A program made the translations under genes and the position numbers. Shown one piece after another: positions 1 through 64,000 of a DNA stretch of 64,000 nt (the first letter of the stretch is position 1; each line of letters begins with the position of its first letter). Below the pieces are notes generated by a model. The model was not told the DNA's origin. It was given only the letters and a program-made list of their open reading frames with translations, and did not search any database. The stretch is from assembly GCF_019578655.1 (NCBI RefSeq), contig NC_063257.1, positions 9,114,001 through 9,178,000 on the forward strand, read 5' to 3'. The stretch comes from Ricinus communis. Taxonomy: Eukaryota; Streptophyta; Magnoliopsida; Malpighiales; Euphorbiaceae.

Positions 1-656
1 AGGAAGAAGCCACTCCGGCTATTCTACTTCGACACCAATATCCAAACCTCCAAAATCCCTTACTGGTTTAAACAAGGTGGAATTACTACGGTAATGCCCC
101 CGAGACTCTTATTCCGAAGTCTTACCCCTGTTCAACCTATTCAAAGCAAATTACAAACCAAATTCCATGGAAAAGCGTTTTCCCCGCCTTCTCCTTTTCC
201 CCGTTCAAATTTCTTTTTACCCTGGGTATGTGTATGGTACTTCCACTTCAACTGCTTCCGGATGGTGAGATTACACTTATCCGTCGATTCAAAGTAAAAT
301 GGTGGGATAAATTCAACCACCAAGACAAATCGTCCCTAAAAGCCGTTAAAAACTTCTTGACCAAACATAGCTTCGCCTCCTCCTAAAGAACAAACAACGT
401 TCTTGGCATGTAAGTCTTTTCTCCTTCCAAAGCTTACGCACTTCAAACCAAGAAGATTTCCTACAACTTATAAAACAGTTTGTCCGAGATGTTTCTTCTA
501 AAGGCAAATCCAAAGCCTCATCATCATCCTCTTCCAGTTATACTGCATTCGATTTGGATGATCCAAATGGGAGACGATTGTTATGGGATACTCAAAATCT
601 CATAAATATTATCTCCTTCTCTAAAAGCCCATGGGTTAAAAACCAGAAATGGTAGC
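1..656 (+). pseudogene. Decayed 3' end of a caulimovirid-like polyprotein
   Basis: One frame stays open from about 79 to the TAA at 383-385 and contains a KWWDKF-type block near its end, which I associate with the C-terminal part of caulimovirid and related plant retroelement polyproteins. After that stop the coding signal resumes in other frames: FLACKS around 397-414, then an acidic, Ser-rich tail with DLDDPNGRRLLWD (about 553-591) ending at the TAG at 654-656. The reading therefore breaks by at least one stop and one or more frameshifts. The window starts inside the ORF, so protease, reverse transcriptase and RNase H are not visible. The next 1 kb is a promoter/leader and then the start of a movement-protein ORF, which is the order expected of a circular or tandem pararetroviral genome. 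Family assignment is inference; no other part of the polymerase is present to check it. Confidence 0.55.
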
Positions 657-696
657 CCAAGGTTATTTGTGTTGGGCCAAAAAGCCCACACTAAAG

Positions 697-790
697 CCCA
701 CAAAAAGAAAAGAAAAAGAAAAGAAAAAGAAAAAGAAAAAGAAAAAGAAAAAGAAAAATAAAAGAAAAGACAAAAGAAAAAACAAAAGTC
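697..790 (+). repeat. Purine tract (AAAAAG)n
   Basis: Almost pure A/G stretch made of AAAAG and AAAAAG units, just downstream of the decayed polyprotein end and upstream of the TATA element. It reads as poly-Lys in one frame, but that is compositional. It may derive from a polypurine tract used for plus-strand priming; this is inference from position. Confidence 0.6.
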
Positions 791-839
791 AAAAAAGCAA
801 AAGATTCTTTCAAAGCATGGCCGACAACTTTCTCAAAAG

Positions 840-1010
840 GCGGTTGGCATTATCAAAAGACTCCAAAGCATGTGAAGAATCTCCACAAGACTCCAAAGAC
901 AAGTGGAATCATTTCTACTCCACTAAGCAAAGCATCCAAAGCCCGTGACAAGTATCCAAAGCTCCAAGACTTCTATATATAGAGGAGTCCTCCTTCTTCA
1001 TCCCTCAGAA
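840..1010 (+). promoter_or_regulatory. Pararetroviral-type promoter with TATA box
   Basis: A clear TATA element (CTATATATAG, 973-982) follows a block with repeated CTCCAAAG/TCCAAAG motifs and precedes a CT-rich probable start region near 1000-1010. It sits between the polyprotein end and the leader, as the single promoter of caulimovirid genomes does. Probable transcription start is about 25-35 bases after the TATA. Promoter activity today is unknown. Confidence 0.55.
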
Positions 1011-1728
1011 TTTAGAACTTAGAACTTAGAAGAGAGAAAGAAAGAAAGCTCTTCCTGAGTCTAATTCTCACAGAAGAGATTAGAGTAAAAGAGAGTGAGT
1101 AAGAGAGAGAGAATCTTGTAACTCCTCCTGTAAGTCTATATTTTCTTCTGTTTCAAAGTCTTACAAAGTTGTATGTTTATTTAAAGCTTTCAAAGTTGTT
1201 TATATGTCCATGTTCAAAGTCTGTTATTATTAATAAAGCAATTCAAAGTTTATCTTCTTTATTTATCTTCTTCTTTTTTCCCCATCATCAAGCGTATGCT
1301 CTGTGCTTGCCTCGTAAGAGGATCCTGCACATCAGAAACTTGTTGATTGTTTCTGTTCAAATTTATTTTCAGATCTATAAGTTTATAGGCTGGAAAACAG
1401 ATTCTGCAAGAGCATTTAAAGCTCCTACAGGCTGCTTAAAGCGTGAATCTGGTTACAACGCCACGAACTTAGATCTAAATCTTCACTGCTTATTATTTCC
1501 TTCTATTTCCTAGATCTTGTTATTAATTTGTTATCAGAGCCAATTGGGTTCCGGGATTAGAAGCATATCTACATTATAAAGATTTTACATTCATTTTAGA
1601 CTGCATCAGGTTTCCTATAGGCAAGTTCTGTTCATTTTATGCGCAGTAGTAAGACCCGACGGACAAGGCAGTAAAGCTGAGAGCTGTGGTCCAGGCTTGT
1701 CTAGAAAGTTATTTTGGTTTAGGTTAAA
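1011..1728 (+). other. Pararetroviral leader with poly(A) signal
   Basis: Non-coding leader between the probable transcription start and the movement-protein ORF. It holds an AATAAA at 1232-1237, a position that would suit terminal redundancy of a pararetroviral transcript (inference). It also holds repeated CAAAGT/CAAAGC words between about 1150 and 1255 and the primer-binding site at 1531-1542. The listed small ORF at 1169-1513 has no recognisable domain and I do not call it a gene. Confidence 0.5.
1531..1542 (+). other. Primer-binding site complementary to initiator tRNA-Met
   Basis: TTATCAGAGCCA matches the plant initiator-Met-tRNA primer-binding site (TGGTATCAGAGCCA) except at the 5' end, where TT replaces TGG/G. 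This primer is used by Caulimoviridae and many Ty1/copia elements. A 26-base block beginning CAATTGGGTT overlaps its last two bases (1541-1566) and is found again at 4012-4037, where the element ends. Confidence 0.65.
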
Positions 1729-4140
1729 ATGAATTTAGAACCTTTCTTCTGTAGATCTTCTTCTTTCTCAAATTCTTCTGCCTCTGAATCATCGAGGTAC
1801 AAAGGTCTAGTAAATAGTGAAGAAATCACTATTGAAGATTTTTCAAAGCATATTGACGATTGGGAAATACCCAAAGTCCAAAAGAAACAAATTTATGAGT
1901 TTTCAAAGTTCCCTCTCTTCAAGACTGATTTTACAATCAAAACTGAAGAAAGAGATATCCAAATTTCAAAACCTTTTGAAGAGATTTATCTCTTAAATCC
2001 AAAGACCCTCCAAAAGCATATGGAAAAGGATTATAAGTATATCCACATAGGTCTAGTCCAGGTAGGTATTAAGCCCCTTACCAGAGAAGGTCTAGATACT
2101 TCCATATTAGCCGTCCTTAGGGATGCTAGGTTTACAAATTTCTATGATTTCCTGTTAGGTACTGTTGAGTCGAGCCTCAATAAAGGACCTATTTCCTTCA
2201 ATTGTTTTCCAAATATCACGATTTCTTTAAACGATAAAAATGTTTTAAAGAGCATCGTTCTTCAAATCAAAACTCACAATTACAAAATGCTTGAAGGATC
2301 TATTCCGATAGCATTAATTTTTAAAATTCATTACAAAGCCATGATTTCTACCTTTGGTTCCAAACACAAGCTACACTCACCAAAAGGAGAAACCCTGTTC
2401 CTTCAAACAGATCTATCCAAATCAAATACAACCATTCCAAAGACCATTCAATGGAAAGACATTACACTTCCAGAAGAATGGATCCTTGAAGGTGCAACCC
2501 AACCTACTTCTCCAAAGCAAACACAACCAAACACAGACCTCAAACACATAGCCCAATATCCAGATGGAAAGGTAAAGATCACATTCAACAGAAAGTCAAC
2601 TTCCTCTAGATTTTCTGATGATGGTTCTTCAACCTCGACCATAGATATTGGAAGGGTATCCAAAATTCCTTCTGTTATCTATGCCCCTTACAAAGAACCA
2701 ATTCCATCCCAAACACAACCCAGATTTTCAACATCTGATATTCCAAAAACACTCCAGAATGTTGATTACCAAAGCAACATCCCCAGACCAGTCTACACTG
2801 ATCCAAAGAATGATGACGAAGATATAGAGATAACCTCTACCCCATCTTCACCATCACCATCAGCCATTACCCAAAACCTTGAAGCAGAGATCAACATGAT
2901 TTCAAAAGAGTTCGAAATTGATAAAAAACTCTTGCATGAAGATTTCTATTCAAAGAAAAACCATCTTAAGAAACTTTGGTTTTTTAAGAACTTTTTAAAA
3001 GAAAAACATAGTATTCAGGATAGATACTATCAATTTTGTATTCAAAACAAAGCCCAAATCAAATTTTTTGATTGGTTTCAAATATATTGCAAAGAGCATG
3101 GTCACTCATATCCTTTTAAAGAAAAGAGTATTAGTCCTGTCACAGTAAGGAACAAAGCCCCTGAGTGGAAGGTAGGAGAAAACCTAACTGTCCAGTCTGA
3201 ACATCCTCCCTTTAGGAAGATAACCATTCCTTATAGAGAGAGTGAGATAGAGGCAACGCCTTACAAACTGGTAAGCGAAGACCTTGAAAAGAATGTCAAG
3301 AATATTGTTCAACAGAACAATTATTCGAACACCTGTCTAAACACTATAGGAAAGCAACTGGTTAGAATAGAAAACCAGATTCAAAAGCCCCCTGTAGTGG
3401 TGACATCTCCAATCCCCAGTACTGGTCAACCAAAAGAGTCGAACCAGTCAGAGAAGCTTAAAAACCCAGTTTTTAAGCCATATCAGCTTACAAAGCCGAG
3501 CCAAGACCATTTCCAAAAGCAAACTGAGTTTGCCAAAGCAGTCAGAGAACAGCTGAGTAGATTAGCAACCTCTGAGTCGTTCAAAAATCTAGTACTAGAT
3601 ACTCCTCAAAGCAGTAGGAATATCAGTGCAATAGGACAAGCCCAAAGCGATGAGTCAAGTGATTCACAGCTTGAAAGCCCCATTCCAAAACCCTTCAATA
3701 TCAACAGATTGGGAATCCAAGCCCCTAGATTGACCTGGAATACTCCTAGGAGTACTGCTCTAGATCTAGGAATTGAGAATAGGAACAACATCCTAACCCA
3801 GTCTAGATTCAATGCCTCCTCCGTCTATGAATGGAATATAGATGGAATGTCTGAATACAACATCCTTGGTCTCTTACAACAGATGACCATGGCAGCCAAT
3901 GCCTACAAAACCCAAAGTGGTACCTCCGATAGAGCCATTGCTGAGCTCCTGATAGCTGGATTTTCTGGCCAGTTAAAAGGATGGTGGGATTATCATCTCA
4001 CTCAAGCACAGCAATTGGGTTCCGGGATTAGAAGCATGACAAATCAAACCACTCATTTGATTAAAAAAGAAATTATTGGATTATTAATTAGCAGGACTCC
4101 AATAAAGTCAAATACGACTCATGCCACAACGGTGGCATGA
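1729..4140 (+). CDS. Endogenous pararetrovirus movement protein/capsid-start ORF, truncated
   Basis: Open 803-codon ORF. The N-terminal third (about residues 45-210) has the pattern of the 30K-type viral movement protein family (pfam MP) found in Caulimoviridae. The middle is Pro/Ser/Gln-rich with a charged, probably helical stretch near residues 390-470. The end (about 690-765) carries a GFSGQLKGWWD block that I associate with the start of the capsid/Gag region of these elements. Normally zinc knuckle, protease, reverse transcriptase and RNase H follow; here the viral sequence stops near 4037 and about 34 unrelated codons lead to the stop. The join coincides with a 26-base repeat of the sequence at the primer-binding site. 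It cannot be a complete replicating element. A petuvirus/florendovirus-like origin is inference; an MP-bearing Ty3-like element is the alternative. Confidence 0.65.
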   Translation: MNLEPFFCRSSSFSNSSASESSRYKGLVNSEEITIEDFSKHIDDWEIPKVQKKQIYEFSKFPLFKTDFTIKTEERDIQISKPFEEIYLLNPKTLQKHMEKDYKYIHIGLVQVGIKPLTREGLDTSILAVLRDARFTNFYDFLLGTVESSLNKGPISFNCFPNITISLNDKNVLKSIVLQIKTHNYKMLEGSIPIALIFKIHYKAMISTFGSKHKLHSPKGETLFLQTDLSKSNTTIPKTIQWKDITLPEEWILEGATQPTSPKQTQPNTDLKHIAQYPDGKVKITFNRKSTSSRFSDDGSSTSTIDIGRVSKIPSVIYAPYKEPIPSQTQPRFSTSDIPKTLQNVDYQSNIPRPVYTDPKNDDEDIEITSTPSSPSPSAITQNLEAEINMISKEFEIDKKLLHEDFYSKKNHLKKLWFFKNFLKEKHSIQDRYYQFCIQNKAQIKFFDWFQIYCKEHGHSYPFKEKSISPVTVRNKAPEWKVGENLTVQSEHPPFRKITIPYRESEIEATPYKLVSEDLEKNVKNIVQQNNYSNTCLNTIGKQLVRIENQIQKPPVVVTSPIPSTGQPKESNQSEKLKNPVFKPYQLTKPSQDHFQKQTEFAKAVREQLSRLATSESFKNLVLDTPQSSRNISAIGQAQSDESSDSQLESPIPKPFNINRLGIQAPRLTWNTPRSTALDLGIENRNNILTQSRFNASSVYEWNIDGMSEYNILGLLQQMTMAANAYKTQSGTSDRAIAELLIAGFSGQLKGWWDYHLTQAQQLGSGIRSMTNQTTHLIKKEIIGLLISRTPIKSNTTHATTVA

Positions 4141-4839
4141 AAAGTATAAATAAATAGGTCATGAAGATTCCTTCACAAAGGTTCGTTCATACAAAGGGAG
4201 AGCCGGGGTCCTAAAAGCAGCCCGATTGACATAATTGAAAAACAATGGATGAATACATATTTGTTTTATTTTGAGGGAAAAAGGAGGCTAAATTAGTCTA
4301 ACCGATTTAGACCGCAAGCTGATTTATCATCAAATTTAATCCATCTAAACCGTAAATTGGTCTAGCATCAAACCTAACCGATCTAGACCAACAATAATAT
4401 CGAATTGAAATTTACATTCCAATTTCAATTCCTGTAAGTGTCCATGCTTTTATTTGTTAGTTTTTTTTCTTTTGAAAGGCTGCATACATTTTGATTATTG
4501 CAGAATGCAAACGTTTCTTGAATGAGAGGAGATCTTTTTTTCAGATGAATTAAAAGAAAAAAATGAGAGGAGATCAATAAAAGAGAAACTTTGAAAACTC
4601 AGAAGGTTTAGCCCAAACCCAAACTATTTGGGTCAATCAAGGCAGGTAAAGCTGGGTCTCATCTTTCGTTGTCAGCCCAATACCATAGCAGAAACAGAGA
4701 ATTTGGATAAATCCAAACAATTGGCATAAACTTGAAAGCTGAAGACTAAACAGGTCTGTGTACGGAAAAAATCTAAACACCAAAATTAGGAACAGAAGAA
4801 GCTAGCTCATGAGGTGCAAACTGAACAGGATAACCAAAG
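4038..4839. other. Intergenic: element junction, AACCG-rich repeat, promoter of next gene
   Basis: After the viral break there is a short piece of unknown origin. At about 4290-4400 there is a block with repeated CTAACCGAT/CTAAACCG words, similar in composition to other repeats in this window. The part from about 4600 is the likely promoter and 5' UTR of the S1-domain gene; I see no clear TATA box. Confidence 0.4.
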
Positions 4840-7800
4840 ATGCAAACCCTTTTTCAGCCCTGTAAGTCTTTATCTTTCCAAAACATTTCATTACCACTTA
4901 ATACTAACAATTTCATTGTCTCATGCAACTCTTCTGTCCACGCCAAATGCTTTCATTCCTCAAGTTTTCAATTGTTTTCTAGTATTGGGTTACTCAAAAG
5001 TCTGTCTTTTTCCAAAAATTCTCCACTTTGGAGAAGTACCCAGATCTCTTTTTGCTCTCAAAATGATACCTTTGATAATTTATCAAGTACTCAAGTGCCT
5101 GAGGAGCAGGAAGAAGATAGAATTCGAGAGAATGAAGAGCTTGAATTGTTAAATAAGCCTTCTCCTGTAGTTATAAATAATGGGTTAAGTATAGAAGTTG
5201 ATAAAGAATCTGAAACAATTGATAAAGATGAGGCTTTAGCCCCTTTTTTGAAGTTCTTTGAGCCTAGAGATTCATTAGAAGAAATAAAGGAAGAGGGTAA
5301 GGAATTGGGTGTTATAGAGGGGAATAGTAATGGGAATAATGAAGATAAAGAAGCTAAGAAGGTTAATGTGGACTACTATGAGCCAAAACCTGGTGATTTC
5401 GTTGTAGGTGTTGTGGTTTCAGGTAATGAGAGTAAGCTAGACGTAAATGTTGGGGCAGACTTGTTAGGCACAATGTTGACAAAGGAGGTGCTGCCTTTGT
5501 ATGACAAAGAGATGGAATATTTGTTGTGTGATATGGAGAAGGATGCTGAGCGATTTATGGTTAGAGGGAAGATCGGAATTGTTAAAGATGAGGCCGCTAT
5601 GAGTGGAGGACCAGGGCTAGGAAGGCCGGTTGTGGAGACTGGAACCATACTGTTTGCGGAAGTTCTTGGAAGGACATTAAGTGGCCGGCCATTGCTTTCG
5701 ACTAGACGTTTATTTCGGCGGATAGCTTGGCATCGAGTGAGGCAGGTTCTTTTCTCACTTTTTTTTTTTCTCTGCATTTTGTGTATTTGTTAATTTTTGA
5801 GCGCAATTCTGAGCTGTATATCAGTTTCTTATTTTTTTTTCTTTTTAGTTTTTTCTTTTTCTTAAATGGGAATATGCTGTAATTCGTGCTGTATGCTATG
5901 CATACATGTCCTTGCAGCATTTTAGCCGTCAGCAATCAGTTTTTTCATAATTGGCCATGAATATCACAAATTTTGTTGACGTGTTATTGTGTTTTAGTCA
6001 GATAAAAGAACTGAATGAACCTATTGAGGTTAGAATTACAGAGTGGAACACTGGGGGTTTGCTTACGAGAATTGAGGTTTGTATCTTTTATGTGATTGTT
6101 CTGTGTTACATGCATCGTTCAACGGTGACATTCTAGAGCTGAATTTTGCAGGGATTGCGGGCTTTTCTCCCAAAGGCTGAGTTAATGAACAGGGTGAAGA
6201 ATTTCAAGGAGTTGAAAGAAAATGTAAAATGAAATTGTTTTAAGTTTCTTATTTTAAGCTCTAGTAAATAAATATATATATATATAGATATATATTTTTT
6301 TGTAGTGTGGTTACTATTTAATAGTTGTTGCCATCTTGCATTTATTGGAGAAACTCAGATTTAGGATCATCAACCCATATTGATTGCCTGCCTCCATTCT
6401 GTTCTTGCTGCTTACCTGGATTGTTTTAAAATTTTTGAATTCAAAATGTTTTGCTGCGAGACTTGCATTGATCATATGATTTGAAACTCGGTGTATAAAG
6501 AATAATTTATAGTATGGAGAAGCTTCAAAATAGTGGATCATTGCAGTTGGTCGAGAAGTGCCCAATTCAACTTCAATTAGTTTGCATATATGTGCTACTT
6601 GGATGGTGCTTCTGAGATTTCCTTATTAGAATGGAAGGAAGTTTTTTGAAGTCTAGTGTATGCTTTTTATTAGTTGAGGAGCTTAGGCAAGAAAACTATT
6701 TAATACTAGGAAATGGTGTGACATGCTGGCTGTAGCCAAAAAGAAAGAATCGAAAATGCTGCAATTTTATATGCTTCTTTTGGATTTCTCACTGCTGCTG
6801 TTGCTGCTGCTTCTTCTTCTTCTTCCCTTGTTCCACAGTTTACCTATTTCTTAATGGTGTAGGTGAGTCGTCGAATAAATGTACTGATTACTCGAATAAA
6901 TGAGGATAACAATGAGCTAATACTGAGTGAAAGGGAAGCTTGGGTGAGTTCCACATGACACTCTCTTTTACGTTTTCCCTTGTTGTTTGGGCTATCCTTT
7001 TAATTTCAGTATGCTTTTTGTTTTTTAATTCTTTTATTGGTAGAAAATGGTCATTAACTGTATATAATTTCAGGAAATGTTAAACCTTCGGGAGGGAACG
7101 CTTCTTGAAGGAACTGTTAGGAAAATATTTCCATATGGAGCCCAAGTAAGGATTGGTGAAACCAACCGAAGGTGAGTATCCAATGCACTTCTGATTGCAA
7201 TTTTGTCTCATTCTATGTATTGTTTATATAATTATATTGCTTTAAGATTTTGCCATTTTCATTTCTGTTACCAGAAGGGATGGGAACTTGTACACATATG
7301 AGGTGTTTTTCGAATTCTTTGTAAAATGGTTTGTAGAACATGAATGCTAGAAGCGGATGATCTTGATGTAGGAGACATGATAAATATGATATAAATGTTA
7401 CAAGGGTTGGGTGGATCTCTCCTAATTTTTTTCCTTTTTAATTTGTTGTTGCATGCATTTACTTTTCCTTCAAGTTATGATTTTGGAGGAATGGAGAAGA
7501 GAAACAACTTAAAAACTGAGAAAAATGTAGTATAAACAGCATGATAGGATGATATTATTTCTACCATTTACACTCAGAACAAAGTCTGTAGAGGCTGATC
7601 CAGATGTTGGTTGACCTTTTTGGGCAACTGGCAACTTATTCTTGTTTATATGCACTTTTTAAGGATCTCTTCTATCTTCTGGTTTTCTTGTAAAACAGTT
7701 AAGGGGCACTTCTAAAAAATGTCTATAAGCTTTAGATGGTCTCATAAACTTCGTTTGATCCTTGCTTTATATCAATGCAAATATAAGATATGAGATTTAA

Positions 7801-9387
7801 TGATAGCTGGCTATATACTTTTCTGATCTTCTTTCTGTTGGAGATTGTCTGCAAATATACGTGTTAAAAGATACTAGAACTTGTTTCTTATTATATGTAA
7901 AGAAGTATCCTAAACTTTATTAATACATGTCAGTGGGCTGCTGCATATCTCAAACATCACACGGAGCCGAGTTACTGCCGTCAGTGACTTGCTTAAAGTT
8001 GATGAGAGGGTCAAAGTTCTCGTTGTGAAATCAATGTTTCCTGATAAAATTTCGCTCAGGTAATAAAAGACTGAATTTCTGGTGTTTATATTTTAAGCTC
8101 ATCCTGCGCTTTTCTTGTGCCTCAAATGTCATCAATATCCAATATTAGTGATTACTAATTTAAAGAAGTGAATCTCTAGAGAGATCAAACATGTACACGA
8201 CTCTATCTGTTCGATTCTATATTTGCATAGTGTATAGATAATAAAAGGCTAGTACGAAAACACGTGATTAATTGTAGATAAATTGTATGATACTGTAGAA
8301 ATGAAATGGTCTTCTATAGCTTGTCTAATGTCTCAGAAAACTGGATTACTCATTTGTCACAATAACAAAATTTATTTGAACCATCTCAGAAGACAATATT
8401 TGTAGTTAATAATTTATTGAAACTTGGCTATGTTCATTTGATTTATGTAGTGTTTACTTGTGGACTGAAAAGTATCTAAAAAGTTTCTATGACCGACAAA
8501 TATTTTTTATTTTTATTTTTTACACTTAACTGGTAACTATGTGTTTCAATTGTTCTAGTGATGTTTCCTATTTGGTGAGGATGGCAAGTTTCCCAACCGA
8601 AAGTAGTTGTTTTCTATATTTTGTATTGCTGGTACCCATAGTGAATGGGCTTGTCAGAACACGATGGTCTGTTCTGCTAGTATATTGTTTGGATTCCTTT
8701 CCAAGACAGTGGTCAAGGTTGAATTTTGATTTTGGGCCACTTACTGAACCACCTCGTGGATTGGCTGTGTACTTTTTGTCTTTCTGTTCACATACACTGC
8801 TGGGACTATTTGACTTAAAACATGCATGTCTGCAGCACAAAGAAAAGGAAGTGCATGAAATACATTTAGCTTCCTTTGGTAGGAAAGTTTTAGAGAACTC
8901 GGATGGACTCTGACTGATGAAAATCCTCTGAATTGTACTTTTTTCTTTGCATAACTTGCATTAAAAATGAAATGGCTCATGTTGTCATTTGTCACTTGTG
9001 ACCTGTAACATTTTCTAGTGCCAAATAGGTACCTAGAGACCGCTAGTAATGAATTTTATTTGTGTGACATTCAGTGTTGCTGACCTTGAGAGTGAGCCAG
9101 GCCTCTTCGTATCAAATAAAGAGGTACAGTTGTTTTCTGGTTTATCTGCCTATTCCATTTGTTGGGTCTGATTGAGATTTAAAAACATGTTCTGTTGACA
9201 AAATCTCATATTCATTGCACAGAAAGTGTTTGCTGAGGCAGAAGAAATGGCAAAGAAGTATAGACAAAAGCTACCTGCTGTATTAGCCACTCGTAAGTCA
9301 GCAACCCCTCTAAGCAGCACCTTAACTTTTGACGACGAAGCAACTATGTATGCAAATTGGAAGTGGTTCAAATTTGAAAGGGATTAA
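4840..9387 (+). CDS. PDE338: Plastid S1-domain RNA-binding protein (RLSB/PDE338 type)
   Basis: Eight exons: 4840-5745, 6002-6076, 6152-6223, 6863-6943, 7074-7171, 7934-8059, 9075-9123, 9223-9387, all GT-AG, giving 523 residues. The N-terminus (about 1-80) is Ser/Phe-rich and poor in acidic residues, as in a chloroplast transit peptide; an acidic region follows. S1-type RNA-binding modules start near PGDFVVGVVVSG (about residue 183), around the GLRAFLPKAEL exon, and at REGTLLEGTV, followed by GLLHISNI. The proteins I know with this arrangement are RLSB/PDE338 (Arabidopsis At1g71720), which bind rbcL mRNA in plastids and are needed for Rubisco large-subunit expression and pigmentation. The start at 4840 opens the transit peptide; the other ATG at 4814 is in another frame. 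The extended reading past 5745 is intron. No truncation or missing segment is visible. Confidence 0.85.
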
Positions 9388-12300
9388 TGAAGCTTACTGA
9401 TCTAACATTACGCTATCCCATTAACTAATTTGGAGGGCGGAGAAGTCAAGCCTCATTCGTCACTCCTCCAGTCACTCTAAACCCAAAATGGGCACTGGTG
9501 GGGAAAAAAAAGGAAGGAGCCTTTTATCAGGCAAGAGTAAGAGTTCTCAATGTGCAACAGGAATGAAATTTATAGGGCTTTTTTTTTTTTTGTGCACTGC
9601 TATTTCCATTATTTAGAGAAGCGACAACAGCATATGATGATTGATAATCATAGCCTCAGCCTGGACGTGAGCTCTGTCCAGTTGTACAAATACAACGTGT
9701 ATTAAGCATCAAATTCTTTTCACACTGATAAATTCTAATTCTTTTACAAGCAATTGTGAGATTCATGTTTCTGGCGACTCCTTTTCCTTGTGGTTACTTT
9801 CAAGTGAGAATCAAACTTGGGGAACTATTCTACCTTTTCTCCTCCCTTTCTATCAGGAATGGAGGAAAAATCTAAAGTTTTATGTTTTTTATAGCATGAA
9901 ATTATAGGTCCTATACACCAGCATCTAGCCTGACCTCTTTTTGTCTTCTTCATGTTATCTTTTGCCACTAGAAAATGTAACTTTTTTTGGTTATAAGAAT
10001 TGTATGTGATCCAAGTGAAGAAGTTGACAAAGCCTAACAGAAGGGTTGGGGGCTCTATGAATTTTAAAGAAACTGTAGCCAAGAAAGATACTTTAAAGTC
10101 CATTTAAATAATCACCCCCCCCAAAAAAGAAGTCCACCCAAATGGTAGAAAAAAATCATTACTCCATTAGCAGCCCCAGCCCATAAAGTTTGTTTGGTAG
10201 TGCAGGAGCTGAGTGCATTTCAAAGATGTATAATTTTCCATCCCATTAGAGGTGAAAATTCATTCTGAATTGAATTCATGTAATATAAAGGGATATCCAG
10301 AAACTACCCTGTAAACTATAGATAATGCTTGTCTTCAAACCCAAAATAATCTAATAAATAAATGATAAAAATAAATAAAAATTGCATGTCTCCTAATGGA
10401 GAGCTGCATATATATCCATGTTCACAGGCTTCATATGTTAACTTATATATGCCCATGCATGTCATAATAGATGTCTTTATTTTCTTCTTATTTTTGGTAT
10501 ATATATATATATAATTAATTAATTTAGAATGTCATATAAAATTTTTATAGATGACAAATCACTATCAAGAGTTTTAACGTATCTGCATAACTAAAATTGA
10601 TACATTTTAACATTTATACGCGTTTTGACTTATATTTTTCTACTTCACCCTTGTATTTATATAATATAATAAATTAATCATCTGCCAACCCTACCTAAGC
10701 TATTTTGTCACTGCAACTGACTTTGCTCTTATGCTTTTTCAGACAGTGACAAAAACTTGACAAACAAACAAAAAAAGAAAACATCTTATGACAAAGTTAA
10801 CTCAGCTGTATCAAGTAACCACTCAACCTTAAAGAATTTTAATCTATGAATGAGAATTAATATAATAAAACTCTAATATCTTTAACATATAAATTAAATT
10901 ACAAATATTTATAGGACTATAGAAAAAGGTAGCAGCTCTATTTAAATGAAGCGGCGCATTAGGGTGTAGTTTGGACCCGTTTTATGTAATAATCTATATT
11001 TAACATTATTATTATTATTTAAATACTTTATATATAAATTGTGTAGTACTATGACATTTTTCATTGGATTCTTTAGGTTCAGGACGTGACCGTATATTAT
11101 ACATCTTTTCATCACTATCCAAGTATTTATGAATTTTTCGGTGGATTATGCATAAATATTTAGAGCATCAATGCATGAATTAATGATTCGTCAATCTTAA
11201 GAAGTTATTATGTATATAAATATATTCTAAATGTTTGTGCAAATTGAAACATATTCTTTTCTTTTTTGGTGGAAAGAGATGTGAGTTTAAATTCTTTTTT
11301 TTTAAATTATAAATAACAAATTTAAAATTTTAGTTGCGAATTTGAAATATATAATTATCATGAGCTAACAAATACAATTTTAGAATTTTAATTCTTGGTA
11401 GTTATTAGTACTATCAAAATAGTTATTTTTATTTAGACCGTATATACCTACTCATTAAAAGCAAACCAAAATTCAGAATCCGATATAAAATTATAACATT
11501 AGCTAATAACGTCTGTTGTGTCTTGACAGCTAAATTAATTTGAAAACAATTTGATTTTGATCCAAAATGAAGTGTATAATAGATTATTGGGAAAAATATA
11601 TGGTCTAAAAAATATAAAAAATATACAGTCGATTCTCTTATAATTATTATACTTAGTGGATTAAAATAAAGTTAATTTATTAAATATTAAATATAAGAGA
11701 GTATGTGTATTTCGAAAATGAATTTGAGTTAATTTACATTTTATCATAACTTATATGGTTAAATTGGTGGGTTCAAACAAATTATTAATTGTTGTTGGGT
11801 GGTGGAAGTGTTGGAAATCATATAAGCAAAGGGTTAATGTAGTGAAAATGAGCCATCGGAAATCAGGGTTTTAATGGGTATACGAGTCCAATTATTAACT
11901 CTTTTTGACTTGATGGAAACGAAGCATAAGTCCAGTAACTAGGGTTTTTCCCCATTTCATGTCTTGCTTGTTTCAAACATTTATTTAGCCACCAACCAAA
12001 TCTTTTTTTTTTTTCCTTTCTTTTTATTCTATTAGTGATAATTTTATTTTTTACCATAAAAAGTTTATTAAACTGAAAATCAAGAAAAATATCCCTACAC
12101 AATTGAGATAGTTATTAATTTTATGATTTTTTAAAAGGGTTCTAGAATTAAAGATTTATTCTATTTTCATTTACAGTAAAATCTCTCTATAGTCATATAT
12201 TTGAAACCAAATAATATTTATGATTATGAATAGGTTATAAATTAATGAATGTTTGAGTACTAAATTTTTTTTTTTTGAATTTAATATCTAATTCTGTTAG

Positions 12301-13463
12301 TGAAATGATATAAATTAGAGATAAGATAGATAAATATATTGTTCATATTATACAAATAATATTAGTGAGATAAAATAATAATACATTAAGACAATATATA
12401 ACGTAACATATATTTTTTAAATTTATATATATAAAAATATTTTTTAAAACGAAATATAAAATTTTTTTATGACTTATTACAATAGATAGTTTATTTCTAT
12501 TTATAATTGGTGTAAATTAGAATATAATTTTTTAATTTCTATATAGAGATTATTTCTATATAAAATATCACTATAGATAAATTTTACTATAGTAATAAAA
12601 ATAAAAATAAGTTTTTTTTATATTTATAGGTTTCATAACCATAAATTATTATTATTATTTTATTATTATTATTATTATTTAAGCCATAACAAGGGAAAGA
12701 GAAGAGGAATGAAGGGAAGGGTGCGGCTAGAAGGTAAGTAAATACTATTATTCTGCAACTGTCATTCATAAAAACCCTAATCGTGACTTGTGCCCTAATA
12801 TATTCCTAAACCTATCTTTTTTCTTTTCGTGTTTTTTCTGAGTGATTTTGTATTGTAGATTATTATCTTCAGCCCTACTCCCAAAACAAACCCACCACTC
12901 CCTTTCCTCGGTAACCAAATCAATCCCACCCTTATTAATTTCACCACAGTGAAAAATAGCAACAGCAATAAAGAAAACAAGAACTTGTTAGTATTATTTT
13001 TCTGGGTTCAGGCTGTAACAATGGACAGGCAGATGCTCCATTAAAACTTTCTCTATATCTACGCCACCCCTTTAAAATCCTACGCTTCTCATGAAAATGT
13101 TAAGAGAGAGGACCCGTTTGGGAGCATATAATTTAATGCAGAAATTAGGTTGCACTGTGATAATATGATAATTGTTTAATGCATGCAAAAAGACATTGAA
13201 ATATGGTTTGCTTGCTTGCTTGCTTGCTTGAAACCCTTTTGCCTTTCACAGTTTCCTAAGCTGCCTCAGTCCTATTATCATCAAACTCTTCATTTCCCTA
13301 TGCACTTCACCCACACAGCACTCCAGTTTTATTTAAAGTTTCTTTTTTTTTTAATTACTTTTTAAAGAATTTTCTTTTTGTTTTTTTTTTTAATTTTTCT
13401 CTTTTTAGGGTTATATTGGAGATGGACTCTGAAACCCTTGATTCTATCTTCTTGATCCACATG

Positions 13464-13511
<48 letters not shown>
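13464..13511. repeat. Compound microsatellite (CT)n(TA)n
   Basis: About 12 CT units (13464-13487) pass directly into about 12 TA units (13488-13511). Confidence 0.95.
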
Positions 13512-15951
13512 GTAATCTTTCTGCCATTGTTTGCTTGCTTTGTTGGGGTTTGGAAGATAGTTAACCTTTTGTGTAGGGGTGTTTTAGTCATTCTACTATT
13601 TAATTTTGGTTTTATCTAGTAGGTATTCTCTTCTAAGTCATAAATTTCCTTTTTCTAGGTATATATATGAGTCAAATTACTTTGAATTATAGCAATTAAC
13701 CAGGTATTTAAATTCATTTCAGATATATTCTGACTTTAACTTGAAGTCTAAATAATTTTTAAATATTTAATCAGGTCAGGTTTTAATATAAGATATTTTA
13801 CAGTACCTAATAACTCCACTGAAGTGGCGTCTTAATTTAATTTTAGACATATTTAATTTTATTTAATATAATTAAATTACATGTTATGATACATATATTA
13901 TTTTTCTTTTAAGCATACAGTAGATATACCATGTGATTAATCATGAGATTAAGTACATTTTAACTTTAATTTGAGATTATTACTGGTAAATTTTTTTAAT
14001 TGAAGTTTATATTAAATCGACATTGAATATGAAAATATAATTTATTAAAATTTCAATCGAGTTTAAGAATTAAAAAAATTGAATTTAAATATTCTTCACA
14101 TAATTGTTGGCCTTCATATTTATATCCGATAGATAATAATTATAACTTAAATCTTCCTCTTTATTTAATTTGTTGAAAGTCTATTTATATCTTTTAGCAT
14201 TGATAAAAGAAAAAAGCACTAGTAATTGGATAAGCTGCCTAGTCAATTTCTAATATTTGCCATGTCAGCATTTCTGCCCACAAAATAGTGGTCCCACCTT
14301 AACTTAAACATTCCTCAATGATTGACACTTGTGCATCTAGATAAAGAAAGCAAAGTGAGCAACCTAAAATTGTCAAAAGTTCAAATTTTACCCTCACTTC
14401 ACTAGCTTCTTAAGGGTAATACCAATGGGCAATATGGACTTATACAAATAAAAAAAATAAAAACATTCAGTGCCCAAAATAGAAATATAGTTATATTTAA
14501 TTTGTTAACATGTTTTATAGGTGTTAAATTATTTTGGTCAAGGTATCAAAATATGGAGTGTGCCATTTTTGTTTTAAAAATAAAGAAAATATGCTCATTC
14601 TATATGATTGTAATTTATATTTAATTTAATAAAATTATGATTTTTTATAGAAGTTTAATTTTTTAGGTAATGTATGAGATAATTATTTAATTTAGATTTA
14701 AAAAATTTCATGCATTTACAAAAATATTAAATTACAAATACAGTTACAATATAAAATGTGTAAAAAGAACTTATTAAATTGGATGCAATTAAAAGGCATA
14801 CTCTACTAGTCAATGATATTAAACTTCCATGAACACTTATTTGTGGCAAAATGTGCAAAGTGAAAATGACTTGTATCTTCATGATTTTTATTTGGATAAA
14901 TAATATGCAAAGTTTGTATTTACAGACAGGCATATAAAAGAAGGACTCAGAGTTAAAAAGAAAGAGAATTATAACTAAAGAAGGAAAAAAGAAATTAAAA
15001 ATAAATAATTTATGATGAATAATATAAAGAGCTAAGAATTTTAAAAAGATTAATTGCAGTTGTTATTATTATTTTGATCATAAATAATAATATAAAATAA
15101 TTTTATAAATGAAATTATAAAATATTTTAATATTTTATAATTATTTATTACGTTTTAAAAATAATACTAATTTAGAATTTATTTAAGTATTTTTAATTAA
15201 ATTTAATCCAATAATATAAAAATCATATTGAAAGCATTCATTAATAAATTTTTAATTGTATATAAAATTGATACTGTTAAAAATATTTTGAGATTGTAAT
15301 GTTTAATAAATTCAAAAATCAATTCATTGATTGATATAATATTTAAAATATAATTAAAAACCTTTTGATATTATAATTATATTTAATAAAAATCAATTAA
15401 TTAATATAATTTTTGAAATATATTAAAATATTATTTTTAAGATTAGAATTATAATTTAATTAGAAAATAATTTGTTGATTAATAAATTAATAATAAGATT
15501 ATGATATTAAATGTAAATATGATTTTTATATATGGGAAATAATTATAAATTTGTAAAATTCGAATTAAAAAATTCAAAGGAAAAAAAAAGAAAAACTCAA
15601 TTTACATAGATACACTAAAAGAAAAAAAAGCTTAAAATACGTTACGGTAACAAAATTCACTCTAAAATTATGGGACACCACTTGGCAAAACTCTTGTTTA
15701 TAGTCCAGCCTACGTTTTCAATTTTCAACGCCTATTAGAATCAAAGCTTAAGAGAGAGCTCCAAACTCAAAGCTCAGAGCTCAGCTCAGCCACCACCCAT
15801 CACCACCACCACAACCACAACCACAACGGCTGTCACAACCCACTTTCAAAACCCAGAAACAATCAAGCATATCTACATGGCCACCAACATATACAATAGC
15901 AGAGCTTGGACTTGAAAGAAGAGTGTGGTTTTTGTTAGCATTAATTGTCAG

Positions 15952-15982
15952 ACCACCACCACCACCACCACCACCACCACCA
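15952..15982. repeat. (ACC)n trinucleotide repeat
   Basis: About ten ACC units upstream of the receptor kinase, in its probable promoter or 5' UTR. Confidence 0.9.
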
Positions 15983-16344
15983 GTGGCCACCAGCTTTAAA
16001 GTGCCATTAATATTCCTGGTAACGTTCTTTCACCGCAAACTTGGAGTATCTTTTGACTTATATTCAACACATCTTCTACTTATAAAGATTTAAAAGACAC
16101 TTAAATTAGCTTTTTGAAGTGTACTCAGGTACTTATGGTTTCAACTCTTTAGTGTAAAACTCAAGCATCCTTCCTTTCTTCCACAAAAATCTTCCTCACA
16201 TGCATTTTGTCTCCTAGATTTGTACTTCCTCTCCAATCTTTTTCTCTATCACCGTTGCCAAAAAGACTTCCATTTATCATTCATCACCACCTCATCATCA
16301 TTATCATCATCATCAAGATTGTTTCTTTTAGTCAAATACCCCAA

Positions 16345-19300
16345 ATGGAAAAATTAAACCATTCTTACTTACTATCCTTAATCTTGATACTATTAGCCAT
16401 TGAAACATCAGTACTTTTTGTAGCCTCTCTTTCTCCTGATGGAGAAGCACTTCTATCTTTATTATCAGCAGCTGACCCTGATGCAAAATCATCATCATCA
16501 GTCCTTTCTTCATGGAACCCATCAAGCCAAACTCCATGTTCATGGCAAGGCATTACTTGTTCTCCACAAAATAGAGTCATTTCTCTTTCTCTTCCTAACA
16601 CATTTCTTAATCTGTCTTCTCTCCCATCAGAACTCTCTTCTCTTGCTTCTTTACAGCTTCTCAATCTCTCATCAACCAATATCTCTGGTACAATCCCTCC
16701 TTCTTTTGGCCAACTTACCCATCTCAGGCTTCTAGACCTCTCCTCTAACTCTCTTTCAGGTTCTATACCACAAGAACTTGGTCTCCTCTCTTCACTTCAG
16801 TTTCTTTACTTAAACTCTAATAGATTATCTGGTAAAATACCTCCACAGCTAGCAAACCTTACTTCTTTGCAAGTTTTTTGTGTGCAAGATAATCTACTCA
16901 ATGGCTCAATACCATCTCAACTGGGTTCTTTAATCTCTCTCCAGCAATTTAGAATTGGTGGAAATCCTTATCTAACAGGAGAGATACCTCCACAGTTAGG
17001 ACTATTGACCAATCTCACAACTTTTGGTGCTGCTGCAACTGGACTTTCAGGTGTTATACCACCTACATTTGGGAATTTAATCAATCTTCAGACTTTAGCT
17101 CTTTATGATACAGAGATATTTGGTTCTATACCACCTGAGCTTGGTTTGTGTTCTGAGTTAAGCAACTTGTATTTGCATATGAATAAGCTTACTGGCTCCA
17201 TACCTCCACAGTTAGGCAAGTTGCAGAAACTTACTAGCTTGCTTTTATGGGGCAATTCACTCTCTGGACCTATCCCAGCTGAGCTTTCAAACTGCTCATC
17301 ACTTGTTGTTCTTGATGCTTCAGCTAATGATCTCTCTGGTGAAATTCCTGGTGATTTAGGAAAGTTAGTGGTTCTTGAACAGCTTCATTTATCTGATAAT
17401 TCACTAACCGGTTTAATTCCCTGGCAGTTAAGTAACTGCACAAGTTTAACTGCTGTGCAGCTTGATAAGAATCAATTATCAGGTGCAATTCCATCGCAGA
17501 TTGGTAATTTGAAGGATTTGCAAAGTTTTTTCTTGTGGGGTAACTCAGTGTCTGGTACCATACCAGCCTCTTTTGGTAATTGTACAGAATTATATGCGCT
17601 TGATCTTTCAAGAAACAAGCTGACAGGATCAATCCCAGATGAGCTTTTCAGTTTGAAGAAATTAAGCAAGCTTCTGCTTTTAGGTAATTCATTATCAGGA
17701 GGGTTACCACGAAGTGTGGCAAATTGTCCATCTTTGGTGAGATTGAGACTCGGAGAAAACCAACTTTCAGGTCAGATTCCAAAGGAGATAGGCCAGTTGC
17801 AGAATTTGGTATTTCTTGATTTGTACATGAATCATTTTTCTGGTGCACTTCCAATCGAGATTGCCAACATCACAGTTCTTGAATTGTTGGATGTGCACAA
17901 TAACCACTTTACTGGAGAGATACCATCTGAACTAGGGGAGCTAGTGAATTTGGAGCAGCTTGATCTTAGCAGAAACAGCTTCACAGGCGAAATTCCTTGG
18001 AGTTTCGGAAACTTCAGTTACTTGAACAAGCTGATTCTTAACAACAATCTACTAACAGGATCAATCCCAAAATCAATTCAGAATTTGCAGAAGCTGACAC
18101 TTCTTGATTTAAGCTACAACAGCCTTTCTGATACGATCCCACCTGAAATTGGTCATGTAACAAGCTTAACCATCAGTTTGGACTTGAGCTCAAATTCATT
18201 TACTGGAGAGCTCCCTGCCACAATGTCCAGTTTGACTCAGTTGCAATCACTTGATCTTTCCCATAATTTGCTTTATGGAAAGATTAAAGTTCTTGGTTCC
18301 CTTACTAGCCTCACTTCCATTAATATCTCCTGCAACAACTTTTCAGGCCCTATACCAGTAACACCATTCTTCAGAACCCTGTCTTCAAATTCATACCTTC
18401 AAAATCCAAGTCTTTGCCAGTCTGCAGATGGGTTGACTTGTTCATCGAGGCTTATCAGGAGAAATGGATTAAAATCTGCAAAAACAGTAGCATTGATTTC
18501 AGTGATTCTTGCTTCAGTAACCATAGCAGTTATTGCTTTATGGATTCTACTCACTCGAAATCATAGGTATATGGTTGAGAAGTCTTCAGGAGCATCAGCC
18601 TCATCACCGGGGGCTGAAGATTTTTCTTATCCATGGACATTTATCCCATTTCAAAAACTCCACTTCACCGTCGATAACATCTTGGATTGTTTGAGAGATG
18701 AAAATGTGATTGGGAAAGGTTGTTCTGGTGTTGTCTACAAGGCTGAAATGCCTAATGGGGACTTGATTGCAGTGAAAAAGCTTTGGAAAATGAAACGAGA
18801 TGAAGAACCAGTGGATTCATTTGCAGCAGAAATTCAAATTCTTGGACACATTCGACATCGGAATATTGTAAAGCTCTTAGGATACTGTTCCAACAAGAGT
18901 GTTAAGCTCCTTCTCTACAACTACATTCCGAATGGTAATCTGCAACAGCTGTTGCAAGAGAATAGAAATTTAGATTGGGAAACAAGGTACAAGATTGCAG
19001 TAGGATCAGCTCAAGGTCTAGCATATCTTCATCATGATTGTGTGCCAGCAATTCTTCACAGAGATGTCAAGTGCAATAACATACTGCTAGATTCCAAGTT
19101 TGAGGCTTATTTGGCAGATTTCGGCCTGGCCAAAATGATGAACTCTCCAAATTATCATAATGCAATATCCAGGGTAGCTGGATCTTATGGTTATATTGCC
19201 CCAGGCAAGTATTCTTGATCTCCCTATTCTTTAATTCATTCAGTTAGCTGATTTCTCTCTTTCTCTTATTGTGCTTTGAAAGATTAATTAGGCAAGAATT

Positions 19301-19800
19301 TACTATGCATGCATGTTAGAGGAACATAAGCTTTTATACAAATACTTTTATGCATTAGTTAACCATTCCTTTTCTTGAATTCTTAGTTCCATTTCCGATA
19401 AATTTCCATGATTGCAGAGTATGGATACACCATGAACATAACAGAAAAGAGTGATGTTTATAGCTATGGGGTGGTGTTGCTAGAGATTCTAAGCGGTCGC
19501 AGTGCCGTTGAATCCCAACTTGGAGATGGGCTACACATAGTTGAATGGGTAAAAAAAAAGATGGGAAGTTTTGAACCAGCCGTCTTAATACTAGATTCAA
19601 AGCTTCAAGGTTTGCCAGATCCAATGGTACAAGAAATGCTTCAAACACTAGGAATTGCCATGTTTTGTGTGAATTCTTCACCGGCAGAGCGGCCGACCAT
19701 GAAGGAAGTGGTAGCATTGTTAATGGAGGTGAAGAGTCCACCAGAAGAATGGGGAAAGACATCTCAACCCCTAATAAAACAGTCATCAAATCAAAATTGA
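16345..19800 (+). CDS. RGI5: LRR receptor kinase of the RGF/GLV receptor clade (RGI5 type)
   Basis: Two exons, 16345-19204 and 19418-19800, encode 1080 residues. I use the ATG at 16345 because a hydrophobic signal peptide starts there; the in-frame ATG at 16207 would add 46 residues in front of it. Order: signal peptide (1-29), LRR N-cap with a CSW motif, about 22-23 LRRs, a transmembrane segment near 713-736, then a kinase with GKGCSG (about 790), VKK lysine (about 810), HRD (about 905), DFG (about 925) and APE completed across the intron. RIGG at 203-206 fits the RxGG motif that RGF receptors use to recognise the sulfated tyrosine of RGF peptides. Closest known protein is Arabidopsis At1g34110 (RGI5), of a family controlling root meristem activity. 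The intron is GC-AG (AG|GCAAGT); reading through it gives a false stop after APGKYS. Confidence 0.88.
19205..19417 (+). other. GC-AG intron of the receptor kinase
   Basis: The donor is CCAG|GCAAGT, otherwise a perfect consensus, and the acceptor is TTGCAG. Splicing here restores the kinase activation-segment motif GSYGYIAPEYGY in frame. No GT donor close by does so without losing residues. Confidence 0.8.
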
Positions 19801-22399
19801 AATAAGTTTTATTTCAGTTTCTTTGTTTTGTATTTTATTTCCTTCCAAGAACATCAATGATGGATTTCTCTTTTCTATCCCAAGAAGAAAAAGAGGAGTG
19901 TTGTTATTGAGAGAAATGAGAAGAGGAAAAAGCTTTGGGTAGTCTTATTATTGGATTAGAGATTCTTGGGATTCTTGTACAGCTTCTAGAAACAGCAATG
20001 TGGTTGAATTGCTTCATGTTTTGCCTTTCTTGATCTTTATAATTCCTTCCCCTCCTCTCTCTCTCCCCCCACCCCCCCAACACCCCCCTCCCCCCTCTGT
20101 TATATATGCATTTGCTTCTTTCCCTAATTTGTCACTCCATTTCCTGAATACTAGGCAGCACCCAAATTGCATAATACAATTTGCATTTCTTACTCTTCAA
20201 TCCAACTTTTACAAGGTTCCTAATTTTCAGCATAAATTCTGGCATTTGTCATTCTTGTCAGGGATAAGAAAATAGTTATCTCACCTAAAGTTGCTTTCAG
20301 ATCAGTTCAATATGTCATTCACATAAAAAACAAAGCGATATTTAGACATAAGAAAATGAAGCGAGATCTTTAGAATCATATGAACATACAATATTGCCAA
20401 AAGAACAATGATGAACAAAATGTGGGGCAAGATGTTGGGATTGTGTATGGCCTTCACCTGATTTCTCATTTTCAAGCAAATAAAAACAGATTCTTTGAAC
20501 CCATTTAGCAGAAATGGAGCTACTGCTAAAAAAATCAGCAAGGCCTGATAATTTTCCCATACACAAATTGCATGTAGGGTCAATGATGCAGGACAAAAGC
20601 AGACAGGCCATGCTTCCATCCCTCCTTCCCCACATGCCTCTAACAGGCAATGGATTTGCTCCCCCTGTCTCATTTCCCTTCACTTTTGGTCCACAACCCA
20701 TTTTAATATGCCACTAGTTCTGGTCAAAAAGAAGAACCAATAGGATAAACAATCAGCAACTCATTGCTTCAACATCCCTACATCTTTCTTTCCTTCCTTT
20801 TCTTTAAACCCATACCATTAATAAAATAACACAACAATCTAAATATTCAACTTAAAGTGCAGTGCCTTAACATTGTAATACCTCGATGAAACATCAATAA
20901 AGAATTGCATAGAATCTATGATTAATGCAATAAGCTTTCTCTTTTTGTTTGTTTGGGAGCAAGATCAGTCTTTATAATCCCAGGTATCATGCCTTAAAGC
21001 AATCCAAAAAGAGAGTAAAAGAAAGCATATCACATTCATCTTGTATTTGTATTGGAGCCTCCACCATAAGGAAGGTGACCCCCACTTAGTAGCCCCCAAG
21101 AAAAGCTAGACAACCCATGTCCACCAACCACATGAGAATCTATGTCCTCTTCTCAACATCAACTTTCATGGTCGCATTTTCAGCAAATAGTGTCTTGTTA
21201 TAAGGGTCTTATCTTTATAGTCAACACATGTAGGAGTTTTTATCTTTCATTTTTAGATAAAAAGGAACGCAAAAAGAATTAGATTTGTCTCAATCAGCCA
21301 GAAGGCCGATAGTAAAGTCTTGGCTTGTAATGCAATGGTTAAAATCTTAATACAACTCTGGATTTATGAATTTTTACTACGTAAAAAAGAACAAGTAATA
21401 GATCATCTGGGGTTCAATTCTAGTTTCACTACTTGAACCTAAAAGGCAGTGCCTTACAAGTTGCACAATTCCTGCTCGTTCAAGCAGAAAAAGATCAAAC
21501 AAAAATAATCTACAAATGAAATACTTTAAAAGGAGACGCTAAGTTTGTGAGTCCAGTTTCCTAGTGGATTTCTCTGTGACTCCACTCAGCTTGTCCCAAA
21601 AAGCCTCATTATTCCATTTGCCAATGTTCCCCTCATTGGCCTTCTTTTTCATTCTCTCTTGTTATATATCCTTTCCTTTAAAAGGAAAAATTTGTTTCTG
21701 AACCTTTTCTTTCCCCTGGCCATCACATCATGATCTCTGCAACCAATTAACAAATGCTGCTCAAGTAACATTTTCCTTGAAATCTCCATCATAACGAAAA
21801 TAAAATACAAGCATTCCATTCCAACAGAATTTGTAACATGTTATCATCTTGCTTTTACAGGCAAAAACTTGCTCTGTAAAACATGGATGATACCTTTAGA
21901 TAAATATTAGAGCCCGGCAAAATTTCGCTGACATGCATAATCGAGATTTGACCTTATATCATTAAGAAATAGAAACTTAGGTATTAAAAGAATAGCAAAT
22001 GATTACATAATAGGAAAAAGAAATGTCTTTCCTATATACTTTTCGTGGTAGTGTGGCTAGTGCATACTTTACGCAATCAATTAAACTATTATACATATCC
22101 TTCCCATAGAACATAAGACAATAAACAAATCTTCAGAAACCCACTAAGTGAAAGCACAAAAGCTAAGATCTTTCAAAAAAATTAGCAAGTTACTTCAGAG
22201 ACTCGCCCAGTTACTTCATTAGAGATGCACCATAGCACTCGGGTTCTAATGAATTTCCTTTTCACCATCATTCTAAACCTCGTCAAATACAAACCCTTCA
22301 GAATAACAAACCTTTTCTAAGGGAAATATTAACTTTTTCTTATCAACAAAATAGAGCACAAGATTTCATGTTTTGACAGCTAATATACTGTTCGGATGA

Positions 22400-22540
22400 A
22401 AAGGAGGGACTTGATAACCACAATTGCAACTGCCGGACTTTAGCCTGATAGCCAAGCACTAAGTGCTGGAGGTTGAGGTGTCGAGTTCGAAACTTCCTTT
22501 CTTCATAATGTAGTGGTTTATTTCCCACTTTATATTGAAA
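22400..22540 (+). mobile_element. Possible tRNA-derived SINE
   Basis: TAGCCAAGCACT (22449-22460) resembles a pol III A box, and GAGTTCGAAACT (22483-22494) resembles a B box (GGTTCGANNCC). The spacing of about 34 bases is right for a tRNA-derived SINE head. No clear target duplication or tail was found, so this is tentative. Confidence 0.35.
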
Positions 22541-24364
22541 GAAAAAAAGTTTCCCCTTTCATTCTAACTTAACATACTAACATGCTAACTATATTCACTG
22601 ACAAAAAAATTAGGTAGAATTTTTTAGTTAAGCTATAGACTACTGTTCTCCACTTGCAGAATTCAAGAAAAATTATAGTGAATCTAACATTCCCTCTTTA
22701 CCTTTTGTCAAATGAATTTCTATCAGTACTCTAGATTCTCCATTTCACTTGATTGCCATTGGATGTGCAATCAATAGTTTATCTTCAATAGTTGGGACCA
22801 AAGGAGGATATTATTTTCGGTACCTGGGAGAAGAGGTTACAGATATTGTAGTTTATGCTTTAGTATTGGAAAGAAATCATCAGTAACTTGTATCATCAAA
22901 ACATTATACAGTTAACTTCAAATCAGTTGCATCTTGCTGCAACTCATCATCCTAAATAGTAGACAGTTTTAGAAAGTTAAACAGTAACTAATGAAAAGAT
23001 CACAGATGAACGCAAATACCTAACACATCAGTGTTCAGGTATCCATCAATGGAGGGAGATTGCTTTCGGACTCGTAACAATGTAATAGATGCAAGAATGA
23101 AAAATCAAATCAGACAACTGGGTGGAGGCTGAACAGGAATATAGGTGGAATTGCTTTTCAACTTAACAGACTAGCAATTTGATAGCAAACCAGGACTCAA
23201 CAAGCCCACAAAGAATTAAGTATAATTGCTGCTCATACTTTTTGTAATGTAAAAAAATAGAATAACAAGCTCTTTTCCAGAATGAAGCAGCAGAAGCTGT
23301 AACAAAAATGAAAAATGATGATTTATCTCCAAATCCAGTACCCAAAATCAGGACTTTGAGAACTTCTAAAGGGATGGTTTTGGCGAACAAGATAAGCAGA
23401 AAGAAAATTTTAAATAAGCAAAACAGGAAAGGGATGGCTAAGAAATAAAGGTTGTTTTAAGAGAAAGCAACAGGATAGTTGAGTAACAAATAATTAAAAC
23501 CAGCCTAAGAACAAAAATTATAAACCTAATATCGCATCAGGGCCCATGAAACACTTACTAAGAATGCTAACTACTAAAGTTCAAGTTTCTACTTCAATCT
23601 CATATAAAATAAAATTCTCTGACTGAGCAAGTCTTCTTATACTATAAAAATATGCTGCTAATTAGAGAGAATATAAAATCTAATGGACTCAACCAAGGCT
23701 CAGATCTAAACAATCAGTGACCCTAGGTGTGATAAAATTATTGCAAAACTATTTCACCATATGGTGGTTTACACTCAGAGAAATATGTACGAGCACAAGT
23801 AAGAGGGACCAAAGTCTCCATACGAGCAACTTTGTTTCATCTATTTATCATTCAAGAGAACCTCGCGTGTGTTGCTCAGACCTGCACAAAGAAGTAGGCT
23901 ATATGTCCATATCCAACAACATTCAACTTTATCAAAGTTTTTATTTAAAAGGGCCCATTATATGTCTGAACCAGATGCACTAGGGTGAACTGAAAGTCAC
24001 TGTACTACATGATGAAGGTAAAGCATCCTGCTATCCGAGACAAGATCCTACATTATGAGCATATAAAAAAAAAACCGTTGTATAAGAAACTCCTTAATAC
24101 ATACTATTTATTTGGGATAAGAAACAACTAAATGTTCTGTTATATGCTAAAAGGTTGCAGTTTTAAATTCCAAGTTGAATATACCTATCAACTAGTAAAA
24201 TCCCCCCAAAGAAGTGAAGAACACTTGTAATAGTCCAAAAAATGGTCTTTCAATTTTCCTATTCAAAACATGGAAAGCACAGTTATAACTACAATAGATA
24301 TTTAAAGGTATCCCAGATGGAAAAGGCATGCTAGATTCCTCAACCTTGGTCTACTATCTCAGTA

Positions 24365-24456
24365 TAACTCCAGTCGTCTAATCGGCTGCGCCAAAAGACC
24401 TCCTATGAAATAACTCCAGTCGTCTAATCGGCTGCGCTAAAAGACCTCCTATGAAA
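24365..24456. repeat. 46-base unit duplicated in tandem
   Basis: Unit 24365-24410 is repeated at 24411-24456 with a single C-to-T difference (GCGCCAAAAG versus GCGCTAAAAG). The unit is more GC-rich than its surroundings. Confidence 0.95.
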
Positions 24457-25276
24457 ACAAAAACTGGCAGCGGAATCTAGACCCTCTTTTCTCAGACACT
24501 ACCTCTTCAGTCTTCTGCATAACATGGATCATGCCTCCAAGAAATTTATATGACTATGCATAGAATGATGACTACTATGCAAGATGGAGAAGAAAATAGC
24601 AAAAAAGTATTTCAAGACAAACGGAAGAACGTTTAGTTAAATTTCAAAAGTTTTCAAACGTAGTCTACACTTGTTAATCGATTCACACAAAAGTTTGGCA
24701 GACGAATACCGAACCTAAATGGAGTGGACTTATATATTTATTCATTTTATAAGTTTATATTGCACACACTTTTTGCTTTCTGTGGGGCTCGTTGCTATTG
24801 AACAATAAAAATAATAATGTCAAAAAGCTCTCTTTCCAAGTATACAAGAATCTGCTTAAACTGGGAGCTTAATTATCATAAGTGCAATGTTAGTAGTTAG
24901 CTCCCCAAAGAATAGAACCATGTAACCATTACGAATCTTATACTAGGTGCATCTTTTCAGAAAAGAAAAAAAAAAAAAACATATCTTATACTAGGTGCAA
25001 ATGATTCAAAGTTGCAACAAGTAAAATACTTCTACCCGAAAGGTGCATATTTTCATGATTAGTGATATAAAGAAAATTAAACATGGATAAACTCCTAATC
25101 CATTATTCGAATTCATCACTTTCACTATCATTAAATATCCAAAATCGGAAAAGAAAAAAGAAAGACAGAGAACTTTTTCACCTATATTATCGAGCTGTCC
25201 TTACATCCAAAACCCAAAAATAAATAATGCATACAAACAAAATCAGGGCAATGACCAATATCACCAACCTCATCAA

Positions 25277-25795
25277 TCAATCATCCAACTGCTGAAGCTC
25301 AGCCTTCAACTGCTCAATTTTAAGCCCCATTGACCTTCGAAAAGCCGCCCTTTCACTATCCGGAAGCTTACCCAATAACCCATCAAACATGTCGAAAACT
25401 TCTTTAACAGCAGCACGTGCACATTCAGCCTCTTCATTGAAATAAACAGTCTCTTTGGATTCCATTGCCATCTCTATCTCCTCTCTTGCTTCTGCAAACT
25501 TAAGGTTTATCATATCCACTTCTTTATTAACATCCAACTCGGGAACCGGGCCACCTCCTGACTCAGTACTGTGATTCCTGAGAGCGTTGCAAGTTGGATA
25601 ACAAGAATGGAGGTCTTGGTGACGTGGGTTTGTGGAGAAGTAAAGAATTTTACGCGCGAGTGAGTTGGGAAATTGCGGAGTCAGAGTTGACGGTGCTTGT
25701 GATTTGAGGGAAAATGGAAATATGGGTTTTGGAGAACTTTGAAAAGGGTGTCTCAAAAGCAACTTGAAGAGAGAAATCTGTGATCGTTTATGCAT
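25277..25795 (-). CDS. Conserved small organelle-type protein, function unknown
   Basis: Single exon. I choose the ATG at 25793-25795 (172 residues) because MHKRSQISLFKLLLRHPF starts an Arg/Ser/Leu-rich, acid-poor N-terminus typical of mitochondrial or plastid targeting. The upstream in-frame ATG at 25877-25879 would add 28 residues that weaken this signal. The second half, from ELDVNKEVDMINLKFAEA to the end, is acidic and strongly helical with heptad-like spacing, and ends KIEQLKAELQQLDD. The Met/Glu-rich stretch EEIEMAMESKETVYF looks like a conserved plant-specific family, but I cannot name a function. Its place between PDE338 and HGPRT orthologues suggests one of the uncharacterised Arabidopsis genes in the At1g71720-71750 interval; this is not checked. 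Confidence 0.65.
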   Translation of the reverse strand: MHKRSQISLFKLLLRHPFQSSPKPIFPFSLKSQAPSTLTPQFPNSLARKILYFSTNPRHQDLHSCYPTCNALRNHSTESGGGPVPELDVNKEVDMINLKFAEAREEIEMAMESKETVYFNEEAECARAAVKEVFDMFDGLLGKLPDSERAAFRRSMGLKIEQLKAELQQLDD

Positions 25796-26624
25796 ATCTT
25801 TTTGATATTTTAGTTCGATTTCCTCAGTAATGGAGACAGCAAGGAAGGAGAAGGAAGTTCTAAAACCCCTTCTTCCCATTTTTCAGGAGTAGATGGGCTG
25901 GGCTGAATGGGATATTGAATATTAAAAAATGGTCCATGTCTAGTGTGCTCTTTACAATGATCCAGTTTGGCACAGTTTCTTAAATCAATTTTTAGTTCTT
26001 TCTTTTTTATTCTTTTTATAAAATTGTTTAGATTTAACAGTCTTTGGGGATAGTTGAAAATTTAGCTTTTTCAAAAATTCAATTTTGAAATTTCAGAAAA
26101 AAAAAAATTAAAACTAGAAAAATCATAATTTCTACTCTAAAAGGTTGTGTCAATTAGGATTCTAATATTTTTCACAGCTTATACATAAATTTTCTAATGC
26201 TTTGTTTGCAGTTTTCTTTCTAGACCATAGGAGGAAAACCTTTACATTTCATCAAGAATGTGGTTAGAAGAATAAAAGTGAAAGTTAACACTTTCTTGAA
26301 AACAAAGTTATATTTGGAATTTTACACAAATCTTCCTAAGAGTTGAATGATGGAACCCTATATATTTCTAAGACGAAAGAACAATTGCAGCTAAATTGTG
26401 TGAAATAAATAAACAAAACAAAACATGCATAATCAAAGAGAAAAAAACAGCATTATCATAGTCAGTCACTGGTCACCACCAAAACCACAAACACCCTCTC
26501 CTCAGTTCTGCTTATCCAAAACCCTAACAAATCCTCCAAATCCAACAACCCCAGGTTCTATGTGTATATTATATACAGACTTCCGTATAATCTCACACAA
26601 TACAGGACCAACATCAAATTTCCA
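25796..26624. other. Divergent intergenic region
   Basis: Shared upstream region of the minus-strand organelle-type gene and the plus-strand 136-residue gene. It is AT-rich with an A-run near 26100. I see no clear regulatory motif. Confidence 0.4.
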
Positions 26625-27035
26625 ATGGCTCGCCAACTTCACCTGAAACAAATACCACTAAGCACATCACAAGCTGGCTTAGCTGCAACCACTCTTCTCT
26701 TGTGCGCCTTTGTCTTGTTTATGTGTGCTTCGCATTCCCGCAAATGGCGTCGCTTAGGTTCTTGCTATGGTTCCTCCAACCATAATCCTGTTATAGAACT
26801 TAACACTGACAATTTAATACTTAGTACAGGAGTGTATGGTGCTCGCAGTTGCAATAATGATGAACTATTGGTTAGTGGTGAACAGCAACAGCAAGGAGTT
26901 CCAGTTTGGCAGAAGAACATACTCATGGGCGGGAAGTGCCAGCTACCAGACTTTTCAGGTGTCATCATTTATGACTCTGATGGAAACATTGTTAACCCTG
27001 CAAGAAACCCTCACCCTTTACTCACCTGGAAGTGA
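26625..27035 (+). CDS. Small single-span plant protein, function unknown
   Basis: Single exon of 136 residues from the ATG at 26625. The in-frame ATG at 26562 would add 21 residues before the membrane segment. A hydrophobic segment at residues 17-36 is followed by basic SRKWRRLG, so the N-terminus is an uncleaved signal-anchor or a signal peptide. The C-terminal third, VPVWQKNILMGGKCQLPDF followed by SGVIIYDSDGNIV, looks like the conserved core of a plant-specific family. I recognise the pattern but know no function. The gene is convergent with RH39, whose stop codon is about 355 bases downstream on the other strand. Confidence 0.7.
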   Translation: MARQLHLKQIPLSTSQAGLAATTLLLCAFVLFMCASHSRKWRRLGSCYGSSNHNPVIELNTDNLILSTGVYGARSCNNDELLVSGEQQQQGVPVWQKNILMGGKCQLPDFSGVIIYDSDGNIVNPARNPHPLLTWK

Positions 27036-27391
27036 TTAAGAATGCAGAGGGCCTTCAGAAACTGGATAAATGACATACTTTCCCAGTGCTCGTAGTTGTT
27101 TCAGGTGTTCATTTTATCACATAATTGAACTCAAGTCTAGACAATCCACCCTCAACATAGATGGCAACGTGGTGTTCGTTTTCTTTTTCTTTTTTACGAA
27201 AAATTAATTTCAAGCTATGTATTATTTCTAATGCATTTTCAGCATATTACAAACTCAAAATGGAATGAAAGATGCAACATGGGCAAAGAACACAAGCAAT
27301 ATCTTCTATCACGTTAAACTTTGAAGATGCTGCTACTATAAAAGAGAAATGACAAGCATTTTCTAACATATGTAAGATATTTTCAAAACAA
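27036..27391. other. Convergent 3' region
   Basis: Tail-to-tail spacer between the plus-strand small membrane protein and minus-strand RH39. It should contain both 3' UTRs; nothing else is visible. Confidence 0.5.
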
Positions 27392-30300
27392 TCAACTACG
27401 CCTTAGGGATTCATTCTTCTTGTTAGAGGAAGAAGAGCGCCCTCTAAGTGGCACTACATTAAGCTTTGATGATGTAGATTTGACAGCATTGATCTTTTTA
27501 CTTGCTATTTTCTTGGTCAAACCTGGAGATGATGTTTTCCGGGAGATCTTCAGTGTCTTTGCAACTTTAACGGCCTTTACAGATTTTGCTGGAGTAGATG
27601 CTTTTCGAGATTTATTTACTGAGGATGCAGCCTTAGTGCTGTTTGTAGAAGATTTGTCTGCTATAGTGTTAATCTTGTTCTTTTGACTGGATAGTTTTAT
27701 CAATTTTGCTTTCTTCCCCTTCTGTTCAGTTATTTGAGCCCTGGCAATATCCCTCCGAACATTATCTGTAGTGAGGGATTCCAAGCTCTCATTCTTCCTA
27801 ATTGCCTCCTCAATTCGAGCAGCCAACTGCAAGTCCTTTTTAGCCACCAAGCTTGTCACTTTCCCTGTTAAGGAATAAGGGAACACCATTAGAACCTCCA
27901 AAACAAGAAAAAAAGATTACCACCAAAAGTGTAGAATTTCTTCACATATTAAAAAGAAAACCCTCTTGCCATCAAAAGTTAAAAGAAGGAAGCAAAGATA
28001 CAGTGTTGCAGGCCAAAAACTGCAAGATGCTTTTTCATTTTCCTAAGCTTTAAAAATTGAAATGAGGATACATTTTATTGGGGCTGCGGATATATTGATT
28101 CATAAATTGATGCTTGTTCTCAGAATTACTTGTACTTTCAGTACCTCTTCTTGGTAAGGCACAAATTGATCTTAAAACAGGTATTAGTTTATTTGAATTC
28201 ACAAAATTCTATGGTTTGAATAAATTTCCACGATCCGTACCTTTTGCACCCATACGAGCAGTTCTTCCTGTGCGATGAAGGTAATCAATCTAAAAGGCCA
28301 AAGAGAAAAGGTATATATTAATCTTTATTTAAAATTTTGTCCTAATGGACGGGCTACAAATAGTATCCATTCCCCTTCCTCAAAACCTCCAATCTAAAAT
28401 TTGAGCAGGATGTCCCTCCATGTCATTGAACTGAATACTAAAATTGGCAGCCCGACTTTCATATCGTAAAAGGACAAATCAATTAAAGAACCTGGAAAAA
28501 GAGGAAAAAAAAAAAAGGATGCTGAACTGAAGAAACATCAACCGAAGAAAGTCACTCACAGAGTTCAAGGGGAAATCAAACATGACAACGTGATCTACAT
28601 CCAAGTCAAGTCCCCTAGCAGCCAAGTCGGTGCAGACCAATGTCGGGCAGTCTCCATCATCACTCTTAAACTTCTGGAGATTTTCAACCCTGTCGTTATG
28701 AGGAATAATTAGCCAAGTACTAGAAGGAAAATGTTGTGCGCACACAAGATAACACATCAAATTTGGAAAGATCAGGAGGTTAAAGGGAAAGGGGCAGTGA
28801 AGGGAAGTAGATACTCTCTTTGATTACAGAAGAAAAATGGTAATAAGAAAGAAAAAGATCATATTTAACTAGTAGAAAAGTAAGGCATAGCCTCCTTTCT
28901 ATAAGATCTGAGCTTCTCTTTTGGACCGGAAGTATAAAAATATTAGGGAATGAACAAAGAAAGTGCTCTGGCACTTTGAAAGCTAATTTTTCTTTTTACC
29001 AAGTAGAGTGCCAATTAATAACAGTTTCTACATACAAAAGTATTTCTCATGATCTCACCTTTGTTCAGCTGGAACTTCCCCATGATAGTTGACAGTAGAG
29101 ATTTGATTTTCAGCAAGAAAGTGATCAACAGCACGGCTGGAATTCAAAGTGTTGCAGAACACCATCACCCTGTTTCCCTTTGCCAAACTTGGTTCAAGGA
29201 CCTAAATTCACCAGAACATGCTATGTAAATTTCCTTGGTTATATAAGGAAGAGACTATCTAATTCTCCGGAAAGGATCAATTTAAATCCTCTAATAGTTT
29301 CTGCTAAACCGACATATTTCCCCGGGGAACCCGTAAATACTTCTGCTACAAAAAAGGGTTGTGATAAGAAACGCTCAATTTTTCGTGCTCTTGCTAAAGT
29401 AGTTCTGATGATTCAATAATATTATTACTTCAATTCGGAGTTCTTAGTTACTACGACTGGATGAAAATCTTATTGATGGAATTCAACCAATAGCAGTTTT
29501 CTAAAAGTATATGACATTTCTTTAGAAAACCTGAAATGGAATATGCAAAACAATACTTGCTGAGTTTGCTAATATGCACAAGTACAAACTGCCACAGAGA
29601 GAATGACACCAGATCATTTCTCAAACTTACCAAATTCAAAAATCGCGGTGTAACGTGTATCCCCCTCCCGTTCCGATCATGGAATAGATGTCAAAAAGCC
29701 AAAATATAACAAAAGGCTCTCCAAAAGTTTTGTGCAAAAATTATTATCTGCGCTCTCTTAAAGTTTTGTCCAGTTAAGTGTAAGAAAGTAAAAAATTGAT
29801 GGTGGATCCATTATGATAAACAAGAACTTTGAATATGCTGGATGTAACAAGTAGGCTTGTTAACTAACTGAGACTGCATTTGGACTGTGATTTGCATCAC
29901 TGATCGTTAAGGTAAGAGAGGAGAGGAAGATTCAGTTGTAGAATATGAGTTCTTTCTCTAATCGTAGAAAGAATAAAAAGGACAAACAATTTTTCATGCC
30001 TTCACGGCTAATAGAAGTGTAGGTTTACCTATGTTTCACCAACAATAATGTTATGAACTATACATACAATGCACACATGTTAGCATATGCTTAGCGCAAC
30101 GGTACAGTAGAGCAGACAGCAGTTAACCTGTAACAGTGCTTCCAGCTTGTTTTCAGAACCTGAAAGTTTTATAAAATCATGGCGAGCAGATGCTATTTTT
30201 TTATGCAGTGTTGATGTGCGCAAATGGACTATTCCTTGAAACTCCTCATCAATCAGCTTTTGAACTGCCTGCAAGACCTCTATAAGGTTAACTCTACCAA

Positions 30301-32148
30301 TAACTGAAAGCTAAAATCTGAGCAGAAAAGAGTTCATTAAATTCATGAAATTGAATCAATATCAATTTCATGACTTTACTAGACTAGACAAGCTTCAGAA
30401 ATAATAACAATGGACCGAACGTAAAAGCTATGGAGGGCACATATGGATTCATTTCAAAAGTGAAGAGAAGAAAAATAGCATAATTTCATTACATTACAGT
30501 GGAAGGAAAGGGAGAATTTAAACCTTAACTACAGAAGATAAAGTACTTCTCATCTTTACAGAAGTGGTCAAAGCCAGTATACCTTTGTCATTGTTGCAGT
30601 GACCAAAATCGTTTGAAACCCTAGGCCATCAGGTTTTGATGCACGATTTTTTAATGGGCCCAGAAACTTCCTAATATCAGGACCAAAGCCACGATCAAAC
30701 ATGGTGTCTGCCTCATCCAATACCTACTAAAAAATTTGCAACATCATGAAGTGCCATAAAATTATTGTGACAACCAGAAGTTACTGGAACTGAATCCAAC
30801 ACTGTGTCAAATATTGATATGAAGCATTAATATTCAGGTTTTAAATCCTTCCAGTACTTAAAAATCAAAATTCGTTGAAAATATTGGATCTCACCAAGTA
30901 TTTTATGTCACCATAAACCATATTCCCATCCTCAATATGTTGTAGAATCCTGCCAGGGGTCCCAACTATCATATCAATGGGGCTATTTAATGAGTCTTCC
31001 TGTGGTCGCATTCGGCCACCGCCACTGACCATGGTAGACCTGAATCGGGCGTGATGACTGATAGACTTTGCCACACGAAAGACCTGTAAAACACATACAA
31101 TGTTATCAAGTGAAAGATTGAAGGCCATAAGGATTGAGAGAGCTCCATATCCCAAAGTAATCCAGAATACCTGTTCAGATAGCTCTCTCGTAGGGCATAG
31201 AACAATAGCCCGAGGACGCCTAGGCTTCATTAACAGACCCAACAATGCTTCATCCCGTCTTAGCAACTGCCAAGGCAAGAAAAGAAAGGGAATTTTCTTT
31301 TCATTCACATGTCACAATTTTTTACACCAATGAAGTACAAGCAAACAGAGGCACAAATCAATTCAATGAACTCACTTATCTGTCATATCTTCAAACATCT
31401 TTCAAGTTTCAACCACCCAATTCAACAAATACGTTTTTATCAAATTTAAAATAATATCTTTGATCACCTGAAGTCAGAAAAGTACGATGCCATACTTTTA
31501 AAATCACTTTTATTGCACTAGCCCAAGACTACCAAATTGCAACAGTGTTATATCAGAAGCACATAACCAAAACAAGAAGTCAATCAAGGGACAAAGAGAA
31601 CTAACCTGAACAAGAGGCAGCATATAAGCCAAAGTCTTACCAGACCCAGTATGAGACCCCAAGACTACACTTTTACCATCCAAAACAGCAGGAATCCCAA
31701 TACACTGAATCTCAGTAGGAACCTCAATCTCCATTTCTCTAACAGCACCCATTACCTCATCACTCAAACTCAACTCCTCAAAACTACCCGCAATCTTTTT
31801 TCCTTTCTTTGACTTGTTAAAGCTATCATCTTTTTCAGTCTCAACATTAACAACTAACTTTGTTTGGGTTTGGGTTTGGGTTTTGAGTTGTTGGGTTTTT
31901 GAGGAGTTCTTGAGGTGTCTAAGCCTGAGTCTTTCTAAAAGGATTGAGTGCTTTGCTTGGTCTGGGTCTGAGAATGTTGTTGTGGTGGATGTTTCAGTAC
32001 CTGTGGCTGAGGCAGTGGTGGTGCAAAGGGGTTTAAAGTTAAAACGCAGTAAAACCCTGCTGGGTTTTGGGAATCTAAGAAAAGGGTAATAGTGCTTTGT
32101 TGCCGTGGAGAGAGAGAGGCTCAAGAGCGTTCTTGATGTGCCTGCCAT
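27392..32148 (-). CDS. RH39: Plastid DEAD-box RNA helicase RH39
   Basis: Nine exons read from high to low: 31606-32148, 31171-31266, 30895-31083, 30583-30723, 30128-30268, 29059-29201, 28560-28689, 28241-28289, 27392-27864; all GT-AG, 634 residues. The Ser/Thr/Arg-rich N-terminus fits a chloroplast transit peptide. Helicase motifs are intact: Q-motif region [10 protein letters not shown], motif I GSGKT (Lys171), Ia PTRELSEQ (206-213), Ib TPGR (255-258), II DEAD (279-282), [16 protein letters not shown] and [11 protein letters not shown] Lys/Ser-rich tail closes the protein. The Arabidopsis orthologue RH39/NARA12 (At4g09730) is needed for introducing the hidden break in plastid 23S rRNA. A diverged copy lies 940 bases upstream in the same orientation. 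The intron between exons 5 and 6 contains an atpB-like plastid fragment. Confidence 0.9.
29247..29398 (-). pseudogene. Plastid atpB fragment (NUPT) inside an RH39 intron
   Basis: On the minus strand about 150 bases encode [20 protein letters not shown], then [15 protein letters not shown] and LILSGELDS. This is the highly conserved C-terminal part of the plastid ATP synthase beta subunit. The match ends near 29247 in AGTCTCTTCC, where a two-base insertion relative to an intact reading shifts the frame, and near 29398 just before the upstream residues. It lies in the intron between RH39 exons 5 and 6, in the same orientation as the host gene. The flank at about 29400-29480 may be another organelle piece, but I could not identify it. 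Confidence 0.8.
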
Positions 32149-33087
32149 GGTTACTGTTTTTCGTTTCGAAGTTGCAATTGCAATTCTGTGGGGTTTTAGT
32201 TGTTTTGCATTTTAAGGTCTTAGCCTTTCCAAAGTGAATGTTGATAAGCTGCTCGCCCTTTTGAATTACTACGGCATGTCGTTTAACAACCAAAGTATAA
32301 TCTTAAAAAAAAGCTAATCCTTTTTCTTTTCTTTTCTTTTCTCTCAAACGAACATAATTATAGTTGGCCCTCCTTTTTGGTTGTTAAAAGATAAGGATTC
32401 AATTCACAAATTTAGATTCTAAGCTCATTTTGTAAGCAAAAGTCTAAGCCGGTCAAACTTCCATCGAGTCTCTGTTTGATCCCTTTATACATTTGCATCC
32501 TAATCACATGAATTCGGCACTTAATTAGAAACTATTGAGGGAGACCATCCATCAAATTTTTATTCACATAAATACACAGTTTCTCTTTATTATTTTCTAA
32601 GTAGTGCTATTTCAGAAAGAAAAAAGAAATTCTTGGCATGGCAACTTGCACTCGCTAATTCTCACAGTGGGGCAAGAAAAGCTTATGCCTAAAGTTCAAA
32701 AAGTGCAGTAGCGATTCAGTATTATTATCGTTTGGATGCCAAAAAGAAAAAGAAAAAACAAAGTATTGAAAGAGAACAATGAGAAATCCAGCAGAATCTA
32801 AATAAATATGCAGAATTATGCTTGTAAATGACTAGAAAATCTTGACAGTAATCCCAATCATCATGTAGTATAAGTAATCATATTCTTTTAACTCGCACTA
32901 TATATACAAAGTCACACACATGCAACTAAATTCTCTGCCAGTGAAACAGGTTCAGACTACAGAGTGTCTGAGAAATTTTTTCATAATCTTTAGCCTCAAA
33001 AGTTAAGTTCACGACAGAACAAAGCTATACTTTTAGCCATGTCCTTTTTGTTTCAATTCCACCAGCGCCAGGCAAGAAGTGATCAAT
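32149..33087. other. Spacer between the tandem DEAD-box genes
   Basis: Promoter/5' UTR of RH39 and 3' UTR of the RH39-like gene, both on the minus strand. It has a CTTTT-rich stretch near 32320-32345. No coding region is seen. Confidence 0.5.
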
Positions 33088-33258
33088 TCAAGATCCTGAT
33101 GCAAAGGAGTCAATAGCCTCGGCCATTTTCTTCTTCAGAGCATCTGAGGACTTGATAATCTCAAACGCCTCCATCTGGTCTATCTTCAACACTATTGCAG
33201 TCACTTTTCCGGCATTATCATGCTCAAGACGCTCCAAAATACCACTTTTTCCCAATAC
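33088..33258 (-). other. MLLE/PABC-domain exon of the RH39-like gene
   Basis: This 56-residue exon shares with the PABP last exon the LG near the start, ERL, D, KVT, L, DQ, I, S, D, LKKK and AEA in the same order and spacing, with a two-residue gap near the start. Both exons follow a phase-0 intron placed directly before the [MV]LG. DNA identity is clearly partial, so the copy is not recent. Confidence 0.75.
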
Positions 33259-35105
33259 CTGTCCATTTTAAATGCGCAATAACACTTCGTTAGAAATTCT
33301 AAAATACAATACAAGCAAATTTACACGGAGATCCCAGAAGCCCGACAGGAATAACTTCTGTCATTTCTAAAGATTACAGTGCAGGTATGTACCTCTGTCA
33401 TTGTATCAGTAACTAAAACAGTTTGGAGTCTTTGATCATTTGATTGCGATTTTCGATTTTTTAATGAACTTATAATCCTGCTGATTTCAGGACCAAAGCC
33501 ATTATCAAACATGGCATCTGCATCATCCAATACCTAGAATTACAGTGCAACTGTCACTTAACTAAGGAATGTACTTCATATAAGGACACTCACATTTTTC
33601 CTTTTAAAGACTACACAAAGTAAGAATCTTTCACTCATCAGAACTAGATGTCAAAATTTGCATTGATTGGTAAAATGACAACAATTTATAATAAACAATA
33701 GGATCCTCACCAAGTATTTGATATCATCAGTTGCAATGCTTCCCTCCTCAATTTGCTGGACAACCTCAAAAGGTGTTCCTATTAGCATTCCAATAGGGGG
33801 TTTTGACATATTCTCTGGAGACAGATGATCAGAGCCACTTCGGCTTAGTCGTGCAAAATCGCTGATAGACTTAGCGATGCGAAATCCCTTCATGGTCATC
33901 CAAAATCATGGTCAAGTTGATCACTATATGTGTCAGAAAACCACAAAGCAAATTGATACAGGTGCTACAGACCTCATCAGATAGCTCCTCTGTGGTGCAT
34001 AAGACAATAGCTTTGGGTTGCTTAGGCTTCATTCCAGACAAAGCCTCATCTCCTCTCAACAACTGCACAATAATGACAACAAATTATGACCATATTATTG
34101 TAAGCTTTTCAAGTTTAGCGCTGAAACATTCTGAGCAAAATTGTGGACTAGTGATTTAAGTATCTACCCTAAACCCTAAATATATGATGGTTGGGGTTGA
34201 GGAAAGATGACAAGAGTACCCGACCACATATATGATATTTGAGACCTTATATTGCAACATATTAAGTACAAGTCAGCTTAAGGTGAAGATGAAGCAAAAT
34301 TATCTGATAAGATATTATAAAAATGCATATTGACTAAATTTAGTATAAAAGTAGAGTAGCTGGAGATCTTAATTTGGAAACACTCCAAAAATATAAGCAA
34401 GCATGATAGAACCTTCAGAAAAGCATATTATCAATCATTTGACATGCAAAACTCATAGAAAGACTAGATATAATGAAAATCAGGAAACAACTTACAAATA
34501 ATCACATTCCAAACTCAGATCTTTTCCTAAATTACACGTGTGGAAAAGCAAATGAAAACGGAAGGAATTGCATAAAGTAATGGCATTTAAAAAAAAAAAA
34601 GAATTACTTGAACAAGAGGTAACAAGTAAGAGAGAGTCCTGCCAGACCCAGAATTTGAACTCAAAACCAAACTCTTGCCTTCCAAAATAGCAGGAATACC
34701 AACACATTGAATTTCAGTAGGAACCCAAACACCCAATTCACCAGCAGCCATTGCCACTTCTTCTTTCAAACCCAACTCTTCAAAACCAGACACCACCTCT
34801 CCTATACTCGCCTCACTTTTGCTCCCAACTACTACATCAGCACGACAATTTGACCTTTCCTGTTGCTTGGTAGTTGTTGCTATTGTTGTTTTCAAAGAAC
34901 CCTGAAGTTTTCTCTGCCTAAATTTTTCAAGAATGAAAGAGTCTTTCTTGGATTCTTTCTCCTTACTCTCAGTTGAGACTCTAGTGGTGGTGGTGGTGGT
35001 GGTGGTGGAGAGAGCCCTTAAAACCGAAAGCTGTCTGATGGGTAGTGGTGGATGTGATTGAGAAGAAAGAGCTAGATTGACGAATGCTTTGAGTGTTCTT
35101 TTCAT
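33088..35105 (-). CDS. RH39-like pseudohelicase fused to an MLLE (PABC) domain
   Basis: Five exons from high to low: 34608-35105, 33973-34062, 33711-33887, 33393-33533, 33088-33258. All junctions are phase 0 with GT-AG sites, giving 358 residues without internal stops. The N-terminus is Ser/Thr/Arg-rich (organelle-like). Residues about 110-302 align exon by exon with RH39 domain 1, and exon 4 is 141 bases in both genes. The motifs are changed: motif I is GSGRT (Arg156 for Lys), Ia TTEELSDE, Ib TPFEV, II DDAD (258-261), III TDT. Domain 2 (motifs IV-VI) is absent. Exon 5 (303-358) reads VLGKSGILERLEHDNAGKVT and continues to LKKKMAEAIDSF, an MLLE/PABC domain like the last exon of the PABP gene at 47571-47789. 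The MLLE signature itself has changed (KVTAIVLK for KVTGMLLE). It is probably not an active helicase; peptide binding is uncertain. A transcribed pseudogene is the alternative. Confidence 0.75.
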
Positions 35106-36790
35106 GGCTTCTTTGTTGGCGGTTTGGCTTTTTGTGTGCTGTTACTGTTTCTTTGAGTGAAAATAAGCATAAAGCTGGTTTGGTGTTCGAGATGCAACGC
35201 CAACTGCGCTGGAGATGAGTCGCTACTAGCTCCTAGTCGTAATTCCCGTTTTGCACTGAGATGAACAAAAATGTTTTTTTCTAGAAAAAAGAAAATCTTT
35301 ATTTTAGTTTCTTTTCTTTTTTTTAATTTTGAGAATAATGTTTAGTTATATCAAAATACATTTTTTGTAGAACAGATTTAACAAAGCAGTTTATAAAGTA
35401 AAAAAATTAAATTTATTAAATGAAGAAATTTAAACCTTACTTTCTTAATATGATACAACAATTCAAAATAAATATGTAAAGTTTTTACCAATGAAAATAG
35501 ATTAATTAGATTGGCTAAATACACAAATGATCCCTGAATATGTGTTTTCACAGTCTAAAAATTGAGTTTGAGAAACTAATTATAAAAATAAAATAAATTT
35601 AAATGGCTATTTATGTATTTAGCCAATTAGATTTAGACAAACAAAATTAACATTAGCTTTCTTTTCCTAAAAATTTGAGAAGGGTATATATATTTACTCC
35701 CTACATTGTATAATATTATATTAATTATCCATTATATTTGAACTTATTTTTTATTTTTTATTTTAACATTTTATATCAAAAAATCTTTCTCTTAAATTTT
35801 TTGTTAAATAATTACTAATTCAATTAAATTTTATATTATTTATTTCTTGATTTTTGACCATTTTTTTATATTTTATTTATTATATTATAATCTCTTTATA
35901 TTTTAAAAGTCCATATATTAAAAGAATAAATTAATAAAAATATATATCCTATTAAAATTATAATTTTAATATAACAAAAAATTAATAATATTATATTTTG
36001 ACAATTTAAAATTAAATTTTATAAATTTCTAATATTTTGTTAAATACAAATACTTTCAAAATACAAATATTTTGATCATTAAATCTTTTACTAATTAAGT
36101 TGAAGTTTCTTTTTATCAATTTAATATTCAAAATGTCTTGATTTTGAATGAAATAGATAATAATTAATTTTATTAAAACATGATGGATTTTTGAAGTTAA
36201 CTCACTCTTTTTGTCCCCTATTATAGCACACGTATCTCCAGGATATAAGGAACATAATGGCTTGATATCATTTTCACCTAAATTTTATAAATTTTTATTA
36301 AAAAGATATTTAGTCATAAAGAAAAAATAATTTTATTTTATCCAGATGTATGTTTACGCCTATCAAATTGATAAATGATTGACATATATTTATTAATTTT
36401 AAATAATAAAAAATATATAAATTATCAAATACCAAAATATAAAATACTCATAATACAATATATGGATCACTCTGTTAGGAATATAGTTCATCTATTACTT
36501 AATGGTCCAGTCAATGGACCATGATCACGCCCAACTATGATTAATTAGCATCAATAATTATAATATGGTAAGAATAATAAAGATGCCAACCTTAGGAGCT
36601 TCACAACATTAAACAGACTAAGTTACTTAAACAAAACCAAAAGCAAACTAGAAATGATGATAGATAGGTCTACACTTGTAATTATTCGTTCAAGAGACCA
36701 CTTCTATTAACAAGCAAAAAGAGTAGATAACTCAAAAAGTGCCTCAACCAGGAAAAGGAAAAAAAAAGTCACAAACTAGCATTAGCAGCT
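35106..36790. other. AT-rich intergenic region
   Basis: Upstream of the RH39-like gene and downstream of the peroxidase. It is mostly A/T words with no recognisable gene or element. Confidence 0.5.
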
Positions 36791-38031
36791 TTATCTCATT
36801 TCAGAAGATGAACCCAGATTCTCTTCTGCAACAGACACCAGATATTTGCTATCAGAATTTCTCGCGGAGCAATTGGCACGAATCTCCCCTTGATTGCCTG
36901 TCAGCACATCCATTTGCCCCATTCTGATCATGGAAAGCACGAACTTCTGAAAGAACAAAGTTTCGTTAGCAGCAAAGCTAGTAACAATGGCCCTTGTCCT
37001 TGCATCCGTGTACAAATCTTGGTCGGATGTAAACAGACCCTGACGGTTTATGAGGTCTACATAGTACTTATTAACAAATATGTTAGGAGACCTGATGTCC
37101 AAGACTGTGGTATTATGTGTTTCTGCTTGTGGGCACGTCTGCTTCAGACCATTAGCAAAAGTATTGTCCAGAGTGGGATCCTGTGATGGGTATAGCCGGT
37201 CGGTGAAGGATGTGCAGTGGCTAATGCCAATAGTGTGGCCGCCTGATAGTGCCACTGCGTCAGTGGCATCAAGCCCTTTTCTTGCAAGCTTGTCAAGAAT
37301 TGTTGTCGTGTTAGCAAAAGGTGCAACTAGATGTTCAAAAGTTGCATTTGTTTCTGCAAATTTTACTCCATCTCGCCTTCCTAGTGGGACATTATAGTCA
37401 GGTCCACCTGTCTGTAACCCGAAGAACATAATTCTATTTCATTGATATAGAACAATAAAAGAGAAAGAAAAAGATAAAAGAAAAGGAATGGCGGGAAGGT
37501 GTTTGTTTACCAAGAAAACAGAATCACGAGCAGCGACTGCAACAATATCGGAGCAAGAGACCACACGGCCACACCGCCTATGAACACGCGCTCGGAGATC
37601 ATCGACGATTTTGAAAGACTCTTTTCTCAAAGATAAGTTAGGAAGCTCAGATTTCTCACTTGGCCCACCTGCTGATCCATCCAGCAACACTGATCCATCG
37701 CATCCCTATATTATATGTTTATTTTATATGCATCCAGAACAGAGTTTGCTCAAGAACATAATCAAGTGCAGAAAATAGTTACCATAACAAAGCAGTCGTG
37801 GAAGTGGAGACGAAGCAGGCCAGCAGCTTGACCAATGTCCTTCCTGAAGATTTTCTGGAGCTCTTTCCTGACAATGAACTCAAGTTTAGGACAGCTAGAT
37901 CTGTAGAATGTCCATGATAGACCATTCACTATAGGTGGTCTGCTTTGTGCTTCAGTGGTGCAAAAGCAAAAAGCTAGTAGTAAGAGAGAAGAGATCCCGA
38001 GGAGAGAAGCCATTGATTTAGCACTAGCCAT
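36791..38031 (-). CDS. Class III secretory peroxidase (PER12 type)
   Basis: Three exons from high to low: 37783-38031, 37511-37705, 36791-37411; 354 residues. A signal peptide (about 1-28, ending TEAQS) precedes the mature enzyme. The distal-heme segment RLHFHDCFV with the catalytic Arg/His, the proximal-heme segment ALSGGHTIGISHC, and cysteines in the usual positions are all present. Such enzymes oxidise phenolics with H2O2 in the cell wall. The nearest protein I know is Arabidopsis PER12 (At1g71695), which lies in the same syntenic block. The residue after HDCFV is Met (from the last codon of exon 1) where most family members have Gln; the splice is otherwise regular. Gene structure is complete. 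Confidence 0.9.
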
Positions 38032-38734
38032 AGTTGTTTGTCTGTGTGCTCTAGATGCACAAAGAGCTCTATTTTATAGTCATAAAATGTTTATTTTAAT
38101 GTTTGTGTGTTTAGCTGTTCTAATAAAAGAATTATCTTAATGATTTATGTCACTGGTACTCATGGTAAATATTTTTATCTTTTAGTGTATATAAGTTTTA
38201 TTATTATTACAATTTTTATAAATTATTAAACCCACTATGAATAATATGATTTATATATATATCTTTATTAATAAAAATTTATAAAAGATATATAATACCT
38301 TCCAACTTAGTTCAAATATAAAAAATGTATATTTTTCGAAGTGAGAAGTTTTGGATTTAAAAGAAAGTTAATTGTCAAAAGTTGTATTAAGGAAGAATTA
38401 CTTTTCAATTTGGGTGCCATATTTTTAATAGCACCAAGCTTATGAAAATAAAAAGAATGGATTTATAGGAAATATATAACTCAATTATGGTGATAGTTTT
38501 CTTATAGAGTGATTTTAAATATTAAGGTAAGCCCCCTATCCTTTAGAATTCACCAAACCTGTTGTACTCATTTTTGTTGCTGCTTTGAACCCACATCCAC
38601 ATGTAGCACGAATCATTGCTTGCCCGCGGCACAAAAATAGTTTCAAAAGGTGTTTTTTAAAAGTAGGGTATGAATCATTAACTTTAGGAGTGACTAAAAT
38701 CTTTAAAAAAAAAAAAATGAAAAGTGAATTAATT

Positions 38735-39060
38735 CCTGTTCAATTCGGTTTGGTTATTTTTTTTTTTAGAAAAATCGACTTATTTGATTTAAATTTTTTT
38801 AAAAATTAAAATTATTTCGGTTCAGTTTGGTTCTATACTAAAAAAATTTGATATAATTGAAATAATCGATTTTTTTAATTATTTGCTAAAATTTATTTGA
38901 TTTTTAATATGAGATTTAATTTTTAAAAATTATTATAAATTTGGTTCGATTATTGTGATTTACTCTTCTATTCAATTCGGTTTGATTCATATTTATATGC
39001 AATTTAATTTATTTTTAAAATTTGATTCGATTCAAATTTGGTTTTGAACCGAACCCATTG
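38735..39060. repeat. AACCGG-rich interspersed repeat, copy 1
   Basis: It starts with CAATTCGGTTTGG and ends with GAACCGAACCC, so the ends are partly complementary. The interior is T-rich with further GGTTCAGTTTGG-like words. Such blocks are common in dicot intergenic DNA; the class is not determined. Confidence 0.45.
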
Positions 39061-40934
39061 TTTCCTCACTCTTTAGCTTTAATCCACGTGTTATAGTTTT
39101 AGAAGATACTTATAAACTTTGGCCTAATGCCTAATTTGACCCTTAACTTTCTTTTTCTTCTTTTCCTTCAAACACTTTTTTTCTAGAAACATTATAATTT
39201 CATTTTATAAATTAAAGAGTACAGAGCAAGGATTACTAAACCCAAATTAAAAGTCTAGTAATAAATACAAAATGACCAAAATAGATGTAGAATTTTTTAA
39301 TAGGATAAACATAAAACAACTAATTTATTAGCTAAAAAGAAATCTAAATCCACTGCAAATATAGAAATGCCATGAATTTTAGAGACTTTTGATTCATGGA
39401 TAAATTAAATATGTTTCAAAAATTATATCTAAATAAATGCTTTAATATTCATATATAAAATATCGATTACAAGCAGAATTTTATATGTAGAATATATTAT
39501 GAGCTATAGATTCACTAAAAGAATCGAAACTAATTCTCATCTTAAGCAAGTGATTCGTAACTTAACTATATTTCACTTTTTTTTTCACTTAGTCTCCAGT
39601 GAATATGACCGTTAGCAAATAACAATCAAATTACACAGTACTATTAATAAATTTTAATGTGGTGTATAATAGCTATTGTTCTTTCAACAACTACATCGGC
39701 ACTTGCTGGGTCATATTCATAGAATATCAAAATGACAAAAAATAAACTACAAATTCTAAAATGAAAATATATTAAATCACAAGATAATTTAATATATTTA
39801 AAAAAAAATTAAAAATGCACACAATTTATAAGTGATACAATGCAATCAATTAAATGACTAGTTGTTATTATTTTAATATTAATTAAACCGAATTCCAATT
39901 GAATTATCAAATATACTGGATAATACCCTTGTGAGACTAAAATTTGGAAGAAAATCTAGAAGAGAAAGCTTAGGTCCCTTCAATCACTTTTATTGTACAT
40001 ATTTTAGAACATTTAGACTATCAACCTTAATGAAAAAAAGGGAATGATTGACTAAAAAATGGTCGGCAATAGTCTAGAATTCCTCACATCCTGTGAGATC
40101 GTGCCACGCAGCAGAATAAGCAAAGGTCTTATATATTAATCAACTTGTCCCATAGATATCCACATCAATCTCAAGAATAAATGTTGATTAGTTCATTAAC
40201 TAACTGAGAGATTAAGCTATTGATTGCTTTTTGCCTCCTCTCAAATCCTCAAAATTCTCTCAAGCAACCATACTTAAATCTCTATATCTCAACTATACCA
40301 ACTGCATCCTCTCAAAAGCTTATAGTTAGTTTAAATATATTTGCATTTGCTCACCTCTATTTTAATATGTCAACTTTCTACTTCTCTAGATATTGGTTCA
40401 GACAGACTTAATGTATCCGTCATTTATAAACAAATTAAATGATATCGTCTATTATCGAGGACCGACCAATATAAATATAATAATTAATAAATAATGTAGT
40501 AACTAATAGATAATATAACATTTTATTATATAATTAATTTTATTTATAAATAATATAATAAATTAAGTCTATTTAAAAATTACTCATCACTATTTTTTCT
40601 CATCCCTTTTTATTATTATTTCAATTACAATTAGGAGCTTGGAGTTGGATTAAAAAATCAGCCCCCGCCTGATTTCAGGAACGGGCACGTTCTTGATTGG
40701 CTGATCAACTTTGACCAATTTTTGTTTATTAATTTGCTCCTTCGTACGCACGTGTGTTGTTTTGATAAGTGAATTAAGATAATTATAACAATTAATTTCT
40801 TAAATTAAGTTGCTTGCATTTATTAATTATCAAATCAATAAACAAATATGCAGAAAAAAAAAAAAAAAAACAAGAATTGTGCATACAGTGGACTCTATGT
40901 CTATGGCCAAATCTGAGGTGCATGGTAACCACTC

Positions 40935-41390
40935 GATAAGGGCGAGTAATGATCGGTTTAATTCGGTTCGAGTCAATTCTTTGATTTTGTTTACTGAACC
41001 AAACTAGTACAGTTGAACCCAATCAAACTAGAAAAGTCCAACTCGTTTCGATTAATTGATTTGTACCTCTTTTTTTTTTCTTTATAAATTGTACTATAAA
41101 TAATTGTAGATAAATACATATATAAAAATATCTTTGTTCAAAAATGATAAAAAAAAAGTTTAAATATATAAATAAATATATTCTTAGGGTTAACTAAATT
41201 GTTTTTTTTTTATACAAGTAAATACATAAAAAAAACGTTTTAAATATTTATTAATATTTCAGTCGATCAACTAACTGAAATTTTTAAATAGAAATTGAAT
41301 CAAACAGAAATATTATTCCCAACAACAGTTTAAAAATAACCGACTAAACCAAACCGGTCATTTCGGTTTCGGTTCAGTTTTGCTCACCCC
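40935..41390. repeat. AACCGG-rich interspersed repeat, copy 2
   Basis: The left end is AAGGGCGAGTAATGATCGG. The right end, read on the minus strand, is AGGGGTGAGCAAAACTGAAC. Both begin with an (A)GGG[CT]GAG[CT] start and then enter CGGTT words, which suggests imperfect terminal inverted repeats. I found no convincing target duplication. Confidence 0.4.
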
Positions 41391-42316
41391 TACATACTTG
41401 GTAAATATTTATTTGGCCTGCAATCATGACACTGGAAATGTTTACCACATTGAACATTCTTCAGGATTAAGTTTGTATTACTTTGGCAAAGCCAATCCCA
41501 CCCTTCTTTAGATCTTCACATATAACTTTCCCTTTATAGACAAATCTAATCTGATGCATCTACAAGTTTTCCAAATATATAATGTAATCACATAGTATAT
41601 CTGAGCAAAAGAGATTAATGTCCACCTATGTTTTTAATCTGCAATCCATAAATCAATGACAAGTTGCCTTGAAGTACTCAGCTTATTATAATCACCTGTT
41701 CTATCATACTGTAGCTATGACTTTCCATGTTGCATGTTGTTGTGCTCAATTCAGAGTCTGCCTCACTCTACATAGACCTGAGCCAACGATGAGTTACCTT
41801 TCCTAAGATAATTCTGTTCTCTATACCTGAAGATCTACCAAGCTAAAACCAGTCATCAAGTTGTCTGTAGGAAAGTGAATCCTATAAATCTTAATACATT
41901 GCAGAGCTCGTGTTTGTCAGCAGTGCATAACTTAACTGTCAATATTGTACCAAAATTTACCAGAGAGCACAAATCAGTAGACATTTGTGCTGCTTATTGC
42001 TCTCAGGCAAGCAAGGAAGCAATTTTTGCATTAAGAGATTCCCTCTTACCTAAGTTTGATAACCATAAACTCTTAATAGCTCAATTCAAGCCATAAAGTA
42101 TAAGAAACACAAGTTTTTTCATCAGTACCCAAATGTAGGTCCAAGAATAGGTACATTACTACATTTGCATTCCTATAAAGCACTTTGCCCTTCAATTGAA
42201 GTATAAAATAGCTATGTAATTCCAACAATTCCTAACTTCTGCAAGATGTTACAGCTAGCATAACTGAGTAAGAGTATCCACCTGAAATGTTAATTTCTTT
42301 TTTTCTGAACTTCAAA

Positions 42317-44266
42317 TCACTGGTAATATTCAGGCTTCAAGACGCCAACATAAGGCAAATTCCTATATAGTTCAGCAAAGTCCATTCCGTAACCCACAAC
42401 AAAGTAATCTGGGCACTGCAAAAGGAAAATAAAGGAAAAGAATAACTAATAATTAAGGAAAAAAAACTCCATTCAATTTCCAATATGTCACAGGTAATCT
42501 TTGCTTATGGTGAAGGTAGGAAGCTAAAAGTAACATCAATTCACAACCAAAATAAAAAAATCTTGTTGGAATGCACCCGCAATAATGAAATACCTTTAGT
42601 GGTATAGTGGTAGACGGTTTCCAAGGAAATAAGTTGTCAAAAGAAAGTAACGAGCCTATGAGTCTGATCATTTATCTCTAGATCAGGGTCTAGGAAAGTA
42701 TAGCTTTGTAAATGGTACAAACAAGTTATCCACTTCTACCAAAGCAGAGCAGATATATTTACAACTAAAATATTTCCACAAATTGGGATGAAATTTGATA
42801 TTGAAAATTGAAAACAGTGGTTTGTGCAAAGTGAATTCCCATAATATAATATAATCGGGAAGACATTTGTTAAAATGAAGGACAATTGAGTAAAATACTC
42901 TTGTGACATACTTCTAAAAATGCAGTAAAGAGCTTGATAAAGCAACAAGCACCATAGAACATACATTTTAAAACCATTCATGAAAATCAAGAAAGACCAA
43001 TAAACATGGCAATTCTATGCTCCTTAGGTAGTAAATTAGAATGGACTGTTCAATATCAAATAGCAATGGACATTGTTAATTACCAGGTTGAGGAGTTGCA
43101 ATTACATGACAAGGGAGTAGTAGTTAGCTAGTCACTCATTGATTGAATGTGAGCTTTAATTCTAGTAAATTCCAAATCACAAAGAGAAATAACAATGCAA
43201 AATTAGGTTAGAGAAGTTTCCGGATATCTGTCAAGGTATGCATAATCATAAGCTTTTTGTGCACGCAAATGGAGAGGGAAAGCATACCTCAAACCCTCTA
43301 TAGTATTTTCCATCACCCAGTAGTTGAAAATGAACTTTCCTTCTAGCTGGCTTGTCAAGAAAAGTGCAAACCGATACAGAACTTGCTCCTTTGGATTCCA
43401 AGTGTGAAATGAGGCTAGATAAAGTGCTTCCTGTATCCACAATGTCTTCAACCTAATACAACCTCATCAGCAATCATATATCATCAAAAAACATAACAAC
43501 ACTCCAAAAGCAGTAACAATCAAAATAATAAAAAGGTACATTAAAAAATTTTAAACAGAAATAAGACTTGATTTTAGACAATACAAACTGTTGGCAGAAT
43601 CTTAGGGTGTGTTGGGACTACTGTTGGGTGTTGAAAGAAAGAAGTTTGAAATTTTTTAATTTAATATAAATTTTTTTAAAATTTTTTATAATCTTGCTGT
43701 TATCAAAGATGCACGAAAATTTACCTTCGTTTTGGAAAAATTATATTCAAAACTCAAAAAATAGTATAAAGTAAAAATTGATGTTGGAAAAGCCTTAATC
43801 TTTTAGCTTTTAGCCTTAATCACCACCTCTAATTACAACACTATCCTTAAATTAGTATTCTTTTTCCATTGCCATGTCAAACCAAAGCATGAATTCCAAC
43901 ACAAATTTTATCAATTAAATTACAAGAATCTGAAGCAAAAATGGCCAAAAGGTAAGTGGGTATTACCAGAATGACGTGTTTGGCGTTCACATCGAGCTTT
44001 AAGTCCATGGAAATGGAAGGGGAACCGGAGGACTCGGTGCCAGAACCGTAGGATTCGGCGCGAACGAAATCAACGGAGACAGGCAACTGAATTTGCCTGA
44101 CTAAGTCAGCCAGGAACAAGAAAGCGCCAGTAGCTACGCCAACTATGATAGGGGGAGGTGAAATGGAAGCAAAATCGTTAGAGATTTGAGAGGCAAGTTC
44201 TGTCACTCTTTTTGAGATTTGGAACTTCGTCCATAGCACTTTCTCTATGTGCGAGTCCATTGCCAT
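42317..44266 (-). CDS. HGPT: Hypoxanthine-guanine phosphoribosyltransferase
   Basis: Three exons from high to low: 43967-44266, 43288-43452, 42317-42415; GT-AG, 187 residues. The PRPP-binding loop [10 protein letters not shown] begins exon 2 (residues 101-110), the hydrophobic beta-strand before it is KHVILV, and exon 3 has the [21 protein letters not shown] segment that shapes the purine pocket. The enzyme converts hypoxanthine or guanine plus PRPP to IMP or GMP in purine salvage. There is no targeting peptide, so it is probably cytosolic. A second ATG at 44258-44260 (MDSHIEK) could also be the start. The Arabidopsis orthologue is At1g71750, in the same syntenic block as PDE338, PER12 and PAB5. 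Confidence 0.92.
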
Positions 44267-45630
44267 TCACACAGAGACAGAGCGCTAAGGACTGTAACTA
44301 TCACAACACACCCCTCGAGCAAATGGCCTTCTGTCGAAGGGTTTATATGCATAGGTACATGCTTAGACCTGCCGGTTCCAACTTTAAACTGGACCCAAAG
44401 CGAACGTATCAAATCCAAAACCCTCCAGCTTGTGATGGATTTAATTAAATTAGAGGGTGTGATTAATTTAATTTTTCTTAGAAAAGTTATAGTTTTCATA
44501 TTTTTTAATTTTAAAATTTAATTCCTTTCGCTATATAAACCAAAACCCAATTGGAATCCAATTGTAACAAACTTGAACTATAAACCGATCCTGAACCATT
44601 ATTAACTTTTTGACTATGAACTGCACTTTTTATATGCGAACCGGTTTAACCTTTTCCATAAACCTTAAACTGATGGTCCAAAACCGGTCCCATACTGATT
44701 CAAGCCTATGCCTAGGTCTAGGTATGTTAGTGGCTTGGGCTTATACAATAATAAGGTTAGGTTCATATATATATATATATATATAATGCTCAAGACTGGA
44801 ATGTATCTAAAGCAATAATTGTATTTATTATTTGAATGTCTAAATGTTAACCATTCATAGATTGTGGTTTTCTATTAGTATGAAAGCTTTCAAATCTAGA
44901 AAATCTTACTCAACATCGTATAGATAAGATGACAAAGCTCACATTATAACTCTTAAAAAAATGTTTTACTATTTGTATTAATAAAAAGAATATAAAAGAA
45001 TATTTAATTTAATTTGAAAGCTTCCAAAAATAATAATTCACAGTCATCAATCTACATGAATAATCTTCTAAATAATGTTCCCCTGATAGATAAGTACTCA
45101 CAATCATAAACCTACACAAATAATCTGTCTTAAAATAAATAAATAAATAAATAATATGGGAATAAATATGAGTTTCTTTTAATTGCTTAATTATGGAATA
45201 TATAAGGGTAGCAGTAAATTAAATGTAGTTTAAGAAATACAGGGACCGAATAGTAATAGAACAGATCTTAGGGTGTCAAATAAAAAGGAACGTTAACATC
45301 TAATAAAAATTTAATGGTAAAATTAGATGGAAAGTTTTAGTTAGAATTGTTAAATTGAGAAGAAATTTAGTGTGATAAAACAAATACAGGGATGCGTTTG
45401 TGACAATGGCTTAAAGTACAGGAGTCAAATAGTAATTAACCCTCTGAAGAAAGTGAGAGCAAGCGTCTATTTATTGGATTTAACAAAGCTCAAATAGTAT
45501 CAATCCAAAATTATTGGCGCCAAAATCCCTAAAACTTAAAAAGAAAAATCCTCAAAAAATCAAAACAAAAACCTCTCAAGGCGAATCGAATCAACCCAAT
45601 CGAAACAAGAACAACACTCAGTTGCAGAAA
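44267..45630. other. Divergent intergenic region
   Basis: Between HGPRT (-) and the MRNIP-domain gene (+). It contains an ACCGGTTT-rich block (about 44560-44700) like the other AACCGG repeats, an (AT)n run at 44766-44785 and an (AATA)n run near 45140. Confidence 0.5.
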
Positions 45631-46905
45631 ATGTCATCTACAGTATTCATCGCTGTTCAATGCTGCCAGTGCTCAACAATGCAGGCAATCTTCTTCTTCT
45701 CTCTCCGGCATGTCTAGAATCAACTAAATTAAAAAAAGGGGGATTTTATTTTTTACTTCTATTTTTACAGGTGAAGCAGAGGAAGAAAAGCAATAATAAG
45801 TGGACATGTGCAGTGTGCAACCAGAAGCAATCTGTAATAAAAGTGTTTGCTCAGGGTTTTGTGGCTAAAGACCTCCGCAAGTTCGTTCAATCTTTCAACT
45901 TGTCCCGCAGCTTCTCCGAAAATCTCGGACAACTTGAAACCCTAAATTCTTTTACTCCATTATCCTCTGAGGATTGCCAGCGGAAAAGGCGCTCTGATTG
46001 GAGCGAGTATCTTGATCATGAAGGTGATGCAAACAACGACAAGTTTAAACAACAAAATCAAGAAGAAGAAGGTATATGATGATCTAGTTTGGGAAAATTT
46101 CTCATTTTCTGATGGAGATTATGGTGTATAATTGTTTTCTTTTTAATTTTATTCTGAGTGCAGCAGATGATTTTGGGCCAAAGATTGTGACAGAGTTAAC
46201 AAAAGAGATGTTTAAGAAACCTAAGTTGAATTATGATAGTTGGTTTGATAGTAATAACTCGTACAAAGCTGTCTTCTCAAAGATGAACACTACCAACCAG
46301 CACCTCTTATCTCAAGGTAATTCAATAATTTCCGAGGAAATAACTTGATAGGAGCTAAATGCAACTTTTGCAGAATGTGCACTACTTGCTAATAGCTTCT
46401 TCCTAAATTCTTTATGTGGTTGCTTGAAACATTCTGAAATTGCTTGATGCAGTAGGTTGTTTATTTAAGATAATGCAAAATATGTTTACTTAGAATCACT
46501 AAAGTTTATACGTCCACAACTTAAAGTTCAGTGTCTTAACTTAAAAATTGAGTCCTCAAGATTAAGGTTGCCTTTTTCCTTTGCAACCCTTACTACACAT
46601 TTAATTCAGGCATGTCTTGAAATGCAGGGAAAGAAGGAAAGAAAAATGTCTTTGCAAAGGTCACTAGCACTTCAAAATGGAGTGATTGCACGACAGGAAA
46701 ATATAAGGAGCAGAGGACAGTGCAACCAACATTAGCAACAAAGGCTTCTAAATGGAATGCGTACATCACCCATGATGACAATGACATGGGTGTGCGAAGT
46801 GGGATAAATTTTCCAGATGATATGGGTCCATGCAGCCACCATGTTTGGGAGTCCATATCGGATGATCAGAAGGTAAAAGATGATATTCATCCAGACTTCA
46901 TGTAA
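45631..46905 (+). CDS. MRN complex-interacting protein (MRNIP) domain protein
   Basis: Four exons: 45631-45684, 45771-46071, 46164-46316, 46628-46905; 261 residues. The N-terminal domain has two CxxC pairs (QCCQCSTMQ, then WTCAVCNQKQS) with the spacing of the MRNIP domain. In animals this protein helps the MRE11-RAD50-NBS1 complex in DNA-damage signalling. Short W-centred repeats follow (SDWSEYLDHE, SKWSDC, SKWNAYITHDD), a pattern I also recall in the animal protein. I start at 45631 because the family begins a few residues before the first Cys pair; the upstream in-frame ATG at 45514 adds a Lys-rich stretch. The first intron needs a GC donor (CAG|GCAATC) to give the conserved join STMQ-VKQRKK. 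A GT donor downstream would insert eight hydrophobic residues. The plant role is not known to me. Confidence 0.75.
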
Positions 46906-47570
46906 ACCTCTAAAATCAGATTAATTTTTCTTGTACATGAATGCTATCTCCCCTTCTATTGATCATGTCCGATTTTGCATTGTGCCCCCCACTCTGAACC
47001 TACTACTTTGCGATACCAGGCCTGCTCCTCTTTAGAATCGGTGCTGTAGTATTGTATATCATGATGCTAAATGAGCAGAATACTATGAGAAACAAAATAA
47101 ATAACTAAAGGCATCCAGAACTCGGTTTTGGATATGTTAATTCATGATAAGTTTGCAAGTGTGTATCAATTAAATTATCATGTATATAAGAGAATCGAAA
47201 TTCCAAGTTTTTCATTAAGGGAGCCTTGTTGACTTCTGACCTAAATGTTCTAGACACTTAGAGATAAAGGACGCATCACCAGATATGAGTAAATATAATG
47301 TCGGATGTGTATAGAGCAATAACCAGAAAAATTCCAAAGATAACCAAAACTATGACAATGTCAAATAGGAACAGAAAAATCTAAAGAACCAAATAAAAGA
47401 ATTCTAAAAGTCTCCAATCTTTTAAACCCACTGTTCTAGATCAAAAAACTAAAATAGCCGACAAAATTGATTCTAGAAAATTAGTTTAGGAGAATAGCCC
47501 CAAATCAATGCTCATCAGGCCCTGTAATAGATGGGCCCAAATAATACCAACCACGAAAGTAAGGTGCACT
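46906..47570. other. Convergent 3' region
   Basis: Between the MRNIP-domain gene (+) and the PABP gene (-). It should hold both 3' UTRs; nothing else is recognised. Confidence 0.5.
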
Positions 47571-50500
47571 TCATTCATTCAGCACCAATGAGCCAAGCTG
47601 GTCGCCAACATTAGCAGTAGCTTCTCGAAGAACTTGCATTGCTTCAGCCACCTTCTTTTTCAGAGAATCAGGAGACTCAATGAGATGTAGTACCTCTGTT
47701 TGATCCATCTCTAATAGCATCCCAGTCACCTTTGCCACGTGATCTGGCTGAAGCCTCTCCACAAGCGGATAAAGGTGATCACCCAGCATCTGAGTATAAC
47801 ACAACAGCAGATATGTTTCATCCGTGCATCAATAACTGCTATGTTTGCCATGCTAGTAGGAAAAGGAGTATTTTTACATTACATACCTCAGTCCGTTTCT
47901 CTGGGGTAGCAGAAGCCAATGCAGATGCAAGGGTTGAGATGGTAACTGGTGGCTGAACATCTACTGAAGCTCCTGAAACCTCAAAGGGCAATGGAACCAT
48001 GGGACCTGCTAGACCTTGTGGAACAACAGACGAATTCCCGCTGTTTCTTGCATTGCCAACGTATCTTAATCCTTGATTGTTGTTACGGTGAAGTAGCTGA
48101 AATTGGTACATGTACAAAATGCTTTATGGTACAGCTAATGAGAAAAAATGTCAGAACTTGTAACATATTTTCAAAATAAGGCACCTGCTGCTGCTGCTGC
48201 ATCTGTTGAGGGTTCCCCCCACGCCGCATCCCCATCCGTTGCCCAGGTTGACCCTGTCTTTGAAGGTGATATGGAAAGATAAAGTTTGGGCCAACAGCGG
48301 GGCGCATACTGGTCAAGATTTGCTGCTGGAAGCCATACCCTGCATGCTGAGGGGGCATCATACCAGGTGTCCCTTGACCAAAGTAAAGTTGCTGTGGTGC
48401 AAGCCTTGGTGCCCCTGCATTATAGCCAGGAATACCGGAAGGCAAAGGAGCCAGTGCACCAGGCGCTCGAACTAGGGCAAAATGGGCCTACATATAGATA
48501 CAATGTGCAGAAAATTCATTAGATTTCACAAGCAGAAAAACAGACATGTATGTAGCATATAAAGTAAAAAAAATGGAATACTCTACACCAAATTGGAAAG
48601 AGATTCTGTGTAATGTTTTCTACATAACTAGAAAAAATGTGCAATTGTAAAATAAACCTGTAGTCGAGCCTTTCTTTCTTCTTTGCGTTGGGCAATAGCA
48701 ACATAAAGAGGTTTCCTCCCAATCATCTTTCCATTCATTTCCTTCAGCTGAGCACCAATTCGTGATAGCAAATTATTACACAAGAAAGAATGTAAAAGTT
48801 GAGCTTAGAACTGATTTATAACTTTTTAAGTGAAAAAATAAATAGGAGAACAAGAGGAGAAATAAGAACTCACAGCTCTTGAAGCTTCCTCAGGGGTAGA
48901 GAAAGCAACAAAACCAGAGCCCTTACTCACACCTTGGTGATCAAGCATGACCTGAAAAATTATGTAGATATGAGAATACTCCAAAAGAAACTGATAACGA
49001 TAATAATGGCAATTACACAATAAATTCACTTAGATGTAAAGCAGACCTTGCATGATGTTATTGACCCAAATTCAGAAAACAATTCCTTCAGTTTCACATC
49101 ATTAATGTTGTCATCAAGATTTTTCAGATATAAATTTGCAGCCTTTAACCTTTCATATCTACTGTTTCTTTCCTGTTCGAACTTGGCTTTCAACTCTGCC
49201 TCCCGTTCTGATTTCCTTTGGGCCCTACCAACATACCAAGCTTTGTCATCATGGGCTGTGGTCCCATTCAGTTTCTCAACAGCGGCAGCAGCAGAATCTG
49301 GGTCCTGAAAGTTCACAAATCCAAATCCTCTAGACTTGCCAGTTTGATCCTTCATAACAAGTGCACTAGTTATGGTCCCGTAAACACCAAAAACTTTCTC
49401 AAGATCCTCATTGGTTATTGTCTCAGACAAGTTCTTAACATAAACATTAGTAAACTTTGGGGAACCATTTGTCCGAGTTCTCTCCTGTTGTCGTACAAAA
49501 AATCCAACATAAACTTGTTTATCATTTAAACACATGCCATCCAAGAAACTGATAGCTCTTTCTGCAGATTCCTCATTTTCAAACTGTACAAAACCATAAC
49601 CCTTAGATTGGCCATTGCTATCAACAGCTACCTTGCAAGAAAGGACTGTCCCAAAGGCAGCAAATGTCTCATGCAACAACTTGTTATCAAGAGTTGAGTC
49701 CAAGTTCTTAATAAAAACATTGCCATAGCCACTTTTTCTAATACTAGGATCTCGATGAGAAAACATAATCCTGATAGGTTTCCCATTCAAGGGAGTGAAA
49801 TTCAGAGCCTTCATAGCATTTGCAGCTGTAATTTACAATATAGATGGGTCAGCACTATAATTCACAGAAGAGAGAAAGTGATTACTAATCCAGTAGTAAA
49901 TTTAATCAACATGATCAAGTCCATAAAAGTGTGTGGTGTACATCTGTCATTCATCCAGAAAAATTTGAAAGAAAGATATATTTGAACAATAACATCCAAA
50001 CTCAGAATACCTTATAACAAAATTTTCTTAACATCTGCAGTTCCTTCAAACATCTTAATACCAGAAAGAGCAATCATTACATCATTCAAAAATATTAAAC
50101 AAAGACACAAATACTAACATTGAAAACACGCATTTAACTATTTAAACATTTTAAAAAATCAAATAAATAAGTTCAACTGCAATCTCATATATTCAGAATT
50201 AAGACAAAAAAAAAAAAAGAAAAAGGATTGGCACATACAAAACAGTCCTAAAAACAGACCAACGAAAATTTTAACACACTGACACTGAAATAATCAATAA
50301 CATAACTTCTCACAGATCAAGAATCAAACAACAACAAATATAACCATAGTTATCACGTTTACCACTAATATACAAAGAATTCAGCACATCATAAAAGCAT
50401 ATTAATCAAATCATGAGCAATCAAACAATTAAATGTTTTTTTTAAGAAAAAAAATTACCATCTTGAGGATTACTGAAATTCACGTAACCGTAACCAAGAG

Positions 50501-50765
50501 AAGATCGTTTCGTTTGATCTCTGCAAACCCTAACAGAAACAACTTGTGCTATTTGGCTAAAGAGATCATATAATTGTTCTTCATTCACATTCTGTTCCAG
50601 ATCCCCTACATATAATGATAAATTGGCAAACTGTCCACCCTCACCACTACCATTACCACCACCACTACCACCACCACTACCACCACCACCACCACCATTA
50701 GCAGCCACCGTCACAGTATCCACTGGTATCTCTGTTGTAGTAACTGCTGCTGCTGCTGCCGCCAT
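47571..50765 (-). CDS. Cytosolic poly(A)-binding protein
   Basis: Seven exons from high to low: 50459-50765, 49047-49825, 48874-48951, 48658-48747, 48185-48487, 47887-48096, 47571-47789; 661 residues, the usual family length. An Ala/Gly-rich N-terminus (GGT-repeat coded) precedes four RRMs with RNP motifs (LYVGDL and GYGYVNF in RRM1, VFIKNL and GYGFVQF in RRM2, VYVKNL and GFGFVNF in RRM3, LYLKNL and GSGFVAF in RRM4). Then come a Pro/Gln/Met-rich linker and a C-terminal MLLE domain (from residue 590; KVTGMLLE). It binds mRNA poly(A) tails and, through MLLE, PAM2-containing partners, controlling translation and mRNA stability. By position it corresponds to Arabidopsis PAB5 (At1g71770), although sequence class among PAB2/4/5/8 was not resolved. 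The 5' leader is T/G-rich on the mRNA strand. Confidence 0.93.
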
Positions 50766-52695
50766 ATCACTTCTCCTCTCAAAAGAAAAAGAAACAAAAT
50801 AAAACCAAAACCAAACACAGCAAAAACAAAACAAACAAAACAAAATCAAACCAAAGAATATAAAGAAGTTTAGGGCTTGTAATCTAATAATAATAACCTA
50901 AAAAGGAAAGGATTTGATTTTGTTTCTTTATTTTGTTTTTTTATTTTTTTGGTTATTTTTCCTCTAGAGAGAGAAAGAGAGTAGAGAGAGAAAAAAAAGG
51001 AGGGGAGAGGGACTTATATATGTGTGGGAAAGAAAGGGACAGAGAGAGAGAGAGAGACGCGCCGTTTCGATTTTATGCGTTACTTTACACACGTGTGTTC
51101 TTGTTGTTTTTCAAATAAATAAATATTATCGTATTTGTCAAAGTGGTGACGTGGCATTCTAAAACACTGTCTGTGTTGTATTGTTAATACTATTGTATGA
51201 CTTGTACATTGTGTTTGTGTTTCACTTGATGTCTTTCTTCTTCTGTCGTTTTGGTGTTCTTTTTTCATTAACCTTTTCTTTATACGCACCGTTTCTTGGC
51301 CTTTTCATATCTGTTCCCTTGCATAATAATCCTCTGTTCCATTTCTTAAATATAAAAAACTGTTTTCCAGTTTAAAAGTTTGCTTGAAGTAAAAAGGAAA
51401 CATATTCTTTAATTTTATAATTTTTTTTAAAATTATTCAAATCTCAATATTAACGTCTAGTTTTAAAATAGTCTTACTATTATAGTTAAACAGGAGAAAC
51501 CAAAATGATATTTAAATAAATATTTACTTCTTAATTCTCTTTTTATGATGCCATTAATTTTCATAATTGTGTGATATATATATATATATATTTCTGAGAT
51601 TTAAATTTTTTTATATATATGTTTAATTTTTTATATATAAAATTCTTGTTTAGATATATTTATTTACTTTTGACATATAAAATTTAAATTTATATGTAAT
51701 TTTATAATTTTTCTATAATTTATTAATTCATAAGTTAAATTGCTGATTAAACATTGTCTAGGACAATAATATATTAATTATATTTTAATATTATATTAAC
51801 TAATAAATTATTTTTATAATTAAATAAAAATTATAATTCTAGAAAATAATATTTCAAATAATATTTTAATATTATATTAATAATAAATTAATTTTAATTA
51901 TATAATAAATTTGATTTTAAGAAATAGTAATATAAGTTCTGTTAATATATTAATTTATATAATATTATATTAATAAGATTTTAAGATTTTAAAAAAATTT
52001 AAGAATATTTTTAAAAGTTAGTTTGTTATTATTTCATAAAATTTTATAAATTAATATTAAATGTTAAAAAATTTATTAAATTGTATATATCTACTTGATT
52101 TTATAATTAAAATAATAATAACGGTCGTGCAATACATGGGTAAATGACTACTTTTGTTATTATTCAGAAACAATAATATCTAAATCGAGTAAAATTATTT
52201 TCAATTTAACAAATTTTTTGATTGAAACCAAATATGAATTAAACCAAGTCGATTCACTTTATTTGCAGTTCAGTTCAGCCCCTCAAACCAAGATAAATCA
52301 ATCTCTATACAGTATATATTCCTACTCGGGGGTGATAACTTTTTTAAAAGTTTAAACTATGTTGTGCCACTAAGAGTATAAATAATTTATTAATATTATT
52401 AATAAATATTTACAGCACTAAGTAATTTATATTGCATATTTATTTTATCAAAGGCTCCTAAATTTATAGAACTTTAGTAATAATATTTTACGAGACTAAA
52501 AAATAAAATAAAATTAATTAATTAAAAAATTAATATAATTTGTAACACTGTGAGTGAGACTTAGTCTGTTCTTTTAGAAGATTGTGATGAAATTTCTTTC
52601 ATATTCGTAGATTAAAAGGTTAGCCTAATCAAAGGGTCAAGAATGTTATAGAGAAAAAATGTAATCAAGCAAAAAGGCACAGAAAAAATGCTAAA

Positions 52696-52878
52696 ATGGA
52701 TCCATCGCAAATAAAAATGATAGTTCATAATTCAATTCAGGTACTTTATTTGTGAATTTTTTTTAATTTATATATGTTATATTTATCTTAGTTTATATGT
52801 TGATTTTTTTAGGAAATTGTTCATGAAATAGTTGAAGAAGGATATCCTATACACCCAAGTTCTAGCAGCTTAGAATTG
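52696..52878 (+). other. Two exon-like segments, unknown protein
   Basis: ATGGATCCATCGC opens a 15-codon segment (52696-52740) ending CAG|GTACTT. A 22-codon segment (52813-52878) lies between a T-rich AG acceptor and TTG|GTAAAT. Both are phase 0 and read MDPSQIKMIVHNSIQ and EIVHEIVEEGYPIHPSSSSL. I could not find the next exon or name a family. Confidence 0.3.
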
Positions 52879-54167
52879 GTAAATGTTATACCAATTTTGA
52901 ATTCAATAAGTTATACTTCAATTGTTCATTCATTGAGTTTTAATACTTCGAATGGTTGATAAGAACTGATTTTTTTTTTGTAATTTTATTTACTTTTTTT
53001 AATATAATGAGAATAGATTATGTATATTCAATATTTTACTTTTCCTTAAAGAATTATTGTTATGTTTCAGTTTTAATATTTTAACCGTATATTTTCATGA
53101 ATATTTAATTGTATTACAGTGAATATTTATTTAAAGACAAATGAACAAAAAATCTTAATTAAAATGTTATGAGTATGAATGTTAATGAACATTTTAACAT
53201 ACTGTAATAAACATTAGTGGTTTGTTCAATATTTAATTAAAGATTATTCATCAAAAGATTTTATTCATGTTCATTATTATGAACATTTAATTATCATATT
53301 ATAAAAAATACTTGTCCATTATTAAAAATAATTAAAACCTTATAGAAAATGAAATCTGTTCCTAAATAGTTAAAATGTAAAAAATGAAATATGTCCACTA
53401 TTATGTTTTATTTTTCTTTCATTCAATGAACTGCTTTGCTTCTTTCAAAATTTTAATCTTGTAAATGTTGAAATTTAACATGAGAATGGTGGAATAGTAT
53501 TTTGCTTTAAGCACTTTCAATTCATTAAACTGCAAATAACACATTAACAATGAAAAAACATTAATATATATAATAGTTGTAGTTATTATAAAAGTTAATT
53601 TTACATTGAAAACTTATCTTATTTTTCAGTTTTACATTCCAATTTAGAAGATCTCTTTTAAATGTTTCAATATGCCCATGCAATACACGCCACAATCAAC
53701 ATGGTTTTTGGATGATTGCCATAGAAATTTCAAGAAATGCCTGAGAAGTTCTTCACCTTTTCACTTATTTTTTGATCCTTTTTCCCCATGTAGTTTTAAA
53801 ATGTTGTATGCTAAAAATACATAAACCAATATAGATTATGTACATTTTAATTTTAAGTTATAAACATCTTGATTATAGATTATGAATATTTTAAATAATA
53901 AGTAATTAATATTATCAGTGTTTTTGGACAATATTCATACTTTTCAAAGTATGAACCTTTTTTTGGGAGGCTCTTGTTCTCTATATGTTGCATCTATTTT
54001 TGATGAAGTTGAAGCAAATGAGGAAGTAATTGACTTTCACGGAGAACAATAAAGAATACCTATTAAAATTACGTATATGTAAGTAAAGGATTTATAATAA
54101 ATTAAACAATAATTTTTTGTTAGAAATATATCCAATTACTTACAAGTTCTGCATCTGTCAAGGTATT

Positions 54168-54536
54168 TTATGGTAAATAGCTCAGTTCTAAATCAATTAT
54201 TTCGTTAAAACTTTTTTGACGTTTATCTCTTGTCAAATCTTTAAGCATGAATGTTGTTGGATTCTCTAATTGTAGCTGAAAAAATTAAAGTATAATAGTT
54301 CAAGAAATAAACATTATTAATTAATAAATATTTTTATTATTGATGTACTCACATATGATTGCACGGAGAAAAAGAGTCTTCTAGGTACGCTTTGAGTGCT
54401 TTTCTCAACCAGGTTTATTCTTACACTCCATATATCTATAATGTTTACTAAGATTTTTTCATCTCCATACAAGCTCTTGAGATTTTCATGGAAATCTAGC
54501 CATTTTTGAAATTTGAACATACATTTACTATATATA
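54168..54536 (-). pseudogene. Transposon-derived gene fragment
   Basis: Two joined segments: about 54353-54536 (containing WLDFHENLKSLYGDEKIL, then IDIWSVRINLVEK and RRLFFSV) ending at a TAT|GTGAGT donor, and 54168-54275 (LQLENPTTFMLKDLTRD to the stop) after a TTTTTCAG acceptor. The pattern resembles the C-terminal part of plant proteins encoded by Mutator-like elements with Ulp1-type ORFs. That family assignment is from memory of the pattern only and is weak. Confidence 0.35.
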
Positions 54537-55079
54537 AAAGAAATAATTAGTTAGATGATGTAATATGGTCTAAATATGATTTAAGAAATTAAAATACTAA
54601 AACATTAATCTTACTTTTGATCACTCTCCATAAATACATATTTTGATATTAGGCTCTCCCTTAGTGTAACTTTTGTCAATTTCTAATTATATCTTGTCCA
54701 AAAAGGAGACCTCAACTTGAATGGAAGGCGCTTGTATTTCCTTACTAGTCTCATTCTTTTGTTTACATTCTCGATTTCTAATTCTGACTCCTCATTTATT
54801 CTAGATTATATACATATGAACTTTAATAAAAAAAAGTTAAAAATATTTTACAGAGAATTAATGAATATTTTATTAAACAGTAATGAAAATTTAATATTTA
54901 TGTAATGAATATTCATGATAGAGTTGATGAACATTATAGAAATGATTAATGAACATTAAAGATAATTATTATGAATACTTATTAATATGTCATATATAGA
55001 TTAAAAATATTTGAATACATATATATTTTTTTTAATCCATACATTGAACATAAAAAAAAAATCCATATAAATTTCTAAA

Positions 55080-55659
55080 AATTAATGATCATGCTCATCA
55101 AATGTTGCTCCATCTTCAATAGATTGCTTTTTAGCAATTAGTGTTTGTGGTTCATTGTCTCTTACTTTTGTATTTTAATAAGCTTTATGTTGTTTCTTGC
55201 TTGCTGTTGTTTTTGGAACTGCTACAGCTGTTCCTTGTGGTGGATCTTATGATGGTTTTGAAGGTTTTAGAACATCAGAAAATATTGTATTATTGAACAT
55301 TTCAATCTCTTCTTCATTTGGTTGATACTCTCCACTCTCTTCATCTGGTGTAAGTCCCGATGAAAATGTAGGTTGATCAATAGTTTTGTTCTGTTTCAGA
55401 ATTGCATTTTCAAGCTCTGCTACTGCTTCAAGAAGTTTTGGATCACTGAATAAATCATCATCTTGATTTAGATTTCTTGAAGCAGTTGGTTTTTCTTTCT
55501 ATGAGCCTATCAAGTTGTTGTACATTTCTGAAACAAAATTGGAAGTTTTCTTGAGAATATCATTTATTAGTTCCATCCTTCATGCTTTTGTCATAACTTC
55601 TCCAAACTCTACTACAACACTTGCCATTTTCTTCAATGCAGCTGCAACTTTGTCCATAG
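55080..55659 (-). pseudogene. Disrupted ORF with four in-frame stops, transposon-like
   Basis: One minus-strand frame runs about 190 codons from ATG 55657-55659 and keeps a protein-like character (MDKVAAALKKMASVVVEFGE, later LFSDPKLLEAVAELEN, TPDEESGEYQPNEEE), but it is broken by TGA, TAG and two TAA codons. Residues are helical and acidic. Together with the 54168-54536 fragment it suggests a single decayed element gene on the minus strand. No domain is recognised. Confidence 0.4.
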
Positions 55660-58600
55660 ACTTCTGTGGACAAAGTTTCTGTTAATGAATATTAATTCTA
55701 TAAAAAATGAATACTATTATATCTAAGTAATGAATATTTACTTTTCTGACATCATCTGCAGTTTTTGTTGATTTTGCAACAATGTTATCATCAGCAACAA
55801 CATTATCTTCTTTCTTTTCTTTTTTTAAAATTTTTTTTAAGGCTCTTATAATATTTCTTTTCTAAAAAAGCCTTCTTTCACTTTCTTTTTTACTCTTTTT
55901 AAAATAGTTTTTTATTCCAATTCAACAACATTGGAAATTTTCTATCAACATCTCTTCTTTTGAATTCTACTCTATCTTGTTTATTGAAAAAATAATATAG
56001 AGAAAATACATTATAATACTAATGAGCATTGGACATATTTTTAATGAACATTAAGGAGATATGATAAATGAATATGGAAGACAGTGGGTATGCACATTTC
56101 AAAACATGTTAATGAACATTTATGGAGGTGTTAATAAACATTCAAAAATTATAAATATAAATATCATCACAACACACAATAAAAAATAATCTAATGAATA
56201 TTATTATTTATAGTATTGAACATTTTAATTTTTGAGAATGAATAAAATTAAAATATGATTTTATCAGTAAGAAAGTGACAGGTTCACAAAAGAAAGATGT
56301 TGGGTTCTTCTTCCAGTCTCCTACTGAATGCACCAGGCTGTTGATGAGAGAGTACAAGATCTTGAAGTTGCATTGTCTCGTTTGAATTCATCTTCATAAT
56401 CTCATTTGTTTATTATTTCTTTTGGCACCTTACTTGTGGCAGGACCTCCAGTTGTCACATTCCATCTTAATCTCCAACTTTCTAGCAGCTCATTATAACT
56501 TGCACTTTTTACCGTCTTGCTTGCTTCAAGAACTGTAACATTTCTACAAGGAAGATTATTATAGACACAACATCTTCTTCGTTTAATGCAAGCTCACGTC
56601 CTTATAATTTTATTGTGCTTCTGTAATGGTTGAAACTTTTGACGAGAAATTTAGTTAATTTTCTATCATATTCTAATAATTTCATATCCAGCAAACTTTC
56701 AAACCCAATCTGTTGAACCTCTCTTTGTTTTATAAACAATCTCTAAATTAATTTCATCAAACCTATTGGTAACATTCTTATAATAAAATCTAGTTTAGTA
56801 TACTCTTTCTTCTTCTTCTTTTGTTTTTATGAATAGCAGCATCGTTCTTGCTTCTATTTTCATTTGAAAAGTTACTCTCTTATTATTTATGTTGTTCTTC
56901 TCTTTGTGGGGTTGTAGGATTACACCTATTCATATATTTTGAAAGTGGTTCATTCCATGTAGCACTAGTTTCAGTTGAAGTAAAATTTTTTTTTTTGCTT
57001 TTTTGCACTTGACGTATGCTCTTCTTCTCTAACTTTCCTTTTCTTTGGTTTAGAAGTATGCTTTGTTTGTCATAATCTACATTAAAATAAAAACCATTAT
57101 GCTAAACTGTAATATTCAGTATCTTGAATAGAAATGATCATTTAGACTAAAAATCAAACATAAAAGTTTTCACTCAATGGATAATAATCATTATGTATAC
57201 TGTAATATTTATGTTTTATAATACAAAATGTTGATTTTACATTTTCCAGTATGATGAATGTTCATTGTATAAGTATAAGATATTCATAACCAAGAATAGT
57301 AATGTTCATTTAAAATGCATAAAATGTACAAATTTGTATAGATACAATTTTTCTCTAATCATTCAGCCTGAGAAATCCTAATTTAAAGTTTCATTTTTAT
57401 AAACCCCAATCTCATTTCATACGATGATAAACCAAACAACATGAATAAATATAAAAATGTTCAATGATCATATTCATTAGTTTTCTAAATCATATAATGT
57501 AAACCCAAATAGTATAATCATAATGATTACATTTATATATAAATGAACATTAGTGATTCAAGAGATGAATTTTTCATTGTAATACAACACCTTAAAAATA
57601 TGAAACTTACCTCTTATCTGTTACTGAATAATTATGATAGACTTCTGTGAGTATTGAATTTTGATGAACACAACAACTCTTGATCTGAGAGATGATTTTA
57701 TAGTGTTATCTAAGTTAGGAATTTGAATCAACTGCCATTAATGGAGAGGGAAGTGGATTTATACACCGATGAAATAGGGATAGATGTTTGAGGAGATCAT
57801 GCTCTCTGCTACAAAGATATGTTTATTTATTTTATTCTTTTTAAAATTTAAAATTAAAACTTTGCATTTTTTATTAGTGAGAAGTCATAGATGCAGGACA
57901 CGTAGGATATCCTTATTTTTGTGGCTAAAAATATGACTCTTTTTGTTTTTGCACTTTCTGTTTCAAAACGCAGCAATTTCTTGTATTTTTTGATTTAATG
58001 AATCGCCCGTTTTTGTTTCTTCCTTCCACACGTATTTATGGATCCTAGATCCATAAAGCTACATGGATCTGAATCCATATTATAACAATTGGTTTCATCA
58101 ATCTCATATGCTATGTTAATTAATTTTAACTGAGATCTCAATTTAGCTAAAATCATACCAAAATATTTACATTATGAATAAATTGACAATTTTATAAGTA
58201 TTCACCAACATCTTACTAAAAGGCAAAAGTTTGGAATTTTTTATAGTTAGGCCTACTCTATAATATTTCCAGACCATCTGCAATCCAACCTATAAACAGA
58301 CAACACATATCGTAATGCAGATCATCATATTGTTCTAAGCCCCGTCTTTATTTTCCATGGTAAGATAAGTTATGGAGGTACAAATATGTAATGCAATAAA
58401 TCAAAGTGCTAATGTAACTGACAATGCAAATCCAAAATTCTCCAAGACAAGACTGTGAGATCATGAAAATTGCCATGATGAAATCGCTAACAATTCTCTT
58501 CAATGAATAAATAGGAATCATCAAACCCCTCTAATGCTTCTCCATAAAACCTCAATCAACCTTAAAACAGCTTTTCAGATGGGGAAAAGAAAAAAGGAAA

Positions 58601-58789
58601 CATGCATACCATCTACTAGTTGAGAAAAGGGGAAGAAAGAAAGAAACAGAAGTTAGATAAATTCCAGCAGAAAACGTTCCTCTCATATCCTTGTGTTTAT
58701 CCAACATTATACCACTACCAACTTCCCGTTTAGGACTACTTTGTTACAGAACATCACTAAGTAAACTTTATTGATATTGTAAGCACTAT

Positions 58790-61390
<2,601 letters not shown>

Positions 61391-62436
61391 GTTGAAGCTG
61401 AGAAGAAGAGAAAGAGAGGAAGATTGCAGGAGTTGAAAAGTTGAAAAGTTGAAAAAGAGAAAGAGGAGAAGAAAAGGCACTTGTAAAGGCAAATTGCTAA
61501 AGAGTTAACTAGCCATCTTGGCTAGAGAACGTGCAATATCTGAATTACAAGAATGGGAGAACAAAAATAGAAAAGGAGTTTTGAGATTCTGAAAACAAAA
61601 TAAAGATCAGGTTATGGAACCTATCGAACAATCCTGGTGTAGAATTGACGAAGATAAACAAGGTTTTTGAGGGCTTGACTCACGATGAGATGAAAATGTA
61701 TGTAGATATGGATAGGGAAAATTAGACACATAGAAGCAGTTTTGGTGATTTGCAATTCGGGGCAAGCTGAAGCTAGGAGAAAAGAAGCAACGGACCAGTC
61801 TACTTTGCTTCCCAGAGACCTGCATTTCAGTATAAGGCTTTTAGAAAGAAAAGACTTGTGATGAGCTTGAAGCATTACAGTATAAAATTGAGTCGCAAAC
61901 TGATGAGTATTGGCGCAGCTAAAGGTAGTTGAGTATTGCGAAAATGATCTCAGACAACTTGAAATCTACAAGGGAAGAGTATTATGCAAGCATTCCAATT
62001 TGTTGAGCTGTATTTGGACGAGTCACAGTAAGCTGGAAAATGAGTCTCAGGAAACAGAAGCTGGGTTGTTTTTACCTGCACTGCTACGTGGTGATGAAAA
62101 TGAAGCAGCAGCAATTGATCCTGAAGGAGATAGGAATGTGCTGGAAAGATAAATGAGGGATTGTGCTGGAAAAACAACAAAGAACACACAAGGAATCATG
62201 GCAAGCAAAAGCAACTCCATCAGAAAATAATTTTAGCATGAAAGCTCTCAAGGCCATGGAGGGAAAATGACTCAGTACTTGGTTCCAGCACATACAGTTG
62301 AGACAGATGGTGAAAGTGATCAGAACTGCATTGTAAAATTTCATGCTGGGCCACCTTACCAAGACAAAGCTTTTTTGGTATTATAAATAGAGAATTGGAA
62401 TATAGTCGTCAGAAGGGTTTCAAGTGCACATTTGAA
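61391..62436 (+). pseudogene. Processed CACTIN pseudogene
   Basis: Without introns, but broken by many stops and frameshifts, the plus strand carries recognisable pieces of the splicing cofactor CACTIN in order. These are VEAEKKRKRE-like (about 61395), LARERAISELQEWENK (about 61520), a VFEGLTHDEMKMYVDMDR block (61660-61720), ELEALQYKIESQTDEYW (61865), AKVVEYCENDLRQLEIYK (61920), RGDENEAAAIDPEGDRNVLE (about 62090-62150), and NCIVKFHAGPPYQDKAF with KGFKCTFE at the end (about 62320-62436). About 80 residues are missing before the last block, and another stretch is shortened after the first. Absence of introns over several conserved blocks indicates retroposition of an mRNA. No poly(A) remnant is obvious. 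Confidence 0.75.
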
Positions 62437-63613
62437 CCTTCATGCATGATCTATCATGCAATCATACTTCTAAATGTAAAATATGAATACATTTGATAAT
62501 ACATATACAATCAATGTTGAATGATAATGCATGGGCCAGAGATCATCTGTCGAACAATTGTTTGTTTTAAAGAAGTCAATTTGAAGATTGCTTAACTAAT
62601 TCAATGAGAATCAAGAAGGTATAGAAGCATGCTGTCATAACTGTATATAAACACACAAGTCTGGCCTAAAACCTTCCTTCATGTCCATGAGCTCCTGTCA
62701 TGCTGTCTCCCAACTAAGTTCTCTCATACCTGCTTTCTGCCCTACCATGACCAATCGTACAGCTCATAAACAATCATAAAAAAAGGATTCTTAACAGATA
62801 ATAAAAGAGCAGGTATAATTAAAGTAGTTTATTTTTGTGCTCAGCAAAGGTATAACCAATTATAAGTGTTTTGCGCAATAAATTATTATCCTGAGTGATT
62901 GCTTAAAAGTTTTAATTCAAAGACTGTTAAATGCTAACTTCATCAAATTCGGGCATATACTGCAACGTATTAGCAGGAAGGAATAGCCTGCCATCTATAC
63001 AAACATGTTTTTCCACCTTCCACCCATGCATACTACATGTCACCTCCTGATCCCTGATCTAAGCTGAAAACACAAAATTGAATAGTCAATCAACATACAA
63101 AAGGAACTTTAATATTTCTTTTGCCCAACCCTGTGCCTTGAGCATACATTATGCCCAAGTGAGTCCACCAAGAATCTCCTTCCCATATGAAAATGCTCGC
63201 AAACTAATAAACTTGGTGCACCTCCCAGGATTATGATTTGAGAGGACCAATTCTAGATAAAAGGCTCTTTAGAAACTCGAAATCAGACTGCATTTTATGC
63301 CTCTTTCCACTAAGAAAGTCCTGAGCGTACACTTATGAAGTTTACTAGACTTCATCAAAAAGGAAAATACAACTTCCTATCAGACATAGTCAATTCTTTT
63401 ATCAGTTCAAAAGGATAACAAAAGAGCAAGTGGAAATGCCTTTTCGCATACCATTTTTTGTTGATGGGGAGGGGGAAGCGGAGGTTCAAACTTGAGACCT
63501 ACCCGAAATCCATAGAGCTCTCCCACTAGGCCAAATACCTACTGGTTTTTGAGTGCTGTTTTAAATACTAAAGTTAGTGCAAAACTAAAATAAGAACAAA
63601 TTATTTCTCTCAC
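62437..63613. other. Spacer and intron of the edge gene
   Basis: It holds the flank of the CACTIN pseudogene and at least part of an intron or 3' region of the DUF1475 gene. A SINE-like element sits at about 63455-63545. No downstream DUF1475 exon was recognised here. Confidence 0.45.
63455..63545 (-). mobile_element. tRNA-derived SINE
   Basis: On the minus strand TGGCCTAGTGGGAG (A box, about 63520-63533) is followed at about 30 bases by CTCAAGTTTGAACCTC (B box, 63481-63496). Both fit the pol III promoter of tRNA-derived SINEs well. It lies next to the DUF1475 exon in the presumed intron. Confidence 0.6.
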
Positions 63614-63922
63614 CTGTTATCCCTCTTCAGTAAAACTAGGTAGAGTGGATCTTGAGATGTAAGCTGCAACAGCTGATTTACTATGTACGCACAAGTAGAA
63701 ATGCTGAAAAATTGAAGAAGTGAAAATTCAGTTGTTGGTAGTTGTTCAATGCAATGAAACACATATGTCAGATGAGCTTTATGGTTATTATTTTTCAGAA
63801 ATAAATAAGAAAAATCGTTGAGAGCCAAAATTATCAAGGATATATTACCTGCCAAAACAAATCAATAAAATTATCCACAAGAATCCATGAAGCCAACTTG
63901 ATTCCTTGTATGCAATCCAAAC
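63614..63922 (-). CDS. DUF1475 family membrane protein, partial (window edge)
   Basis: Two exons from high to low, 63849-63922 and 63614-63703, with GT-AG borders and continuous phase, encode VWIAYKESSWLHGFLWIILL, then ICFGSISTCAYIV and NQLLQLTSQDPLYLVLLKRD. This matches the pattern of plant DUF1475 proteins, which have several membrane spans; function is unknown to me. The first exon lies beyond the right edge, and later exons were not found within about 1 kb downstream. They may lie further on, or the gene may be broken by the neighbouring insertions. Confidence 0.6.
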
Positions 63923-64000
63923 CTAAAATTCATATGCAAAAGAACATTATTGATAATATAATGCATAAAAATTGCTATTTGATTATCAAAAGTATCTAAA

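Follow-up and report, generated by a model that had tools for sequence, protein, structure and literature searches.

A plant pseudohelicase gene that joins the front half of RH39 in frame to a poly(A)-binding protein last exon, probably by tandem duplication

RH39 (NARA12) acts in plastids on the hidden break of 23S rRNA, according to the available text of PMC11731035. Besides PABPC1, MLLE domains are described just in UBR5 and Rrm4-type proteins in the available text of Devan and colleagues (PMC9249222); the initial annotation of the locus treated here had confined the domain to PABP and UBR5, omitting the fungal Rrm4 proteins. The gene described below combines sequence from RH39 and from a poly(A)-binding protein (PABP) in an architecture that is apparently undescribed and long-conserved. 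Among the matches listed from the open literature, a scope that leaves most subscription journals aside, no paper on a DEAD-box/MLLE fusion was found. PMC4574140, PMC3176755 and PMC12787238 are, in their available text, not about such a fusion, and “pABC” in PMC3176755 is the name of a construct. The initial annotation's claim of a new architecture agrees with the literature matches listed; sequence databases already contain chimera proteins, often under RH39 names.

The chimera lies on the minus strand of a 64,000-nucleotide stretch of Ricinus communis DNA (NC_063257.1, positions 9,114,001 to 9,178,000 of the forward strand), referred to as the window; coordinates are positions in it. Five phase-0 exons of 498, 90, 177, 141 and 171 bases, all divisible by three, are separated by GT...AG introns and form an open reading frame of 358 residues with zero internal stops, just as the initial annotation had it. 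The exons are as follows.

34608..35105, minus strand: exon 1, with a basic, Ser/Thr-rich leader, the conserved ILEKFRQRKL, the Q motif and an altered Walker A motif, SNSGSGRT
33973..34062, minus strand: exon 2, with an altered motif Ia, TTEEL for PTREL
33711..33887, minus strand: exon 3, with an altered motif Ib, TPFE for TPGR
33393..33533, minus strand: exon 4, with altered motifs II (LDDAD) and III (TDTMTE), its end codon that of RH39 exon 4
33088..33258, minus strand: exon 5, the MLLE segment (PF00658, 34.3 bits), in phase 0 and of PABP last-exon type

The joining of an RH39-like degenerate DEAD-box gene to a PABP-type MLLE segment, the central claim of the initial annotation, was borne out by profile searches. 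The full chimera matches DEAD (PF00270) at 1.6e-23 and MLLE (PF00658) at 5.5e-7 (29.9 bits), and the last exon alone (residues 303-358) matches PF00658 at 2.4e-8 (34.3 bits); both the exon and the full protein exceed the curated cut-off of 27 bits. The closest sequence match of exon 5 in the PDB is the poly(A)-binding protein 2dyd (1.5e-9). Neither the second RecA domain (PF00271) nor an RRM was found in the 358 residues up to E=1. Judged by the curated cut-off, the segment belongs to MLLE by descent; judged by its closest RecA1 and the common exon boundaries, the front half belongs to the RH39 lineage by descent. Evidence for the 33393|33258 junction comes from public gene models and from relatives. 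P0001, a public Ricinus protein, gives a 99% match across 100% of the query. RefSeq isoform X2 (XP_015579613.1, P0002) omits the exon-4 part with motifs II and III and retains the MLLE end; the phase-0 exons allow this omission without loss of the reading frame into the MLLE exon.

At least 81 proteins, isoforms and fragments included, carry both DEAD and MLLE among the matches listed, so the fusion, which the initial annotation had proposed to look for in related genomes, is not specific to Ricinus and occurs in many eudicots. A protein search gave 55 of them among the best 120 of 200 matches and a profile search gave 26 more among the best 120 of 230. Hosts among the matches listed include many rosid families, Liquidambar (Saxifragales) and Nepenthes (Caryophyllales), which suggests, judged from these taxa, a fusion of about core-eudicot age. 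No double-domain protein appeared among the matches listed for asterids, monocots, Vitis, Rosaceae or Brassicaceae, which is not a claim of loss. A plasmid search yielded bacterial or DEAD-box-like entries in its best 20 of 298 matches and is uninformative for the chimera. Two alignments were made: one of 39 rows, which omits 16 of the 55 double-domain proteins from the protein search, and one of 70 rows, which omits 11 of the 81 (isoforms, fragments and odd models). All 70 aligned chimeras match both families at E<=1e-3. A maximum-likelihood tree of RecA1 from hand-chosen rows (32 chimeras and 38 RH39s) placed all 32 chimeras together on the same side of a branch supported at 100/97; the split was recovered in 98% of 200 bootstrap trees. 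The Liquidambar chimera is nearest to the RH39 side, and the rows of Nepenthes, Linum, Cucurbita, Punica and Tripterygium are long and unsure in placement. Since the tree is unrooted and contains these five long rows, it backs a single origin and not its date. In an MLLE tree (31 rows, 55 columns) the chimeras again fall on one side (91/87), though so short a segment is by itself too little to name the donor. It is practically certain that the chimera is the RH39 front half joined in frame to a PABP last exon, with a single origin.

The helicase part is altered at the same places throughout this set. DEAD-box helicase action needs the Walker A lysine and a second RecA domain, and the arginines of motifs Ia and Ib contact RNA in DEAD-box proteins. 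Arg replaces the Walker A lysine in the window copy and in 60 of the 70 chimeras; 4 of the 70 keep Lys, as do all 38 RH39s. The arginine of motif Ia is replaced by Asp or Glu in 62/70 and that of motif Ib by Glu in 69/70; both are Arg in 38/38 RH39s. The alanine site of motif III is Ser in 66/70 chimeras and canonical in every one of the 38 RH39s. Motif II, also canonical in 38/38 RH39s, reads DDAD in the window copy and keeps its Glu in 53/70 chimeras. By this comparison, the RecA1 of the chimera has lost ATPase and RNA-contact residues, and the surface that formerly held RNA is one that was made acidic and kept acidic. These acidic changes would be expected to stop RNA binding. With the Walker lysine and the second RecA domain both lost, helicase action is ruled out by what is generally known of DEAD-box proteins; proteins named RH39 in several crop genomes thus include one that cannot be a helicase. 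A change of Arg to Glu in 69 of 70 copies at motif Ib is not decay and points to selection. The leader was counted in 35 of the 39 chimeras of the smaller alignment, the other four having an extended or missing N-terminus: their first 35 residues contain 216 basic, 18 acidic and 332 Ser/Thr residues of 1,225. On this composition, which suits an import leader, the chimera is likely located in an organelle.

The MLLE-derived end was compared with PABPs by using the list of PAM2 pocket A and B residues from the LARP4B-PABPC1 structure, as given in the available text of PMC7356810; the chimera-to-PABPC1 numbering is a mapping of our own, and of the nine plant PABPs compared three are Ricinus paralogues and three come from Sesamum. 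The initial annotation had called this end a PAM2-peptide-binding module, a description that fits poorly with the several pocket residues changed in most of the 70 relatives. Of the 64 chimeras in which site 567 is occupied, 54 have Ser and 6 have Tyr or Phe, whereas all nine plant PABPs have Tyr. The Thr at 582 of all nine PABPs is present in just 10/70 chimeras, and their Gly at 583 is Ala in 67/70. At site 597 Thr occurs in 42/70, against Ile, Leu or Met in 9/9 PABPs; at site 600 Leu occurs in 44/70 and Pro in 9/70, against Pro in 9/9. Lys580 is present in 31/70 chimeras. Other positions are retained, namely Leu586 (62/70), Leu603 (70/70) and E592 (70/70). Since pocket sites are changed and others are kept, the segment appears to be under selection, probably not as a standard PAM2 receptor. 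Judged by these residues, standard PAM2 binding has probably been lost; by analogy, an altered peptide preference of the kind in Rrm4 may apply.

Two AlphaFold2 models also speak against the earlier description, as neither gives an all-helical MLLE end. Both predict helix, strand, helix, helix, in which the signature helix becomes a strand, and this MLLE-derived strand would presumably join the RecA1 sheet. The best 50 matches in each of the fold searches were helicase entries, with no MLLE entry among the matches listed. Within the signature helix, the three positions kept best are 579, 583 and 587, a spacing of four residues that fits a helix. Conservation and hydrophobicity were also examined there for periodicity, with RecA1 helices and strands as yardsticks; the yardstick strands themselves gave no clean signal. 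A fold switch, in which a truncated RecA1 now takes its final helix and final beta strand from the PABP MLLE exon, KITGMLLE having passed from helix to strand, and such a pseudohelicase has been in plastids or mitochondria for about core-eudicot age, is a rather doubtful reading of these models. With the chimera it can be tested directly whether an existing exon is able to adopt a new fold and thereby complete a different domain.

The strongest alternative for this end, in line with the initial annotation, is that it is still a folded five-helix peptide receptor, which would make the chimera an adaptor bringing PAM2-type proteins to RH39-like partners. Pfam MLLE is matched in 70/70 chimeras, the Citrus segment is 70% identical to plant PABPs across 90% of its length, and the retention of E592, L603 and L586 and the helix-like spacing of 579, 583 and 587 are what a receptor would show. 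However, pocket sites 567, 583, 597 and 600 differ from plant PABPs in most chimeras, and an import-type leader would remove the protein from cytosolic PAM2 proteins. Such an adaptor is unlikely. A different origin for the segment, an eroded last exon of RH39 converging on MLLE, was prompted by an 11-residue stretch in RH39 exon 9 and was rejected because the segment matches PABPs nearly full-length and sits on a PABP-type exon.

Both probable parents lie in the window, on the same strand as the chimera. The linked PABP gene, the likely donor, was absent from the initial annotation. The parents and the genes between them are listed here.

30128..32148, minus strand: exons 1-5 of RH39, the intact paralogue (32148-31606, 31266-31171, 31083-30895, 30723-30583 and 30268-30128), with GSGKT, PTREL, TPGR and DEAD all canonical
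27392..30127, minus strand: the remainder of RH39, which holds the second RecA domain and the C-terminal tail and is missing from the chimera
47571..50765, minus strand: PABP gene, likely donor, 7 exons and 661 residues, with RRMs and MLLE
47571..47789, minus strand: PABP last exon, MLLE at 88.4 bits, after a phase-0 intron and beginning MLGDHLYPL
45540-46079, plus strand: MRNIP-type gene (PF15749, 7.8e-14), between the PABP and phosphoribosyltransferase genes
43877..44266, minus strand: initial portion of a phosphoribosyltransferase gene that lies upstream of the chimera
36791-38073, minus strand: gene for a peroxidase, whose later part matches PF00141 at 7.8e-45; it lies between the chimera and the phosphoribosyltransferase gene

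Exons 1-4 of RH39 and exons 1-4 of the chimera stop at identical codons; after exon 4 the chimera continues into the MLLE exon and RH39 into its second RecA domain. The RH39 start codon (32148) is 939 bases past the chimera stop codon. The PABP gene is 12.5 kb upstream of the chimera, and the one RRM-bearing exon scanned contains three RRM stretches. Its last exon and chimera exon 5 start at the same residue and phase, and the start of exon 5 reads VLGKSGIL in Ricinus and MLGEQLSSL in Citrus; the same codon is directly preceded by AG in two further PABP genes of Ricinus. At the DNA level the two last exons are 65% identical over 127 bases (2.2e-5). DNA comparison of the downstream flanks of PABP and chimera, and of the upstream flanks of chimera and RH39, gave no convincing homology. 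Two further open frames, at 25277-25882 (minus strand) and 26433-27035 (plus strand), of 201 and 200 residues, have no Pfam match at E<=1e-3.

The strand order in the window is PABP, chimera, RH39. A tandem duplication with one end in the last PABP intron and the other in RH39 intron 4 would produce this order, keep both parents whole and create the hybrid intron; such a duplication, with the linked PABP as donor, is quite probable. Some gene models of other plants fit this arrangement. Locus numbers of chimera and RH39 adjoin in Diplodiscus (0133100, 0133200) and Jatropha (22266, 22268), which fits the tandem order, and a Dipteronia gene model (P0008) joins a phosphoribosyltransferase directly to the chimera front, from which part of the neighbourhood seems common to Malpighiales and Sapindales.

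Ectopic recombination, transposon capture or some other process could instead have brought in the PABP exon, with the nearby PABP coincidental. The phosphoribosyltransferase, peroxidase and MRNIP genes now separate PABP from the chimera, the order of all three genes is known from one species (Ricinus), and by identity the linked PABP does not stand out: the MLLEs of the 70 chimeras share on average 27.4 of 51 residues with the C6 PABP and 26.8 of 51 with the linked one. The Ricinus linked PABP has changes peculiar to it; a Salvia PABP with linked-class residues shares on average 30.8 of 51 with the chimera MLLEs. Where the linked class differs from the other two Ricinus PABPs, the chimeras mostly side with it; they have Asp at 601 in 54/70 (Glu in 6), Lys at 605 in 49/70, and Arg at 572 in 24/70 (Gln in 1/70). 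An MLLE search of the Ricinus genome (315.5 Mb) gave six matches in five places, the chimera among them, and the second-best match (91.2 bits, window 47628-47795, minus strand) lies in the last exon of the linked PABP. By our estimate, one of the four other MLLE places would fall within 15 kb by chance in about 4 of 10,000 cases, before strand and order are considered, which makes arrival by another route distinctly unlikely. The same search met a divergent MLLE at C10:15389114-15389531, across two open frames about 250 bases apart, in a PABP-like gene or remnant.

The gene might also be an unconstrained relic, a formerly working chimera now decaying in Ricinus. The MLLEs of Ricinus and Euphorbia appear more divergent than others, with long end branches in the MLLE tree, and several RH39-bearing plants have no chimera among the matches listed. 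Against this stand the open frame, the intact splice sites, the 99% match to a public protein and the selection to which motif Ib points, and decay is very improbable. That gene prediction has by chance joined a truncated RH39 copy to an MLLE-like exon with which it is never spliced is scarcely credible: the copy does adjoin RH39 directly and the Ricinus MLLE is weak at 34 bits, but the same fusion recurs in at least 81 proteins of many plants, and its frame is unbroken across the junctions on short assembled contigs of other plants that resemble spliced transcripts (e.g. P0140, 296 residues, longest contig 1,344 bases).

The best explanation as a whole, to which we give a probability of roughly 0.6, is a working chimeric gene, neither pseudogene nor model error, born by tandem duplication, whose product is a non-catalytic partner or competitor in the RH39 pathway and whose MLLE end is not a standard PAM2 receptor. 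At the start, RH39 and a PABP gene would have been neighbours on one strand. The stretch bounded by the last PABP intron and RH39 intron 4 would then have been duplicated in tandem, with both parents kept intact. Between them the duplication would have placed a new gene of RH39 exons 1-4 and the PABP last exon, spliced through a hybrid phase-0 intron. The product would have an organelle-import-type leader and a RecA1 devoid of ATPase and RNA-contact residues, with the second RecA domain absent. Acting without catalysis in the organelle ribosome pathway of RH39, as partner or competitor, the product might hold the protein partners of RH39 through its RecA1 and leave RNA ungripped. The MLLE-derived end, no longer a standard PAM2 receptor, would close the truncated RecA1, as in the AlphaFold2 models, and present a new helical surface. 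Taken by itself, a role in the RH39 pathway is a tentative suggestion. Both probable parents are still beside the chimera in Ricinus, and the birth of a chimeric gene is traceable here from breakpoints to function.

Among known systems, RH39, the plastid DEAD-box helicase of the 23S rRNA hidden break, resembles the chimera in leader type, Q motif, RecA1 and the boundaries of exons 1-4, whereas the chimera is without the second RecA domain, is changed in Walker A, Ia and Ib, and has an MLLE segment at its end. Tig2, a truncated trigger factor in plastid ribosome biogenesis, is in the available text of PMC11731035 a shortened paralogue with its own role in the pathway of RH39. Its fold is unrelated to that of the chimera and it contains no fusion, and it serves as an analogy only, for the idea that truncated paralogues can gain separate roles. 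Plant PABPs with a C-terminal MLLE carry it, as the chimera does, on one last exon with the same start residue and phase, at up to about 70% identity; unlike them, the chimera has no RRM match, several altered PAM2 pocket residues and an import-type leader. Rrm4 and UBR5 share with the chimera the presence of MLLE in a non-PABP protein, and, according to the available text of PMC9249222, the first short helix is missing in Rrm4 MLLE2 and in UBR5 too, as it appears to be in the chimera. Rrm4 has three MLLEs beside RRMs and UBR5 is a HECT ligase, neither described with a helicase part; the chimera would add to PABP, UBR5 and Rrm4 a further protein context for MLLE-derived sequence, probably inside an organelle.
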